The notes below the pieces were generated by a model. The model worked only from the letters and a program-made list of their open reading frames with translations, searched no databases and was not told the DNA's origin. The translations under genes were made by a program, and so were the position numbers. Below are positions 1 to 64,000 of a stretch of DNA of 64,000 nucleotides, one piece after another. Source of the stretch: Brevibacillus humidisoli (GTDB lineage: Bacteria; Bacillota; Bacilli; Brevibacillales; Brevibacillaceae); contig NZ_CP087263.1 in NCBI RefSeq assembly GCF_020923435.1, positions 2,437,970-2,501,969 of the forward strand. Direction: 5' to 3'. The stretch's first letter is position 1; each line of letters opens with the position of its first letter.

Positions 1-476
1 CACTGGAGGAGTCAGATACATTTCGCTCTCTGTTTCTGACCAGCAGCCATTCTATCTGGATCGGGCTGTTGACCGGCACGATCTTTACGGCACTGATTCA
101 CAGCAGCTCGGCTACTACTGCGATCACGATGGGACTTATGGTCCATGACGTGATGTCGATCGAGACGGCGTTGGCTGTTGTGCTTGGGGCCAACATCGGA
201 ACCTGCTTTACGGCACTGCTGGCCAGCATTGGCACAAACACCGCCTCACGACAGGCAGCCTGGCTGCACACCCTGTTCAACGCAGCAGGCGCCCTGCTGT
301 TTCTGCCGTTTCTCTCTAGTCTGGCCAGTGCCGCCCAGTTTCTCACGTCCGATCCGGCGATGCAGATAGCCCATGCCCAGACCATCTTCAATCTGATCTG
401 TTCCCTGCTCGGACTGCCGTTTGCCGCGCAGATCGCCCGTTTTATCCAATGGTTGATTCCAGATCAAAAAAGATAA
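1..476 (+). CDS. Na+/phosphate symporter family protein, 3' part only
   Basis: The frame is open from base 3, so the gene begins before the window and only about 157 C-terminal residues are visible. They include the Ser-rich signature HSSSATTAI followed about 30 residues later by GANIGTCFTALLAS. Both are typical of the Na/Pi-cotransporter (NptA/YjbB, PF02690) family, in which paired Q/HSSSA repeats form the ion and phosphate path. The remaining hydrophobic segments fit an integral membrane protein. It likely imports or exports phosphate with sodium; the N-terminal repeat, and any PhoU-like tail, cannot be judged because the 5' end is missing and the protein stops shortly after the last membrane segment. 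It converges on lrgB with 27 bp between stops. Confidence 0.85.
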   Translation, partial: LEESDTFRSLFLTSSHSIWIGLLTGTIFTALIHSSSATTAITMGLMVHDVMSIETALAVVLGANIGTCFTALLASIGTNTASRQAAWLHTLFNAAGALLFLPFLSSLASAAQFLTSDPAMQIAHAQTIFNLICSLLGLPFAAQIARFIQWLIPDQKR

Positions 477-503
477 AAGGCGGAAAAGCCAATCGATTAT
501 CGA

Positions 504-1166
504 TCACTGAACAAACGGGATCATGTAGATAGACGTAATGATGCCGGTCAGGATCATCGCCAGGCCTGATGCAGCGGCCTGCGTCTGTGAGTCACGCAGC
601 AGACTTGCCGTGCCAATCGCGTGGGAACTAGTCCCAACAGCGATCCCGATCGCCCAATCATCGGTGATGCCGAACCGTCTCAGCAATGGCCGGGCAATAC
701 TGATCCCGAAAATGCCTGTCAAAGCCGTAAACAAACCAGCGAGAGAGGGAACTCCCCCGACCGCGGCGGTCAGTTCAATCGAAATCGGTGTGGTAACTGA
801 TTTGCTCAGCATGCTGCGAAGAAGCACATCATCTCCGCCAAGCGACCAGAACGTCATCCAGGTGACTGCGATGGACAGTCCTGCTCCTACCGCAATCCCT
901 GGCAGAATCCCTTTCCACAGGGCGATCAATTCCCTGAATTGCCTGGCCAAAGGAACTGCCAGGGCAACGGTCGCCGGTCCCAGCCAAATGGTGATCCACT
1001 CTCCTCCGGCAGCGTATGCTTCCCAATCATCGCTGATTACCCACCACAGCAGCCACACCCCGGCAGCAGCAAGTAAAAGCGGTTGTATCCACAGAACCTT
1101 TTGCGATATCTTTTGCGCAGCGGCATATGCCAGCAGGGTCACGATGATCGCGGTGAAACTAAGCAT
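504..1166 (-). CDS. lrgB: LrgB/CidB family membrane protein
   Basis: 220 residues, strongly hydrophobic with about six membrane segments, matching the LrgB (PF04172) family length of about 230. The family partners LrgA/CidA and is described as modulating murein hydrolase activity or exporting small molecules such as pyruvate or glycolate. The start is placed at ATG 1166 because GGAGGG lies six bases upstream; a longer frame from 1187 has no better ribosome site. The start overlaps the end of lrgA by 8 bp, so the two are translated from one message. The C-terminal part has the GIAVGTSSHAIGTA motif typical of LrgB. Confidence 0.9.
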   Translation of the reverse strand: MLSFTAIIVTLLAYAAAQKISQKVLWIQPLLLAAAGVWLLWWVISDDWEAYAAGGEWITIWLGPATVALAVPLARQFRELIALWKGILPGIAVGAGLSIAVTWMTFWSLGGDDVLLRSMLSKSVTTPISIELTAAVGGVPSLAGLFTALTGIFGISIARPLLRRFGITDDWAIGIAVGTSSHAIGTASLLRDSQTQAAASGLAMILTGIITSIYMIPFVQ

Positions 1167-1551
1167 TCCGTTCCCTCCTATGGCCATCGCCAGCCGTACC
1201 TGCCGTTCGCTCCTGAGCCTGATTTTTCTTCCAGGTCTGCATCATCAGTCCAACCGTCAGCATCACCAGCGGTGGCCCGGCTGCGAGTGCAGTCAGGATC
1301 GGCCACGGCTGCTGCATAATCACTCCAGCATATGAAACAACCCCGACGATGATAGGCACAAAAAAGAGCAACATATGCTTCAGCAAGAAAGCACTTGCCT
1401 GTTCCACCAAGCGAAAGGGAATCCAGCCAGCTATCAGTGAAAGGGCCAGCAGAAGCATCCCGATCAGACTGCCCGGCAACGGGATCTCCCCCCACCTGTT
1501 CAGCAGCGCGCCCACTCCGTAAAAACCGAGGATGATCAGCCACCCCCACAT
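1159..1551 (-). CDS. lrgA: LrgA/CidA family holin-like protein
   Basis: 130 residues with four hydrophobic segments and the family hallmark PLPGSLIGMLLL near residue 25-35. LrgA/CidA proteins are small membrane proteins that act with LrgB. The start is ATG 1551, preceded by GGGAGGGAGAG; the open frame extends to 1698 but that extension is Arg/Ser-rich and unlike the family. The charged C-terminal tail is ordinary for the family. lrgA-lrgB form a two-gene unit with its own promoter (1591-1620), separated from upstream deoC by a terminator. Confidence 0.9.
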   Translation of the reverse strand: MWGWLIILGFYGVGALLNRWGEIPLPGSLIGMLLLALSLIAGWIPFRLVEQASAFLLKHMLLFFVPIIVGVVSYAGVIMQQPWPILTALAAGPPLVMLTVGLMMQTWKKNQAQERTAGTAGDGHRRERNA

Positions 1552-1590
1552 ATCTCTCTCCCTCCCATATGAATCATCTCGTCTCTGGAC

Positions 1591-1620
1591 ATTGTAATCT
1601 AGACCTGTCTTGTTGGACAA
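1591..1620 (-). promoter_or_regulatory. Candidate sigma-A promoter of lrgAB
   Basis: On the minus strand TTGTCC (1615-1620) and TACAAT (1591-1596) are separated by 18 bases, about 40 bp upstream of the lrgA start. Consensus match only; no operator recognised. Confidence 0.45.
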
Positions 1621-1656
1621 TCTTTCTGCTGCTCGGAAGCGGTCCCCACGGGAAGT

Positions 1657-1688
1657 AAAAAGCGAACTTCCCAGTATTGGAAGTTCGC
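1657..1688 (-). terminator. Rho-independent terminator after deoC
   Basis: Perfect 10-bp stem GCGAACTTCC/GGAAGTTCGC (1662-1671 with 1679-1688), 7-base loop, followed on the minus strand by a run of T (1657-1661). It ends the long heat-shock/translation transcript downstream of deoC. Confidence 0.85.
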
Positions 1689-1713
1689 CTCCTGTCAATT
1701 AATCCATCAAGGA

Positions 1714-2379
1714 TTAATAACCGCTGCTCTCTGACGCTTCTCCTGTGACGATAGCGATGCCCGCACTGGCTCCAATGCGAGTCGCACCCGCTTCGATCAT
1801 CGCCAGGGCGGCTGCTCTGTCGCGTACACCGCCTGATGCTTTCACCCCGATGCCTGGGCCAACGGTCTTGCGCATCAAAGCGATATCTTCGACCGTTGCA
1901 CCACCGGGACCAAACCCGGTAGAGGTCTTGACAAAGTGGGCTCCCGCCTCTACACACAGCTTGCAGGCCGTGACTTTTTCCTCATCCGTGAGAAGTCCCG
2001 TTTCCAGGATCACCTTGACCAGTACGCCGGCAGCCGCTTCTACAACGGCAGCGATGTCGCGTCTCACCAACTCCAGGTCGCCCGACTTCAGCGCACCAAC
2101 GTTTAGCACCATGTCGACTTCGCCTGCTCCGCCTGATACCGCGTCACGGGTTTCTGCCGCTTTTGCCTCTGGTGTGGTCGCGCCGAGCGGAAAACCAATC
2201 ACCGTGCACACCTTTACCTCGGTTCCAGCCAAATGGCCGGCAGCACGTCTTACCCATGTCGGATTGACACAAACGGAAGCAAACTGATACTGCTTCGCTT
2301 CCTCGCACAGCCGGTCAATCATCTCAGCGGTCGCATCCGGCTTGAGCAGCGTATGATCGATATACTTGTTCAACTCCAT
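1714..2379 (-). CDS. deoC: Deoxyribose-phosphate aldolase
   Basis: 221 residues, full length for bacterial DeoC (PF01791 fold). It cleaves 2-deoxy-D-ribose 5-phosphate to glyceraldehyde 3-phosphate and acetaldehyde in deoxynucleoside salvage. The Schiff-base lysine lies in FVKTSTGFG (K151), the second active-site lysine in GVKASGG (K180), and the N-terminal IDHTLLKP motif is present. The ATG start has GGTGGAGGTG upstream, inside the end of the nudix gene, only 2 bp after its stop, so it is the last gene of the mtaB-nudix-deoC run. No pdp, deoD or deoR-type gene is adjacent. Confidence 0.97.
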
Positions 2380-2381
2380 GC

Positions 2382-2810
2382 TTACACCTCCACCCCGAGT
2401 TGGCGCAGCGCCGTCTGCAGCACGCTGCTGTTGTTATCGTATCCCCTGCTTTGCTGTTGTTCCCAGGCTTCGAGCGGTTGAAACCAGCTCACTGCCGTGA
2501 TCTCTTCGATTTGCGCAGCCAAACGATCGGTCAACGCTTCCACCAGATAGTAGTGAACTTCCTTTTCTACCTGCTGACCCGTCTGTGGGTCTCTGTAGGT
2601 GTAAGAGACGATCTCCAGTTTTCTGACCAGTTTGCCGCGTACACTAGTCTCCTCTTCGATTTCACGCAGTGCTGTTTCCTCCAGGGTTTCCCCTGGTTCC
2701 TGCTTTCCTTTTGCCAAGGATATTTTGCCAAAGCGGTCCTCAATCATCAACAGCAGCAGTTGACCGTCCCGCCTGGTATAGACGACACCGCCGGCCGACA
2801 GCTGCTTCAT
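2382..2810 (-). CDS. NUDIX hydrolase
   Basis: 142 residues with a Nudix box at about residues 35-57 (G-x5-E-x7-RE-I-x-EE-x-S-V). All catalytic Glu/Arg positions are present, but the usual Gly of the 'EExGU' end is Ser. The family hydrolyses nucleoside diphosphates linked to another group (nucleotides, sugars, dinucleotide polyphosphates); the compact size and central position of the box resemble MutT/Ap4A-hydrolase types, but the substrate cannot be read from sequence. Its ATG overlaps the mtaB stop by 4 bp (ATGA), so it is translationally coupled to mtaB. Confidence 0.9.
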
Positions 2811-4165
2811 ACGGCCGTTCCCTCAACCATCCGGCGAACGGGTTGTTCGGCCACTCCGAGCAGACTGCCTTGGCAATACTCGGATCCTGGCTGATCCAGG
2901 CGAACGCGACACACCTTGCCGATCAGTTCTTCGCTGCCCGGGAATACAAGGTTCAGGTAATTGTCGGAATAACCCATCATCAGGCCGCTGTTCGGATCTT
3001 CCTTGTACGGGCGTTCCGGAATCACTTCCAGCACCTGGCCGACAAAGCGTTGCGCATAAGAAAGGGTGAGCTGCTGATTCAATTCGATCAGCTTGGCTAC
3101 ACGTTCTCGTTTAACCTCTTCTTCTACCTGATCAGGCATGCGGGCCGCAGGGGTGCCGGTTCGCATAGAGTAAGGGAAGACGTGCAGTTCGGCAAATTGA
3201 GTCTCCTGAATAAAGCTGTAGCCGTTTTGAAACTGCTCTTCTGTTTCGCCGGGGAAGCCGACAATCACGTCCGTCGTAATCGCCACACCCGGCAACGCTT
3301 CGCGTACTTTCTCCATCCGTTCACGGAACTGGGCCGTCGTGTACTTGCGGCGCATCCGCTTCAGCACCTCATCATCGCCCGCCTGCAGCGGTACGTGCAG
3401 GTGACGGCACACCTTGTCTGACTGATCGATCACCTGGAGCACTTCGTCCGTAAGCTGACTAGCCTCGATCGAACTGATGCGAATCCGCTTCAGGCCATCT
3501 ACCTGATGCAGGTCAACCAGCAGTTTGGCCAGGTTGTAATCCTGCAGATCCTCGCCGTACCCTCCTGTATGAATACCGGTGAGTACGATCTCCAGGTAGC
3601 CGGCATCGACCAGTTTGCGTGCCTGTTCGATGACGCTCTCCGGCTGGCGGGAGCGCATCAGACCACGTGCCCAGGGAATAATGCAAAAGGTGCAGAAGTT
3701 GTTGCAGCCCTCCTGGATCTTGAGCGATGCACGCGTCCGGTCTGTAAACGAAGGAACATCCAATTCTTCAAACTGACGCGCTTTCATAATGTTGCCGACA
3801 GCGTTGATCGGCTGCCGTTCGACGCGAATCTGCTCTACATACTCAAGCAGCTTCTCCCGCCCCTGTGTCCCGACGATGATGTCGACACCAGGGATAGCGG
3901 CAATCTCGCCGGGAGAAGTCTGGGCGTAACAACCGGTGACGGCGACAATCGCCTCAGGATTGCGGCGGATCGCGCGGCGGATCACCTGGCGGCTTTTCTT
4001 GTCTCCAGTATTGGTCACCGTACAGGTGTTGATCACATAAACGTCTGCAGAATCGGCTTCAAAGTCGACCCGCTGATACCCATTGGTCTTAAACAACTGC
4101 CAGATGGCTTCGGTCTCATAACTGTTCACTTTACAGCCCAAAGTGTAGAAAGCAACAGTAGCCAT
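2807..4165 (-). CDS. mtaB: tRNA (t6A37) methylthiotransferase MtaB
   Basis: 452-residue methylthiotransferase that converts t6A37 to ms2t6A in tRNA. N-terminal UPF0004 cluster cysteines are seen at C11, C48 and C79; the radical SAM CxxxCxxC is C154-x3-C158-x2-C161; a C-terminal TRAM-like region follows. The start is ATG 4165 with AAAGGAGGGA six bases upstream; six codons of extra open frame (to 4183) would include the ribosome site itself. This is the conserved yqeV position downstream of rsmE, as in Bacillus. All three auxiliary-cluster cysteines are present, so it should be active. Confidence 0.96.
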   Translation of the reverse strand: MATVAFYTLGCKVNSYETEAIWQLFKTNGYQRVDFEADSADVYVINTCTVTNTGDKKSRQVIRRAIRRNPEAIVAVTGCYAQTSPGEIAAIPGVDIIVGTQGREKLLEYVEQIRVERQPINAVGNIMKARQFEELDVPSFTDRTRASLKIQEGCNNFCTFCIIPWARGLMRSRQPESVIEQARKLVDAGYLEIVLTGIHTGGYGEDLQDYNLAKLLVDLHQVDGLKRIRISSIEASQLTDEVLQVIDQSDKVCRHLHVPLQAGDDEVLKRMRRKYTTAQFRERMEKVREALPGVAITTDVIVGFPGETEEQFQNGYSFIQETQFAELHVFPYSMRTGTPAARMPDQVEEEVKRERVAKLIELNQQLTLSYAQRFVGQVLEVIPERPYKEDPNSGLMMGYSDNYLNLVFPGSEELIGKVCRVRLDQPGSEYCQGSLLGVAEQPVRRMVEGTAV

Positions 4166-4179
4166 TGCTCTCCCTCCTT

Positions 4180-4923
4180 TCATCGATTTGGACTTTCAAA
4201 ATGATAAGAAACGGCCGCCAGCACATACTGACTGGCCGTTTCGGTACGTAGGATTCTCGGACCCAACGAGACAGGCACAATGCCGGCCTGTTCAGCCTGG
4301 GCAACCTCCTCTGTCGTAAAACCGCCTTCCGGTCCGATCAGCACACAGAGGGAATCACCCTGTCTCAAACTGGCGAGGACCGTCTGAAGAGAAGTCGTGT
4401 TCTCCTGTTCATAGGCGATCACACAGGATGTATACCGGTTTGCCTGCTCCAGCAGTTCAGCAAAACCAACCGCAGGCATTACTTCCGGGACCCGTGTGCG
4501 ATGAGCCTGCTCGGCGGCTTCCTTGGCGATCTTCTGCCACCGTTCCCGTTTTTTTGCTTCTTTTTTCGGGTCCAGTTTGACGATCGTCCGCTCCGAGGAA
4601 AACGGCACAAGGGTTGTCATTCCCAACTCCGTCCCTTTTTGTACGATCCACTCCAGCTTGTCGCTTTTCGGCAGTCCCTGCGCTATGGTTACATGTATCG
4701 GCAACTCACGCTGCTCGTCCAGCATCTCCACGATCTCCGCTTGGACCTCCTGGGTGCCCAGATCGACGAGCCGGGCACGTGCACAGCGCCCCTCGCTGTC
4801 GCAAACGATCAATTGGTCTCCGGGCTTTCCGCGCATCACCTTGACGATGTGATGGACATCATCACCGGTAATCGTAATCCTGTTATCGAGCAGTTGGTGA
4901 GGTTTTACAAAATATCGCTGCAT
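4180..4923 (-). CDS. rsmE: 16S rRNA (uracil1498-N3)-methyltransferase
   Basis: 247-residue SPOUT-class methyltransferase that methylates U1498 of 16S rRNA. The trefoil-knot SAM-binding signatures LIGPEGGF and LGPRILRTETA are near the C terminus, and the N-terminal PUA-like domain carries DDVHHIVKVMR. The start is set at ATG 4923 (MQRYFV, as in homologues) with GAGG 9-10 bases upstream; an in-frame ATG at 4938 has no ribosome site. It sits 19 bp downstream of prmA, in conserved order. Confidence 0.95.
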   Translation of the reverse strand: MQRYFVKPHQLLDNRITITGDDVHHIVKVMRGKPGDQLIVCDSEGRCARARLVDLGTQEVQAEIVEMLDEQRELPIHVTIAQGLPKSDKLEWIVQKGTELGMTTLVPFSSERTIVKLDPKKEAKKRERWQKIAKEAAEQAHRTRVPEVMPAVGFAELLEQANRYTSCVIAYEQENTTSLQTVLASLRQGDSLCVLIGPEGGFTTEEVAQAEQAGIVPVSLGPRILRTETASQYVLAAVSYHFESPNR

Positions 4924-4942
4924 AGTGGGCAACCTCATTATT

Positions 4943-5881
4943 TTATCGTTTTTTCGCTATGATTGCTACCCAATCGTCGATGTAAGATGTTTCTACGACT
5001 TCCAGGTTTGATCTGACCAGGGCCTGTTTGACGTCAGCTTCCCGGGCCATAATGATCCCTGAGGCGATCAACAGGCCGCCCTCCACCAGCACGCGGGCAA
5101 TATCGTCGGTAAAACGGATAATCACCTCAGCCAAGATGTTGGCCACAACCAGTTCGACTGGTCCTTCCATGTTGTCCAGCAAATTGTTCTGCTTAACCGT
5201 TATCTTTCCGCTTTCCTTGTTCACCTTGATGTTGGTTTGGGCGGAGCGGACAGCCACCTCATCCAGGTCAAGAGCCAAAATCTCGGATGCCCCCAGTTTA
5301 GCCGCCGCTATACTGAGAATACCGGTACCGGTTCCCACGTCATAGACCCGATCGCCAGACTGAATGTATTTCTCTAGAGCCCGGATGCAGAGCACCGTCG
5401 TCGGATGAGTCCCGGTCCCAAAAGCCATGCCCGGATCCATCTCGATGACGATCTCGTCAGCACGCTTCGGTTGGTAGTCCTCCCAGACTGGCGTGATCGT
5501 GATTCGTTCCGAGACTGACACCGGTTTGTAGTACTTTTTCCAAGCGGAAGCCCACTCATCTTCGCGTACTTCCGTCAGTGTGATTGTCCCTTTGCCAAGA
5601 TCAAGTCCATGCAAGAGCAGTTGATTCAACTGCGTCTTGATCTCCTCAACCGTCTCACCGAGATAGCTCGTGACGGGCAGATAAGCCTTGACGTAGACGC
5701 CTTCGGTGGGAAAATCGTCGGGGGACAGCTGATAGATCTCGCCAAACGGCGTATCCCATTCGCGGTGGAGCACCTCCGGATCCTCGATAACCACCCCGTT
5801 GGCTCCTGCTTCATGCAAAATATTGGATACCGCCTCCACGGCCTCAGCCGTCGTATGAACCGTGATTTCTGACCAGATCAT
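4943..5881 (-). CDS. prmA: Ribosomal protein L11 methyltransferase
   Basis: 312 residues, normal for PrmA. It trimethylates ribosomal protein L11. The N-terminal L11-recognition domain (about residues 1-90) is followed by a class I SAM-dependent domain with DPGMAFGTGTHPTT and the SAM-binding VYDVGTGTGILSIAAAKLG. It lies 44 bp downstream of dnaJ with no terminator between, so it is part of the dnaK transcript, as in Bacillus (yqeT). Confidence 0.96.
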   Translation of the reverse strand: MIWSEITVHTTAEAVEAVSNILHEAGANGVVIEDPEVLHREWDTPFGEIYQLSPDDFPTEGVYVKAYLPVTSYLGETVEEIKTQLNQLLLHGLDLGKGTITLTEVREDEWASAWKKYYKPVSVSERITITPVWEDYQPKRADEIVIEMDPGMAFGTGTHPTTVLCIRALEKYIQSGDRVYDVGTGTGILSIAAAKLGASEILALDLDEVAVRSAQTNIKVNKESGKITVKQNNLLDNMEGPVELVVANILAEVIIRFTDDIARVLVEGGLLIASGIIMAREADVKQALVRSNLEVVETSYIDDWVAIIAKKR

Positions 5882-5925
5882 GATCCGCCCACTCCCATCT
5901 TCCTCAGGCTTGTTTAAAATTCCTG

Positions 5926-7044
5926 TTATTCGCCCCGAAACGCCCGCTTCATCTTGTCGAAAAAGCCTTCATCCGACGTGGGAACTTCTTGAGGTGTTTC
6001 CCCGTCCATCCCGGCAAACTCACGCAGCAGTTCTTTTTGTCGTTCCGTCAGTTTCTTCGGTGTGATCACCCGGACCCTGACATGCTGGTCCCCTCTGCCA
6101 TTTCCGCGCAAAAACGGCACTCCTTTGCCCCGCAGGCGGAAATACGTCTCTGTTTGCGTACCCGCCGGAATCTTTAACTTAACCCGTCCGTCCACGGTTG
6201 GCACCTCGATCTCGTCTCCCAGCACAGCCTGCGCAAAATGAATCGGCACCTGACAGTAGATGTCATTTCCTTCCCGCTCGAAAAACTCGTGCGGTTTTAC
6301 GTGCAAGACAACGTACAAATCGCCTGGAGGCCCTCCGTTGACACCTGACTCGCCTTCACCGGAGACGCGCAGTTGGGCACCGTCGTCCACACCGGCGGGA
6401 ATGTTCAGATGGATCTTGCGGCGTACTTTCACACGACCGTGACCGCGGCATTCCGGACACTTTTCCTTCACCATCTTGCCTTTACCGCCGCAGGTGTGAC
6501 AAACACGCCGATTGACGATCCGCCCAAACGGTGTATTGGCGACCACTTCTTCCTGACCGCTTCCGCCACAGGTACGGCAGGTTTCCACTTTTGTCCCCGG
6601 TTTGGCACCCGAACCATGGCAGGTGCCGCACTCCACTTCTTTCGGGATTTCAATGTCGGTCTCCTTGCCAAACACCGCATCGGTAAACTCGATCCGCATG
6701 CTGTACTGCAGATCAGCCCCTTTGCGTGGCGCATTGGGATTGCTACGACGTCCACCGCCAAAAAACATGTCAAAGATATCGCCAAAACCGCCCATGCCGG
6801 ACGCGTCAAACCCGCCAAAGCCCTGATTGGGGTCCTGATGGCCATAGCGGTCGTACTGCGCCTTTTTCTGCGGATCGGAGAGAACGTCGTACGCTTCCTT
6901 TACTTCTTTAAACTTCTCGGCAGCGTCTGGCTCCTTGTTTACATCGGGGTGGTACTGGCGAGCCAACTTGCGGTACGCCTTTTTAATATCCTCTGTGTTG
7001 GCGTCCTGGCCAACGCCAAGCACCTCATAGTAGTCCCGCTTCAT
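5926..7044 (-). CDS. dnaJ: Chaperone DnaJ (Hsp40)
   Basis: 372 residues. J domain with the HPD motif at 32-34, Gly/Phe-rich linker (about 70-105), four CxxCxGxG zinc-binding repeats ([32 protein letters not shown]), then two client-binding beta domains. It stimulates the DnaK ATPase and delivers unfolded clients. The start is ATG 7044 ([10 protein letters not shown]) by family comparison; the open frame extends to 7077 without a ribosome site. It lies 219 bp from dnaK, across a region with a terminator-like hairpin (see 7212-7247). Confidence 0.98.
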
Positions 7045-7181
7045 TCCTACAATCACTCCCGTATCCCAAACAGTCAAAGTTAACTATAGCACGCTGTCGC
7101 CAAAGCTTCAACGAGACCTTGTCTCGCCGGCAGCGCCGACACAAAACAACGGTCTGGAATCTGCAAGATTCCCCTTCATGT

Positions 7182-7203
7182 TGGTCGGTTCTTTCGCCGA
7201 CCA
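7182..7203. repeat. Small inverted repeat between dnaK and dnaJ
   Basis: 7-bp stem TGGTCGG/CCGACCA around an 8-base loop, in the 219-bp dnaK-dnaJ spacer. No T-run follows, so it is more likely an mRNA processing or stability element than a terminator. Confidence 0.5.
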
Positions 7204-7211
7204 TTTCTCGT

Positions 7212-7247
7212 AAAAAAAGTCAAAGTCACAAAACCTGACTTTGACTT
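7212..7247 (-). terminator. Terminator or attenuator directly after dnaK
   Basis: 12-bp perfect stem (7217-7228 with 7236-7247), 7-base loop, followed on the minus strand by seven T (complement of 7212-7218). It separates hrcA-grpE-dnaK from dnaJ-prmA-rsmE-mtaB and would make downstream genes less abundant than dnaK. Confidence 0.85.
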
Positions 7248-7263
7248 CTCACACCGCGTTTGC

Positions 7264-9105
<1,842 letters not shown>

Positions 9106-9141
9106 TCAATTCCTCCTTCAATCTTCTCGGTTTCGCTTTGA

Positions 9142-9735
9142 TTATCTGTTCACTTTGACCATCGCCGGGCGCAGTACCCGGTCTTTAAACTGGTAGCCTT
9201 TTTGCAGTTCCTCGACGACAACGCCAGACTCGAGGCTGCTGTCTTCTACCTGCATCACCGCCTGGTGTACATTGGGGTCAAATGGCTTGCCCTGCGCTTC
9301 GATCGGTGCAAGCCCCTCCTGTTCAAAGACCTGTTGGATCTGGCGGTACACCATCTGTACGCCTTGCAGAAGCGAATCGACAGTCAGCGTCTCCGTATCT
9401 GCTTCCAGCGCACGTTCAAAGTTGTCAAGAGCCGGGAGCATCGCTTCAATCACTTTTTGTGACGCGTACTTTGCCAGATCCTCCTGCTCCTTGCGGAAGC
9501 GGCGGCGCATGTTCTCCATATCGGCAAGGGCCCGCAGCATGCGGCTCTCATACTCTTCAGCAAGGGCTTTGTAATCAGTTGCCTGATCGGGCTCCTGCCC
9601 GGATGCCCCTTCTCCACGCTCGCTGCCTGCCTGCTCACCTGCAACCCGCTGCTCGCCCGCAGACTGTTCCTCGGCAGCAGCTTCCGCTTCCTTATTCTCG
9701 TCCCGTTCCTCTACAACTGGCTTTTCTTCACTCAA
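9142..9735 (-). CDS. grpE: Nucleotide exchange factor GrpE
   Basis: 197 residues. Long acidic, Glu/Ala-rich N-terminal region (1-65), helical dimerisation region, and the C-terminal beta domain with the family signature VVEELQKGYQFKDRVLRPAMV. It releases ADP from DnaK. The start codon is TTG at 9735, preceded by AGGAGGG at a 6-base spacing; no in-frame ATG gives a complete protein. The N-terminal extension is more acidic and longer than in E. coli but usual for Bacillales. Confidence 0.97.
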   Translation of the reverse strand: MSEEKPVVEERDENKEAEAAAEEQSAGEQRVAGEQAGSERGEGASGQEPDQATDYKALAEEYESRMLRALADMENMRRRFRKEQEDLAKYASQKVIEAMLPALDNFERALEADTETLTVDSLLQGVQMVYRQIQQVFEQEGLAPIEAQGKPFDPNVHQAVMQVEDSSLESGVVVEELQKGYQFKDRVLRPAMVKVNR

Positions 9736-9800
9736 TGATAACCCTCCTAAATCCCGCGGTCTCTCTTCTATGTAAGCGGACCGAAACGTCCGCTGTACAA

Positions 9801-10832
9801 CTATCTTCCTTCAAACCTGTCTGTTAGTATGCGCGACAATCCGATTGCCAGGTAGTCGAGCACCGCGATCACTTTTGCGTACTCCAAACGCGTCGGTCCA
9901 AGAATGCCAACCGTACCAACCGGCTTTCCGTCGAGGTAGTAGGAAGTGGTCACAATGCTGCAGTTTTTCATGACATCCATACTGTTCTCCTGACCGATGC
10001 GGATCATCAGTCCGGTCTCTTGCGTGTTGAACAACTGCATCAGTTGATCGTTCTGCTCAAGCAGCTCGAATAAATCCCTCACCTTTTCGACGTCCCGGAA
10101 TTCGGGCTGGTTGATGATCTTGGCCCGTCCGTGCAGGAAGATGCGGTCCGCGCTTTCACTTTTAAACGCATTTTCAATCGTAACCAACATCTCTTCGTAC
10201 GGCTCGACATGGCGGCGCATCTCGGATGCAACCTCCCGGTACAGGCGCTGACGCAGCTGCCAAAGCGGGACATCCTGCAGTTTGCTGTTCAGGATGTTGA
10301 CCAGTTTTTCAATCTCGGCAGCGGGTATGCCAGCCGGCAGATCGAGCAGTGTGTTTTCTACGCGTCCGGTATGGGTAACGATGATCGCCACCGCCTGCTG
10401 ATCGTTAAGCGGAACGATCTGGATATGCTTGAGCCGGTGTTCAAAAATCTCCGGCCCCAACACAATCGAAGTGTAGTTCGTCACTTGGGAGAGGATGGAA
10501 GCTGTATGCTCGATGACCTGTTCCACGTGCGTAATGCGATCGGCAAAGAGCTGCTTCAGGTTGACCAGCTCTTCTTCGCTCAAATGCTGCGGTTTTACCA
10601 GGTTGTCGACATAAAACCGATACCCTTTCGTAGAAGGGACGCGTCCCGCAGAGGTGTGCGGCTGCTCCAGATAGCCCAGTTCCTCCAGATCAGCCATCTC
10701 GTTGCGGATCGTAGCGGAACTGATCCCAAGGCCTTCGCGCTTGGAAATCGTCCGGGAACCAACTGGTTCAGCGGAACGAATGTAGTTGTCCACAATCGCA
10801 TTCAAGATAAATCTCTGACGGTCTGACAGCAT
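9801..10832 (-). CDS. hrcA: Heat-inducible transcription repressor HrcA
   Basis: 343 residues, normal family length. N-terminal winged helix (MLSDRQRFILNAIVDNYI..., SSATIRNEMADLEELGYL) that binds CIRCE, then the effector domain. It represses the dnaK and groE operons and is reactivated by GroEL. First gene of the heat-shock operon, with CIRCE 18 bp upstream of its ATG, so it is autoregulated. Confidence 0.98.
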   Translation of the reverse strand: MLSDRQRFILNAIVDNYIRSAEPVGSRTISKREGLGISSATIRNEMADLEELGYLEQPHTSAGRVPSTKGYRFYVDNLVKPQHLSEEELVNLKQLFADRITHVEQVIEHTASILSQVTNYTSIVLGPEIFEHRLKHIQIVPLNDQQAVAIIVTHTGRVENTLLDLPAGIPAAEIEKLVNILNSKLQDVPLWQLRQRLYREVASEMRRHVEPYEEMLVTIENAFKSESADRIFLHGRAKIINQPEFRDVEKVRDLFELLEQNDQLMQLFNTQETGLMIRIGQENSMDVMKNCSIVTTSYYLDGKPVGTVGILGPTRLEYAKVIAVLDYLAIGLSRILTDRFEGR

Positions 10833-10849
10833 GTTCTACGCCCCCTTTG

Positions 10850-10876
10850 TTAGCACTCAAAGTTAACGAGTGCTAA
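10850..10876 (-). promoter_or_regulatory. CIRCE operator (HrcA binding site)
   Basis: Perfect match to the CIRCE consensus TTAGCACTC-N9-GAGTGCTAA, located between the candidate promoter and the hrcA start. Confidence 0.99.
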
Positions 10877-10887
10877 AACATACTATT

Positions 10888-10916
10888 AAGGTATCAAGTG
10901 ACAGCATATTTGTCAA
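10888..10916 (-). promoter_or_regulatory. Candidate sigma-A promoter of the hrcA operon
   Basis: Minus-strand TTGACA (10911-10916) is a perfect -35; 17 bases later TACCTT (10888-10893) is a weak -10. The position immediately upstream of CIRCE is as expected for dnaK operons. Confidence 0.6.
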
Positions 10917-10957
10917 CTTCCGGGAAAGTACATTTCCATGGTTTGCGTCTCTGTCTG

Positions 10958-12103
10958 TCAGTCTCTCAAAAACTGCATAAACACCTCGTTGCCGACCGGC
11001 AGCGCTTGTCTGGTTAATCGCAGGTATCCCTCCGACTCTTCAAGCATCCCTTTTTCTTTCTGCCGACTGACCACCTCGCCGAACTCCTGTTGAACCGTCC
11101 GTCCGTACCGATGCGCAAACCGTTCCAGGTCGACACCACGTCTGAGGCGAAGTCCGAGAATCATTTCGTTTTCCATGGCCTCTTCTGCCTCCACGGCATA
11201 CTCCTCCACCCTTGGCAGGCCGTCGGCCGCCATCTGCATGTATACGGCGAGCGGCCCTGCATTGACATGGCGGCGGCCCTGTACGTAGCCATGCGCGCCG
11301 GCGCCGATCCCATAGTATTCCTCGTTTAGCCAGTACGTCTGATTATGCCGGCTCTCCCGCCCCGGTTTGGCAAAGTTGCTGATCTCGTACATCATCAAGC
11401 CGTTTTGTTCCATCCTGTCGATCAGCATCAGATACATCGCCAGTTCGTCCTCTTCGCTTGGCAGCGGCAGTTGCTCTTTCTGATAGAGTGTATGGAAGAG
11501 TGTATTCTCCTCCACTTTTAAACTGTATGCAGAAAGATGGCTGAGCGGAAGCGCAAGTGCATGTCCAATCGAACGTTCAAAATCAGCAAGGGTCTGCTCC
11601 GGCAGGCCGAACATCAGATCAATCGAGATGTTGTCAAACCCGGCCATTAGCGCCGTCTCCACACTTCGGCGCACCTCATCGGCACTGTGGATGCGGCCCA
11701 GCCGTTTCAACAGGCGATCGTCAAAGGACTGAGCCCCGAAGCTGAGTCGGTTTACTCCGAAGGCACGCATGACCGTCAGCTTGTCATGATCCGTCGTCCC
11801 GGGATTTGCTTCCATAGAAAACTCGTACGAGGAGGTCAGTTTTGAGCCGAGGTGTTTCTGCACCGTTTCGAGGAAAAAGTGCATCTGGTCCCGGTCGAGA
11901 AAGGTAGGGGTACCACCCCCTACAAAGATGGTTTCCACCTGCTGCGGCGCTAAGGCGGAAAAGGTTCGCTCCATCTCCCGCTCCAGCGCGTACAGATAAT
12001 CCCAGATCAGCTGCGGATTGTTGGTCACAAACGAATTGAAATCACAGTAGTAACACTTGTTGGTACAAAAGGGAATGTGGATATAAACAGAACGCGGTGG
12101 CAC
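10958..12103 (-). CDS. hemW: Radical SAM heme chaperone HemW
   Basis: 381 residues. Radical SAM cysteines C13-x3-C17-x2-C20 in IHIPFCTNKCYYCDF, then VGGGTPTFL; a HemN C-terminal-like domain ends the protein. It lacks the extra cysteine of true coproporphyrinogen dehydrogenase HemN, so it is the HemW type that inserts heme into respiratory enzymes. The start is GTG 12103 with AAGGAGGGA at a good distance. Conserved position between lepA and hrcA; 77 bp separate it from lepA. Confidence 0.94.
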   Translation of the reverse strand: MPPRSVYIHIPFCTNKCYYCDFNSFVTNNPQLIWDYLYALEREMERTFSALAPQQVETIFVGGGTPTFLDRDQMHFFLETVQKHLGSKLTSSYEFSMEANPGTTDHDKLTVMRAFGVNRLSFGAQSFDDRLLKRLGRIHSADEVRRSVETALMAGFDNISIDLMFGLPEQTLADFERSIGHALALPLSHLSAYSLKVEENTLFHTLYQKEQLPLPSEEDELAMYLMLIDRMEQNGLMMYEISNFAKPGRESRHNQTYWLNEEYYGIGAGAHGYVQGRRHVNAGPLAVYMQMAADGLPRVEEYAVEAEEAMENEMILGLRLRRGVDLERFAHRYGRTVQQEFGEVVSRQKEKGMLEESEGYLRLTRQALPVGNEVFMQFLRD

Positions 12104-12143
12104 AGACTCTCCCTCCTTCTTTTCCCTTGCAGCAGAAACACGG

Positions 12144-12172
12144 ACGACCTGACAGATCGGCCGTCAGGTCGT
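12144..12172. repeat. Inverted repeat between lepA and hemW
   Basis: Perfect 10-bp stem ACGACCTGAC/GTCAGGTCGT with a 9-base loop. No clear T-run on the minus strand, so a weak terminator or processing site downstream of lepA at most. Confidence 0.45.
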
Positions 12173-12180
12173 ATTTCATC

Positions 12181-13998
12181 CTATTTTTTGTTATCCATGC
12201 GGAGTACGGCCATAAATGCTTCCTGCGGCACTTCCACCGATCCGACCGCTTTCATCCGCTTTTTCCCTTCCTTCTGCTTCTCCAACAGCTTCCGCTTCCG
12301 TGACACGTCACCGCCGTAACACTTGGCCAGGACGTTCTTGCGCATCGCGCTGATCGTCTCGCGGGCGATGATCTTATGTCCGATCGCCGCCTGAATCGGC
12401 ACCTCAAAATGCTGACGAGGAATTAGTTCTTTCAGCTTCTCGCAAATCACTTTGCCGCGGGCATAAGCGGTGTCTCTGTGGACGATGAAAGAAAGGGCGT
12501 CCACTACTTCGCCATTGAGCAGAATGTCCACTTTTACCAGCTTGGACGGTTTGTAGCCAGCCATCTCGTAATCAAAGGAAGCGTACCCTCTGGTACCGGA
12601 CTTTAGCAAATCAAAGAAATCATAGACGATTTCGGAAAGCGGCATATCATAGGTAAGCTGTACGCGATTTTCCCCGAGGTACTGCATGTCGAGGAAGTCG
12701 CCACGCTTGCCCTGACAGAGCTGCATCACATCGCCGACGTAATCCTTCGGCACCATAATCGTCGCTTTGACATACGGTTCTTCAATCTGTTCGATCTTCT
12801 GTATCTCCGGCATCTTGGAAGGATTGTCGATTTCGATGACGGTTCCGTTGGTTAGGGTGATCCGGTAGATCACGCTCGGCGCGGTCGTGATCAGATCGAT
12901 TTTGAACTCACGCTCAATCCGCTCCTGGATGATTTCCATGTGCAAAAGTCCGAGAAATCCACAGCGGAAACCAAAGCCCAACGCCTGTGACGTCTCCGGC
13001 TCGTACTGCAGCGAGGCGTCGTTGAGCTGCAGCTTTTCCAGCGCATCGCGCAGATCGTTGTAGTCACTGGTGTCAATCGGGTACAAACCACAGAACACCA
13101 TCGGGTTGATCCTGCGATATCCAGGGAGCGGCTGCGCCGCCGGGCGACTTGCATCAGTGATGGTATCCCCGACACGGGTATCGCCCACCGTCTTGATCGA
13201 AGCTGCCACATAGCCTACGTCTCCTACGGTCAATTCCTCGACTGGAGTCTGACGCGGCGTTGACGTGCCTACTTCCGTTACTTCGTATGTCTTGTTGGTA
13301 GCCATCATCCGGATTTTCATCCCTTTGCGCAGCGTACCGTTGACAACACGCACGGAAGCAATGACACCACGGTAGGAGTCAAAGTACGAGTCAAAGATTA
13401 GGGCCTGAAGCGGAGCATCCGGATCGCCGCTAGGCGCCGGTACTTTCTTGACCACTTCTTCCAGTACTTCCTGAATGCCGATGCCCGCTTTGGCGGAGAC
13501 CAGACACGCTTCACTGGCATCAAGGCCGATCACATCCTCGATCTCCCGCTTGATCCGTTCCGGTTCTGCGCTTGGAAGGTCAATTTTGTTGATGACCGGT
13601 ATGATTTCCAAATCGTTGTCAAGCGCCAGATATACGTTGGCCAGCGTTTGTGCCTCGATCCCCTGCGCAGCATCGACGACCAGCAGGGCTCCTTCACAGG
13701 CAGCCAGACTGCGGGAGACCTCGTAGGTAAAGTCGACGTGACCGGGTGTATCGATTAAATGGAGAATATACTCCTCCCCGTCGTTGGCCTTGTATGTCAA
13801 ACGGACGGCGTTTAGCTTGATCGTGATGCCGCGTTCCCGTTCCAAGTCCATCGTGTCCAAAAACTGGGCTTCCATCTCGCGTTCCGTGAGGGCCCCGGTC
13901 AATTCCAGAATGCGGTCTGCAAGCGTAGATTTGCCGTGGTCGATGTGTGCGATAATGGAGAAGTTGCGAATTTTTTTCTGTCTTTCCAGGCGATCCAT
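12181..13998 (-). CDS. lepA: Elongation factor 4 (LepA)
   Basis: 605-residue ribosome-associated GTPase. G1 motif AHIDHGKST at about 18-26, switch/G3 DTPGH, G4 NKIDLP, then EF-G-like domains and the LepA-specific C-terminal domain ([17 protein letters not shown]... through [16 protein letters not shown]). It acts on stalled or mistranslocated ribosomes and in initiation-complex assembly. Start taken as ATG 13998 ([14 protein letters not shown]); a GTG seven codons upstream (14019) would include the ribosome site. Upstream lies the boundary of the accessory region. Confidence 0.97.
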
Positions 13999-14190
13999 AT
14001 GTTTTTTCGTCCCTCCCACGTAAAGTGGAAAACTGTCAACGATCCTAAATCAAAAAAAGCACTAACGGATATTATAGCAAACCGACTGAATACCGGCAAC
14101 AGGCTTGCGAAGACTCGCCACCCGCTGCCGGATGTGATAGGCTAGGCATGAGGATCAAAGGATGGCGATAGACGCAAAAGGAGAGATGAG

Positions 14191-14856
14191 ATGTTTCAGT
14201 TAGATCGCTTGGTCTACGTGACCAATCATCCTGAAGAACGGCATCAACAGCTTACATCCCGAGGATTTGCACTGGCTGCAAGCGGTTTATCCTATCCCGG
14301 TGTGTCAACACGTACATACCCGTTGGCCGGTGGTGGTGTTCTGGAGATAGCCTATGTTTCCGATGAGTCGCTGCTACCACAATCAAAAGGCGGTCAGGCC
14401 CTTGCCGAACGCTTGCGTACACGCGGGGACGGCTTCAACGCTTTGATGCTGGAGACGGATGAATTGGATCGGGTAAAGGGGATCCTCAAACGGGAGGAGT
14501 ATCCAGTAGTGGAACCGCCAACGCAAGAGATAACCGATCCGTCTGGTGAGACCATCCGCTTCCGTCTCATCGGCACCTTCCCGCACCTACCATGGTTTAT
14601 CCAGTATGAAAAGCCTCGCCTAACTCCCGTCGGTTATCCGCAAGCTACTTTCATTCGTACCACTAGCTATACTGCAGATGTGGCCATTCTGGAAAAAATC
14701 TTCGGCATCTCAGGAATGTCCTTGCAGTCTATCTCTACTGCGGCTTCGTTTCCACTGCGAAACGCCAGTTTGCGGGTAGAATCGGCAGACGAGTACGGAT
14801 TTGCCTATCTGGATCCAAACGGGATACTGTTCGAGCAAGGACAAGGGACGGAGTAA
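14191..14856 (+). CDS. VOC (glyoxalase-like) family protein
   Basis: 221 residues with two beta-alpha-beta-beta-beta halves: one from FQLDRLVYVTN to TDPSGETIRFRLIG, the second from FIRTTSYTADVAILEKIFG to FAYLDPNGILFEQ. This resembles the glyoxalase-like PF13468 arrangement seen in uncharacterised Bacillus proteins. Such folds hold a metal and act on small molecules or confer resistance; no substrate can be assigned. Excellent ribosome site (AAAAGGAGAGATGAG). First gene of the accessory region, transcribed divergently from lepA and ended by its own terminator. Confidence 0.75.
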   Translation: MFQLDRLVYVTNHPEERHQQLTSRGFALAASGLSYPGVSTRTYPLAGGGVLEIAYVSDESLLPQSKGGQALAERLRTRGDGFNALMLETDELDRVKGILKREEYPVVEPPTQEITDPSGETIRFRLIGTFPHLPWFIQYEKPRLTPVGYPQATFIRTTSYTADVAILEKIFGISGMSLQSISTAASFPLRNASLRVESADEYGFAYLDPNGILFEQGQGTE

Positions 14857-14870
14857 TCCGTCCTTTTTGT
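14843..14870 (+). terminator. Terminator after the VOC gene
   Basis: GGACGG/CCGTCC stem (14846-14851, 14858-14863), extended by A-T and G-T pairs, 6-base loop, then TTTTTGT. The stop codon TAA lies in the loop. Confidence 0.85.
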
Positions 14871-15034
14871 GTACAGATAAAGCCTTGGAGATGGATCTGA
14901 CTTGTCAACGCATCCAAATCCTTGACGACCGAGAAAAAGCAGGAAATATCCCCCATTTGCTCGAAATGATATAAGAACGAGCACGACTAACGGAAACTTC
15001 ATCCATAAAGAAATACGAAAGGGTGATACGGACT

Positions 15035-15523
15035 GTGGAGCTGCAAAATCTCCGTCCCGATCAAATCATTTTATCCCTGCAGGATACGATGACTCGCCTG
15101 GAGAAGCTGCTGCGTCAACTTCCCGAATCAGCGTGGCAGTTATCGATTGCTCCTGGCAAATGGACCGTCGCCGAAATCGTAGGTCATCTATATGACACGG
15201 AAGAGGTATGGGGAGGACGGATTGAAAAAGTCTGCCATGAGGAGAAACCTGATTTGCCTGGATATGATCCAGAATCCTATGTACGACAGCGGGGATACAA
15301 GCAGTATAATCTGTCGGAGATGACGGAACTATTGCAAGCCTACCGCCAACATCGGGAGAAGACGCTGGCCTTGCTTCAAGGAGATGTGTGGAGACGCGTC
15401 GGGGTTCATCTGGAGGAAGGAGAGATGAGTGTGCAGGTGTTGACAGAGATTCTTGCTCTACATGAGCAGCATCATTTGCAGCAAATTGAACAAATCTGGC
15501 AGACAGCGCAACAACAGGAGTGA
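15035..15523 (+). CDS. DinB-like (YfiT/DUF664 type) putative metalloenzyme
   Basis: 162 residues forming a DinB/YfiT-like four-helix bundle. Conserved histidines appear in EIVGHLYDTEE and near the C terminus in ALHEQHHLQQIEQI, the triad that binds a divalent metal in this superfamily. Superfamily members include bacillithiol S-transferase BstA and thiol-dependent transferases; specific function unknown. The start is set at GTG 15035, eight bases after AAAGGGTGA; the frame also has a GTG at 15023 but that overlaps the ribosome site. Stands alone, 170 bp after the VOC gene. Confidence 0.8.
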   Translation: MELQNLRPDQIILSLQDTMTRLEKLLRQLPESAWQLSIAPGKWTVAEIVGHLYDTEEVWGGRIEKVCHEEKPDLPGYDPESYVRQRGYKQYNLSEMTELLQAYRQHREKTLALLQGDVWRRVGVHLEEGEMSVQVLTEILALHEQHHLQQIEQIWQTAQQQE

Positions 15524-15560
15524 GTGTGCAACTGGTACAGACTCCACAAATCAGAAATAA

Positions 15561-15589
15561 GCTGACGCCAGTCGAGTGCAGGCGTCAGC
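15561..15589. terminator. Possible terminator between convergent genes
   Basis: 9-bp perfect stem GCTGACGCC/GGCGTCAGC with an 11-base loop. On the minus strand it is followed by TTATTTCTG, so it may end the radical SAM-MFS transcript; weak T-run. Confidence 0.45.
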
Positions 15590-15687
15590 TCGCCGCCTAA
15601 CCGCGAGGGGGTCTCTTCGTATCTGCCTCCCTTCGTTATGACTCATTCTCACACGAGGCGGACTTTTCTTTTGGGCGGAGACGTTCC

Positions 15688-16935
15688 TCAGACAGACAAA
15701 TCAGAGCGGACCTGCACCATCTTCACAGATAACAGGTGGTGAAGCAGACTGGCAAACAGGAGGAATCCACCCATGCACCAGGCGATCGTGGAAACAGAAA
15801 GCTCGTTTCCGATGATCGCCATCAGCATAAATCCGCCCAGGTAAAACGATCGCGAGAGAGCAAGTGAGGAGGCAAAAATACGCCCCTGTACTTCAGGCTT
15901 GGCATAGGTCATAATGCTGGTCGAACTTAGCACATCAATCGGGCTGTACCAAAGATTGGCGACAACGACAAGCAGCAAAAAAATCCAAAAATCGCCTAGT
16001 TGATACGACAGTGTGTGGAAGAAACCAAGCAACAGCAGCGATAGTGTTGCCCATTTGCGATATTGTTCCGGCGTGAACTTTTGCTTTTTAAAATAGGCCG
16101 CGAGCGTAAGCCCACCGAGAATTTGCCCGATTCCAGTAGCAGTATGACCGACGCCTAAGCCAAAATTCCCTTGATTTACCACCTGCAAAATGTATAGGCT
16201 AAAGATGACATAAACAACGCTAAGCGCTGCTTCCCTTGCCATCAAGATCCAGATCGCACATTGTATGTTGCGGGATTTTTTGATCTCCTGCATTCCTTCG
16301 CGCACTTGCTCTATATACGAAACGCGTTCTCTAACCGTGGATGATGGTTGGGTCGGTTTGATAAAAACCAGACAGAGAGCAGAAACCAAAAACGTCGCTG
16401 CGTCAATAAGATAGATCGTCTGGGCTGACCACAGATCAGCAAGCAATCCGCCCAAACCAGTGGAAATGAGCATGGCAGCACTGAAGCTGGTGGCGAGGAT
16501 ACTGTTGGCACGAGGCAGTTGATCCGACTTGATGACTTCCGGTATCAGCGCTGACCTCGCCGGAAGATACAAGCCAGAAAACGCTCCATTGATCGCCAAT
16601 AGCAGATAGAGCAGGTAAGGCGACTCCAGCGGAATCATGAGGACAAACCCGCATCCAACCAGCACGCGTGCCAAATCGGCAACGATCATTAACGTGCGAC
16701 GAGGAAAACGGTCAATCACTGGCCCGAGGAAAGAGGAAACCACAACCATAGGAAAGATAGACGAGATAAACAACAAGCTGAGGTTGGCTGCACTCCCCGT
16801 CCAGACATAAACAAGTCCAATTGTCGTGACGGTCCGGAACCAATCGCCAAAAGCTGACAAATTTTGTCCAGCAAGCAGGAGGAGGAAATTACGGTTCCTG
16901 GCCAGTCCAAGCCTCGGTTGTGTCTTCGACTGCAC
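15688..16935 (-). CDS. MFS transporter (enterobactin/macrolide-exporter-like)
   Basis: 415 residues, about 12 hydrophobic segments. The first part (NRNFLLLLAGQNLSAFGDWF, then GPVIDRFPRRTLMIVADLAR, the MFS loop 2-3 motif) resembles the MFS_3 (PF05977)/EntS-like exporters of siderophores and drugs. The start is 2 bp from the stop of the upstream radical SAM gene, so both are almost certainly one transcript. By context it may export the product of that enzyme, or give resistance to it; the substrate is unknown. Confidence 0.88.
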   Translation of the reverse strand: MQSKTQPRLGLARNRNFLLLLAGQNLSAFGDWFRTVTTIGLVYVWTGSAANLSLLFISSIFPMVVVSSFLGPVIDRFPRRTLMIVADLARVLVGCGFVLMIPLESPYLLYLLLAINGAFSGLYLPARSALIPEVIKSDQLPRANSILATSFSAAMLISTGLGGLLADLWSAQTIYLIDAATFLVSALCLVFIKPTQPSSTVRERVSYIEQVREGMQEIKKSRNIQCAIWILMAREAALSVVYVIFSLYILQVVNQGNFGLGVGHTATGIGQILGGLTLAAYFKKQKFTPEQYRKWATLSLLLLGFFHTLSYQLGDFWIFLLLVVVANLWYSPIDVLSSTSIMTYAKPEVQGRIFASSLALSRSFYLGGFMLMAIIGNELSVSTIAWCMGGFLLFASLLHHLLSVKMVQVRSDLSV

Positions 16936-16937
16936 TG

Positions 16938-18305
16938 TTAAACCTCCACACGAACTGGTTCATACCAGTTCAGTTCTTCTTGCATGCTTTTGACCGCACG
17001 ATTATAGTAGGGACGCTCGGATTCGGGAATCAAATCAACGAGCAAAGCCTGATACCATGGCCTGGCCTCTCTGTGAAGGATATAGGTATCCTCGTTTTCC
17101 ACAACGATCCCTCGGTCTACCATTGTGTCTAACTTGTTGAGCAACTCATCCTTGATGGGAAAAGCTTTTAGGTAGGATTTTTTGATCTCCATCGTTTTGG
17201 GGAAAAACACTAATTTTCTTTCATAAGCGTGATATGAACGTGCACGCGAGACGGCAAGCTCGCCTGCTTCGAGCTTTTGCATGTATGTTTTCGTATCGCC
17301 CTCATTTCCCCAGCAGATCCCTTGCATATACGAAATCGCTCCCGTTCCAAACCCGATACACTGATCCTCATAGCCACCGTAGATCACTTCTCCATACTTG
17401 AATCGTTTCTGTTGGTGACCCGGCGCCATAAAGGTATACACGTATTTTTGTGTCCAACCACTTTGCTCCAAGTAATCGTAAACAGTTTGATTGTACTTGA
17501 TCTTTTCATACGGACTAGGCGGCTGTGACAGTATGCCCCGGTTAATCTTGCCTAACCAACCTTTCGCACAGACGATATACTCCAAGGGATACGTATCAAT
17601 ACTGGTCGTCCCAAGAGCCATCACTTGCTTCAGATCCAGCATTAGTTCTTCCATCGATTGGCCAGGCAGGTGATAAAGCAGGTCCAGATTATACGCTTGG
17701 AAATAACGCCCCATCGTCTCTACCGTCTGATAAATCTCATCATAGCTGGCTGTCAGGTTAAACATCTTCCGATAGTGTTGATTCATGGTTTGTACGCCAA
17801 AACTGCCCCGGTTCGCACCGCCCTCTACCATGGCGGCAACTCGTTCTTCGTCGGCAGACTTGGCCTCACATTCGAACGTCCACTCGTAATCTTCAGCCAA
17901 AGTAAAGTTTCGCTTGATCGCTGCGCTAAGCTTTGCAATTAAATCTGGCGTCAATACGGATGGACTGCCTCCCCCGACAAATACGACATCAAAGGTTAAG
18001 GACTGGACAACCGGTGAAGATGCTATCATTTCCATCTCACGAATCAACATATCGACATATTGCCCGATTATCGGTTCATATTTGGTCGATTTGATGAACG
18101 GACAGAAAGAACATATTGTATCGCAAAAGGGGATATGCAGGTAAATTGCATTTTTTCCTGGTTGAATCTTGGTGGGTGAATCGACGATATAAGCCTTTAC
18201 TCGCTCCTGTGCTCTTTCATGACTTCCCTCTCCGAAGAATGGATAGAGAAAGTTCCACAGCAACGGCTGAACCGGATAATAAGCGCTCATCCGATCGAAA
18301 TTCAT
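16938..18305 (-). CDS. HemW/HemN-like radical SAM protein of unknown function
   Basis: 455 residues. YLHIPFCDTICSFCPF holds the radical SAM cysteines C61-x3-C65-x2-C68 followed by Pro rather than the Asp of HemW. VGGGSPSVL and the downstream LLYHLPGQS and GFGTGAISYM motifs place it in the coproporphyrinogen oxidase-like superfamily that includes HemW, ChuW/HutW and class C radical SAM methyltransferases. It is a paralogue of hemW 6 kb away but clearly divergent. The start at ATG 18305 has GGAGTGAGGG upstream; the frame stays open to 18407 through a hairpin (18338-18366) but that ATG has no ribosome site. Operon with the MFS gene; preceded by a 10-codon ORF. Confidence 0.85.
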   Translation of the reverse strand: MNFDRMSAYYPVQPLLWNFLYPFFGEGSHERAQERVKAYIVDSPTKIQPGKNAIYLHIPFCDTICSFCPFIKSTKYEPIIGQYVDMLIREMEMIASSPVVQSLTFDVVFVGGGSPSVLTPDLIAKLSAAIKRNFTLAEDYEWTFECEAKSADEERVAAMVEGGANRGSFGVQTMNQHYRKMFNLTASYDEIYQTVETMGRYFQAYNLDLLYHLPGQSMEELMLDLKQVMALGTTSIDTYPLEYIVCAKGWLGKINRGILSQPPSPYEKIKYNQTVYDYLEQSGWTQKYVYTFMAPGHQQKRFKYGEVIYGGYEDQCIGFGTGAISYMQGICWGNEGDTKTYMQKLEAGELAVSRARSYHAYERKLVFFPKTMEIKKSYLKAFPIKDELLNKLDTMVDRGIVVENEDTYILHREARPWYQALLVDLIPESERPYYNRAVKSMQEELNWYEPVRVEV

Positions 18306-18337
18306 TACACCCTCACTCCTTCTAACCAGTTTCTTTG

Positions 18338-18366
18338 CGATGAGGGCTGGTAGCCAGCCCCCATCG
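18338..18366 (-). repeat. 13-bp hairpin in the leader of the radical SAM gene
   Basis: CGATGAGGGCTGG pairs with CCAGCCCCCATCG with one G-T wobble and a 3-base loop. It lies between the 10-codon ORF and the radical SAM ribosome site. There is no T-run after it, so it is not a standard terminator; it could control access to the ribosome site or mRNA stability. Confidence 0.75.
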
Positions 18367-18391
18367 ACAAAAGATAAACCCCTAGACCTTT

Positions 18392-18424
18392 TTACAGAGC
18401 TACCCATTCATTCACTTGTCTCAT
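18392..18424 (-). CDS. 10-residue ORF with strong ribosome site: leader or precursor peptide
   Basis: ATG AGA ... TAA encodes MRQVNEWVAL. AAAGGAGGGA ends 6 bases before the ATG and is the strongest Shine-Dalgarno in this stretch, much better than that of the radical SAM gene 87 bp downstream. Either a regulatory leader peptide (translation would affect the hairpin that follows) or a very short substrate peptide for the radical SAM enzyme. No family match can be claimed for so short a sequence. Conserved occurrence in relatives would be needed to confirm it. Confidence 0.5.
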   Translation of the reverse strand: MRQVNEWVAL

Positions 18425-18560
18425 GTGCACTCCCTCCTTTCACCGTTTTTTCAGCAAAGCAGCGATTCGTCTGCTCTGCCACAAGCAGGGCTACAAATGA
18501 GGGATCGAATCACTTATAACCTGCTGATCCCCTGCTTATTGTTTGAATATTCTACATTTA
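18425..18560 (-). promoter_or_regulatory. Structured 5' leader upstream of the radical SAM operon
   Basis: On the minus strand AAGCAGGG (18540-18547) can pair with CCCTGCTT (18483-18490), enclosing a GATC/GATC pairing (18536-18539 with 18503-18506). A second hairpin pairs 18471-18479 with 18454-18462 (9 bp, one G-T). No T-box, SAM or cobalamin riboswitch signature was recognised. Together with the mini-ORF and next hairpin this looks like a regulated leader. Confidence 0.45.
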
Positions 18561-18747
18561 TAGATAATTACCTGCCTCTTTATCTAAATAATCCTAAAAT
18601 AGTACAAAAATCCCAAATTCTCTTGTTGTTAAGAGAGGGGGTAGCAGACGGGCGATAGTATGGTGTTGGTAGCTTGCAGCCATCAAAGCATATGAAGAGG
18701 GGCTACCCCAAGTAGATTTTGTCTACGTGTGGGATAGCCCCAGTTCT
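18561..18747. other. AT-rich non-coding stretch and hairpin upstream of the radical SAM operon
   Basis: 18561-18640 is AT-rich and probably holds the operon promoter, though no clean -35/-10 pair is evident. 18699-18741 forms an extended hairpin: GGGGCTACCCC with GGGATAGCCCC (one wobble), and inside it GTAGA with TCTAC. It is not followed by a T-run. It may be an insertion-sequence scar or a terminator remnant of the truncated gene to its right. Confidence 0.5.
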
Positions 18748-19016
18748 TTAGTCCCCCTGCTCTGCCTTGGCCTGATTGCGGGCGTGCAGGTCGTCGATCG
18801 TTTGGTTGTGCTCCACCCTTCTTGGAAGATCGCCATACGGCTTTCCATTCCCTATGTACGCATCATATGTCCGTCCCATGTCTACCACATACAAGCCATG
18901 ATGCAGTAAAGTGTTCGTGCTACAGAAATAACAGCGTACCAAACTCTTTCTGTGTGGGAATTTTCGTTGTACTTGCTCAAAAGATCCCCCAGGTGGTCGT
19001 CTTTGTGCGCTTCACA
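18748..19016 (-). pseudogene. Remnant gene sharing its 3' end with the anti-sigma gene at 26899
   Basis: An open minus-strand frame without a convincing start encodes a Cys-containing segment (CYFC...TLLHHGLYVVDMGRTYDAY) and ends in HNQTIDDLHARNQAKAEQ. The last 59 bp (18756-18814) are identical, with one mismatch, to 26907-26965, the 3' end of the anti-sigma factor gene. The rest is unrelated to that gene. It looks like a chimeric or truncated remnant created by recombination at the edge of the IS-rich segment. Only a TTG at 18942 could start a short product, with no ribosome site seen. Confidence 0.6.
18756..18814 (-). repeat. 59-bp direct repeat, copy 1
   Basis: Near-identical (58/59) to 26907-26965 in the same orientation. 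The two copies bracket the 8.1-kb segment containing the IS elements. Confidence 0.9.
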
Positions 19017-19156
19017 CTTTCCCGAAAAGAGAAAACATTTTAAAACCCACCACCCAAGACTCTAATCAAGGAAAAGAGTAAAAAATCCTGTTGACCTGGT
19101 TCCATTTGAAGCCCTGTCTACAGGCCGAGATATTCCTTAGATGTGAGGCTGATTCG

Positions 19157-19345
19157 CTATTTAAGCCCAGCAGTCCATACTACTGAAACGACCAGCCAGG
19201 TAAACATAAAAGTTAACCAAAACGTATCGCTTGAAGGTATCTCTTCGCTGCTTCTTAACTTTTTCAGCATCGAGACCAGTCGCACGAAAAACACTACGGA
19301 TACAAATGGGGCTGTGTAGAAAAAGACCACCAGTAAACTGTCCAC
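19157..19345 (-). CDS. Small membrane protein, unknown
   Basis: 62 residues with two hydrophobic segments (about 3-24 and 41-60) flanking a basic KKLRSSEE loop. The GTG start at 19345 follows GAGGGGGTGATCAT, a good ribosome site, which supports real translation. No family recognised. It is transcribed away from the disrupted secreted-protein gene (19543), with which it shares a 197-bp divergent region. Confidence 0.5.
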   Translation of the reverse strand: MDSLLVVFFYTAPFVSVVFFVRLVSMLKKLRSSEEIPSSDTFWLTFMFTWLVVSVVWTAGLK

Positions 19346-19477
19346 ATGATCACCCCCTCACAGTTAGTGCAAGAAATAGGTCTGACAGCCAAGACGGTAC
19401 TCACCTCCTTGCACGAATGTTCCAACGCTTTTTGTTATCTACATTAGGAAAATTTTTAATAATTTGGAAATGAAACC

Positions 19478-19506
19478 TTTACAACACTTTGGTGTTGTAG
19501 TAGAAT
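19478..19506 (+). promoter_or_regulatory. Sigma-A promoter with a palindrome in its spacer
   Basis: TTTACA (19478-19483) and TAGAAT (19501-19506) are 17 bases apart. The spacer holds a perfect 8+8 palindrome TACAACAC-TTTG-GTGTTGTA (19480-19499), a likely repressor or activator site for the secreted-protein gene at 19543. Confidence 0.65.
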
Positions 19507-19542
19507 CAAGATGCATTTTACCATAAATGGAGGTGTAAGGAA

Positions 19543-19692
19543 ATGAAAAAATCTTTGCTTTCAACTCTTTCATTATGTCTCGGTTTGGCGTTGGCGATTA
19601 GTAACCCTAGTTTTGCGGCAAATAGTACACAGGACAACGGTGAGTCTAGTCAGACAGTAGTAAAAAATCAACTAAATGTATTTGGCAAGTAG
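19543..19692 (+). pseudogene. Secreted-protein gene, 5' fragment (interrupted by IS21-type elements)
   Basis: Starts with ATG after GGAGGTGTAAGG and encodes a classic signal peptide (MKKSLLSTLSLCLGLALA then ISNPSFA, cleavage after SFA) followed by 18 original residues. At 19676 the gene is interrupted by an IS21-family element; the frame runs into the element and stops at 19692 (49 residues). The 3' fragment is at 24335-25130. Deleting both elements and one copy of each target duplication joins the parts in frame to 312 codons. Confidence 0.85.
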
Positions 19693-19740
19693 AAAATGTA
19701 CCGCTTGGCAATTAAAAATGCACACTTGCCAACCAGGGTA

Positions 19741-20457
19741 TCATCGATTCATCAGTGAATCCTTATGACGAAAACTATCACGATTAAAAACAATCAAATG
19801 CGAATAGTGAATGAGACGATCAATGAATGCTTCCGTCAGTATTGGATCGCCAAAAACGTGATTCCATTGGCCGAACTGTAAGTTGGTTATGATGACACTA
19901 CGCTTTTCATAACACAGATTGATCACTTGAAACAGTAACTCTGCTCCTTGCTTGTGAAGGGGTACATAGCCTAATTCATCAAGAATTAATAGATCCAGGC
20001 TCTCTATTTGTTTAAACAGCCTACCAAGAGTTCCCTTCTCGTTAACCTCTAACAGGCTGTTCACGAGTTGAGCGACTGTATAGAAGCGCACCCGTTTTTG
20101 GCTTTTTTGGATGCAGTTCCAGCCTGCCAAGGCTGCCATAAGCGTTTTCCCGACCCCGACGCCTCCATATAGGATTAAATTCTCTTTTCTCTCTATGAAC
20201 CTGCCTTGCAAGATTTCTTCCTTTGTAATGTTTCCATTCATATGAATACCGTGCCATTCTAGCTGCTTGCCAGATATATCCGGCAAACAGGATTGACTGA
20301 GAAGGAGATTGAGCTTCCGTTCCTCTCGTTGCTGTATTTCCCTTTCGAATAAGCAGAGCAGAAATTCTTCATGTGTTTCAGCTTCCACCGCGTGATAATT
20401 CTCCCGTATCCAACTTAATTTCAAACGCTTGGCATGCTCTTCAATGAGGCTTCTCAC
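19741..20457 (-). CDS. istB: IS21-family helper ATPase IstB (element 1)
   Basis: 238 residues. DnaA/DnaC-like AAA+ ATPase with Walker A GGVGVGKT (about 98-105) and Walker B LLILDELGY. It assists IstA in target capture and strand transfer. The start overlaps the istA stop by 4 bp (ATGA), the usual coupling in IS21. Length is normal, so likely functional. Confidence 0.95.
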   Translation of the reverse strand: MRSLIEEHAKRLKLSWIRENYHAVEAETHEEFLLCLFEREIQQREERKLNLLLSQSCLPDISGKQLEWHGIHMNGNITKEEILQGRFIERKENLILYGGVGVGKTLMAALAGWNCIQKSQKRVRFYTVAQLVNSLLEVNEKGTLGRLFKQIESLDLLILDELGYVPLHKQGAELLFQVINLCYEKRSVIITNLQFGQWNHVFGDPILTEAFIDRLIHYSHLIVFNRDSFRHKDSLMNR

Positions 20458-21965
20458 CGCTGCTCACCTCCTGGCATAATCATCAACCGATCATAATGAG
20501 AGAGGCCTCTGCTTGAATTTCTAGTTGATGGCACTGAAGGCGGAAGCGACAGTGTTTCTCGAATGCCTCGTCCATTCACAAGCTGATAATAGACGTGCTT
20601 GATGGATTCCGTGGTAGGATGTCCATGTTCGGATGCAATCCGTAGGGCTTGTAGAGATATGTCGAAATCCTGTTCCTTTAATATGACGGATAAAAGTTGG
20701 AGAGCATTCCGTTTCTCCTCGACTGTACATTCACCGAAAAAGGCTTTCCATTCCTCCGGCAATTGATCGTAGAATGAGCTGTATTTCAAAGCGGTTGGCC
20801 TCTTTGCCATCAAGGTCAGATAAGGTTGCCAGTCCATCGACTTCTTTGTCTCCCCATATAATCTGGGGTGGCGTACGATCACTTCATTTTCCTCGTTCAG
20901 AAGCGAGATCGTATCAAATGAGATCTTCGCCAATACCGCTTGTCCCGCAAAGCGTGGCGAAGTGGAATATTGCTTTTGGTCAATACGGACGATTCCGTAT
21001 TTATCCGCTTTGACCTGCTCGAACCGAACGCATTCGTACGCTTTACCGGGCAGTTGGAGGAAGCGCTCCTTGTCTTCCAAATATAGTTCGGCAATCAGGG
21101 TATCCTTTTCATAGTGGCAACGTTTCCGATCCCCCAGGCTCCAATTCAGGGTCTTCTCATTCAAGACCGACAGGTCTTCATAGTGGATTTCCGGCAACAG
21201 ATAGTTGTTTCGTATGTATTTGACCATTGCTTCCACGTGCCCTTTCTCGTTTCCGCTTCCCGGATTGCAGAATTCATATTGGAAGCCATAATGGGCAACA
21301 AAACGAGCGAATTCCTCTGTTACTTGCCGTTCCCCGTTTGGCAGCACTTTCTTCACCGCAGGTGACAGGTTATCGAAACGGATCGTATGCGGCACGCCTT
21401 CTAGAAAGGCGAACATGTTCGTCAGTCCTTGTAGAAAACACTCCCGGTTTTGGGAAGGGAACACTTGAAACAGGAATGAATTGCTGTAAGGGAATGAGAG
21501 GACGAGGAAGGGCAAGATGACCTCTTTTCCCCTGTGCTTAAAAGGAGCTTCCCCAAAATCTACCTGTGCTGTGCCGGCCTTCGCCTCTAACGGTAAGGCA
21601 GTGTCATTGCTCTCGTCCAATAAGGCGGCTTTCCTTTTCGCCACATAGGCACGAATCGTACGGTCAGAGCCTTGGAATCCATGTTCCGAAACGAGAAGAG
21701 TATAGATTCGCTTTGCGGTTCTTCTGAACTTCTTTTTCTTCCCCATATCTTCAAGTAGCCATTGATCAACGATTGGTTTAACCGGATCCATTACATTGGC
21801 TTTCCTTGTCTGTACAGACTTCACCTCCTGATTGAAATCCTCCATCTCCGAATACTTCTTGATTGTCCTGCGATCCATATTCATCTGTCTTGCAACAGAA
21901 GAGTAGGAGCGACCTTTTGTGTTTGTTTCATGTCTGATATAATTGACTTCAGCCATTGCTAACAT
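20454..21965 (-). CDS. istA: IS21-family transposase IstA (element 1)
   Basis: 503 residues. N-terminal helix-turn-helix (RSYSSVARQMNMDRRTIKKYSE), then the integrase catalytic core (AGTAQVDFGEAPF for the first Asp, VPHTIRFDNLSPAV for the second, a Glu after GNEKGHVEAMVKYIRN), and the Mu-transposase-like C terminus. It cuts and joins the element ends. Different in length and sequence from the IstA of element 2, so the two are distinct IS21 types. Confidence 0.95.
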   Translation of the reverse strand: MLAMAEVNYIRHETNTKGRSYSSVARQMNMDRRTIKKYSEMEDFNQEVKSVQTRKANVMDPVKPIVDQWLLEDMGKKKKFRRTAKRIYTLLVSEHGFQGSDRTIRAYVAKRKAALLDESNDTALPLEAKAGTAQVDFGEAPFKHRGKEVILPFLVLSFPYSNSFLFQVFPSQNRECFLQGLTNMFAFLEGVPHTIRFDNLSPAVKKVLPNGERQVTEEFARFVAHYGFQYEFCNPGSGNEKGHVEAMVKYIRNNYLLPEIHYEDLSVLNEKTLNWSLGDRKRCHYEKDTLIAELYLEDKERFLQLPGKAYECVRFEQVKADKYGIVRIDQKQYSTSPRFAGQAVLAKISFDTISLLNEENEVIVRHPRLYGETKKSMDWQPYLTLMAKRPTALKYSSFYDQLPEEWKAFFGECTVEEKRNALQLLSVILKEQDFDISLQALRIASEHGHPTTESIKHVYYQLVNGRGIRETLSLPPSVPSTRNSSRGLSHYDRLMIMPGGEQR

Positions 21966-22198
21966 CTCCTATATACCTCCCATGAACGTTATGCCCAACG
22001 GGGAGTGTATGTTTTTTAATAGATGTTGCAAGTGGCTCTTTTTAATATGAGCATAAATTAGCTGCCATTTAGTACATTTAAATCATGCCATAAACAAACT
22101 AAAACTAAACAATGTGAACGGCACTGTTAAAATCCTCAATAACGGCACTTGAAAATTCCCCACTTTCGGCAGAAAATCTCTCCCTGGAGGAGAGAAAT

Positions 22199-23440
22199 AT
22201 GCTAAAGAATGGGGAGTTTTACTTGATTAAAGACATGAAACAAAGAGGAATGAGTACCACGCAAATTGCGAACGAATTAGGGAGGGATCGAAAAACAATC
22301 CGTAAGTGGCTGAAGAGAGATGAACCTTCGAAATACCAGCGAACCGTCAAAAAAGCAAGCATCCTCGATCCATTTAAACCCTATATCAAAGCGAGAATGG
22401 AAGAAGGCTGCTTAAATGCTGTTGTCTTGTTTGATGAAATTAGAGCCCAGGGATACTCAGGACAAATTAGACTCCTTCGTTCCTTCATGGAACCATTGCG
22501 CCCCGTCGTTACCTCCAAGGCAACGATCCGTTATGAAACCACACCTGGTAAGCAAGCGCAAGTAGACTGGGGACATTTCAAAGTGGAATGGAATGGTGGA
22601 TATAAACGACTATACGCCTTTGTCATGGTTTTGGGATACTCGAGAATGTTGTATGTGGAATTTACGGAGAACGAACGGCTGGATACCCTCATCGGCTGTC
22701 ACTTACGTGCCATGCAATACTTTGGAGGCAGACCGGATACATGCTTGTACGACAATATGAAAACCGTCATTGCAGGTTACGACGACCAAGGCCATGTATT
22801 GTGGAATGAACGTTTTTCTCAGTTTGCAAGTCATCACGGCTTTACCCTCCGGCGTTGTGCCCCCTACCGTGCACGAACAAAAGGGAAAGTAGAAAATGGT
22901 GTTGGCTATGTGCGAAAGAATTTTTGGCCTCGCGTACAGTCGTTTACCAGCCTGAGTGACTTGAATCAACAAGTACGCCATTGGTTGGATACGGTAGCCA
23001 ATGTACGGATTCACGGCACCACACATGAAAAGCCGGTAGATCGATGGAAACATGAACAGTTGAAGCCGCTTAACCCGGTTCCGTTCGAAGAAGTAGAACG
23101 GCATACTCGAAGAGTATCCAACGATTTGCTCGTTTCTTACGGAGGAAGCAGGTATTCTGTACCCTATACCTATATTGGTCATACGGTACAGGTACAAGAT
23201 CTCCAGAATGGTCATATCCGGATCTATCAGGGCAACACGATTATCGCTGAACATCAAAAAGCAGTTCGTTCCAAACAAGTCGTAACCAATAAAAAACACT
23301 TCGAGGGGATTCAAACCCAAAGTCGCGTGAAGGCTCCCCAACCTATGCCGCGTCTGGTTTCAAATCCAAGCCCTGAAGTGGTGGAACGTGATTTATCAGT
23401 CTACGAGCAGTTTGCTGACGAGGAGGTGATCGTACAATGA
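22199..23440 (+). CDS. istA: IS21-family transposase IstA (element 2)
   Basis: 413 residues. Helix-turn-helix (RGMSTTQIANELGRDRKTIRKWL), then a DDE core (KQAQVDWGHFKVEW with the first Asp, CLYDNMKTV with the second, KGKVENGVGYVRKNF with the Glu). Typical IS21/IS408-type length. GGAGGAGAG precedes the ATG. Overlaps istB by 4 bp. Confidence 0.95.
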   Translation: MLKNGEFYLIKDMKQRGMSTTQIANELGRDRKTIRKWLKRDEPSKYQRTVKKASILDPFKPYIKARMEEGCLNAVVLFDEIRAQGYSGQIRLLRSFMEPLRPVVTSKATIRYETTPGKQAQVDWGHFKVEWNGGYKRLYAFVMVLGYSRMLYVEFTENERLDTLIGCHLRAMQYFGGRPDTCLYDNMKTVIAGYDDQGHVLWNERFSQFASHHGFTLRRCAPYRARTKGKVENGVGYVRKNFWPRVQSFTSLSDLNQQVRHWLDTVANVRIHGTTHEKPVDRWKHEQLKPLNPVPFEEVERHTRRVSNDLLVSYGGSRYSVPYTYIGHTVQVQDLQNGHIRIYQGNTIIAEHQKAVRSKQVVTNKKHFEGIQTQSRVKAPQPMPRLVSNPSPEVVERDLSVYEQFADEEVIVQ

Positions 23441-24216
23441 TGCTCCAGTCCCGTTTAGAAGAAGCCTTTTCGCAAATGGGATGGGTACGAATCCCGGAAA
23501 TTATTCACCACCACGCAGAAGAAGCTGCTGCTCAGAATATATCGTATTTGGAGTTCTTGGACAAGCTTTTGCAAGAGGAAATCAAGGCCAAGAGGGATCG
23601 ATTTATTCGAATGAAGACACGATTGGCTCATTTACCCTACCATAAAACATTAGAGCAATTCGATTTCAGTTTCCAGCCTTCCGTAGATGAAAGACGGATT
23701 CGTGATTTGGCAACCCTCCGGTTTGTGCACCAACAGGAGAATCTCATTTTGCTGGGTCCGCCAGGAGTCGGAAAGACCCACTTGTCTGTTGCATTGGCTC
23801 TGGAAGCCATTAAGCAAGGTTTGACAGTTTACTTTACAACTGCTCACGATTTGGTTCAGACACTTCAGATTGCCCATCAAAACAATAGTATCAAACAAAA
23901 AATGCGGGCTTTTATTAAGCCGAATGTACTGATCATTGATGAAATCGGCTATCGCAAGATGGATGAAACGGCAGCTCATTTTTTCTTTCAAATCGTTTCG
24001 GAGCGTTATGAATCTGGTTCGATTATTCTTACCTCGAACAAGTCTTATGGTTCGTGGGGAGAGATATTTGGAGATACGGTACTTGCCACCGCCATCCTTG
24101 ATCGATTATTGCATCACTCCCACACCATCAACATTAAAGGAGAAAGTTATCGCATAAAGGAGAAGAAAAAAGCTGGTTTCTTTCGACCAGAGACAATTGA
24201 AGATAAAACCGAATGA
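23437..24216 (+). CDS. istB: IS21-family helper ATPase IstB (element 2)
   Basis: 259 residues with Walker A GPPGVGKTHL and Walker B VLIIDEIGY; DnaC-like. Works with the upstream IstA; start coupled by a 4-bp overlap. Intact length. A GC-rich 7-bp stem (GCCCCCC/GGGGGGC, 24237-24252) follows 20 bp later within the element and may stop transcription. Confidence 0.95.
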   Translation: MMLQSRLEEAFSQMGWVRIPEIIHHHAEEAAAQNISYLEFLDKLLQEEIKAKRDRFIRMKTRLAHLPYHKTLEQFDFSFQPSVDERRIRDLATLRFVHQQENLILLGPPGVGKTHLSVALALEAIKQGLTVYFTTAHDLVQTLQIAHQNNSIKQKMRAFIKPNVLIIDEIGYRKMDETAAHFFFQIVSERYESGSIILTSNKSYGSWGEIFGDTVLATAILDRLLHHSHTINIKGESYRIKEKKKAGFFRPETIEDKTE

Positions 24217-24334
24217 ACGGAATTTTCCCGCCGCCAGCCCCCCTCGGGGGGCATTATTCAAACAAACCTATTGCCTAATATGGGGAAAATTCAAGTGCAG
24301 ATAATGGGGAATTTTCATTTGCAGTTGACAACAA

Positions 24335-25130
24335 AAAGGAAATCGATCGACTGATACAACTTGGCTACACAGAAGAACAAATCCAGATAATGACTCCAGA
24401 AGAGTACGAGCGAGAGAAAAATGATCAAGGAGAGCTTGTGTCAGCTGTAGGTGAGTACTATCGTGTCCAAAAAGGGAAAAAGCCAGTAAAAATTAGTAAA
24501 CAACAAGCCCTAAAAGAAGTTAAAGAGCATAAGGAAAAGATAAAGAAAAAAACCCAAGACGCAAGTCAAACTAACGCATTAGCATCCTATGACGATGATT
24601 CAGAAACTTCGTGGATGTACATGGAAACAAGAATCACGAAATACAAAGACGATTCTAAAGCACCAACGGGTGAGTATAAGTTTAAGCATGATTTCGAGTG
24701 GTTGACTGAACCGTATTTTGAATTAACAGACGTTGTCGCTATAACTCACCATGACTTTTTTACTTATGAACAGGATAGCGAATATTTCAAGTATTATTAC
24801 GATCGGTACTTTGCTGGTGAATATTATGACACTAAATCTGTAACAGACAGGTCAGCAGATGAGATGAGCTCAGAGGGTCTAGCTTTTGAAGTTGATCTTC
24901 TTGCTAGTGATAATTCCTTTGATGTCAGAAATCATGAAGGGTACATGTACTACAGGACCTATCTGAATGATTGGGATCGGAATTCTGGGAATGTTTATGG
25001 ACACTATACTCATGCTGAAGGTAGTGTGGCATCGCTAGTTATTAACCTGATAACTGGTCAATTAAGCGTTTCAGGGATGCTGAAACAAGCTGATATGCCA
25101 GACACAGGTGTTTATATTGACCTACCATAA
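24335..25130 (+). pseudogene. Secreted-protein gene, 3' fragment
   Basis: The frame continues from the 5' fragment at 19543: after element removal it reads ...VVKNQLKLNKKEIDRL... and runs to 25130, giving 265 of the 312 codons. An internal ATG at 24390 would give 246 residues without a signal peptide and without a ribosome site, so this half is probably not expressed as a working protein. The sequence is lysine-rich at first, then acidic and aromatic-rich (FEWLTEPYFELTDVVAITHHDFF). No family recognised. AT-richer than the flanking housekeeping genes. Confidence 0.8.
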
Positions 25131-25148
25131 GTTTTTGAATACTGTAAA

Positions 25149-25190
25149 AGCCAGAAATCATCCCTACTTACGTCGGGATGATTTCTGGCT
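25149..25190. terminator. Strong hairpin after the interrupted secreted-protein gene
   Basis: Perfect 16-bp stem AGCCAGAAATCATCCC/GGGATGATTTCTGGCT with a 10-base loop, 18 bp after the stop codon. The T-rich flank is on the minus-strand side, but the position fits a terminator of the plus-strand gene. Confidence 0.75.
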
Positions 25191-25309
25191 AAAGTATAGG
25201 GTTTTACATGTTTTTAGGAACTGAGATGCCTATAAGACTGAAAACAAAGGAGGCTTCATCTTCTCCGCTCTAAAGATGAAAGAATTCCACCCGGGAGCTA
25301 AGTGTGAAA
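25191..25309. other. Short non-coding stretch interrupted by the IS256 element
   Basis: Continuous with 26777-26898 once the IS256-type element and one duplication are removed. Short plus-strand frames are visible (15 to 20 codons) but have poorly placed ribosome sites; I do not recognise a gene here. Confidence 0.4.
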
Positions 25310-25382
25310 GAGTCTATAAAATATTTTGTGTAAACTCTCAACCTACTCATTTACAATTAACTTAGAAAGGTTGGGATTTTTT

Positions 25383-26603
25383 ATGAGCCTCATACCAAAA
25401 GAGCAACTCAGGCAGTGGATTAAGGAAAAGAACATGAAGTCGATGGAGGATGTGCAATCAGCTTTAAAAGAGCTGTTCGCTGACACCATCCAGGAGATGC
25501 TGGAAGCCGAATTGGAGACTGAACTTGGCTACGCGAAGCATGACTCCAAAAACAAACGAACCACGAACAGTCGCAATGGATACAGCAAGAAGACCGTTCG
25601 TTCCGAATATGGTGATATCGACATTCAGGTACCACGGGATCGAGAGGGAGAGTTTGATCCCGTTATCGTGAAGAAACACCAGTCAAACGTTACAGGGATC
25701 GAAGATCAGATTCTTGCCATGTACGCCAAAGGGGTATCCACTCGCGACATTCAAGATCACCTGCAGCAGCTCTATGGCATTGAGGTCTCGCCAACACTCA
25801 TTTCCAACGTAACGAACAAAATCATTCCCTTGATTAAAGAGTGGCAGAATCGTCCCCTGCAATCGGTGTACGCTGTCGTTTTCATGGATGCGATTCATTT
25901 TAAGGTAAAGCAGGACGGAGCCATCGTCAATAAGGCTGCGTATATGGTCATTGGCATCGATCTGGATGGCCACAAAGATGTCCTTGGCATCTGGATCGGG
26001 GAAAATGAATCCGCGAAGTTTTGGCTCCACGTACTTAACGAGTTGAAGAACCGTGGTGTCCAAGATATTTTAATCACTTCCGTTGACAACCTGAAAGGCT
26101 TTACAGAAGCCATATCGGCATGTTACCCGAAGACAGAAATTCAGAAGTGCATCATCCATCAGATTCGGAATTCCATCAAGTATGTGTCATACAAGGACTT
26201 GAAGAAGATTACGTCAGAGCTTAAGCCGATCTATAAGGCTCCAACGGAGCAAGCAGCCTTAGAAGAACTCGATCATTTTGAACAGTCCTGGGGTAACAAA
26301 TATCCCTTGTTGGTACGTTCCTGGCGGAACAATTGGGCCGAAATCGCCACCTTCTTCAAATACCCACCAGAGATTCGAAAACTCATTTACACGACGAATG
26401 TCATTGAGAGTTACCATCGACAATTACGGAAAGTTACGAAAGGAAAAGCTGTATTTCCAACGGACGAAGCCCTTCTCAAAATGCTTTATCTCGTGACGAT
26501 GGATGTCTTACGGAAATGGACGGGACGAGTCCAAAACTGGGGACAGATCCTGTTACAACTATCCGTATTCTTTGAAGAGAGAGTACAACCGTACATTCGT
26601 TAA
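25383..26603 (+). CDS. IS256-family transposase
   Basis: 406 residues, mutator-type (PF00872) transposase. N-terminal DNA-binding region, then the DDE core with VVFMDAIHFKV (first Asp), ILITSVDNLKGF (second Asp) and the C-terminal Glu near YTTNVIESYHRQLR. Start at ATG 25383 (MSLIPKEQL, as in relatives); 19 extra upstream codons overlap the terminal repeat region. Intact. Confidence 0.95.
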   Translation: MSLIPKEQLRQWIKEKNMKSMEDVQSALKELFADTIQEMLEAELETELGYAKHDSKNKRTTNSRNGYSKKTVRSEYGDIDIQVPRDREGEFDPVIVKKHQSNVTGIEDQILAMYAKGVSTRDIQDHLQQLYGIEVSPTLISNVTNKIIPLIKEWQNRPLQSVYAVVFMDAIHFKVKQDGAIVNKAAYMVIGIDLDGHKDVLGIWIGENESAKFWLHVLNELKNRGVQDILITSVDNLKGFTEAISACYPKTEIQKCIIHQIRNSIKYVSYKDLKKITSELKPIYKAPTEQAALEELDHFEQSWGNKYPLLVRSWRNNWAEIATFFKYPPEIRKLIYTTNVIESYHRQLRKVTKGKAVFPTDEALLKMLYLVTMDVLRKWTGRVQNWGQILLQLSVFFEERVQPYIR

Positions 26604-26606
26604 AAT

Positions 26607-26733
26607 GAAAGGCTTCATCCCCAAAAAGATTGTCTTTCTCTTCGCCAATCAGGTCAAGGGTTTGCTACGCCTTACGCCCTTGACCCCCATTGGCTACGAG
26701 AAAGATGTTCCGATTATGGGATGAAACCTTTTC
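26607..26733. repeat. About 127-nt imperfect palindrome inside the IS256 element
   Basis: Between the transposase stop and the right terminal repeat. Nested complementary arms: GAAAGG-TTCATCCC with GGGATGAAACCTTTTC, TCTTTCTC with GAGAAAGA, CCAAT with ATTGG, and GGTCAAGGG with CCCTTGACC. It would form one long interrupted hairpin in RNA or a cruciform in DNA. Confidence 0.75.
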
Positions 26734-26784
26734 ATATATCGGTTGATTAAGTTTACACAAAAATCTTGACAGACCCGTGTGAAA

Positions 26785-26898
26785 TCATCAGCGCTACCTT
26801 TCAAGGTTAAGTTGCCCGTTTCCTAGACCGACCTCGCCTGTCGGACTGAGTAGAAACTTCCCTTTTTTATCCCCCACAAAATAGTGTTTTCCCCCTCC
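26785..26898. other. Non-coding stretch downstream of the anti-sigma gene
   Basis: Contains CCGAC-N7-GTCGG (about 26829-26845), no T-run. No gene seen. Confidence 0.4.
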
Positions 26899-27960
26899 TT
26901 ACTCTACCTGCTCTGCCTTGGCCTGATTGCGGGCGTGCAGGTCGTCGATCATTTGGTTGTGCTCCTCTGGAGTAGCTGTGAGCTCTTTCAGCTTTTGTCG
27001 ATACTTCGACGGGTACATCTGCTCGATACTCGGCCAATACAACGTACCGTCTTTCGGTATTTGGTGACCGGTCACCTGGTAGCCATGTCCGGCCGGTTCG
27101 ATGGTAAACGTCATTGGTGCACTGAAGCCCGACTCGTTTTCCCACTTGTCGTCATGACGCACCAACCTCTCAACGAGTCCCCAAGCATACACGGTTTTGT
27201 ATCCAGTCTTTTTGCTTTCTATCCCGATCAGCCGGATGCTGGCGTGCCGCGGCTGCCCAATCCAGGAGAAATCAGCATGATTCTCGTCTTCCAGATACTG
27301 CGTAATCAAGGGCTCGACAATCGAGATTGTCGCATCTGAGAAGCCCGGCTTTACCTCGACAAACAGGTGGCCTACCGGCTGCTCCCCCGACGATGCCTCC
27401 AGCTTCCAGATGTCCGGCGAAGGAAGTGCGATGTCCAGTGTGATGTGGCTATCAGCATCGTAAAGTGGCCCTTTCAGATCAAAGCTCCCAAAGTCAATCC
27501 GCTCCCCCTGTTGACTGACAGCATGGATCTGCACGCTGGACGAAGGGGGCTGATTCAACAGCCAGACCGTTTTTTGTGCCTGATCTTCGTAGAAATGACC
27601 CGCGATCATGCGCACCGGTTTCTCTCCCCAATAGGAGAACGCCTCTCCCTGGTAATGTCCGGTCGCAATCGGAGACGGCTGCCACTCCGCCGCTTCCTGA
27701 CCACTCCAGCCATCTGTCTCCCTCCCCGCTCCGAGGCGATCCTCACTCAACGATGGCAGATTGACGAACGCAAAGACGGTACAGGCCGCGATGGCCAGCC
27801 CCACCATCCATCTCTGTGCCCTGCGCAGTGAAGGACTCTTCCGGCTGTCGGCTACCCTATGCTTCACGTTTTGCTCCATCTGCGGGGTAAACGACAGGTC
27901 ACGCAGAACACCAGAATCAGCTGATTCTTTCCATTCTTTGAGCCGTCTATCTACGTCCAT
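26899..27960 (-). CDS. Probable anti-sigma factor, single-pass membrane protein
   Basis: 353 residues. Cytoplasmic N-terminal region (about 1-48, LKEWKESADSGVLRDLSF), one membrane segment (about 50-68, WMVGLAIAACTVFAFVNLP) and a 280-residue extracellular part. It overlaps the upstream ECF sigma gene by 10 bp, the arrangement of cognate pairs, and the topology is that of membrane anti-sigma factors that release sigma on an envelope signal. The extracellular domain is not recognised; it includes EMVKPGFSDATISIVEP-like beta-rich stretches. Its 3' end is duplicated at 18756-18814. Confidence 0.75.
   Translation of the reverse strand: MDVDRRLKEWKESADSGVLRDLSFTPQMEQNVKHRVADSRKSPSLRRAQRWMVGLAIAACTVFAFVNLPSLSEDRLGAGRETDGWSGQEAAEWQPSPIATGHYQGEAFSYWGEKPVRMIAGHFYEDQAQKTVWLLNQPPSSSVQIHAVSQQGERIDFGSFDLKGPLYDADSHITLDIALPSPDIWKLEASSGEQPVGHLFVEVKPGFSDATISIVEPLITQYLEDENHADFSWIGQPRHASIRLIGIESKKTGYKTVYAWGLVERLVRHDDKWENESGFSAPMTFTIEPAGHGYQVTGHQIPKDGTLYWPSIEQMYPSKYRQKLKELTATPEEHNQMIDDLHARNQAKAEQVE
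26907..26965 (-). repeat. 59-bp direct repeat, copy 2
   Basis: The in-gene copy, coding for the last residues of the anti-sigma factor; 58/59 identical to 18756-18814. Confidence 0.9.
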
Positions 27961-28538
27961 CCCAGCCCCTCCTCTATCAGCAACTCTTTCACCTTCTGGC
28001 GGGCGCGATGCAGCCTGGTGCGAATCGTTCCCTCCGACAGCCCCAATACGGCCGACACTTCTGCTATCGACAACTCGCTATAATAGTACAAGACAATCAC
28101 CTGCCGATGCCGGTATGGCAGAGACATCACCACGCGCGTCACATCTGCTCGGTCGAGATTGCCCAGTGCCTCCGCCTCCACGGTCGTACCGCTTTCCTGT
28201 TGGATTTTCGAGGTTGGCACGATCTTGCGAAAGTCCCATGAGCGCAGATACCCCTTGCACTCGTTGACCGCGATGCGGTAGATCCAGGTGTGAATCGAGC
28301 TTTCGTGGCGAAATTCGGGCAGGTGTCGATATACTTTAACAAATACATCCTGTGTGATATCTTCGGCTATACTGCGATCTTTGACGAATAAGTAGACCAG
28401 TCGCAGCACTCGTGTACCGTATTCACGCATCAGCTGGTCGAACGCTGCTTCCGATATACGGCGAAGCCGGTGCTGTTGTTCCGGTTGTTCCGTTGCCAGT
28501 TCCCACACCTCCTGCCATCCTGCCCTCTTGACGCTCAT
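27951..28538 (-). CDS. ECF-type sigma-70 family sigma factor
   Basis: 195 residues with region 2 (FDQLMREYGTRVLRLVYLFVKDRSIAEDITQDVFVKVYRHL) and region 4 helix-turn-helix (LSIAEVSAVLGLSEGTIRTRLHRARQKV). Directs RNA polymerase to stress promoters when freed from its membrane partner. The annotated ATG (28538) has GGAGGG 19 bases upstream, rather far, so the exact start is uncertain. A TGTAAC motif about 35 bp upstream could be an autoregulatory ECF -35, but its -10 is not convincing. Confidence 0.9.
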   Translation of the reverse strand: MSVKRAGWQEVWELATEQPEQQHRLRRISEAAFDQLMREYGTRVLRLVYLFVKDRSIAEDITQDVFVKVYRHLPEFRHESSIHTWIYRIAVNECKGYLRSWDFRKIVPTSKIQQESGTTVEAEALGNLDRADVTRVVMSLPYRHRQVIVLYYYSELSIAEVSAVLGLSEGTIRTRLHRARQKVKELLIEEGLGWT

Positions 28539-28609
28539 TCTTTAGATGCGGCACACCCTCCATCCGTTACAACCAAATTACAAGACAGACTCATTCTCCT
28601 GAACATACG

Positions 28610-28642
28610 AAAAAAGCTTAAAACGGTCAAACCGCTCTAAGC
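28610..28642 (-). terminator. Terminator after the M24 peptidase gene
   Basis: 12-bp stem with two G-T pairs (28616-28627 with 28631-28642), 3-base loop, then six T on the minus strand (complement of 28610-28615). Confidence 0.9.
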
Positions 28643-28668
28643 CTTCCAACAGTTCTACTAGCTTAGCA

Positions 28669-29760
28669 TCAGCCGAGCACTGTCAATTCTTTTGGAAAAC
28701 GGGTCAGAACCTCAACGCCGTCATCCGTAACCAGCACATCATCCTCAATCCGCACGCCGCCTAAGTGAGGCAGGTAGATGCCCGGTTCGATCGTAAACAC
28801 CATGCCCGGCTGCAGAGTCCCCTCGCTCTCTGCGTGAATGGACGGATACTCGTGTACGTCCATCCCCATACCATGTCCCAACCGATGCATGAAGAAATCG
28901 CCGAAACCGCGTTCGGCAATCAGCCGGCGGGCGGTCAGGTCCAAGCTGGCTAACCTTTCACCCGGTCTCACTGCTGAGATTGCCGCTTGGTTGGCAGCCA
29001 GGACCGCCTCATAGATCTCTTTCTGCTGCTCGCTTGCTTCCCCGACGACGAAAGTACGAGTGATATCGGATACATAGCCATCGACTGCCACACCCATATC
29101 AATCAACAGAAGTTCGCCTGACGCTACCCTGCGTTCTCCAGGGATGCCATGTGGCAGGGCCGACCTCTCTCCGAACAGGACAGTCGTCTCAAAAGAAGGG
29201 CCGTCTGCTCCCCGCTTTTTCATCAAGTATTCCAGTTCGGCAGCCAGCTCAATCTCTCTTACGCCGACTGCCACTTTTTGCAGTCCTTCCCGCAGCACGT
29301 CCTCAACGAGATCAATCGCCTTCCGGATTCGCGCTACTTCATCCTGGCTCTTGATCAGCCGCATCGCGCGAAGCACTTCCTCGACATTGACGTATTCGCT
29401 GGCAATCCGCTGATCGATGATCTCTTCAAAACGGGTAACGGACAAGTGATCTTTTTCTACTCCAAGCCGGTTTACAGCAGCGGGCATCACCGACCGGAGC
29501 AACAGATATGGATTTTGCGTGTCGGTATGGCTGACGATTTGTTGGATCGATGATGTTTGCCGGGCTGCTTCTTCATCGAGCGCCGGTACAATCAACACGG
29601 GTTCGCCATGGTGTGGGACCAGCAGCCCCAAAAACCGCTCATGCGGATTGGTGTAAAACCCGGTGAAATAATAAACGTGTTTGGGCGATGTCAGCAGAAC
29701 CGCCTGTAGATTCTGCTGTTCCATGAACGCACGAAGTCTTTGAAAACGGGAAGAATCCAT
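28669..29760 (-). CDS. M24 family aminopeptidase (Xaa-Pro type)
   Basis: 363 residues. Creatinase-like N-terminal domain (1-125) and pita-bread catalytic domain with all five metal ligands: Asp in LLIDMGV, Asp in VSDITRTF, His in HRLGHGMGMDVHE, Glu in FTIEPGIYL and Glu in VRIEDDVLV. Removes N-terminal residues next to proline, or cleaves Xaa-Pro dipeptides, in the cytoplasm. Length and motifs are those of Bacillus YqhT/YkvY type peptidases. Single gene with its own terminator; neighbouring oligopeptide uptake genes make a peptide-utilisation role plausible. Confidence 0.93.
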   Translation of the reverse strand: MDSSRFQRLRAFMEQQNLQAVLLTSPKHVYYFTGFYTNPHERFLGLLVPHHGEPVLIVPALDEEAARQTSSIQQIVSHTDTQNPYLLLRSVMPAAVNRLGVEKDHLSVTRFEEIIDQRIASEYVNVEEVLRAMRLIKSQDEVARIRKAIDLVEDVLREGLQKVAVGVREIELAAELEYLMKKRGADGPSFETTVLFGERSALPHGIPGERRVASGELLLIDMGVAVDGYVSDITRTFVVGEASEQQKEIYEAVLAANQAAISAVRPGERLASLDLTARRLIAERGFGDFFMHRLGHGMGMDVHEYPSIHAESEGTLQPGMVFTIEPGIYLPHLGGVRIEDDVLVTDDGVEVLTRFPKELTVLG

Positions 29761-29860
29761 CGATACACCACCTAACCTTTTTTCAATATTGGGGACAGAT
29801 CAATAGGTCTCAGCTGATTCGCGCATCATAAGGCAGAGCCGGAAAAAGGAGGGAAACACC

Positions 29861-30673
29861 TTGGAACAAAAGTATGTAGATCTGCCTGATGGCAGAACAT
29901 TAGCCTGCCATATTAGCGGTCAGGGAACGCCGATTCTGTTCATCCATGCCCCTGCTATTGGTTATATCAACTTTTTGCGACAACAGCCGCTCGCTGCAGA
30001 TCACCTCTTGATCTTACCAGACTTGCGCGGGCATGGCGACAGTTCTCCTGTTCCGCGCCCCTTTGCCTTGGAGGAGATAGCGGACGATCTGGAGGCTTTG
30101 CTTCGTCAGCTTGGGCTGGAAAAAGCGCTCATCTGCGGCTATTCGCAAGGCGGCTCGCTCGCACTGGAGTGCTGTCTGCGCTTCCCTGAACGAATCGCCG
30201 GGCTCATCTTGGCAAGCGGCTTTTCCGAGGTGAGTGATTTCTACCTGCACTCCCGTTACTACCTGGCGGAAGCGATGTCAGCTGCCCGGGGCTTGCTGCT
30301 GATTGTACACTCCACGGCCCAATCTCACCTCGACGATCCCGCCGAACGCCAGTTATGGACCCAACACGGGAGCAGAACCGACCCGCCCACCCTTCATCAG
30401 CTGTACAAAGCAGGCCATGATTACCACTGCTCCGATCAGCTGAAAGAAATCGCAGCTCCCGTCCTGCTCGTCTACGGAGGGGAAGATAAGCCGATGCACC
30501 GATACGCCAAGATTCTGCAAGAACAGCTGCGAAGCTCCCAGTTGACATTGATCCCGCGCGTCTCTCATCAAGTGGTGACCAAAGCTGCTCCTGTTTTCAA
30601 CCGCCTCTGCCGACAGTTCGCTGATCGCGTTCTGGCCACAGACAAGCAGTTAGTCATGCAGGGTGAGAAGTAG
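29861..30673 (+). CDS. Alpha/beta hydrolase
   Basis: 270 residues. Oxyanion/HxP-like region (LFIHAPAIG), nucleophile elbow GYSQGG (Ser about 93), acid in VYGGEDKP and His in RVSHQV complete the catalytic triad. Esterase or lipase-like enzyme, probably cytoplasmic (no signal peptide); substrate unknown. Start is TTG 29861 with a near-perfect AAAGGAGGGAAACACC before it. Stands alone, converging on the peptide-transport operon. Confidence 0.88.
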   Translation: MEQKYVDLPDGRTLACHISGQGTPILFIHAPAIGYINFLRQQPLAADHLLILPDLRGHGDSSPVPRPFALEEIADDLEALLRQLGLEKALICGYSQGGSLALECCLRFPERIAGLILASGFSEVSDFYLHSRYYLAEAMSAARGLLLIVHSTAQSHLDDPAERQLWTQHGSRTDPPTLHQLYKAGHDYHCSDQLKEIAAPVLLVYGGEDKPMHRYAKILQEQLRSSQLTLIPRVSHQVVTKAAPVFNRLCRQFADRVLATDKQLVMQGEK

Positions 30674-30687
30674 CCGAGTGCAACAGG

Positions 30688-30722
30688 CAAAAAAGCCTCC
30701 CGCCAACAGCATGGCGAAGGCT
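30688..30722 (-). terminator. Terminator of the oligopeptide transport operon
   Basis: AAGCCT..CGCC/GGCG.AGGCTT imperfect stem with 8-base loop, followed on the minus strand by TTTTTT (30688-30693). Confidence 0.8.
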
Positions 30723-30734
30723 TGCTAGAGGGGA

Positions 30735-31643
30735 CTAGTTCTTCATACGAGGATCAAGCGCATCGCGCAATCCGTCTCCAACCAGGTTAAATCCTAAAAC
30801 CGTCAGCATGATCGACAAACCTGGGAAAATCAAAGTCCAAGGAGCGATCTGGATAAACTGCCGGGAATCCGACAACATTTTTCCCCATTCCGGCTCGGGC
30901 GGCTGTGCTCCAAGGTTCAAGAAACCAAGTGCTGCCGCTTCAATGATGGCGGTGCCAATCCCCAGTGTTCCCTGCACAATGATCGGCGCCAAGCTGTTAG
31001 GCAGGATGTGATGGAATAAGAGTCTGCTGTCTTTCATGCCCAATGCCTTGGCTGCCATGATAAACTCTTCCTCTTTCAGGCTGAGAACCTTGGCCCGCAC
31101 TAGCCGGCCATACGTCGGGATATTGACCACCGCGATCGCAATCAAAGCATTTTGCAAGGAAGGGCCAAGCATGGCGACAATGGCGATCGCCAATAAGATC
31201 GCAGGGAAAGCCAGCATGATATCAAACAAACGAGAAATCAGCATGTCCACCCATTTTCCATAATAACCGGCAAGAATCCCCAATAGAGAACCAACGATGA
31301 TCGAGCCGACTACCGCGAAAAACCCTACCCACAAGGAGATTTGTGCACCATAGATCACCCGGGTAAACAAGTCCCGGCCTAGATCGTCGGTTCCAAACCA
31401 ATGTTCTGCCGAAGGGGGTTGGAGCCGGTTCATCAACTCCTGGTCATTGTAGCCGTAACTGGTCAGCAGCGGAGCAAACACAGCAAGCAGGATAAAAAAG
31501 AGAATCAGAAACAATCCGACCATGGCCAGCCTGTTTTTTCTCAAGCTGCGCCACGCATCCCGCCAAGGGGAGGAAATCGGTTCACGCAACTTCTGTTGCT
31601 GGTTGGGCTTTACGTCAGCGGTCAGTTGTGCCAATTCAATCAC
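30735..31643 (-). CDS. Peptide ABC transporter permease (DppC/OppC type)
   Basis: 302 residues. N-terminal cytoplasmic tail, one membrane helix (about 40-62), HWFGTDDLGRDLFTRVIYGAQISL, then the binding-protein-dependent permease core (PF00528) with about five helices and the EAA loop (VRAKVLSLKEEEFIMAAKALG). Pairs with the DppB-type subunit encoded 3 bp upstream. GTG 31643 is the longest start; TTG 31634 fits the ribosome site AAGGGGTGAT better and would remove three residues. Confidence 0.93.
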   Translation of the reverse strand: MIELAQLTADVKPNQQQKLREPISSPWRDAWRSLRKNRLAMVGLFLILFFILLAVFAPLLTSYGYNDQELMNRLQPPSAEHWFGTDDLGRDLFTRVIYGAQISLWVGFFAVVGSIIVGSLLGILAGYYGKWVDMLISRLFDIMLAFPAILLAIAIVAMLGPSLQNALIAIAVVNIPTYGRLVRAKVLSLKEEEFIMAAKALGMKDSRLLFHHILPNSLAPIIVQGTLGIGTAIIEAAALGFLNLGAQPPEPEWGKMLSDSRQFIQIAPWTLIFPGLSIMLTVLGFNLVGDGLRDALDPRMKN

Positions 31644-31646
31644 CCC

Positions 31647-32651
31647 TTATCGATATTTGATGCGCGGATCCAGCTTGGCGTAGAGCAGGTCAACCAGCAG
31701 ATTGATGATGACAAAAATAAACGCAATCACTAGAATTCCAGATTGAATCACCGGATAATCGCGAAAACTGATCGCATCGAAAATGTAACGTCCAATGCCA
31801 GGCCAGGCGAAAATCGTCTCCGTCAGCACTGCACCGCCGAGCAGTTGGCCGGTCTGTAGACCAATCACTGTGACAACCGGAATCAAGGCATTTTTCAGTG
31901 CATGCTTGTACACCACAAAAAACTGGGCCAACCCTTTCGCGCGCGCGGTCCGAATGTAATCGGAACGCATCACTTCCAGCATGCTGGAACGAGTCATCCG
32001 TGCAATAATCGCCATCGGAATCGTCCCCAGTGCGATGCCGGGGAGGATCAAGTGCTTGATCACCGTCCACAGCTGATCCCAGCGACCTGCCAGCATCGAA
32101 TCGATGATGTACAAGTGCGTAACTGCTTCAACGGGGTCCCGTACATTCATCCGTCCACTGGATGGGAGCCACTTCAGTTCCAGAGCAAACACCCACTGCT
32201 CCATCAAACCAAGCCAAAAGATTGGCATGGAGACGCCAATCAGCGCGATCAGCATGCTCATATAGTCAAACCACGAATTCTGTCTCCAGGCGCTCAGAAT
32301 CCCGGCATTCACCCCGACAAAAACGGCAATCAGCATGCTGACCACGGTCAACTCCAGCGTCGCTGCCAAATAAGGAAGCATTTCTTCTACGATCGGTGCC
32401 CTAGTCCGGATCGAATTGCCCAAATCGCCCGACAACAAGTTTTGCATGTAAATGCCGTACTGCTCAAGCCACGGTTTGTCCAGCCCCAGCTCAAGCCGCA
32501 GAGCCTGCTTGGATTCTTCGCTCGCCTTCTCGCCGAGGATCACTTCTGCCGGATCGCCTGGGATGGCGTGAATGATCGAAAACACGATGATACTCATCCC
32601 CAGCAGCACCGGAATAAGCATCAACAGTCTCCTGATCGCGTACGCTGCCAT
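31647..32651 (-). CDS. Peptide ABC transporter permease (DppB/OppB type)
   Basis: 334 residues. Begins with the DppB signature (AYAIRRLLMLIPVLLGMSIIVFSIIHAIPGDPAE), six membrane helices and the EAA loop (YIRTARAKGLAQFFVVYKHALKNALIPVVTVIG). Forms the membrane channel with the DppC-type subunit. ATG with AGGTGATC upstream. It follows the binding-protein gene after a hairpin (32682-32714). Confidence 0.94.
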   Translation of the reverse strand: MAAYAIRRLLMLIPVLLGMSIIVFSIIHAIPGDPAEVILGEKASEESKQALRLELGLDKPWLEQYGIYMQNLLSGDLGNSIRTRAPIVEEMLPYLAATLELTVVSMLIAVFVGVNAGILSAWRQNSWFDYMSMLIALIGVSMPIFWLGLMEQWVFALELKWLPSSGRMNVRDPVEAVTHLYIIDSMLAGRWDQLWTVIKHLILPGIALGTIPMAIIARMTRSSMLEVMRSDYIRTARAKGLAQFFVVYKHALKNALIPVVTVIGLQTGQLLGGAVLTETIFAWPGIGRYIFDAISFRDYPVIQSGILVIAFIFVIINLLVDLLYAKLDPRIKYR

Positions 32652-32681
32652 GTTGTGATCACCTGCTTTCGATTGAATGAG

Positions 32682-32714
32682 AAAAGGGAGTAGGTAGAAA
32701 CCTACTACCCTTTT
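32682..32714 (-). terminator. Partial terminator between binding protein and permease genes
   Basis: AAAAGGG..GTAGGT pairs with ACCTAC.ACCCTTTT around a 4-base loop (one bulge), with T-rich minus-strand 3' side. It probably lets the binding protein be made in excess over the permeases. Confidence 0.6.
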
Positions 32715-32725
32715 CGTCAGTCCTA

Positions 32726-34390
32726 TTACTCAAAGTAAACGTTCGCATACGACTCAGATCCCGTCGGAGACGGCACGTATCCCTTCAGATTGGCCTTTCC
32801 AGCCAGCAGCGGCGTGGAGTGAACCAGCGGAATCCAAGGAGCATCTTCCTTGATGATCACTTGCGCCTGTTTGTACAGTTCGGCACGCTTGTCTTGATTG
32901 GTTTCAGCCTGAGCGGCGGAGAGAATCTCGTGCAGCTCGTCATTGGCGTAGAACGAGTAGTTGTTGCTGCCAATCGTATCTTTGTCCAGCAGCGTGTACA
33001 GGAAGTTGTCCGGATCGCCGTTGTCACCCTGCCAGCCGAGCATGAAGATGTGGTCTTTCTCTCCTTTTTGCGTATCGTCCAGGTAGACCGCCCATTCCGG
33101 AGATTCGATTCTCGTCTTCACGCCGATCTTGGCGAACTCTGCCTGCAGCGCTTCCGCCACTTTCTGGCCGTTCGGCATGTAGGGGCGGGGAACCGGCATC
33201 GCATAGAAGACAAATTCCTCTTCAAATCCGTTTGGATATCCTGCCTGCGCCAGCAGCTCTTTTGCCTTTTCCAGGTCGTACGGATAATCCTGGATTTCGT
33301 CGTTGTAACCCAGCAGTACCGGCGGCATCGGGTTGACGGCTGGGATCGCCTGACCTGCGTAGAAGGCCTGGATCAGCGCTTCCTTGTTGACCGCATGGTT
33401 CAACGCTTGACGTACCAACTTGTTGTCAAATGGCTTCTTCTTGAGATTAAATCCGACGTACCCGACGTTAAACGAAGGACGGGTGAACTTCTGCAAATCC
33501 GGGTTGTTCTCGACGATGGTGAGATCGTCCGGATTGAGACCTTCCATCAGGTCAATCTCGCCTGCCTGCAGTGCAGTCAGTCGGGCCGAGTTGTCCGGGA
33601 TGGAACGAACGATGATTTTTTCCAGCTTAGGCAGTCCTTCCTGCCAGTAGTTCGGGTTTTTCACCAGCGTGATCGAATCGTTCCGTTTCCACTCTTGGAA
33701 CATGAACGGTCCGGTACCCACCGGCTCTTCTTTAAATTTCTCCTTCTTTTCCTTGATCGCGGTCGGGCTGGCAATTCCGAAGAAAGGCATCGCCACATTT
33801 TGCAAGAACGGCGCCTGTGGCTTGTTGAGCACAAACTGCACCGTATGCTCATCAACCGCTTTTACTTCCTTGATCACGCGGTTGTCCGGCGGTCCAAACA
33901 TGCTGTTGTAGTAATCAAAGGAGTCCCCTTCAAATTTGTACTCGCTGTTGGGATCATGCCAGCGCATGAAGTTAAACACGACGGCTTCGGCATTAAAATC
34001 GGTTCCATCGTGGAACTTCACGCCTTGACGCAGTTTGAACGTATAGGTCAAACCATCGTCGGACACTTCATAAGTTTCTGCCAGAGCTGGGACGACCTCC
34101 GTCGTTCCTTCCTTGTAATCAAGCAGGGTCTCATAAATCTGCTGTCCGATTTTGCTCGACTCGCCATCTGTAACGATCGACATATCGAGTGCGGAAGAGT
34201 CTCCACCCCGTCCGACAATCAGCGTGTCTTGTGTCGATGCGGCCGATTCGGCAGGTTGTGAAGTGCCGCCATCCTGCGTCGTGTTTCCACCGCTTGTTTC
34301 TTGGGCTGGATCAGCCCCCCCGCTGCAGCCGACCAGGCTGAGCGAGATGGCCATGATCATGGACATGGCCACCGATTTCCACTTTCTCAT
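32726..34390 (-). CDS. Peptide ABC transporter substrate-binding lipoprotein
   Basis: 554 residues, SBP_bac_5 (PF00496) family. Lipoprotein signal peptide with lipobox LVGC at about 19-22, Ser/Thr/Gln linker, then the family core ([55 protein letters not shown]). Captures di- or oligopeptides at the outer face of the membrane. Third gene of the operon (ATPase, ATPase, binding protein, permease, permease). Confidence 0.95.
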   Translation of the reverse strand: [554 protein letters not shown]

Positions 34391-34455
34391 TCATTTTGCC
34401 CCCTTTTGATGATGAAAAATGATATATCTCCATAACTGCTTCCTGGTTGCGGAAA

Positions 34456-35424
34456 CTAGTTATAAAGATGACAGGCTACAAAATGACCATCCCCCAGATC
34501 TTCAAACTGCGGACGGACAGATTTGCAAATCTCCATCGCCGCCGAGCAGCGGGTGTGGAACGCGCAGCCAGCAGGCGCATTGGCCGGATTGGGTACATCG
34601 CCCTGCAAGATGATCCGCTCTCGCTCGACGTCTGGATCGGCGATCGGCACGGCGGACAGCAGCGCCTGCGTATACGGATGTTTGGGATAGTCATAGAGAC
34701 GATCCTTGCCGGCAAGCTCCACGAGCCGGCCGAGGTACATCACACCCACCCTGTCGCTGATATGTTTGACCACACTTAAATCGTGGGCGATAAAGACGTA
34801 GGTTAAAGAGAATTCCTTTTGCAGATCCTGCATCAAGTTCAACACTTGGGACTGAATCGATACGTCCAGCGCGGAGACCGGTTCATCCGCTACAATCAGC
34901 TTGGGGTGAACGGCCAACGCCCTGGCAATGCCGATCCGTTGACGTTGCCCGCCGGAGAACTGGTGCGGATAGCGTTTTGCGTGATAGGCATGCAGTCCGA
35001 CCACTTCCAGCAGGTGCATCACCCGCTCCTTGCGTTCCTTGGCATCTCCTATGCCGTGAACAATCAACGGTTCCTCCAAGATACGCTCTACCGTATGTCT
35101 GGGATTGAGAGAAGCAAACGGGTCCTGAAAGACAATCTGCATGTCTCTGCGGATCGTGCGCAGCTGATCGCTGTTCATCTTGGTGACATCTTTGCCATCA
35201 AACAGGACCTGCCCCTCGGTGGGTTCAATTAATCTGAGGATCGAGCGTCCGGTCGTCGATTTGCCGCAACCGCTCTCTCCGACCAATCCCAACGTTTCTC
35301 CTCGTTTGACAACAAAAGACACGTCGTCGACTGCTTTTACCTGCCCTACTGTGCGACTGAGCAGACCACCGCTAATGGGAAAATATTTTTTTAGATTGCG
35401 TACCTCAAGCAAGTCTTGTTTCAC
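34456..35424 (-). CDS. Peptide ABC transporter ATP-binding protein (DppF/OppF type)
   Basis: 322 residues. Walker [11 protein letters not shown]-loop [12 protein letters not shown], signature [15 protein letters not shown], Walker [13 protein letters not shown], and the C-terminal oligopeptide-transporter domain with [14 protein letters not shown]. Start taken as GTG 35424 ([11 protein letters not shown]) after a GGGGGG ribosome site; the GTGA overlaps the preceding stop by 4 bp. A TTG at 35448 is open but would lie within that ribosome region. Confidence 0.94.
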
Positions 35425-36398
35425 GAAAGACCCCCCTGCAGCCAGCAACGGCTTTTATGTCCCTTTTCCACACTGACCAGTTCCGGCATCGCTTCGTGGC
35501 ACTGATCCACGACGGACTCACAGCGCGGAGCAAAACGGCATCCTTTTGGCATCGAGCCGGGGGTAGGAACATTGCCGGCGATGGAGTAGAGACGCTCCCG
35601 CTTTTCATCCATCCGCGGAACGGATTGAATCAATCCTCTTGTATAGGGATGCTGCGGATTCTTGAAGATGGAGCGAACATCTCCCTCTTCTACCACTTTC
35701 CCCGCGTACATGACGACCACCCGATCGCACATCTCCGCGACGACACCGAGATCGTGGGTAATCATCATGATCGCTGTCCCCGATTCCTTGTTTAACTTGC
35801 GCATCAGGTCGAGAATCTGCGCTTGGATCGTTACGTCCAGCGCTGTTGTAGGTTCGTCGGCGATCAGCAATTCCGGATCACAGGACATGGCCATCGCGAT
35901 CATGACACGCTGGCGCATCCCTCCGGAGAGCTGATGCGGATACTCGTCCACAATCGACTCCGCTCGGGGAATCCCTACCTTCTGCAGCATCTCAACCGCG
36001 TGCTGACGCGCTTCCTTTTTGCCCATCTTGCGGTGCAGGCGCACCGTTTCACTGATTTGGTCACCAATGGTGTATACAGGGTTGAGCGATGTCATCGGTT
36101 CCTGAAAGATCATCGCGATCTGATTGCCGCGAAGCTGCCTCATCCGTCTCTCGGAAGCAGCGACCAGATCTTCCCCCTTAAAAGTAATGGAGCCGCCTAC
36201 AATCTTTCCGGGGGGATGAGGCACGAGCCGCATGACAGACAGGGAAGTAACACTCTTGCCACAACCTGATTCGCCAACGACTCCAAGCACTTCTCCCTTT
36301 TTTATGTAGAGGTCCACCCCGTCCACAGCGGGAATCTCGCCGTGATCGGTGAAGAAATGAGTTTGCAGTCCTTTGATTTCAAGCATCGCATCCGTCAC
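35421..36398 (-). CDS. Peptide ABC transporter ATP-binding protein (DppD/OppD type)
   Basis: 325 residues. Walker [11 protein letters not shown]-loop [18 protein letters not shown], signature [15 protein letters not shown], Walker [14 protein letters not shown]-terminal [14 protein letters not shown]. Start set at GTG 36398 with GAGGGAG 8 bases upstream; a GTG three codons earlier is also open. First gene of the transport operon; 245 bp of leader separates it from the two-component system genes. Confidence 0.93.
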
Positions 36399-36616
36399 TA
36401 GCAGCACTCCCTCAAACCAACGTAATCAATCAGATCGTCCTCCATCCGTCCATCAAGACCGGGACGAGCTGTAAAATCAGAGCAGAAAAGACATATAGCC
36501 GCTCACTTCACAACTTTGTCCAATAATAGCAATGATTCGTTATAAAAGACTTTATATTGATTATAATAATTTTGCTATATTATCAAAATAGAAAAAAAAG
36601 AAAAAAATCAAAAAAG
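36399..36616. other. Leader/promoter region of the peptide transport operon
   Basis: 36520-36616 is very AT-rich. No single promoter is convincing (a TGGACA-like -35 and TATATG at a long spacing exist near 36500-36525). No gene seen. Confidence 0.4.
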
Positions 36617-36642
36617 TACCGCACGATCCTGTTTCGTGCGGT
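36602..36642 (-). terminator. Terminator after the response regulator gene
   Basis: Perfect 9-bp stem ACCGCACGA/TCGTGCGGT (36618-36626, 36634-36642), 7-base loop, followed on the minus strand by ACTTTTTTGATTTTTTT. Confidence 0.92.
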
Positions 36643-37275
36643 TCATTCTTGTATCCACTGATATCGGTTTTTGGGCCGTCCTACTTTTTGATAACTGACG
36701 ATGGCGCGCACCTTGCCCATCTTCATCAGATAGACGAGGTAGCGATACACAGTAGGATAGGCCAGATTTACTTCTTTTGAGATCTCGTCGATCAAACAGG
36801 GCTGCCGTTGTGAAGACAAGTATTTGACAATATGGGACAGGGTGATTTTGCTGATCCCCTTGGTAACAAACACTTCCTCTTCCGGCTTTTTCGCTGCGCG
36901 TTGGTTTGAGGTCAGCTCGATCAACCGTTTGTGCAGTTGAATTCGCGAGATGAGATCAGGAGCTTTCACCGGCTTGAGGGCGAAGTCGGTGGCTCCTTCA
37001 TCCAGGAACCGATCTGCGATCTCCTGCCGTTCATCTACTGTCAGAACGAGAATCGGGACTTGTCGATCTAGTTTGCGGATTTCCCGAACCGTCTGCAACC
37101 CGTCCATCTCCGGCATGTGATAATCAACCAGGACCACATCGGCGCTATCCTGCACAAACCTCCCCACTCCCTCTTTCCCATTTGCGCATGTAAACGCTTT
37201 CCAACCAGCGTATGAACAAATCTCGCTCAACATGTAGCGAATCGCAGCATCATCGTCAATGATCAAAATCTTCAT
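36643..37275 (-). CDS. Two-component response regulator with winged-helix output
   Basis: 210 residues. Receiver domain with acidic pair D8-D9, phospho-acceptor D51 in VLVDYHMPEMDG, Thr in VLTVDE and Lys in ALKPVK. The C-terminal part (about 135-210, SHIVKYLSSQRQPCLIDEISKEVNLAYPTVYRYLVYL) is a helix-turn-helix. ATG 37275 has GAAGGAGG upstream; the gene overlaps the kinase by 20 bp. Targets unknown; the adjacent peptide transport operon is the obvious candidate. Confidence 0.92.
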   Translation of the reverse strand: MKILIIDDDAAIRYMLSEICSYAGWKAFTCANGKEGVGRFVQDSADVVLVDYHMPEMDGLQTVREIRKLDRQVPILVLTVDERQEIADRFLDEGATDFALKPVKAPDLISRIQLHKRLIELTSNQRAAKKPEEEVFVTKGISKITLSHIVKYLSSQRQPCLIDEISKEVNLAYPTVYRYLVYLMKMGKVRAIVSYQKVGRPKNRYQWIQE

Positions 37276-38605
37276 CAGCAGCGTCCTCCTTCGGCAGTTG
37301 AATCCATACTGTTGTCCCTCTTCCCATCTCACTGTCGATGCTGACCGCTCCCCCGTGCCCCTCGGCAACCTGGCGGACAAAAGAGAGCCCGACGCCCGGA
37401 TGCTGTTTGGTGCTGTACCCTGCCTGCCAGACCTTTTTTCGCTCTTCAGAGGATAGGCCGAAACCATTGTCGCTCACACCGATCCAGATCTCGCTCTCAT
37501 GGATCTGCGCACGCAGCGTCACCTTGCCATCAGTTCGTCCCTGGATAGCGTCAAATGCGTTGTCAATCAAGTTGACAATGGCCCTCGTAATGCGAATTTT
37601 GTTGATCCAGATGCGAACGTTTTGGTCTTCTGGCAGTTCGATCTCAAGCGAAGCTTTCGTCCCGCTCAAGCGGCTAGCTCGCACATAATCAATCAGATCT
37701 TTTACATAACACCAGTGTTTGCGGTTTTCGTACAGAATCTCCGATATCATGTCGCTCATCGAGCGGATCGAAAGAGAGATCGTCCGGCAGTATTCCTTCA
37801 TTTTGTGGTCGACAGAGCGCATCTCGATCAGGGAAATCAGCCCTTCGATCGTAGTGAGCGGGGTTTTCAAATCGTGAACCAGGTGCAGCACTTCCCTGCC
37901 AGAGCGGGACTCCATCGCCTCCAACTGGGCCCGGTGCAGCTCCTGGCTGATGGTCCACTTCTCCGCATAGACACCGAGGTACACCCCAAGAACAATCGCA
38001 TTAATCATAAAAATCAAACATAAGACCACAGAATACAACGTCAGCACCTGATCAAAACCCAGCTGCACGGCCATCTCTTTCACTTGAATGGAAACGGAAC
38101 CGTGGCCGAAGCCATATGCTGATAGGAATGGGACCAGATTTAACCATTTGACACCAAACAACAACTGCGTCAAAACGAGAGATTTCATCGTAAATCCAAG
38201 TCTGCCCTTGCCTAGCTTCTGCAGCACGTAAATCGTCAGCAGCAAAAAAATGGCTGTACCGCCGAAATGGTAGCTTAACTCCATCGTTGAGTTAATGATG
38301 ATATGCACCAACGGCACAACAACCAGGGGGGTAGCAGTTTTCAGCCACGGACGATCCCAGATTTCGCCGATTTTCTCTCCCAGCAAGAACGCACCCAGGT
38401 AATACGGGAAGGAAATAATCGTATTGAGCGCTACCAGCATAAACGCCGCGATCATCAGCAGGCTGCCGGACTCCTCACGCTCCATAGCCTGAAGTGTTTC
38501 GGTCAGCCCGATCTGGTTAGGCCCGAACCAATCTGGTACGGTAATCCCGATGATGATCAATCCGATTCCCAGCCATACCATCCACAAATCACTCATTCTT
38601 CTCAT
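37256..38605 (-). CDS. Membrane sensor histidine kinase
   Basis: 449 residues. About six to seven N-terminal membrane helices (1-215), no obvious extracellular domain, then a dimerisation H-box HLVHDLKTPLTT (phospho-acceptor H244) and a HATPase domain with NLIDNAFDAI, DNGFGLS and GVGLSFVRQV. Multi-helix sensors of this kind often sense membrane or small hydrophobic signals. Partner of the response regulator that overlaps it. Follows yqxA by 61 bp. Confidence 0.92.
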   Translation of the reverse strand: MRRMSDLWMVWLGIGLIIIGITVPDWFGPNQIGLTETLQAMEREESGSLLMIAAFMLVALNTIISFPYYLGAFLLGEKIGEIWDRPWLKTATPLVVVPLVHIIINSTMELSYHFGGTAIFLLLTIYVLQKLGKGRLGFTMKSLVLTQLLFGVKWLNLVPFLSAYGFGHGSVSIQVKEMAVQLGFDQVLTLYSVVLCLIFMINAIVLGVYLGVYAEKWTISQELHRAQLEAMESRSGREVLHLVHDLKTPLTTIEGLISLIEMRSVDHKMKEYCRTISLSIRSMSDMISEILYENRKHWCYVKDLIDYVRASRLSGTKASLEIELPEDQNVRIWINKIRITRAIVNLIDNAFDAIQGRTDGKVTLRAQIHESEIWIGVSDNGFGLSSEERKKVWQAGYSTKQHPGVGLSFVRQVAEGHGGAVSIDSEMGRGTTVWIQLPKEDAADEDFDH

Positions 38606-38666
38606 CCAGCACCCTGCTCCCTACTTGGAGACTTAAAATTTAGTCTAATCGAACAGGATGTCTCAT

Positions 38667-38972
38667 TCAAGGCTCAAACAACGAGGCAAGCCAACGAAAG
38701 GTTGACTTTGCCCCGTCTTTTACGATTTGGCCGAGCGCACTACCCACTTCGCTGATATAGTTGACCATCTTGCCCGGAGATGTTTTGATCGGCGTACCCA
38801 TCACGGCCATTTCCACTTCCCCCTGATCAACCTTGGTGATGTAAAAGGTTTGCGGCTTTGCATCGGGCTGGCCGTGAACCCGCTGAAGCCCCTTTTCCGC
38901 CGTCTGCAGACCGATCACGACGCCTGTGAGCAAAATCACCAGCATGCCGATAAACTTGAATGTCACGTTCAC
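38667..38972 (-). CDS. yqxA: YqxA family protein (DUF3679)
   Basis: 101 residues. One N-terminal membrane helix (about 5-23) then a short basic/acidic domain. Size, helix and location right after spoIIP match Bacillus YqxA (DUF3679), a sporulation-associated protein of unknown role. GTG start at 38972 with AGAGGTG seven bases upstream, inside the end of spoIIP's 3' flank. Confidence 0.85.
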   Translation of the reverse strand: MNVTFKFIGMLVILLTGVVIGLQTAEKGLQRVHGQPDAKPQTFYITKVDQGEVEMAVMGTPIKTSPGKMVNYISEVGSALGQIVKDGAKSTFRWLASLFEP

Positions 38973-38978
38973 ACCGAT

Positions 38979-40154
38979 TCACCTCTTGTCAGGCTGGTCA
39001 TCGGCAGGTGAAAAAACCTTTTCCGCCTGCCAGTAGTACTCGGCAAACACCTCGGCCAATGCTTCAGCGGTGTTGTAGCTCTCTTCCAGCGTATTTCTGG
39101 TTGCGCCGACTTCTATTAACAGACTGCCCGGTGAAATCGATTGGTTATACTCCCCGTGTCCTTCTTTGATGTTTTTATCGTTGACACCACGTGAGAGACC
39201 GGGGTATTTTTGCTCAATCAACTTGTGCAGTTCCTTGGCAAACTGCAGATTTTTCTCGTAATCCTTGTTGGCTGTACCAATCACGAACGAGACCCGGGCG
39301 TAGGTTTTGCCGTTTATCGTCACCGTTGATTTTTCGCGGGAGATATCGTCGCGGTGAATATCGAAAAAGTACTGCAGTTCCCGATGATTCTGCTTGGCCG
39401 CAGCCACTACTTTAAGTGATTCAGCGTAAGCCAGAGCATAGCTTCGCCCCTGATCAAGCAGTCGCTGTTGGATGTCGTCGGTATTGACGATTGCTCCGAT
39501 CCCCAGATCGCGCAGCTCTTGAGCCAATCGCTTGCCGACGAGCGTAATGTTCTTTGTGGGATGATCGACGGAGTTGCCTACTCGTTTTGCCACATTGAGC
39601 CACGATTCTCGGTTGTGTGTATGGTAGATAAAGACCACATCTTTTTCTTGCCGCGTGGGGGGTGATTGCGCTGGGTCCGCAGTCTGCTCACCCGATCCAT
39701 CACCTGATTCCTTCGGCGGAACCGCTGGATCAGCCTGCTTTTCTCCGGCGACTACCGTAGGAGGAGGCGGCGACTCGACGTAGAGGGCGGGCGATTGATC
39801 CTGCTTCGCCATGACATGGGCGGCATTGGTCACTGCCAGAAACCCAGGCAGCTCTCTCCCCAGCAGCATACGCAGATCCCCTGGAGCGATGCCGGTCGAC
39901 AGCTCGAATAGCATGCCGGTCAACGAGACGTCCTCTGGCTGCAGGGAAGCTTGTACGGTTTTACCCAAGAGTGGGATCTCCATGCTCATGATCCGGAGCA
40001 GGGCTAGGCTTGAGAGCTTGGATGTGGCCACCTGCAGCGATGCGGAGTGAACCATTGGCCTGCTGCCGTTTAAGGCGAAAAAGGTGGTGAATACAAACAG
40101 CAGAGCGGTTGCGAGTGCAAGCAGAACGAACTGACGTTGAATAAGGGTTGCCAT
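38979..40154 (-). CDS. spoIIP: Stage II sporulation protein P
   Basis: 391 residues. N-terminal membrane helix (about 8-28), Pro/Asp/Gln-rich linker (130-165), then the SpoIIP amidase/endopeptidase domain with VVFIYHTHNRESW (zinc ligand His), LQYFFDIHRD and SLLIEVGATRNTLEES. In the mother cell, with SpoIID and SpoIIM, it degrades septal peptidoglycan for engulfment. ATG with GGAGGGGAAAAG. Conserved position between gpr and yqxA. Confidence 0.97.
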   Translation of the reverse strand: MATLIQRQFVLLALATALLFVFTTFFALNGSRPMVHSASLQVATSKLSSLALLRIMSMEIPLLGKTVQASLQPEDVSLTGMLFELSTGIAPGDLRMLLGRELPGFLAVTNAAHVMAKQDQSPALYVESPPPPTVVAGEKQADPAVPPKESGDGSGEQTADPAQSPPTRQEKDVVFIYHTHNRESWLNVAKRVGNSVDHPTKNITLVGKRLAQELRDLGIGAIVNTDDIQQRLLDQGRSYALAYAESLKVVAAAKQNHRELQYFFDIHRDDISREKSTVTINGKTYARVSFVIGTANKDYEKNLQFAKELHKLIEQKYPGLSRGVNDKNIKEGHGEYNQSISPGSLLIEVGATRNTLEESYNTAEALAEVFAEYYWQAEKVFSPADDQPDKR

Positions 40155-40271
40155 CTTTTCCCCTCCATTGCTGGATCCAGTGTGCTTAGTCTATGACTAT
40201 GCCAATGGTAGAGAAACTAGAACGGACAACCCATTATTTTAGACACTTGCTAGAATCATAGGTTCACGGCA

Positions 40272-41381
40272 CTAGTGGGTATAAGCACCGACGCTTTCCT
40301 GATCGACCTGACGATGGAGTGCTTTGTTTAGCCCGCTGGAGATGATGTTGGCGATTCCGGCCATGAACTCATCTACCTCTTTTGGCGTCACCACCAGGTT
40401 TTGTCCCAGCGGCTGCAGCACTTCGCGGATCAACTGCCGCTTCTCGTTCTCCGCCAACTGCCCGATCAAACCGAGATACGTTTTGCGTACTTCCATCTCC
40501 GGCAAATCGTCTTCCGTATAAGGCTCTCTCCGTTCCGGCAGCTCGGAGACGGCCAAACGGTTAAAGGGGCGATCCTGTTCTTTCATGCTCTGACCAAAGT
40601 GACCGAGCAGATAAGTGATCGCATCGTTCGCGATGGTAGAGGCAAACACAACGGTTGGAACACCGATCGAAACAACTGGAATGCCTAGAGTCTCTCGATC
40701 GATCGCCTTTCGTTTGTTGCCCACGCCAGAACCGGGATGGATGCCCGTATCGGCAATCTGGATCGTGGTATTGACCCGATGCAGAGCGCGGGACGCCAGC
40801 GAATCGATCGCAATGACGAAATCGGGTTTGCTCTTCTCCACCACGCCAAAGACGATCTCACTCGTCTCGATCCCGGTGATCCCCAGCACGCCGGGAGAGA
40901 GCGCACTCACTTCACGGTATCCCTCTTCTACCGTTTCCGGCGCCAGCTTGAACAGATGACGGGTGACCAGCAGATTCTCGACAACCATCGGCCCAAGCGC
41001 ATCCGGTGTCACATTCCAGTTGCCAAGACCCACGACCAATGCTTTTTTATCTTCTGCGAGGCCAAGTTGCTGGAGATAACGGTCAATCTCTCTGGCGAAC
41101 CGTCTCATCACTGCGTTCTCAAACTCTGTATCATTCTCCCGCAGTTTGGGCGCTTCAATGGTTATGTACCGGCCGGGCATCATACCGATCTGGCGGCCAG
41201 CCTCCTCATTCTCCACCTCGACCCGGGTTACCCGTATGCCCGGATCTGTGTCGTCCGTATCTACGACAACCCCGGATAGTTCACCTTTTCCCTGCGCCTT
41301 CGTAGCCAGTTCGTGAGCTTCCAAGGCTAGATCGGTTCGAACCCCATATCCCGCCAGATCCACATTGTGTGCTTCTGTCAC
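40272..41381 (-). CDS. gpr: Germination protease GPR
   Basis: 369 residues, full length for the A25 family. Made as a zymogen in the forespore, self-processed at the N terminus, then degrades small acid-soluble spore proteins on germination. Recognisable family blocks: [12 protein letters not shown] at the N terminus, [26 protein letters not shown] and [14 protein letters not shown] start with AGAAAGGAGG. Divergent from rpsT as in Bacillus. Confidence 0.97.
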
Positions 41382-41449
41382 GGTGATTCCTCCTTTCTGC
41401 TTCTTGTCTTAGGTTGCATAAAAGTGTATTACTTATTCCGAATCCTTTC

Positions 41450-41478
41450 TTGCAATCGATTACCGAGCGTGCTAGAAT
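41450..41478 (+). promoter_or_regulatory. Sigma-A promoter of rpsT
   Basis: TTGCAA (41450-41455), 17-base spacer, TAGAAT (41473-41478). A short hairpin TAGACC/GGTCTA (41498-41516) lies in the leader and may take part in regulation by free S20 or in mRNA stability. Confidence 0.75.
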
Positions 41479-41552
41479 ATGTTTTGTTGTACTACTGTAG
41501 ACCATTTATCGGTCTATCCGTTTTGTTCGATTGCTGTAAGGAGGTGACAGAC

Positions 41553-41828
41553 ATGCCAAATATCAAATCCGCTATCAAGCGTACCAAGCAGATTGAAAAA
41601 CGCCGTTTGCACCGTGCCTCGCAAAAGTCCGACCTGCGTACGGCTGTGAAAACCGTCGAGAAAGCGATTGCCGCAAACGACGTGGAACTGGCTAAAAACT
41701 CCCTTGTGGTCGCTGTGAAAAAGCTGGACAAGGCTGCTACCAAGGGACTTATCCATAAAAACGCGGCGAATCGCCAAAAATCCCGCTTGATGAAAAAGCT
41801 CAACGGGTTGACTTCACCAGTCGCGTAA
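41553..41828 (+). CDS. rpsT: 30S ribosomal protein S20
   Basis: 91 residues, lysine- and arginine-rich, starting [17 protein letters not shown] as in other Bacillota. Binds 16S rRNA early in small-subunit assembly. AAGGAGGTGAC precedes ATG 41553. Single-gene transcript: promoter upstream and long terminator downstream. Confidence 0.99.
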
Positions 41829-41852
41829 AGAACAGGCCAATCTAAATGAAAG

Positions 41853-41924
41853 ACACCCCACCTGGAAAACATGGGACAGCACCTTGCGGTGTTGCCCCAT
41901 ACATCCTGCTAGGGGTGTTTTTTT
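41853..41924 (+). terminator. Terminator of rpsT
   Basis: Long stem: ACACCCC (41853-41859) with GGGGTGT (41912-41918), and inner pairing ATGGG..CACC with GGTG..CCCAT, followed by TTTTTTT. Confidence 0.9.
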
Positions 41925-41960
41925 ATGACCGGAAAAGGGGATAGATTTGAACCGCTGTTC

Positions 41961-43223
41961 TCACTCTTCCACGTAGGGAATTGTGAGCGGACCTAACGGC
42001 AGAACGGCGACCGTCATCCCCTCGCCGTACTGTTCCCTCAATTGTTCCAGTGTATGCTCAATGTTGTTGGTCGGCTTAAACATCGCTTTCGTTACCTCTT
42101 CCTCAGATAAAGAGGAATAGACATATACGTCAGCCCAGACTTGAATGACGGCTTGTTTTTGAACCTGCCATTGATCGAACATCTGGAACGTATGATCGTT
42201 AATCATTTCCAGGATTTCGTGAGGGGTCCGTCTCATCTGCAGGATCTTTGCGTAATTCCCGTGATTCGGCAGACCATCGGAGCATTCAGCGGCACAGATA
42301 ATCGTACCACCTTGTTTGACGATCTTATGAGCAGCACTCATCCCTTTCACCGCTTGGTACAAGTTTTGGTCCAGCGGGTAGCCGGAGTTGGACGTAATCA
42401 CCACATCAAACCGGTGATCACATCGAATCATCGCGTGCTCTTTGGCAAAGGCGCAGCCGGCGTCATGTGCCGCAAACAGCTCGCCGGCGAATGCCTGCGT
42501 AATCTCTTTTTCCCGATTCAATGTCACGTTCAGCATAAAATGCGGCTTGCACATCTGGTTTACTTCCCTGGTCATGTCCTGCACCGGGTTGTTCACCATG
42601 TTGCCCCATGTTGCTTGGGGGTCCCCAATCATCCTCGCGTTGTGGAACGTCATGATCGTTTCAATGCCGGCAATACCAGGCATGATTCCCTTTGGCCCGC
42701 CAGAGAAACCGGCAAAGAAATGGGGTTCTATAAAACCGGTCACAATCCGAAAATCGGCTTCTACATACTCCTTGTTCAGATAGACATCACAACCGAAACG
42801 GCTGCGGCCAACCTTGGCCAACGTTTCTTTCTCATGGCAGTGGTTGTTGATGATGCGAATATGATCAACCACCCACTCCCCCAGCATCTGCACGAACTCT
42901 TCACGCGTCTGATCACGATGCGTTCCCGTGCCGTTGATGATGACAAAGTTCTCCAACGGCACATGAGGCAATTCCTTGATCAGCCACGGCACCAACTTGT
43001 GATTGGGTGTAGGTCGGGTAATGTCGCTGATCACGATGGCCACTTTATCGGTTTCCTTCACCATCTCTCGCAGTGGAGGAGTGCCGATCGGATGTTGCAG
43101 TGCCTCCCGTACCGCTTTCTCCTCATCTGCCAGACCAGGGAGATGTTTTGGTTCCACGATCACAGAATCATCAGGGACTTCTATCGTTAATCCTGTTTTT
43201 CCGTACAAAAGAGTTGTTTTCAC
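41961..43223 (-). CDS. larA: LarA-family nickel-dependent 2-hydroxyacid racemase/epimerase
   Basis: 420 residues. Family residues of Lactobacillus LarA are present: GTGTHR with catalytic-type H102, PHFFAGFSGGPKGIMPG with H168 and cofactor-linking K178, and H194 in TFHNARMIG. LarA-type enzymes use the nickel pincer nucleotide to invert C2 of lactate, malate or sugar acids. Cofactor genes larB, larC and larE are not in this window. GTG start, GAGGTAATC upstream. Clustered with a KdgT-like permease and glycerate kinase, so a glycerate or aldonic-acid substrate is more likely than lactate (inference). Confidence 0.88.
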   Translation of the reverse strand: MKTTLLYGKTGLTIEVPDDSVIVEPKHLPGLADEEKAVREALQHPIGTPPLREMVKETDKVAIVISDITRPTPNHKLVPWLIKELPHVPLENFVIINGTGTHRDQTREEFVQMLGEWVVDHIRIINNHCHEKETLAKVGRSRFGCDVYLNKEYVEADFRIVTGFIEPHFFAGFSGGPKGIMPGIAGIETIMTFHNARMIGDPQATWGNMVNNPVQDMTREVNQMCKPHFMLNVTLNREKEITQAFAGELFAAHDAGCAFAKEHAMIRCDHRFDVVITSNSGYPLDQNLYQAVKGMSAAHKIVKQGGTIICAAECSDGLPNHGNYAKILQMRRTPHEILEMINDHTFQMFDQWQVQKQAVIQVWADVYVYSSLSEEEVTKAMFKPTNNIEHTLEQLREQYGEGMTVAVLPLGPLTIPYVEE

Positions 43224-43273
43224 ACTGATTACCTCACTTGTAGATGGGATGACGAGACCGGTTTTCTGCCAGT

Positions 43274-44350
43274 TTACTGCTCCAGTTTGGCATCGATTCC
43301 TCTCTTTTGCTGATACTTATCCATCAGGATGACAGCTACGGGACAAAGGATGGCCGTCGTAAGGGTGGAAATCGAGATTTGAGCAGTTGCGATATTGACT
43401 AGATCCTGGTAGGCCTGCGCCTCAGCGGCCGTCATCATCCCGGAGCCGGCTGCCACTGAAGCTGCTGCTGCAATCGCTACCGGCGTACCAGCTGCGTTCC
43501 CTGCAGTGGAAGCTTCAGCCACAGGCGCGATCTGGCTCTTTTCACGGAACAATCGAAAGACCAAAACCCCTACTCCTCCCGTCAGCACGGTGGTCATGAT
43601 CCCGAGCAGCAGCCCCGCTCCCACTACTTCCGGATTAAAGAAGTTGGCCAGGTTCATTCCTGCGCCCAAAGCAAAGGCAAAAAACGGTACGGGAATCGTC
43701 TCTCCCGGCTTCAGGAATTCACGGATGTCCTCATCCAGATTGCCGAGCAGCATCCCCAACGCAATCGGCAGCAATACGGCGATAAAGGCAATCACTGGGA
43801 AACTTGAGCCCATCAGTCCCAGAGCCATCAAGGTAAAGAATGGTCCGTCGTTCAACGAGAGAACCGAGACTGCCCCTACATCGGAGCGGTTGCCGTACTG
43901 CCCGGTCAGGGCAGCGTACATCCCGCCGTTACCATTCGTCATCGCGGCGATAATCGCCATCGAAGACAACCCGAGGAATCCGTTGAACGGATCAAAAAAC
44001 AACCCGAACAAATACCCGACGGCCAAACCGGTTACATATTTCGACGTCGTCAAGAGGATCCCCTTCTTTAAGGCTTTTCCCCCTACACGCAGGTTCATCT
44101 GGCTCCCTGCACAAAAGACGAACAGGGCGATCAACGTTAATGCACCGGTCTTAAACAGCGCCTCTGAAAACCCGCCAATTCGTAAAAACTCATAGTATCC
44201 CTGCTCGGTCGGAGCCACCCCTAACCCCTTCAAAATGTTCATGATAAAAGGTATGTGCATCTGGTCGATTGTGTTTAGTAATGCACCCAAGAGCAACGGA
44301 ACAACCATCAATCCGCCTGGTACTTTTTCAATCGTTTGTTTGATTTTCAT
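43274..44350 (-). CDS. 2-keto-3-deoxygluconate permease family transporter (KdgT)
   Basis: 358 residues, about ten hydrophobic segments. Opens with KIKQTIEKVPGGLMVVPLLLGALLNT and contains AIIAAMTNGNGGMYAALTGQYG, both characteristic of KdgT (PF03812). Such permeases take up 2-keto-3-deoxygluconate or related acids with a cation. An Ala-rich insert (about 285-310) is unusual but hydrophobic. Its start overlaps the glycerate kinase stop by 4 bp. Confidence 0.9.
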   Translation of the reverse strand: MKIKQTIEKVPGGLMVVPLLLGALLNTIDQMHIPFIMNILKGLGVAPTEQGYYEFLRIGGFSEALFKTGALTLIALFVFCAGSQMNLRVGGKALKKGILLTTSKYVTGLAVGYLFGLFFDPFNGFLGLSSMAIIAAMTNGNGGMYAALTGQYGNRSDVGAVSVLSLNDGPFFTLMALGLMGSSFPVIAFIAVLLPIALGMLLGNLDEDIREFLKPGETIPVPFFAFALGAGMNLANFFNPEVVGAGLLLGIMTTVLTGGVGVLVFRLFREKSQIAPVAEASTAGNAAGTPVAIAAAASVAAGSGMMTAAEAQAYQDLVNIATAQISISTLTTAILCPVAVILMDKYQQKRGIDAKLEQ

Positions 44351-45507
44351 TTCTTATCAACCCCGTTTGTGTACACTTTTTTAGCCAGATACGTACGCAA
44401 TACTTGCTCCGACTTTTCGGCCAGCAACTCCGGAGCCCTCCGGATCGCTTCTTCTAGTGTCATCGGCGCATTGATGATACTGTGCACGCATTCGATCCCA
44501 TGTTGATAGAGAACATCTACTCCCCTTCCGATCGATCCAGCGAGGACAAATGTCGGAATCCCCTGCTTCTTCGCTGCTTCCGCAACCCCCATCGGCGTTT
44601 TGCCGGAGGCAGTCTGGAAATCAATCTGTCCTTCCCCCGTAATGACCAGGTCAGCTCCCTCCATAGCATCTGCCAGCCTGGTATATTCGATGACGATGTC
44701 GATTCCGCGCTTCATCTCGGCCGGAAAAAACGCCTGAAACGCGCCACCAATCCCACCTGCGGCACCTGCACCCGGCATCTCATGCAGCCGAATCCTTGTC
44801 TTCGCTTGTACCAGATTGGCCCAGTGATGCAGATTGCTCTCCAACTGTTCCACGATCTCGGGAGTCGCTCCTTTTTGCGGGCCAAAAACATGAGAGGCTC
44901 CATCTGGACCGATCAGCGGGTTTTGTACATCTGTTGCGATCAAAAAGGCAGCATCTGCTATTCTCGCATCCCACTCACTGTCATCGATCGTGACGATTTG
45001 CTGCAATTGGCCTCCGCCAAAAGCGACGGATTTACCAGAAGAATCAAGCAATTTCATTCCTAATGCCTGCAGCATACCGCTTCCGCCGTCATTGGTAGCG
45101 CTTCCACCAACCGCCAAAATAAAATGGCGGCAGCCGTCATCGAGGGCTTTCTTGATCAATTCTCCCGTACCATACGTGGTAGTAATCAGAGGATTCCGTT
45201 GATCAGGAGGTACCAGACCTAATCCGGAGGCGCTTGCCATTTCAATGACGCAGGTGCTCCCGTCTCCCAGCACTCCATACGCTGCTTTGACTGGTTTGTG
45301 CAAAGGACCGGTAACCAGTACCTCTACCTTTTTTCCCGCAGTGGCAGCTATGAGACTGTCCATCGTGCCTTCTCCGCCATCTGCTACCGGTACCAGTACC
45401 GTTTCTGCGTCTGGGAGAACGTTTTTGATCCCCTGCTCAATGGCAACGGCGGCCTCCATCGCCGTTACACTCCCTTTAAATGAATCAGGGGCAATCACGA
45501 TCTTAAT
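44347..45507 (-). CDS. Glycerate 2-kinase (GarK/GlxK family)
   Basis: 386 residues from the start chosen here. IVIAPDSFKGSVTA, PVADGGEGTMDSL, AVGGSATNDGGSGML and a C-terminal VITGEGQID block identify the GarK family, which phosphorylates D-glycerate to 2-phosphoglycerate. Homologues begin MKIVIAPDSFK; here that places initiation at an ATT codon (45507), six bases after AAGGTGGTG. The longest frame begins at GTG 45534, but would put the ribosome site within the gene. First gene of the operon, under a possible catabolite site. Confidence 0.92.
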   Translation of the reverse strand: MKIVIAPDSFKGSVTAMEAAVAIEQGIKNVLPDAETVLVPVADGGEGTMDSLIAATAGKKVEVLVTGPLHKPVKAAYGVLGDGSTCVIEMASASGLGLVPPDQRNPLITTTYGTGELIKKALDDGCRHFILAVGGSATNDGGSGMLQALGMKLLDSSGKSVAFGGGQLQQIVTIDDSEWDARIADAAFLIATDVQNPLIGPDGASHVFGPQKGATPEIVEQLESNLHHWANLVQAKTRIRLHEMPGAGAAGGIGGAFQAFFPAEMKRGIDIVIEYTRLADAMEGADLVITGEGQIDFQTASGKTPMGVAEAAKKQGIPTFVLAGSIGRGVDVLYQHGIECVHSIINAPMTLEEAIRRAPELLAEKSEQVLRTYLAKKVYTNGVDKK

Positions 45508-45538
45508 TGTAATCACCACCTTCTTTTTTCTCACATGT

Positions 45539-45552
45539 GGAAACCGCTTTCA
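45539..45552 (-). promoter_or_regulatory. Candidate cre (CcpA) site
   Basis: GGAAACCGCTTTCA matches the cre consensus TGNAANCGNWNNCA at 13 of 14 positions. It lies between the likely promoter and the glycerate kinase start, a position that gives glucose repression. Confidence 0.5.
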
Positions 45553-45594
45553 AAACGAGATGGTTCCAAGTGTTTGCTGTTTGACCTGGTTTTA

Positions 45595-45600
45595 TTATAT
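45595..45600 (-). promoter_or_regulatory. Perfect -10 box for the glycerate kinase operon
   Basis: TATAAT on the minus strand, about 90 bp upstream of the start; no good -35 at 16-18 bp, which fits an activator-dependent promoter (CdaR divergent to it). Confidence 0.45.
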
Positions 45601-45728
45601 ACATCTTGCCATCCCTAAATCTTCGGCTACATTATACAAAAAAAGCGGATACTTTCCTTGCTATTTTGGTTATATTGCATAAATATAAAGGGTGGAGTTT
45701 ACCCTGCCGATAAGAGGTGTGAGATGAC

Positions 45729-46829
45729 ATGACATTGTTAACCCGTGAGATAGCCGAGGCGATTGTCAAAGAAACGATGAATCGGTTGCATCGGAATATA
45801 AATATCATGGATGAATCAGGTGTGATTATTGCCTCTGGTGATCCGACGCGTGTTGGGGAGCGACATGAAGGAGCTCTGCAAGTGGTGAGAACTGGCAGAG
45901 CACTCATCATCAAACAGGCAGAGGCCAATCGGTGGCCGGGCAGTCGCTCCGGGATCAACCTGCCGATCCAGTTTCAAGACAAAATCGTTGGTGTGATCGG
46001 CATCACCGGTCGTCCAGAGGAGGTGGAGGAATTCGGCGGTATTGTAAAGATGACGACCGAGTTGATGATCAAGCAATCCTACCTAGCCTCCCAATTGGAG
46101 TGGCTGCAGCATACAAAGGAAATGGTGATCGAAGAGCTGATCAAATCCCAGATCGACCATGAACGCATCGACCAACTGCTTCATATGCTTGCCCTAAAGC
46201 TATCCCCTCCTTATCAGCTATTTCTCATCGAGCTAAAGGAGAGAACCATTCAAAATCACGTGCTAATGAGGCAAATCGAGCAGATCGTCGGTCCAGAGCG
46301 GCATCTGATCGGTTTTGTCAACGTCCATCGGCTGTTCATCTTACTATCGGGGTTGACAGAGGAACGCTGCAAGGACAAGCTGCTGTCCATCGCAAATGCA
46401 CTCGACCATGCAGGGCTTACATTTCGAGTCGGCTGCGGAACAGAGGTACACGAACGAGAGAAGATCTCTACCGCCTACCAGGAAGCAGCGCTTGCCCTAA
46501 CAGTCGGAGGAGAAGGAGAGAGAATCATCCTTTATTCCGACGTTCAAACAAAAGCGCTGATCTATGAGATGAATGACGAGGTGAAACAACGATACATCAC
46601 ACGCATCTTCGCCAGGACCTCGCCGAAACTGATCAAAACCCTGCAGGTCTTTTTTGCGTGCAACTGCAACATTACCGAAACAGCTAAATCCTTGTATGTT
46701 CATCGTAATACACTGATTTACCGCTTAAAGAAGATCAAAGAAGAGACCGGCTGCGATCCGCAACTGTTTCAAGATGCTGTTTCCTTGCAGATGGCCGCCT
46801 GGATGTTTGAGCAGGATACATCTGACTAG
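45729..46829 (+). CDS. cdaR: CdaR family sugar-diacid/glycerate-responsive activator
   Basis: 366 residues. N-terminal putative sugar diacid recognition domain (about 1-135, EIAEAIVKETMNRLHRNINIMDESGVIIASGDPTRVG), central GGDEF-like region, and C-terminal PucR/CdaR helix-turn-helix (NITETAKSLYVHRNTLIYRLKKIKEETG). E. coli CdaR activates galactarate, glucarate and glycerate genes. Divergent from the glycerate kinase-kdgT-larA operon, which it very likely controls. ATG with AGAGGTG upstream. Confidence 0.93.
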   Translation: MTLLTREIAEAIVKETMNRLHRNINIMDESGVIIASGDPTRVGERHEGALQVVRTGRALIIKQAEANRWPGSRSGINLPIQFQDKIVGVIGITGRPEEVEEFGGIVKMTTELMIKQSYLASQLEWLQHTKEMVIEELIKSQIDHERIDQLLHMLALKLSPPYQLFLIELKERTIQNHVLMRQIEQIVGPERHLIGFVNVHRLFILLSGLTEERCKDKLLSIANALDHAGLTFRVGCGTEVHEREKISTAYQEAALALTVGGEGERIILYSDVQTKALIYEMNDEVKQRYITRIFARTSPKLIKTLQVFFACNCNITETAKSLYVHRNTLIYRLKKIKEETGCDPQLFQDAVSLQMAAWMFEQDTSD

Positions 46830-46881
46830 ATCTATTGCACCTAAATAGTCAGTCTCCATTTTGCAAAGTGGATGCCAAAAC

Positions 46882-46928
46882 AAAAACTTCGGCTGTGCCC
46901 CAAACCCATGGGGAGAGCCGAAGTTTTT
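46882..46928. terminator. Bidirectional terminator between cdaR and holA
   Basis: 13-bp perfect stem AAAAACTTCGGCT/AGCCGAAGTTTTT with inner CCCC/GGGG; T-runs on both strands. Confidence 0.95.
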
Positions 46929-46966
46929 CATATCCTTTCGTTCTTTGTTCCAGTGGCAGCCAAACG

Positions 46967-48007
46967 CTACCGCGCTGGCTTCAATTCAGCGGCTACACGG
47001 GTCATCAACAGTTCCAACGCCAACCGCTTGTCCACTTGACCTGATTTGATGCGGAAGTCTTCCTCCGCGAACAGCCCCAGCAAGCGGCGCAGAGATGCTT
47101 CATCAAAGTATCGCGTCTGTTCCATCGCTTTCTTCACGGCAAACGGGTGCACCTTTAGCATGCCGGCCAACTGCTGTTGGCTGTATCCGCGTGGAGCCCA
47201 CAGCTTGACATGCAGCAGCAGCCGGAACTGTCGGGCCAGCAGCGCGAGCAGCTTGAGCGGTTCTTCTCCTGTCAACAGACAGTCGTACAGTGTGCGAAAT
47301 GCTTCCGGCAGCCTACCCGCAACAACCGCGTCGACCAGCCTGAACACATCCTGCTCCAACGTACGGGGTGTCAACTGCTCAATCACATCATCGGTGATGA
47401 CCGCACCCGGCGTACCCAGGTAAAGGGCCAGTTTCTCCAACTCGTTGTTTAACAGACGCAGGTCGGATCCGACCCTGTCGACCAACTGCTGTACCCGTAC
47501 CCGTTCCATCCGTACCCCATGACGCTCCGCCCGCCGTTGTACCCAAGCGAGCAGGTCGCCATCCCGCAACGGAGCGAACGAGAGCACGGTCGCCTGTTTT
47601 TTCAAGCTCTTGACCAGTTTCTTCCGTTCATCCAGCTTGTCGGCATAGACCAGAAACAGGATCGACGCGTACGCTGGCGGCTGTTCGAGATACTGTTCCA
47701 ACGCAGCAAGATTATGCTCCAGTTTGCTCGGAGGTTTTGCTCCCGTCAAAAAATAGGCGTTAGCAGCAATCACCACTCTGTGCTCTGCCAAAAACGGCAG
47801 GGTCTCCGCATCCTCTAGGATCGACTGCAGCGGTACTTCCGCACAGTCATACCGACTGAGGTTCAAGTCGGCACTATCTGGCGGGACAATTTCACGACTG
47901 GCAAACGAGACAAACTCGTCCATCAAATACGTCTCTGTTCCGTACAGTACGTACACCGAGGCGTACTGCTTCTCTTTTATCGCTTGCACGGCCGTGTGCA
48001 GCGGCAT
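46967..48007 (-). CDS. holA: DNA polymerase III delta subunit
   Basis: 346 residues, normal HolA length. VYVLYGTETYLMDEFV at the N terminus, AAA+-like fold without a functional Walker A, and C-terminal collar domain (LLALLARQFRLLLHVK, HPFAVKKAMEQTRYF). Wrench subunit that opens the sliding clamp in the clamp loader. Start at ATG 48007 with GGGGAGG 9 bases upstream; a further ATG at 48025 is open. Conserved yqeN position. Confidence 0.95.
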   Translation of the reverse strand: MPLHTAVQAIKEKQYASVYVLYGTETYLMDEFVSFASREIVPPDSADLNLSRYDCAEVPLQSILEDAETLPFLAEHRVVIAANAYFLTGAKPPSKLEHNLAALEQYLEQPPAYASILFLVYADKLDERKKLVKSLKKQATVLSFAPLRDGDLLAWVQRRAERHGVRMERVRVQQLVDRVGSDLRLLNNELEKLALYLGTPGAVITDDVIEQLTPRTLEQDVFRLVDAVVAGRLPEAFRTLYDCLLTGEEPLKLLALLARQFRLLLHVKLWAPRGYSQQQLAGMLKVHPFAVKKAMEQTRYFDEASLRRLLGLFAEEDFRIKSGQVDKRLALELLMTRVAAELKPAR

Positions 48008-48354
48008 CTGGTTCTTCCTCCCCATCGCACCGATTCTCTGCCTTTAAGTATAGCATAAAACCGTCTTGAAGTATGGCTTGCGGTCAGCCCCTGATTGCAC
48101 ACATGAACCACTCGCGCAAATAGTGCGAACACAGCGGAAGGACGCCGTTCATCCCATTGCTGGTACGAACGGCGTCCTTCCTGAATCAATGATGAACGTC
48201 TAGTGGAAAAAACCCCGGGATGTTTTCTCCCTAAACGGAAAGCAGGGGGTGCTTGGTACTGTTAACATATGTGTAATAGCAAAAAGTAGTGCGTGTCCTC
48301 ATCAACAATTCTTTTGAGGAGGAAAGGCGAAACAGAGACCCCATTCCCAAGCCC
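48008..48354. other. Non-coding gap between holA and the anti-sigma gene
   Basis: Its main feature is the 15-bp inverted repeat at 48136-48181. Otherwise no supported gene; a plus-strand frame starting 48289 runs antisense into the anti-sigma gene and is taken as a shadow. Confidence 0.5.
48136..48181. repeat. 15-bp perfect inverted repeat
   Basis: GGAAGGACGCCGTTC and GAACGGCGTCCTTCC around a 16-base spacer, between holA and the anti-sigma gene. No T-run on either side, so not a standard terminator. Confidence 0.85.
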
Positions 48355-49530
48355 TCAACGTTCCAGTACAGATTGAATCAGCTTATCGACGTCTACCTCA
48401 ATCTGGAGATGGATTTCGGATCGCTCCTCTCCGCTGGTCCGATCTTCTTTTTCCTTGTCATCCTCACGCTGATCATCACCTGCGGCTGGTGCATCCTCAT
48501 CATCGTCATCTTGTCCCGGGCGTACCTTTTTATCCTTTTTTTCTTTTTCTTGTTCTTTCTCCTCTTTCTTCTCCGCCTGTTTTTTCTGGTTGCCCTTCTC
48601 TGACTCGTTTTTCTTCTGCTTTTGTTTCTCCTTGCTCTGGCCAGGTGGATCTACCCATGCAGGCGGTCCTTTACCTCTCTCTGGTTCTTCGTCCGGTCTG
48701 TCACTTGCTCCGTCCGCCCGATCTTCCTCCTCGTCATCTAGAGACGTTACTGCTGCTTTTCCCCAGTTGCCTTTTGGCAGAAGCGGCTGTCCGCTATCGT
48801 CCTGTTCCTTGCTCGGCTTCTCAGACTGGCTGGGTTGCAGCTTGTTGGACTGATCCTGTTGAGGAGGATTTTGTACAGGCTGTTTCTCTTCACTCCGATC
48901 AACAGGCTGATCTTTGTCAGGTTCATCGGACTCCGAAGCGGGGGGCTGCTGCTGTTGGTCTGCCTGATTTGGTTCAGATTGGACTGTATTGGTCGATTCT
49001 TGGACCTCATTGGTGGGGTCTTGGTCTACATTTGTCCGTTCTTCGCCCTCATCTTCGCTTACTTTCACCGTTTTCGGCGAGAGTGTAGATGGCTGTTCGG
49101 GTGGCGCGGCATGATGACGGTCCGCATCGCCACCACCATTGGCCAGCAAAAACAGACCAAACAGCAGGGAAGCAGCGATAACACCTGTTCCCGCTTTGGC
49201 GACCCATGCCGGGAAGGATCGCCTCGGCGGGATGGAAACTGCTGTCTCTTTTGAGCGCAGACGGGGAAGCGTCGGCTGCCCTGCCGATTCGCCTGTATCC
49301 GGAAACAGGCGGCCTGGCGGCTCAGCCTGCGCTAAAATCGCGTCAACCAGACTGAAAGGCGGGGAGACAGGTGGAAGATCTGCCAGCTCGGCCGAAACAC
49401 GCTTTAAGCGATCATAGGCAAGCTGCAGTTCCGGATCTTTGCTCAACAGGTGATGAAGCTGTTCTTTTTCTTCGTCGCTCAAGTCGTTGTCCAAATCCCG
49501 CTGCATCAGCTCCATAACCGCTTCGTTCAT
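48355..49530 (-). CDS. Probable anti-sigma factor with long charged extracellular tail
   Basis: 391 residues. N-terminal cytoplasmic region (LMQRDLDNDLSDEEKEQLHHLLSKDPELQLAYDRL) like zinc-finger-type anti-sigma domains but without their Cys/His ligands. One membrane helix (about 110-130, GTGVIAASLLFGLFLLA), then about 250 residues rich in Gln, Pro, Glu, Asp and Lys, ending in a short hydrophobic HLQIEVDVDKLIQSVL segment. ATG 49530 overlaps the sigma stop (TGATG). The tail is largely disordered in appearance and may span the cell wall. Confidence 0.75.
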   Translation of the reverse strand: MNEAVMELMQRDLDNDLSDEEKEQLHHLLSKDPELQLAYDRLKRVSAELADLPPVSPPFSLVDAILAQAEPPGRLFPDTGESAGQPTLPRLRSKETAVSIPPRRSFPAWVAKAGTGVIAASLLFGLFLLANGGGDADRHHAAPPEQPSTLSPKTVKVSEDEGEERTNVDQDPTNEVQESTNTVQSEPNQADQQQQPPASESDEPDKDQPVDRSEEKQPVQNPPQQDQSNKLQPSQSEKPSKEQDDSGQPLLPKGNWGKAAVTSLDDEEEDRADGASDRPDEEPERGKGPPAWVDPPGQSKEKQKQKKNESEKGNQKKQAEKKEEKEQEKEKKDKKVRPGQDDDDEDAPAAGDDQREDDKEKEDRTSGEERSEIHLQIEVDVDKLIQSVLER

Positions 49531-50075
49531 CACCCAACTCCCCCTTTCTCGTAATCGTGTAACAACTCCTGCAACTGCTGCCTGGCCCGAAAGAGATAGG
49601 ACTTCACGGTGTTCAGCGGAAGCTCCAGCGTATCAGCAATCTCCTGGTATGAAAAATCCTGCAGATAGCGCAGCACAATCACCAAGCGGTACTGTTTCGG
49701 CAGCTTGTTGATTGCGCTCTGCACGTCGCTTGACAAACTGGTCAGAAGAATTGCTTCTTCCACATTGTTTTTGTCCGGCAATACCAGTTCATGCTCGTCA
49801 AGGGAGATCGCATCTTTTTTGGAGCGAAACCGATCCATGCAGATGTTGCTGACGATCCGCTGCACCCAGGTGGAAAACTTCGCTTTTTCCTGAAACAAGT
49901 GGATTTTTTGATAAATCCGAATCAGCGCTTCTTGAGAGGCATCTAGCGCATCTTGTTCATTGCCAAGGATATAGAAAGCGCTCCGGTAAACAGAGTTCTC
50001 AATCGAACGAAGCAGCTCGACCAATGCATCGTGGTCACCGGTCTGAGCTCTTCTGACCAGCTCTGCTTCACCCAT
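49530..50075 (-). CDS. ECF-type RNA polymerase sigma factor (SigW-like)
   Basis: 181 residues. Region 2 (ENSVYRSAFYILGNEQDALDASQEALIRIYQKI, KFSTWVQRIVSNICMDRFR) and region 4 (QDFSYQEIADTLELPLNTVKSYLFRARQQL) are complete. Likely controlled by the coupled membrane anti-sigma factor and used for envelope stress. AGGAGAG before ATG 50075. It sits 18 bp downstream of comEC with no terminator seen, so it may also be read from the comEC transcript. Confidence 0.93.
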   Translation of the reverse strand: MGEAELVRRAQTGDHDALVELLRSIENSVYRSAFYILGNEQDALDASQEALIRIYQKIHLFQEKAKFSTWVQRIVSNICMDRFRSKKDAISLDEHELVLPDKNNVEEAILLTSLSSDVQSAINKLPKQYRLVIVLRYLQDFSYQEIADTLELPLNTVKSYLFRARQQLQELLHDYEKGGVG

Positions 50076-50093
50076 GCTCCATTCTCTCCTCCC

Positions 50094-52529
50094 TTACTGA
50101 CGTGACGCTGCTCGGAAAGGTTGCAAACCGTACACTTTATTTTGAATCTGCCATTCCATTCCATCAGGTCGTAGTATCAGTGTAATCGCTCCGTGTCGAT
50201 CCGTCCGAAAAACAGTCGTCCCCGCCTCTTCAAGACGTGCGAGCACATCGGATGAAGGATGACCGTAGCGGTTGTTGCGGCCAACCGAGATGACGGCAGC
50301 TTGTGGCTGCATGCGCTCCAGGAATGCCGCCGTTGTCGAAGTCTTGCTGCCATGATGGGCTACTTTTAATACATCGACAGTTGACAGCAATGGTGAATAG
50401 CTATGTAACAGCCGTTCTTCTGCGGCTTGCTCAATGTCGCCTGTGAACAGTACTCGGGTCCCGTATGCCGTGAGCAGCAGAACAACCGAGGCATCGTTTT
50501 TTTCACCTTTTCCAGACATGTTGCTTCCATCAGGTGAAAGCCACGTCCAAACCACTCCAGGAACGTCCTCCCAGCTCACTCCTGGCTGTCCGGTTACCAG
50601 CGGTACGCCCCGCCTGGCTAACGACGCCAGCAGCTCCCTGTCCCCTCTGGAGGGAGGTGTTCCATTCAGCAGCGCTGCTGCAATGGGCATGCGAGCTGCT
50701 ACAGCAGGCAGTCCGCCGATGTGATCCTGATCGCCGTGGGTGGCGACCAGCCGATCGATTTGCTCAATCCCACGCGAGCGCAAATATGGCACGACGATAT
50801 CCTTCCCGGGATCAAACGGATCTTTTTTCTCTCTCCATCGTTCCGTTTGCCCGATTCGGACAATACCGCCGCCATCTATTAAGTATACTGTTTCATTGGT
50901 GACTTCGACAACGATAGAATCACCCTGCCCCACGTCAAGAAAGGTGATCCGCACCTCGTCTGTTCCGTCCAACGGCTGCCGGGCGGCAACCAGCAGCAAA
51001 CAGAAAACAGTCCCATACACCAGAAAATCACGCCGACGCTGATAGCCGAGGTGCCACCCTATCGGAATGGAAATGAGCCATATCGCGTACCCGGCCAACC
51101 ACCACCAGTGAGGATGGGGCCAATGGGAAAAGGGCAGCGATCGATCATGCAGCCAGCTGAGTCCATGATGCAGATGAGGCAGCAGCCCGTTCACCAACTG
51201 CCCGATCAAAGAACCAAGTGGCGGAAAGAGAAAGGAGACAACCAGAGCCGCATAGCCGGCCGGAAGTACGATGAGCGAGAGAAGAGGCACGACGAGCAGG
51301 TTGAGCAGCCAAGAGAGCGGTGAGAACTGGTGAAACCAGTAGATGAGAAACGGAAACGAAACAAGCGCCGCCGAGGTGGCGACAGCCATCGAGGAACGAA
51401 GCCAGCTACTGCGTGGCAACGGCGATTCCATCAGAATCGGCACATACAGGATCAGACCAAGAGTGACACAGAAGGATAGCTGAAACCCCACTTGCCATAG
51501 CTGATACGGGTTACACAGCAGCATCAGCAGCAGAGCTATCCCCCACAGCTGACGTATCTCGATCTGTTTTCGCGCTCGCACGGCCCACAACCCGAGTCCC
51601 CCCATCAGTCCGGCACGGACGGCTGATGGACTTGCTCCTACCAACAACACGTAGCCGGCGATAAAGAGAATCGCTGCCACCAAGGACCACTCACGTGTCA
51701 AACCCAATCGCTCCATCAACCACAAAAAACCGGCGCTGACCAACGTTACGTGCAGTCCGGAGATCGCCAATACGTGGATCAAGCCCAGATCGGCATACGT
51801 GTCAGCAAGCCGCGGCTCTACCTCATCCCGTAGTCCCAGCAGCAGCGATTTCATAAATCCAGAGACAGACGAGTCGGCAAACAGCAAGTCCAATCGTTTG
51901 GCGAGATGCTGCTGCCATGTCTCAAACCAGCCAAAGAGGTTGCTGTTGTCTACCTCCACTTGTGTCTGGGCAAAACTGCCTTTTGCCGTTACATAGACCC
52001 CCTGCCAGCGCAGGTAACGGGCGTAGTCAAAAGCGTTAGGGTTGCGGGCACCGTCGGGAAGCTGCAGCTGGACAGAAGCAGTCAGTTGATGGCCCGTACG
52101 CCAGCGCTCGACGACGGATATCTGTTCCTCTGCGTCCAACTTGATGCGGCAAGCTACCCGTTCTGCCGGAAACAACGCTCTGTGTCGCCCGGCAACCTGG
52201 TAAGCGCCCACATCGAGAAACAGGCGGACCGTGTCGCCGTCGCGCTCGGGTGGCGAAGCGATCCGCCCGGTCACCTCCAGGGAAGTCGCGCCATCTGCAT
52301 AACGAGTAAGGGAGGAAGCGTGCCAACTGTCATAGAGATAGAAGTACCCTCCCGCACAGAGAACTACGGAGAGGCACAGCACCGCCATGCGCTGTCGGGC
52401 CAGCAGCAGAAGGCCTAGCACCACTCCTGCAGTCGAAAAAAAGAGATAAACAGGAGAATAGGCCGCGGCAACGATGCCGGTCACGGCACAAATGCTGTAT
52501 AAGAAATACGAATGGCGCTCTTTTCCCAT
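50094..52529 (-). CDS. comEC: DNA internalization protein ComEC
   Basis: 811 residues from ATG 52529 (GGGGGAG upstream; 45 more codons are open to 52664 but look non-coding). N-terminal OB-like region, ComEC/Rec2 competence domain with many membrane helices (about 230-520, GLIHVLAISGLHVTLVSAGFLWL), and a C-terminal metallo-beta-lactamase-like domain (VATHGDQDHIGGLPA, LKVAHHGSKTS). It forms the channel for single-stranded DNA uptake in transformation. comEA is not adjacent here: it lies 7.2 kb away on the other strand. Confidence 0.95.
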   Translation of the reverse strand: MGKERHSYFLYSICAVTGIVAAAYSPVYLFFSTAGVVLGLLLLARQRMAVLCLSVVLCAGGYFYLYDSWHASSLTRYADGATSLEVTGRIASPPERDGDTVRLFLDVGAYQVAGRHRALFPAERVACRIKLDAEEQISVVERWRTGHQLTASVQLQLPDGARNPNAFDYARYLRWQGVYVTAKGSFAQTQVEVDNSNLFGWFETWQQHLAKRLDLLFADSSVSGFMKSLLLGLRDEVEPRLADTYADLGLIHVLAISGLHVTLVSAGFLWLMERLGLTREWSLVAAILFIAGYVLLVGASPSAVRAGLMGGLGLWAVRARKQIEIRQLWGIALLLMLLCNPYQLWQVGFQLSFCVTLGLILYVPILMESPLPRSSWLRSSMAVATSAALVSFPFLIYWFHQFSPLSWLLNLLVVPLLSLIVLPAGYAALVVSFLFPPLGSLIGQLVNGLLPHLHHGLSWLHDRSLPFSHWPHPHWWWLAGYAIWLISIPIGWHLGYQRRRDFLVYGTVFCLLLVAARQPLDGTDEVRITFLDVGQGDSIVVEVTNETVYLIDGGGIVRIGQTERWREKKDPFDPGKDIVVPYLRSRGIEQIDRLVATHGDQDHIGGLPAVAARMPIAAALLNGTPPSRGDRELLASLARRGVPLVTGQPGVSWEDVPGVVWTWLSPDGSNMSGKGEKNDASVVLLLTAYGTRVLFTGDIEQAAEERLLHSYSPLLSTVDVLKVAHHGSKTSTTAAFLERMQPQAAVISVGRNNRYGHPSSDVLARLEEAGTTVFRTDRHGAITLILRPDGMEWQIQNKVYGLQPFRAASRQ

Positions 52530-52774
52530 CGTGCTCCCCCCGCTTCCCTTAGGAATCGACGGGGGAATTGTATCAGATAGAGGTAGGACAATAAAAACTT
52601 TGCGATCCACAGATGGCATGTTGTGACAACATCCTAAAAGTAAAAATATTAGGTTCACAGGCACCTGATTCTGTTACTGAACATACGATGTTCTTCTGAC
52701 CAGCCAAAGTATGTAAAAACAAACATTTATTCAAAATAATTAATCCTAGCACGCATAAAAACAAAAAGAAATAT
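52530..52774. other. Divergent non-coding region between comEC and the secreted-protein gene
   Basis: Contains a 15-bp palindrome ATGTTGT-G-ACAACAT (52618-52632) of unknown role; AT content rises towards 52775. No gene recognised. Confidence 0.5.
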
Positions 52775-52803
52775 TTGAAATAATATCATTTTATGGATAT
52801 AAT
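52775..52803 (+). promoter_or_regulatory. Near-consensus sigma-A promoter of the secreted-protein gene
   Basis: TTGAAA (52775-52780), 17-base spacer, perfect TATAAT (52798-52803), 34 bp before the TTG start. Confidence 0.85.
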
Positions 52804-52836
52804 ACCCATAAATTCGTTTTTAAGGAGGTCTCAATC

Positions 52837-54156
52837 TTGAAAAAAAGCATAGCGTTACTGTTTACGACAATCGCCCTTGTCTCCTCTCTTGCGACTACAC
52901 CGCTTGCTAAAGCAGAGACTGACACCTTTTCAGCAGCAGAAGAAGTTTTGGCTGCAAGAACCTATTATAATTTGGACGATAAAGGTCAAGATCTTTCAGC
53001 AGGCAACCACCAAGAGTCTAAAATCTCCTTCAGTGAGATGTCAGTATCAAAATCGGACGTACAGCTTACTGGTGAAATAGCATACTCTAACGATGAGAGA
53101 GTCCCCTTCTCGTTATCAGGAACATTGGGCAAGGCTGAAAAAACAGATGACCTAATCATAGGTGATTTAGTAGATAACTCTGGAAACTTTGAAGTGATTC
53201 ACTTTGGCTTGGACCGCTCCCCAGACAAAAGTATTGTCATTGACCAAAAGAAACGGGGTAATAAGCCTATACTAAAATTATACCTACTGAAACAGGGTAC
53301 AAGAGACTTAACGGTACTGGAGGTTGATGTACCTAAGTCAATTAAATACAAAGAACTATTCGACAACGTTAAAAGTTTTAAACAGGCAGAGTACAGCGAT
53401 CAGTTTTGGTACCATAAAATTTTTAAGCCTACTGAGGCAAAAGAGCTTGGAGCAAATGAAGCTAGACTTGTATCTGAAGAAGATGATGTAGTTATAGCCT
53501 CCTTACAAAATGATTCCGAAACAAGATATTACCAATATTCGTACAATATTTCTGGTTGTAGTATCTATGAAGATTTTTATGTGAAACATTATTTGGAAGG
53601 TCCTAAAGAGATCACTACTTCTGATGAGTTTACATCAAAAATGTACGTGACACATGAAGAGACCTGGTCTTTAGATTGCGACTCCATGAATAGTGATGAA
53701 ACAGGTATGCACATTGGATATTATGATCCAACAATTATTCAAGCCTATACCGAGCCAGGTGACGTATTGCGTTACATCCAATGGGATGGCACTTACTATG
53801 AGGAAGATGATTTAAACATCGTTGCACGTTGGGATGTCGCATTTCCTTATACGACGCTTGGTTTTACTGGTACCTGGGAATTCGCAGAGAGGCACGAGTC
53901 TAATACCATGAAGGTATTTGATAATTCCGGCGAGAAAAAGGTACGGCAGGCTGCAGTTGACTTTGATGAGAAAGAGCAACAGTTAATAGACGAAGATGAT
54001 AGTTTCGATGTAATATTTTCAGTAGGATATTACAATCAAAGTGGCAATAAAAACTTTAGGGTAAAATGGGACTATACAATCTCGAATGACTTGGATTACA
54101 CATGGACTGATGAAAAATCAGAGCGCCTTTCGCTTGATTATGATTCCGGCAACTAA
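52837..54156 (+). CDS. Secreted protein of unknown function
   Basis: 439 residues. TTG start after AAGGAGGTCTCAATC. Signal peptide MKKSIALLFTTIALVSSLA, cleavage near AKA-ET. The mature part is acidic and rich in Tyr/Trp (THEETWSLDCDSMNSDE, YIQWDGTYYEEDD, FTGTWEFAERHES) and looks beta-rich; two to three cysteines. No family recognised. AT-richer codon use than comEC or asnB beside it, and a very strong promoter, suggest an acquired and well-expressed exoprotein. Like the interrupted gene at 19543 it is a secreted protein of unknown kind, but no clear sequence relation could be seen by eye. Confidence 0.7.
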   Translation: MKKSIALLFTTIALVSSLATTPLAKAETDTFSAAEEVLAARTYYNLDDKGQDLSAGNHQESKISFSEMSVSKSDVQLTGEIAYSNDERVPFSLSGTLGKAEKTDDLIIGDLVDNSGNFEVIHFGLDRSPDKSIVIDQKKRGNKPILKLYLLKQGTRDLTVLEVDVPKSIKYKELFDNVKSFKQAEYSDQFWYHKIFKPTEAKELGANEARLVSEEDDVVIASLQNDSETRYYQYSYNISGCSIYEDFYVKHYLEGPKEITTSDEFTSKMYVTHEETWSLDCDSMNSDETGMHIGYYDPTIIQAYTEPGDVLRYIQWDGTYYEEDDLNIVARWDVAFPYTTLGFTGTWEFAERHESNTMKVFDNSGEKKVRQAAVDFDEKEQQLIDEDDSFDVIFSVGYYNQSGNKNFRVKWDYTISNDLDYTWTDEKSERLSLDYDSGN

Positions 54157-54162
54157 AGTCTA

Positions 54163-54220
54163 ATTCAGAATGTAATGCCCCCCAAACTGCCTGGACTTTT
54201 GGGGGGCAAAGATTCTGAAT
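54163..54220 (+). terminator. Terminator of the secreted-protein gene
   Basis: TGCCCCCCAAA/TTTGGGGGGCA stem (54176-54186, 54198-54208) within an outer ATTCAGAAT/ATTCTGAAT pairing; no T-run, but very stable and 7 bp after the stop. Confidence 0.7.
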
Positions 54221-54309
54221 CTGTCATTTATTTAACCAACAATTAGACAGTCGCGAACCATAATTGTATTGTTCATGTTTAAAAGTAGGCTTTTCTACCA
54301 ACTGCCGCT

Positions 54310-54600
54310 TTACTCATTTATACTTGCGTAAACATATACCATTAGGGCAAATAAAGCTAATACTAACGAACCATTAATAACACTGGATATTTGAGACGCA
54401 GGGAGAGCAAAAAAATCCAGGTACCCAAGAATTCCCCTTCCGCCTGGCATATAAGCCCCCTTGTAGCCCAAAAGACACGCATTTAAGATAGACAAAACCA
54501 TTACCGAAAGAGATCCTAGCTTGAGGTAATGACCTTGCTTATTTTTAAAGATGCCAATCATTAGGAAGACTATGTATATCACAAGGAAAAAAAACGTCAC
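54310..54600 (-). CDS. Small membrane protein, unknown
   Basis: 96 residues with three hydrophobic segments (about 2-17, 26-44, 72-91) and a Gly-rich middle (GAYMPGGRGILGYL). GTG start at 54600 with GAGGTGATAAA upstream. No family recognised. Convergent with the secreted-protein gene; possibly transferred with it. Confidence 0.55.
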   Translation of the reverse strand: MTFFFLVIYIVFLMIGIFKNKQGHYLKLGSLSVMVLSILNACLLGYKGAYMPGGRGILGYLDFFALPASQISSVINGSLVLALFALMVYVYASINE

Positions 54601-55000
54601 TTTATCACCTCATCTTCTGGTTTTATGTCTTGGCAATTACTTACATCAAGATAATTTGAGAACGTTACAATCCTTTGCGTTTCTTGAAAATAAAATCTTT
54701 TGGAAAACCTCTCTAAGCCGAACCCAACAATTTCCTTAGTTTACATTTTTTATTTTACAGTAAAAATCAATCCTCCAGCAATGGGATAATATGCCTACTA
54801 CCAGAACAGAGCCAAAAAGACACTGTCCTCCCCTTGTGCACCACCTGCATTACCCCGTCTAAAACACCCACTGTCGTGTCAACAATAGGAGTATTCACAA
54901 GCATAGGCCCTCGTCAGATTGCATGCTTCCTGAATCCGTGATAGATTTAGCTAGAGCGTATTTATAGGGAATCTCCCTGCGAGAGGAAGAGTCAGACAAT
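54601..55000. other. 400-bp upstream region of the asparagine synthetase gene
   Basis: No gene seen. A possible promoter is TTGCAT (54919-54924), 17-base spacer, TAGATT (54942-54947). AGGGA-ATC-TCCCT (54966-54978) is a small hairpin 22 bp before the start codon and could affect ribosome access. Confidence 0.35.
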
Positions 55001-56929
55001 ATGTGTGGAATTGCATCACTCTACAACAAACAACAAGCGCCGGTTCGTCCGGACGTGATCGAAGCGATGACCAATATCATCCTGCATCGCGGTCCGGACG
55101 ATGACGGTTTTTTGATAGACAATCACATCGCACTCGGATTTCGTCGGCTGAGCATCATCGACTTGGAAGGCGGCCACCAGCCGCTGGCCAACGAAACAAA
55201 AGAGATCTGGATTGTCGGCAACGGGGAAATCTACAACTACAAGGAACTGCAGGATTGGTTGAAACAGCGGGGACATGTGTTTGAGACCGGTTCCGACATT
55301 GAGACCATCCTGCACCTCTACGAAGAAGTGGGCTTTGACGCCCCCAAACATCTGCGCGGGATGTTTGGCTTTACCATCTGGGATGGCCGGAAACAACTGC
55401 TGTTCGGAGCACGCGATCACTTCGGCATCAAACCGCTCTACTACACAGAGACCGGAGATTCGATCGCCGTCGCCAGCGAGATCAAGAGCTTGCTGGAGCT
55501 GCCCGGGTTTCAGCGGGAAGTGAACGAGACGGCGTTTTATCACTATCTGACGTTTCAATACGTACCTGATCCCCAAACCATGTACAAAGGAATCTACCGC
55601 ATCCCGCCGGCGCACAGCTTTGTGGTCAAAGACGATGCGATCACAGTCACACCGTACTGGGAAGTCTCCTTTGCTCCGGACGAGAGCAAGCCGTTTTCCT
55701 ATTACGTGGAAGGCACCCGTGAGATCCTGATGGAATCGGTCGACAAACACCGGATGAGCGATGTGCCGCGTGGTGCGTTTCTCTCCAGCGGCGTCGACTC
55801 CAGCAGTATTGTCGGGATGCTGAAAACATTTGAACCAGTCAAAACCTTTTCTGTCGGCTCCGACATTCCCGGTTACAGTGAGCTGGAGTACGCGCGGCGA
55901 ACGGCCCAATACCTGGGCACCGAGCATCACGAAGTAACAATCTCTGCCAAACGGTACATGCAGGAGCTGCCACGGCTGATCTGGCATCAGGATGAGCCGG
56001 TGGCCGATCCTTCGGCGATCCTGCTCTATTTCGTCGCCGAACTGGCCAGCGAACACGTAACTGTAGTACTGTCCGGTGAAGGCGCCGATGAGTTTTTCGG
56101 AGGATACAACATCTACCGCGAGCCGCAGTCGCTGCGTATGTTTGCTCCGCTCCCCCGCTGGATGAAAGGAACGATCCGCTCCCTCGCCGAGAAGCTGCCC
56201 GACAACGTAAAGGGGAAAAACTTCCTCATCCGCGGCTCTAAAACAGTGGAGGAGCGCTTCTTTGGCAACGCCCTGATTTTCAGTGAAGAACTGAAACAGC
56301 AGGTGGTGACGGAGGATATCTTCCATTCGGCGAAGTATCAGTCGCCATGGGAGGTTACCGATGGGATTTACCAAAGAGCCACCCACTATGACGACGTAAC
56401 CAAGATGCAGTTTCTCGACATCCACACCTGGCTGCGCGGCAATATCCTGATGAAAGCAGACAAGATGACGATGGCCAACTCGCTGGAACTGCGTGTACCG
56501 TTTATCGATCCAAAAGTCTTTGAGTTTGCCGCTACCATCCCCACCAAGTACAAAATAGCGGCTGGCACAACCAAACACGTCCTGCGCGAAGCGATGAAGG
56601 AGTTTCTGCCGCCGGAGATCAAGACCCGTCCCAAACTGGGCTTCCCGGTACCGACCCGCCACTGGTTGAAACAGGAGTTCTACCAGTGGGCAAAGGAGCT
56701 GATCTTCGAGAGCAAGGTGGATCATTTGATCAACAAGGCGTACGTCCTCTACATGCTGGACGAACATCGTGAGGGTCATGCCGACTACAGCCGGAAAATC
56801 TGGACGATTCTCGTCTTCATGCTCTGGCATCAGATCTTCATTGAGCAGAGGTACGACTTTGGACCATATGTCAGCCCGGCAGTGGCCCTGCGGCGGAAAA
56901 ATACCAAAACACTGCAGCAGATCGGATAA
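55001..56929 (+). CDS. asnB: Asparagine synthetase (glutamine-hydrolysing)
   Basis: 642 residues. Class II amidotransferase domain starting MCGIASLYNK (nucleophile C2, then LHRGPDDDG and FRRLSIIDLEGGHQPLANE), followed by the synthetase domain with the ATP pyrophosphatase loop FLSSGVDSSSI (about 265) and SGEGADEFFGGY. Makes asparagine from aspartate, glutamine and ATP. The length and C-terminal extension (LKTRPKLGFPVPTRHW onwards) resemble AsnO/AsnB of Bacillales, some of which amidate cell-wall meso-diaminopimelate instead. Single gene with terminator. Confidence 0.96.
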   Translation: MCGIASLYNKQQAPVRPDVIEAMTNIILHRGPDDDGFLIDNHIALGFRRLSIIDLEGGHQPLANETKEIWIVGNGEIYNYKELQDWLKQRGHVFETGSDIETILHLYEEVGFDAPKHLRGMFGFTIWDGRKQLLFGARDHFGIKPLYYTETGDSIAVASEIKSLLELPGFQREVNETAFYHYLTFQYVPDPQTMYKGIYRIPPAHSFVVKDDAITVTPYWEVSFAPDESKPFSYYVEGTREILMESVDKHRMSDVPRGAFLSSGVDSSSIVGMLKTFEPVKTFSVGSDIPGYSELEYARRTAQYLGTEHHEVTISAKRYMQELPRLIWHQDEPVADPSAILLYFVAELASEHVTVVLSGEGADEFFGGYNIYREPQSLRMFAPLPRWMKGTIRSLAEKLPDNVKGKNFLIRGSKTVEERFFGNALIFSEELKQQVVTEDIFHSAKYQSPWEVTDGIYQRATHYDDVTKMQFLDIHTWLRGNILMKADKMTMANSLELRVPFIDPKVFEFAATIPTKYKIAAGTTKHVLREAMKEFLPPEIKTRPKLGFPVPTRHWLKQEFYQWAKELIFESKVDHLINKAYVLYMLDEHREGHADYSRKIWTILVFMLWHQIFIEQRYDFGPYVSPAVALRRKNTKTLQQIG

Positions 56930-56996
56930 TCAGATAGCGCGAACACCGCTCCCCTTATTACACCGGGAGAGACCGCCGACTGGTCACCTATCATTC

Positions 56997-57030
56997 AGGC
57001 AGCTTGACGTTTATGGAAGGCTGCCTTTTT
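56997..57030 (+). terminator. Terminator of asnB
   Basis: AGGCAGC/GCTGCCT stem (56997-57003, 57020-57026) with 16-base loop, then TTTTTG. Confidence 0.8.
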
Positions 57031-57096
57031 GTTTGCTTTCTGAATCAGTTTATATCTGCAATCGCTGTATAACGCGCGGCAAGGGGAGAGACAGAG

Positions 57097-58149
57097 ATGA
57101 ACCTCAAGCACATAAACATGAACGAACGGATGAAGTATTACCGTGTACCTGGTGTCAGCCTAGCCTTGATCAATGATGGCAAACTTCATTTGGCAGAAGG
57201 CTATGGAGTGTTGGAGGGAAAAACCAATCGGTCCGTTACCACCCATTCTGTTTTTCATGCCTGTTCCATAAGCAAGCTAGCCACGGCCATGCTCGTATTG
57301 AGATTCATCGAACAAGGCATCCTTGACCTGGATGAGAATGTGAATAAACAGTTGATATCTTGGAAAGTCCCTGACAATCATCATACGAATCAGAAACAAG
57401 TTACCTTGCGAACACTGCTGAGTCATCAAGCGGGGTTCATTGATCCCGAAGGAAGTTTTCGTGAACATGATTCGGAGCAGAACATCCCAACCATGCTTTC
57501 CCTTCTGGAGGGCAGGACATCATCCTGTCCGGAACCAATCAGCTTGAAGTATCAGCCTGGAAGTGACTTTCAATATTCAGACGCAGGATTTTGCGTGATC
57601 CAGCAGCTTGTGGAGGATGTTACCAGAAAGTCTTTTCAACAAGTGATCAAAGAATTTATATTTGAACCGCTGCAGATGAACAACAGCACATCTGAATGGG
57701 CGATACCGGACACGGGACATGATCGGTTTGCCTGCGGGCACAATCAAAATGGGAGCGTCATAGAAGGCAAATACCCTATATACCCATATCAAGCTGCTGC
57801 TGGTCTGTGGTCCACGCCTACCGATCTGGCCATGCTGGTCATCGAAATCATGGATTCTCTAAAAGGAAAGGGCAAACTAGGGCTTTCCCCAAAACTGATC
57901 AACGAAATGATTACGCCACAAGGCTGTTCACCGTGGACGGGACTTGGTCTTTTTCTGGACAGCTCGGCTCAAGAACTTGAGATCTCCTCCCTTGGCTGGG
58001 GCGTCGGATTTCAAAGCATAGTGATCGCATACCCGTATGCAGGCACAGGTGCTGTGATGATGACAAATGCTGATTTAGGCGTTCACCAAACCAAAGGGAT
58101 CATAGGAGAAATCGCTGCATCACTGCACCACAGCTTCTGTAAAAAGTGA
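57097..58149 (+). CDS. Serine hydrolase, class C beta-lactamase/esterase family
   Basis: 350 residues. The catalytic SxxK is S57-I-S-K60 in FHACSISKLATAM; the usual YxN is YSDAG (about 155) with Asp in place of Asn, and the third HxG-like motif near the C terminus is GWGVGF. No signal peptide, so it is probably cytoplasmic and an esterase or peptidase rather than an antibiotic-degrading enzyme. AAGGGGAGAGACAGAG precedes the ATG. No operon partner. Confidence 0.85.
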   Translation: MNLKHINMNERMKYYRVPGVSLALINDGKLHLAEGYGVLEGKTNRSVTTHSVFHACSISKLATAMLVLRFIEQGILDLDENVNKQLISWKVPDNHHTNQKQVTLRTLLSHQAGFIDPEGSFREHDSEQNIPTMLSLLEGRTSSCPEPISLKYQPGSDFQYSDAGFCVIQQLVEDVTRKSFQQVIKEFIFEPLQMNNSTSEWAIPDTGHDRFACGHNQNGSVIEGKYPIYPYQAAAGLWSTPTDLAMLVIEIMDSLKGKGKLGLSPKLINEMITPQGCSPWTGLGLFLDSSAQELEISSLGWGVGFQSIVIAYPYAGTGAVMMTNADLGVHQTKGIIGEIAASLHHSFCKK

Positions 58150-58221
58150 AAAGACGACATGTTTTTTTATCAACCTCTTTTGTTTTGAAGGGCTTTATTG
58201 GGCCATCCGGGGAATTTTTTC

Positions 58222-58270
58222 TTGAAAAACTAATACGATTAGTTATAATAAAACTAATATGATTAGTTTT
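58222..58270 (+). promoter_or_regulatory. Promoter with two tandem palindromic operators (TetR-type)
   Basis: TTGAAA (58222-58227), 16-base spacer and TATAAT (58244-58249). Operator 1, AACTAAT-ACG-ATTAGTT (58228-58244), fills the spacer; operator 2, arms AAAACTAAT and ATTAGTTTT around ATG (58250-58270), covers the start point. Centres are 24 bp apart. Likely bound by the TetR protein encoded as second gene of the operon. Confidence 0.85.
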
Positions 58271-58286
58271 CGAGAGGAGAATTCAC

Positions 58287-59015
58287 ATGCGCATCATTCG
58301 CGAAGCGACGATCGTACAGATCACCTTTCTGCCCCGATTTTTTCCCGTCAATTGCTATCTGATCGAGGAGTCGGACGGTTTGACGCTGATTGATGCAGCT
58401 CTTCCGTATAGTGCCGCAAGCATTCTGCAAGCAGCCGACCAGATTGGAAAACCCATTACCCGCATCCTGCTAACCCATGCCCACGACGATCATGTGGGTG
58501 CGCTGGATACGCTAAAAGAGCGATTGCCGGAGGTGCCGGTACATATCTCCCAGCGGGATGCCCGATTGATGAGCGGTGATCGTTCGCTGGACCCGGATGA
58601 ACCGAATACTCCCATACGTGGCGGTGTGCCAAAACGGTTGAAAACACGGGCAGATGTGTTGCTCCAGGACGGAGATCAGATTGGTTCCTTGCTTGCGGTA
58701 TCCGCACCAGGGCATACACCTGGCTCGTTTGCTTTTCTCGACACACGGAACAACGCTCTTATCGCCGGTGACGCGTTTCAAACCAGGGCTGGTCTTGCGG
58801 TCACGGGACAGCTGCGGCCGTGGTTTCCGTTCCCTGCCCTCGCCACCTGGAATAAACAGTTTGCACTTGATAGTGCGTTTAAACTGCGTGAGCTGCGACC
58901 GTCCCTGCTCGCCGTTGGTCACGGCCGGATGCTGATTGATCCGGTATCCTTGATCGATCTGGCGATTGCCGAAGCAGAACGAAATCTTGCCTATCTCCAA
59001 CAGAAAGGAGTTTGA
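58287..59015 (+). CDS. MBL-fold metallo-hydrolase
   Basis: 242 residues. Metal site LTHAHDDHVGAL (THxHxDH, about 67-73), further ligands in SAPGHTPGSFAFLD, LIAGDAFQ and AVGHGRML. Glyoxalase II/quorum-lactonase-like hydrolases of this family act on esters, lactones or thioesters; the substrate is unknown. GAGAGGAGAATTCAC before ATG. Operon with the TetR gene 5 bp downstream, so its expression is probably induced by a ligand of that repressor. Confidence 0.9.
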   Translation: MRIIREATIVQITFLPRFFPVNCYLIEESDGLTLIDAALPYSAASILQAADQIGKPITRILLTHAHDDHVGALDTLKERLPEVPVHISQRDARLMSGDRSLDPDEPNTPIRGGVPKRLKTRADVLLQDGDQIGSLLAVSAPGHTPGSFAFLDTRNNALIAGDAFQTRAGLAVTGQLRPWFPFPALATWNKQFALDSAFKLRELRPSLLAVGHGRMLIDPVSLIDLAIAEAERNLAYLQQKGV

Positions 59016-59020
59016 CGGAC

Positions 59021-59614
59021 ATGTGCCCACGAATCGGTCTTGATGTACCTACCATCCTGCAAGCCGCCGCGGAGATTGCTGACGTACACGGTGTTGATGC
59101 CATCACCCTGGCCTCTTTGGCAAAAAAACTGGATGTGCGCCCTCCTTCGCTGTACAACCATATCGACGGGCTGCACGGTTTGCGAAAAAAACTTTCTATT
59201 TACGGCCTGGAACAGCTCTACAGCATCATGACTCAGGTCGCTGTGGGACGTTCCGGGGATGAAGCGGTGCGGGCACTTGGAGAAGCATATGTGACATTTG
59301 CCCGGACGCATCCCGGATTGTACGAAGCTGCACTCGTTGGCCCTGATCTGCGCGATCCAGACGTTCAGCGGGCGGGAAATCAAATCGTCGACCTGCTTCT
59401 CCGCGTGCTGGGCGCCTACGACCTGGGAGACGAGGCCGCCTTACATGTCGTACGCGGCTTGCGCAGTATTTTCCACGGTTTTGCTTCTCTTGAGCAGCAA
59501 GGTGGGTTTCAACTCAGGCTCGATCGGGATGTGAGCCTCCGGCTATTAATTGATACGTATCTTGCAGGGATTCGTTCGATGCATGGAAGGATACACGAGA
59601 TTAACAATCGTTAA
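59021..59614 (+). CDS. TetR/AcrR family repressor
   Basis: 197 residues. N-terminal helix-turn-helix (ILQAAAEIADVHGVDAITLASLAKKLDVRPPSLYNHIDGLHGLR, about 10-53) and a C-terminal ligand domain of the WHG/TetR_C_33 type (RALGEAYVTFARTHPGLYEAALV). Start at ATG 59021, AAAGGAG ten bases upstream; a TTG at 59012 is too near the ribosome site. Second gene of the MBL operon; expected to repress it through the tandem palindromes at 58228-58270. Confidence 0.93.
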   Translation: MCPRIGLDVPTILQAAAEIADVHGVDAITLASLAKKLDVRPPSLYNHIDGLHGLRKKLSIYGLEQLYSIMTQVAVGRSGDEAVRALGEAYVTFARTHPGLYEAALVGPDLRDPDVQRAGNQIVDLLLRVLGAYDLGDEAALHVVRGLRSIFHGFASLEQQGGFQLRLDRDVSLRLLIDTYLAGIRSMHGRIHEINNR

Positions 59615-59672
59615 GATGATTGACTCGCTTTTAATCGTTTCAAGCGTTTTAAGCGTCTCATCCGATTACACC

Positions 59673-59698
59673 CTCTCCACACTCTGGAGAGTTTTTTT
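59673..59698 (+). terminator. Terminator of the MBL-TetR operon
   Basis: CTCTCC/GGAGAG stem (59673-59678, 59686-59691), 7-base loop, then seven T. Confidence 0.9.
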
Positions 59699-59755
59699 GT
59701 GCCTCCCTCTGTCTTTTTGTACGCTAAAAACAACGAGTTGCGGAGGAGGTTCGTT

Positions 59756-60484
59756 ATGCTGTTTGATCTGTGGGAACGTTATCGGACGATCGTGATTGTA
59801 CTGGGAATGGCAGTAGTCGTGGTTTGTGCGTGGATGTTTTATCCTGGGAATGCACGGGAGGACCCAGTCTTGCCATTGAACCATTATGTCCATGCTATGG
59901 AATCCGAAGAAGAGCAAGTGAAGGGTCAGGCTGCAAAAACCAGCCCATCGTCTGAACCGGATGAGGCGGACAAATCAACGGAAAAGCCAGCCCTAAAGAT
60001 GTATGTCGATATAAAAGGAAGTGTACAGCATCCCGGCTTGTATCAGTTCTTCGAAAACGACCGGGTACAGCACGTGATCACGGTAGCAGGCGGTTTTTTG
60101 CCCGACGCGGACATCAGCCGCGTCAACCTCGCTCAGCCGTTGGCTGATGGCATGGTGATCTGGGTTCCACAAAAGGGAGATGACAGCCCTCCCCCCTATC
60201 CTCCTGCCAACTGCATCTGTCAGACTGCTGGTGCAGCGACTACAGGCGCATCATCTGCCTCAGGGGACGCCAATGGTCTGACCGCAGACGGCAAAATCAA
60301 TCTGAATCGTGCTACGCTGCAGCAGTTGATGACCCTTCCCGGAGTTGGCGAGACACGGGCCAAGGCGATTATCACCTATCGAGAGCAGAACGGAGCCTTT
60401 TCCCGGCCGGAAGAGTTGAAAAATGTGACAGGGATCGGTGAGAAAACCTACGCCGAACTGGCGAACCATATTGCCGCTCCCTAA
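59756..60484 (+). CDS. comEA: Competence DNA-binding protein ComEA
   Basis: 242 residues. N-terminal membrane anchor (about 10-30), acidic linker, SLBB domain (MYVDIKGSVQHPGLYQFFENDRV), Ser/Ala-rich linker, and C-terminal helix-hairpin-helix pair (INLNRATLQQLMTLPGVGETRAKAIITYR, ELKNVTGIGEKTYAEL) that binds double-stranded DNA. ATG 59756 after GGAGGAGG. Unlike the usual comEA-comEB-comEC operon it stands alone, on the opposite strand from comEC, in tandem with comER. Confidence 0.95.
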   Translation: MLFDLWERYRTIVIVLGMAVVVVCAWMFYPGNAREDPVLPLNHYVHAMESEEEQVKGQAAKTSPSSEPDEADKSTEKPALKMYVDIKGSVQHPGLYQFFENDRVQHVITVAGGFLPDADISRVNLAQPLADGMVIWVPQKGDDSPPPYPPANCICQTAGAATTGASSASGDANGLTADGKINLNRATLQQLMTLPGVGETRAKAIITYREQNGAFSRPEELKNVTGIGEKTYAELANHIAAP

Positions 60485-60561
60485 AGCCCTCCTATCGGAG
60501 GAACCGAGACTAGATGAGACTCGACTAGAAAAAATCGACTAGATCTGGCCTAGGGCAACGC

Positions 60562-60885
60562 CTACTCCCGCTCTGCCGGTGCACGCATCATCTCTTGCTT
60601 TACCTGTTCCGTCAACCGATCAAATGTCCGTGCTTTTTTCACATAGAGCAGGCAGATCGTCCAGGTCATCACGAATTGGGCAAAGGCGTAAAGATAGGCC
60701 CAGTTGATCGGGCCTACCGCTTTTCCGTCGAGCAAGTCGGTATAAGCGGTCAGGATAGGCAGCATGTAGTAAAAAACCAAGAAGAACAGCGTTGTCGGAA
60801 TGATGAAACGTTTTTTCTTTCGCAGGAGTTCGCCAAAAGCTAAGCCATCCATGCGATCCTGCAGTTTCTCTCTAGGCAACGGCAT
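60562..60885 (-). CDS. DUF485 family membrane protein
   Basis: 107 residues. Two membrane helices (about 27-48 and 62-82) in the DUF485 arrangement (FGELLRKKKRFIIPTTLFFLVFYYMLPIL, WAYLYAFAQFVMTW). DUF485 genes usually sit directly before an acetate/solute:sodium symporter (ActP type); no symporter follows here. AAGGAGGATCG before ATG. Lies between comEA and comER, possibly a remnant of a lost pair or a stand-alone version. Confidence 0.88.
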   Translation of the reverse strand: MPLPREKLQDRMDGLAFGELLRKKKRFIIPTTLFFLVFYYMLPILTAYTDLLDGKAVGPINWAYLYAFAQFVMTWTICLLYVKKARTFDRLTEQVKQEMMRAPAERE

Positions 60886-61028
60886 CGATCCTCCTTGTTC
60901 TGTTTCCTAGTTCCTCCATCTTATCGCACGAATACCATGCCGACAATGGATCGGTTACAGAAAAGGAGCATTTTTGCCTTCAACCGCTCATATTCTCTGT
61001 ATGAGAAGAAGGAGTTGGAGGGATCCGT

Positions 61029-61868
61029 ATGCACGTCGGCTTTATTGGTACGGGGAGCATGGGCAGCATCCTGATAGAATCATTTCTCCGTGCAAAAGTA
61101 CTGCGGCCAAATCAGCTTGTCATCTATAATCGTACTCCCTCAAAGGCTGTCCGCCTCGCTGAAAAACATCCCGGAGTAACAGTAGCAGCGAACAATGCGG
61201 AAGTCGCAAGAAAAAGCGATTGGTTGTTTCTCTGCGTCAAACCTTTGGAATATCAACAAGCGATCACCCAGTGTGAGAACCAACTGAGTGATCGGCACGT
61301 ATTGGTTACCATCACCAGCCCCGTCCGGCTCGCCGAGTTGGAAGCAACCGTACCCTGCCCGGTAATGCGTGCTGTTCCCAGCATCACCAATGCTGCTCGC
61401 AGCGGGCTAACGCTAATCGAGTTCGGTTCACGTATCTCAGAGGAACAGAAACAATCTGCCTATTCACTGTTTTCCCAGATCAGCCATCCAGTCGAGATTC
61501 AAGAAAAGTTTTTGCGCATCTCGTCTGACATCAGCAGCTGCGGCCCAGCTTTTCTCAGCTACGTCCTGCAGCAGATGATCGCGGAAGCTGTGGAGGAGAC
61601 GGGCATCTCGCGCGATGCGGCCACCTTCCTGACCACACAGATGGTGATTGGCTTCGCTGATCTTCTACAGCAAGAGGTATTTTCCCTGCCTGCCCTGCAA
61701 GAGCGAGTCTGCGTCCCTGGAGGTGTCACTGGGGAAGGTCTCATCGCCCTCCGTGACGGAATTCCTGGCGTATTTGGCCAGGTGTTCCGTCGGACCCATG
61801 CCAAGTTCGCAGAGGATCGGGAGTTGATGAGTAAACATTTGTTCCCGGAATCGAGCGAGACAACCTGA
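61029..61868 (+). CDS. comER: ComER, pyrroline-5-carboxylate reductase family
   Basis: 279 residues. N-terminal Rossmann motif GFIGTGSMGS, then IYNRTPSKAVRLAEK, and a ProC-like C-terminal dimerisation domain (SCGPAFLSYVLQQMIAEAVEETG, VCVPGGVTGEGLIAL). ComER is the ProC-like protein next to comEA in Bacillales; it is not needed for competence in B. subtilis and has been linked to sporulation and biofilm. GAGTTGGAGGG before ATG. Confidence 0.92.
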   Translation: MHVGFIGTGSMGSILIESFLRAKVLRPNQLVIYNRTPSKAVRLAEKHPGVTVAANNAEVARKSDWLFLCVKPLEYQQAITQCENQLSDRHVLVTITSPVRLAELEATVPCPVMRAVPSITNAARSGLTLIEFGSRISEEQKQSAYSLFSQISHPVEIQEKFLRISSDISSCGPAFLSYVLQQMIAEAVEETGISRDAATFLTTQMVIGFADLLQQEVFSLPALQERVCVPGGVTGEGLIALRDGIPGVFGQVFRRTHAKFAEDRELMSKHLFPESSETT

Positions 61869-61930
61869 TGAATGAACCCTGATCAACCTACCTGACGAGA
61901 CAACCTGAGCGTCCCACACCTCTGCCAATT

Positions 61931-62269
61931 TCATGGAGCGGATCCAGTCACATCGTTTTTGTATTGGGAGAGCAGATCGTACGCCCTCTGCACATCGCCT
62001 TTATGGACACTTACTTTTCCGGTTGATTGCTGTTCCATGCTGACCATGCCCTCGGCGTAAAACGATGGATCTGTCGAGTTCTTCACTTTGCAGCGGATAC
62101 CCTTGGCTTGTAAATAGGTAAATCGTGAGTGGGCTCTTTGCAGATGGCCTTCATATACCACGACCCACTTTCGATGCGCGAGATAACAACTCGCCATAAC
62201 AGCTAAAAGCAGCAGCGCTCCAAGAATGTATACGATGATCCAACACTCCCTTGTTGAAGTTGTCTGCAC
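61931..62269 (-). CDS. Small membrane protein with DUF2007-like tail
   Basis: 112 residues. One membrane helix (about 11-31) then a cytoplasmic part (WVVVYEGHLQRAHSRFTYLQAKGIRCKV..., KVSVHKGDVQRAYDLLSQY) resembling DUF2007 'putative signal transducing' domains. The longest frame begins at GTG 62269 without a visible ribosome site; an inner start after AAGGGAG is possible but would use a rare codon. Downstream of leuS, separated by strong hairpins. Confidence 0.65.
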   Translation of the reverse strand: MQTTSTRECWIIVYILGALLLLAVMASCYLAHRKWVVVYEGHLQRAHSRFTYLQAKGIRCKVKNSTDPSFYAEGMVSMEQQSTGKVSVHKGDVQRAYDLLSQYKNDVTGSAP

Positions 62270-62278
62270 ACTGACATA

Positions 62279-62322
62279 ACAAACTCCCTCTGCACTTCAC
62301 AATCGGTAGCGAGGGAGTTTGT
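62279..62322 (-). terminator. Hairpin after leuS, possible terminator
   Basis: 12-bp perfect stem ACAAACTCCCTC/GAGGGAGTTTGT with a 20-base loop; short T-rich stretch on the minus strand. Confidence 0.6.
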
Positions 62323-62331
62323 CTGCATTCT

Positions 62332-62402
62332 GAGACACTTCACGAATAGCATCGTGTCTCGTGTTGAGAGTCTCTTAGTTTGTCAGTTCTACCACTAGTG
62401 GT
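62332..62402. repeat. Further inverted repeats after leuS
   Basis: GAGACAC/GTGTCTC (62332-62338, 62354-62360) and a 12-bp palindrome ACCACTAGTGGT (62391-62402), both before the leuS stop in reading order of the plus strand. Role unknown; part of the transcript end region. Confidence 0.5.
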
Positions 62403-62431
62403 GGCTCGTAGTGATGGCTCGGTCCACAAAG

Positions 62432-64000
62432 TTAACTGACAACCAGATTAACCAGCTTGCCTGGCACGGCAATTACTTTGCGAACAGTTTTGTCTTGAAC
62501 GAGTGCTTGTGTCTTCTCATGATTGGCGACCAGTCCTTCCAACTCTTCCTTGGACAGTCCATTTGGTACGACTAGTTTGTCTCGAACCTTGCCGTTGATC
62601 TGGATGACGATCTCCACTTCATCCAGCACCAGTGCCTCCGGATCGTATTCGGGCCAGCGCTGCTCGTGCACACTGTCTGCTTTGCCGATCAACTGCCACA
62701 TTTCCTCGGCGATATGCGGTGCAATCGGTGCCAACAGAACCAGCAGGTGCTCGATCGCAAAGGCCAACGTGCCGCGATCAGCCTCTTGCGGGTATGCGTA
62801 CAGCTTGTTGACCAGTTCCATGATCGTGCTGATTGCGGTGTTAAACGTATAGCGTTCACCAATATCTTCGCTTACCTTTTTAATGGCGAAGTGCGTCATC
62901 CGGTAAAGTTCTTTGGCAGCCCCATCTGCAGGCTGCAGTTTCGGAACATTCCCTGCAAACAGGGATGCGTGGCTTTCCACCAGACGCCAGACGCGGTGCA
63001 GGAAGCGATAGCTGCCTTCTACCCCGGTATCCGTCCAGTCCAGATCGCGCTCCGGCGGGGCGGCAAACAGGATGAACAGGCGAACCGTGTCGGCCCCGTA
63101 CTTCTCGATCATCTCGTCCGGACTGACCACATTGCCTTTTGACTTGGACATTTTTGCCCCGTCTTTCAGTACCATTCCCTGTGTCAACAGACTGCGGAAC
63201 GGTTCCTCGTAGGAGAGCATCCCTGCGTCATGCAGCACTTTTGTGAAAAAGCGGGAATACAACAGGTGCAGGATCGCGTGTTCCACACCGCCGATGTACT
63301 CATCTACCTGCAGCCATTTGTCTACCTTTTCCTTGGCAAATGGAAGCTGCTCGTTCTGCGGGTCCGTATAACGCAGATAGTACCAAGACGAATCGATAAA
63401 GGTATCCATCGTGTCCGTCTCCCGCCGGGCCTTACCGCCGCAGTTGGGGCAGGTCGTGTTGACAAAGGAGTCGGACGAGGTGAGCGGATTGCGCTTGCCA
63501 TCGATCACGACATCCTCTGGCAGCAGAACCGGCAGATCTTCTTTGGGGACAGGCACGACTCCACAGTCGTCGCAGTAGATCATCGGGATCGGAGCCCCCC
63601 AGTAGCGCTGACGAGAGACCAGCCAGTCACGCAAACGGTAAGAGACGGCTGGACCGCCTTGCCCGTTTTGCTGCAGATGATCGGCAATCGCTTGGATCGC
63701 TTCCCGGTTTGGCAGGCCGTCAAAACTGCCGGAGTGAATCAGCGTTCCCTCTCCGGTGTATGCAGCATCAATACCGATCTCCTCTACAAGGATGGACTCA
63801 TCGTACGGGTTGATCACCGCCTGGATCGGCAAACCGTACTTCTTGGCGAAGCTGAAATCGCGCTCGTCGTGAGCAGGTACACCCATAACCGCCCCTGTTC
63901 CGTAATCGAGCAGGACATAGTTGGCCACCCAGATCGGGATCTCTGCTCCTGTCAGCGGGTGTTTGGCGTAAGAACCGGTAAAGTATCCTACCTTCTCCAC
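62432..64000 (-). CDS. leuS: Leucyl-tRNA synthetase, 3' part
   Basis: About 520 C-terminal residues; the gene continues beyond base 64000. Visible parts are the end of the editing domain (YVLLDYGTGAVMGVPAHDERDF), the zinc-binding-like CDDCG...CPNCGG insert, the catalytic KMSKS motif (GAKMSKSKGN), anticodon-binding helices and the C-terminal domain. Charges tRNA-Leu. leuS upstream of comER/comEA is the conserved order in Bacillales. Confidence 0.98.
   Translation of the reverse strand: MEKVGYFTGSYAKHPLTGAEIPIWVANYVLLDYGTGAVMGVPAHDERDFSFAKKYGLPIQAVINPYDESILVEEIGIDAAYTGEGTLIHSGSFDGLPNREAIQAIADHLQQNGQGGPAVSYRLRDWLVSRQRYWGAPIPMIYCDDCGVVPVPKEDLPVLLPEDVVIDGKRNPLTSSDSFVNTTCPNCGGKARRETDTMDTFIDSSWYYLRYTDPQNEQLPFAKEKVDKWLQVDEYIGGVEHAILHLLYSRFFTKVLHDAGMLSYEEPFRSLLTQGMVLKDGAKMSKSKGNVVSPDEMIEKYGADTVRLFILFAAPPERDLDWTDTGVEGSYRFLHRVWRLVESHASLFAGNVPKLQPADGAAKELYRMTHFAIKKVSEDIGERYTFNTAISTIMELVNKLYAYPQEADRGTLAFAIEHLLVLLAPIAPHIAEEMWQLIGKADSVHEQRWPEYDPEALVLDEVEIVIQINGKVRDKLVVPNGLSKEELEGLVANHEKTQALVQDKTVRKVIAVPGKLVNLVVS

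Follow-up and report, generated by a model that had tools for sequence, protein, structure and literature searches.

We describe a family of minigenes encoding short tryptophan-containing peptides, which is conserved beside the gene of a radical SAM enzyme in the window (the whole stretch of 64,000 nucleotides analysed here, from the 4.9 Mb, single-contig genome of Brevibacillus humidisoli) and in 14 related genomes. Judged from its sequence, the locus is quite probably a minimal RiPP-like pathway, in which the minigene would encode the peptide, a HemN-like radical SAM maturase would modify its core, most likely at the tryptophan, and an MFS protein would export the product. The features of the locus are the following:

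16938-18305, minus strand: radical SAM gene, 455 aa, with C61/C65/C68 (Pfam Radical_SAM, 7.1e-17); proposed HemN-like maturase
15688-16935, minus strand: MFS transporter gene, 415 aa; proposed exporter
18392-18424, minus strand: minigene MRQVNEWVAL, 10 codons; proposed precursor peptide
18431-18440, minus strand: ribosome-binding site of the minigene, AAAGGAGGGA, which aligns with AAGGAGGGGA in the congener G002
18338-18366, minus strand: 13-bp stem-loop separating the minigene from the enzyme gene; proposed as a partial terminator or a point of RNA processing
about 18454-18539, minus strand: two stem-loops 5' of the minigene (nested inverted repeats), from folding; two are also found in G002
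15023-15523, plus strand: gene of a 166-aa protein with a DinB_2 fold, convergent with the MFS gene; a role in protection or thiol transfer is proposed

The initial annotation had read this region as a HemW-like radical SAM gene and an MFS exporter behind a structured leader with a 10-codon ORF, and had proposed either a leader-peptide-controlled operon or a minimal modified-peptide pathway. The layout it gave was accurate. The cysteine triad of the radical SAM protein is present, the MFS gene starts 2 bp beyond the radical SAM gene on the same strand, the 10-codon ORF lies behind its ribosome-binding site, and the hairpin in the gap has a 13-bp stem with one G-U pair and a 3-nt loop. No sigma-70 or terminator consensus was found in 18300-18800.

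Tryptophan minigenes in 15 genomes

Relatives were collected from a class-wide sample, from plasmids and from a scan of 84,980 species genomes (35 loci). Duplicates were counted once (L077 is L059; L070, L072, L073, L074 and L075 are L051, L055, L057, L053 and L058), and the loci L089-L101, partial matches of 27-33% identity in metagenome bins, lie outside the examined set. The main set comprises the window's genome and 14 genomes whose enzyme is 39-82% identical to the window's. The enzyme is 81% identical in the congener G002, 64% in Cytobacillus kochii (on a plasmid), 62-63% in Bacillus xiamenensis, B. safensis and B. zhangzhouensis, 46% in Polycladospora coralii, 45% in Alteribacillus persepolensis and 42-45% in Tumebacillus; the other loci of the species scan stand at 33% or less.

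Tiny genes with strong ribosome sites, one to eight per genome, were present in all 15 genomes. In G002 the minigene encodes MRQSTEWFTV and has the same length, the same position and a similar ribosome site as that of the window. C. kochii carries MKKEWVALKNEWVAL 5' of the enzyme gene, Alteribacillus carries MRTEWLVV and Polycladospora carries MSNEWISVKNEWIAV twice, also in that position. All three Bacillus species have MKRNEWIAI 5' of the enzyme gene; the copies differ pairwise by 2, 3 and 5 bases, and every difference is synonymous. Three Tumebacillus-family genomes have two enzyme genes each, with upstream sets such as MREWIIVAA, MKQWIVVAAE and MEKNWIIAVERNWIVVQERNWIIVAA. In one of them (G178) a row of seven minigenes precedes the first enzyme gene and a single minigene the second. 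In the four other genomes of this family the minigenes lie beyond the MFS gene. T. lacus has four of them after it on the same strand, whereas T. permanentifrigoris, T. flagellatus and G138 each have a pair on the other strand, with as many as four cores. The minigenes are thus upstream of the enzyme gene in 11 of the 15 genomes, past the MFS gene on the opposite strand in three and after it on the same strand in one.

The peptides share the core W-[I/L/V/F]-x-[V/I/L], which recurs across 35 minigenes with 58 tryptophans. The residue after tryptophan is I, L, V or F in 58/58 cores, and the third residue after it is V, I or L in 54/58, with the reservation that every minigene was selected for containing one core that obeys the rule. 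Glutamate precedes the tryptophan in only 30/58 cores, and cysteine is absent from all 35 peptides. The minigene peptide has 8-10 residues; elsewhere its length rises to as much as 35, and the core may be repeated up to four times. A classical leader is not apparent. The core was first noticed in the early loci; those of Bacillus and Alteribacillus were found later, as were the Tumebacillus arrays beyond the MFS gene.

A minigene was scored when it had part of an SD-like hexamer, encoded 8-40 residues and contained [NEKDQS]W[IVLF]x[VIL]. Both strands were scanned and the longest start was counted. As far as the locus extended, the scan covered 3 kb ahead of the best match's start and 4 kb beyond that start. 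By this strict rule, which was framed after all 15 loci were known and with close, non-independent relatives among them, 15 of 15 loci were positive, compared with a mean of 0.9 and a maximum of 4 of 15 in 40 dinucleotide shuffles per locus. On this comparison we reject a chance ORF. Loci with more distant enzymes had no motif minigene (0/21, shuffles 0.65). Among these 21 are three radical SAM loci of the Tumebacillus family that belong to another branch, as well as Alicyclobacillus and Catellatospora, where the tiny tryptophan ORFs present fail the rule. Searching the whole genome with a degenerate DNA pattern for Glu-Trp was uninformative (76 matches vs 58 in the reversed control).

The system is distributed patchily among genomes. 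With the window's own genome included wherever it was part of the sample, enzymes at E <= 1e-45 occurred in 2 of 39 genomes of the order and in 11 of the 398 sampled from the class, of which one has only a distant form. At E <= 1e-80 we found them in 3 of 44 genomes of the genus Bacillus and in 7 of 7 of the Tumebacillus family. In a phylum sample of 398 genomes the single hit at E <= 1e-85 was the window's own genome, and two scans of viral contigs returned no relatives.

The position of the minigenes bears on the leader-peptide-controlled operon of the initial annotation. Here ribosome stalling or Trp-dependent attenuation at the mini-ORF and hairpin would control the radical SAM and MFS genes, for which the short tryptophan ORF, its strong SD and the hairpin directly following it would be suited. 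A precedent for ribosome-dependent termination after a minigene is described in the cited part of a study on microcin C (PMC6495379). However, an attenuator has its peptide ORF in cis upstream of the genes it controls, and four of the 15 genomes depart from this, T. lacus with its same-strand set behind the MFS gene and three others with sets beyond that gene on the opposite strand. Given these opposite-strand sets, a cis leader is not the general role of the minigenes. Up to eight minigenes in a genome and up to four cores in a peptide would also be unexpected for a stalling leader. We consider this explanation very improbable, and the operon proposal is not supported, although the two roles could coexist where the minigene is upstream. 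The tandem arrays and internally repeated cores in Tumebacillus fit the role of a substrate.

The peptides might instead be exported signals such as pheromones, or active without modification, while the radical SAM enzyme has another product or affects them only indirectly. They are short and hydrophobic and have an exporter alongside, and a regulator with HTH_3 and TPR domains is encoded near the Alicyclobacillus locus. Among the common neighbours of the 15 loci, however, no such regulator was recognised, and the minigenes accompany the enzyme gene in 15/15 genomes, staying near it despite changes of position and strand. This alternative seems unlikely to us, if less so than a regulatory leader. 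A precursor-like small gene conserved together with a modifying enzyme, as is found in all 15 loci, is what a RiPP-like pathway would have. The mini-ORF, its tryptophan and the hairpin that follows recur in relatives. At the level of sequence this strongly supports the other proposal of the initial annotation, that of a minimal pathway for a modified peptide with its exporter.

The radical SAM enzyme

The enzyme is a member of the HemN-like superfamily and, among the NCBIfam families, scores highest against ChuW/HutW (TIGR04107), with 208.8 bits. A heme-metabolism enzyme of the HemW or ChuW/HutW type, with an incidental mini-ORF, could be argued from this, but the cutoff of that family is 400 bits. 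The HemW family (TIGR00539) gave 123.2 bits vs a cutoff of 205.4, and a separate gene at 10958-12103 encodes a protein that scores 359.2 bits with it, a true HemW. With both curated cutoffs missed, we reject HemW and HutW function for the enzyme, which is better described as HemN-like than as HemW-like, the term of the initial annotation. The neighbours, MFS and DinB genes, and a minigene family far above chance also speak against a heme enzyme, which is hardly credible at this locus.

The AlphaFold2 model of the enzyme (mean pLDDT 85) has HemN 1olt as its best structural match, with TM scores of 0.73/0.76 over 445 aligned columns. A C-terminal domain of the HemN_C kind, which a class C radical SAM methylase would be expected to have, was not found by Pfam in the window enzyme at E <= 0.001. 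Tyr56, Cys62/66/69 and Glu145 of HemN align with Y55, C61/65/68 and E145 of the enzyme. In the cited part of the NocN structure paper, Tyr34, Arg153 and Asp196 contact SAM molecules (PMC12871812). These three align with Y55, R166 and D208, which are invariant in both alignments; the NocN SAM ligands Tyr96 and Ser225 align with Phe109 and Asp237, a mismatch. Since the SAM-binding residues of HemN and NocN align in this way, it is likely from sequence and model that the enzyme is HemN-like and binds two SAM molecules. The fold and the two-SAM residues are those of class C radical SAM methylases, except at the positions of Tyr96 and Ser225.

According to the passages cited, sp2 carbons are the targets of class C methylases; the indole on which NosN puts a SAM-derived carbon is then linked to a Glu side chain (PMC12871812). 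The invariant tryptophan fits such chemistry by analogy, the actual reaction here being putative. A Glu-indole link of the NosN kind cannot be general, because glutamate precedes tryptophan in only about half of the cores.

A tree of 39 proteins, built with guessed radical SAM starts for L078-L088, united the 17 minigene enzymes from Bacilli that it included in one group (94/94). The Catellatospora enzyme is a long branch off an unresolved fork, and the Alicyclobacillus enzyme falls in another clade, whose other members lack a tryptophan minigene by the same scans. The minigene label requires 2 changes on this tree vs 13.5 in shuffles, with Catellatospora and Alicyclobacillus labelled positive.

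Both of these distant enzymes are 30% identical to the window's, and both loci have a tiny ORF and a stem-loop, which is suggestive of distant members. In Catellatospora sichuanensis (L076, 5863-12007) the ORF encodes MTKWVAGGA and is followed by the stem-loop and a HemN-like radical SAM gene. Behind the latter come an HMGL-like gene, flanked by two genes of the aminotransferase fold, and a gene of the Na/H-exchanger family, perhaps a longer pathway around the same core. Further relatives of this locus were sought in 250 genomes of its family and 296 of its class, and each search returned one hit, the source itself. The locus on plasmid p1 of Alicyclobacillus sp. TC (L050, 4213-9106) has the order MRDIVWDIVW minigene (a direct repeat), stem-loop, radical SAM gene, a gene for a 132-aa protein of unknown kind and MFS gene. 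Its HTH_3+TPR regulator is on the other strand, and a link to peptide signalling is possible there.

Other branches of the enzyme family have different surroundings. Plasmids of Klebsiella, Xenorhabdus and Glaesserella (L064, L065, L066) carry distant homologues with no tryptophan minigene by our scan, next to combinations of SpeD-like, cytochrome P450, MFS-type and ornithine decarboxylase genes, another small plasmid pathway. A second branch (L060-L063, from the Tumebacillus family and G349) has MFS-type ORFs in three of four loci and no motif minigenes; its enzyme gene is preceded by two paralogous ORFs, putative B12-binding radical SAM proteins by reading. In actinomycetes (L079, L080, L081, L084, L086, L087, L088) enzyme homologues stand beside a common ORF family, whose member in L080 has ATP-grasp and L-amino-acid-ligase C-terminal domains.

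Stem-loops, neighbouring genes and a proposed pathway

In the window the gap between minigene and enzyme gene measures 86 nt and folds with z -3.5. A stem-loop between upstream minigene and enzyme gene was found in 16/16 folded loci, with gaps of 79-193 nt and z from -2.0 to -5.8 (100 shuffles each). These are 16 enzyme genes, from 13 genomes of the main family with their double loci, plus Alicyclobacillus and Catellatospora. The stem-loop sequences look unrelated between genera. A run of T lies near the stem in Polycladospora and Alteribacillus, and the window's hairpin has none. The 16 stem-loops stand where microcin C has a hairpin terminator, and a terminator role for them is putative.

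The nested repeats 5' of the minigene, which the initial annotation had placed in the leader, do fold as two stem-loops. G002 also has stem-loops both before and after its minigene, the two upstream ones at the matching place and with a stem sequence partly different from the window's. As the comparison covers only the window and this one congener, we leave the repeats outside the conserved core. A known structured RNA in the leader is rejected: Rfam gave no match at gathering in the whole window, and none at E <= 1 in 18300-18800.

By BLAST clustering, an MFS homologue follows the enzyme gene in 15/15 genomes. Of the seven compared, those of the near group are 52-82% identical to the window's MFS protein, and those of the far group 31-33%. 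A DinB-superfamily gene adjoins the MFS gene in seven of the eight non-Tumebacillus genomes (five by Pfam, two by BLAST); within the stretch covered in G002 there was none. The window's DinB gene is on the other strand from the MFS gene. The DinB genes fall into two groups, that of the window (39-44% identity to the window's, three compared) and that of Polycladospora and Alteribacillus. As the two show no significant BLAST similarity, DinB may have been recruited twice. In two of the seven Tumebacillus-family genomes a DUF4760-type gene occupies this position (one by Pfam, one by BLAST). For the subset of neighbours scanned, the genes common to the loci are those of the radical SAM protein, the MFS protein and DinB or DUF4760; heme-uptake proteins did not occur among them.

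Other genes of the window were read from their ORFs. Two-gene sets of a putative IS21-type transposase and its ATPase helper lie at 19741-21965 (minus strand) and 22199-24216 (plus strand), and an ORF resembling an IS256-type transposase at 25326-26603 (plus strand). Near the locus, 9801-14019 (minus strand) has an hrcA-hemW-lepA-like order, in which hemW is named by NCBIfam and the flanking genes are those we take to be hrcA and lepA.

We propose the following minimal pathway. The minigene would be translated into a peptide of 8-10 residues, longer elsewhere, with the core W-[I/L/V/F]-x-[V/I/L], often preceded by E. From the association of the two genes and the conservation of the core we infer that the HemN-like enzyme modifies this core. 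The invariant tryptophan would be the likeliest site, either for one-carbon transfer to an sp2 carbon or for a bond made through it. Behind the minigene, the stem-loop would probably act as a partial terminator or processing point, so that the peptide is made in excess over the enzyme. The MFS protein would export the modified product, and the adjacent DinB-fold protein probably serves to protect the producing cell or to add a thiol; the biological role of the product is likewise putative.

A more specific version can be formulated. The leaderless tryptophan peptides of 8-10 residues, or their multi-core and tandem forms, would be direct substrates of a two-SAM enzyme that modifies the indole and, in some members, perhaps joins it to a nearby residue, for example Glu, via a SAM-derived carbon. 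After export by the MFS protein, DinB would give thiol-based self-protection against a reactive group, and the products would be a new natural-product class. This version is tentative, and we lean somewhat against its being correct in full.

Gene finders overlook ORFs of 8-15 codons. The 15-codon minigene of C. kochii, for instance, has no listed CDS in its record, whose gene table is incomplete by its own description. The Trp-core motif can be used for finding more such minigenes. If the proposed pathway is true, enzymes labelled only as radical SAM protein gain a peptide substrate with a simple tryptophan core, and these substrates are short enough for synthesis and a one-step assay.

Comparison with known systems

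We found no description of such a tryptophan-minigene and radical SAM system in the open-access PMC literature, which is the literature covered. The closest layout is that of microcin C. In the cited part of the source, it has a 7-codon gene (mccA), a hairpin-drawn terminator, one modifying enzyme and an export pump, and three genes should suffice; ribosome binding to the 7-codon gene induces termination between mccA and mccB, which yields the peptide in excess over the enzymes (PMC6495379). Both layouts show a minigene and, after it, a hairpin, here a putative terminator, together with a modifying enzyme and an exporter, which are proposed roles here. MccC is an MFS protein. In microcin C, however, an adenylating enzyme acts at the C-terminus of a single heptapeptide, whereas here the gene after the minigene encodes a radical SAM protein, an MccB-type adenylating enzyme is absent from that place, and the peptides have a tryptophan core, repeats and arrays. 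If our reading is true, this would be another case, besides microcin C, of a stem-loop behind a minigene that sets the ratio of peptide to enzyme.

Biarylitides, in the cited part of the source, have the smallest reported precursor, a pentapeptide, and their aromatic side chains are modified (PMC12951456). The small scale of the precursor is similar. Their cross-link is made by a cytochrome P450, in contrast to a radical SAM enzyme with peptides of 8-35 residues.

As for the enzyme, NosN/NocN and TbtI have a HemN-like fold, use two SAM molecules and act on sp2 carbons, including indole, in the cited parts of PMC12871812 and PMC11285071. The HemN-like fold and the aligned SAM-binding residues are shared, a methylase activity here being putative. 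NosN/NocN and TbtI tailor large thiopeptides within many-gene clusters. The enzyme described here differs in being the sole recognised modifying enzyme common to the loci, next to a peptide of 8-35 residues. ChuW/HutW is its best-scoring named family, but the score reaches about half of the cutoff, and the neighbours scanned contain no heme-uptake protein. The minigene loci are possibly a new class of RiPP-like system, which resembles microcin C in layout and the biarylitides in scale, and by its enzyme is neither.
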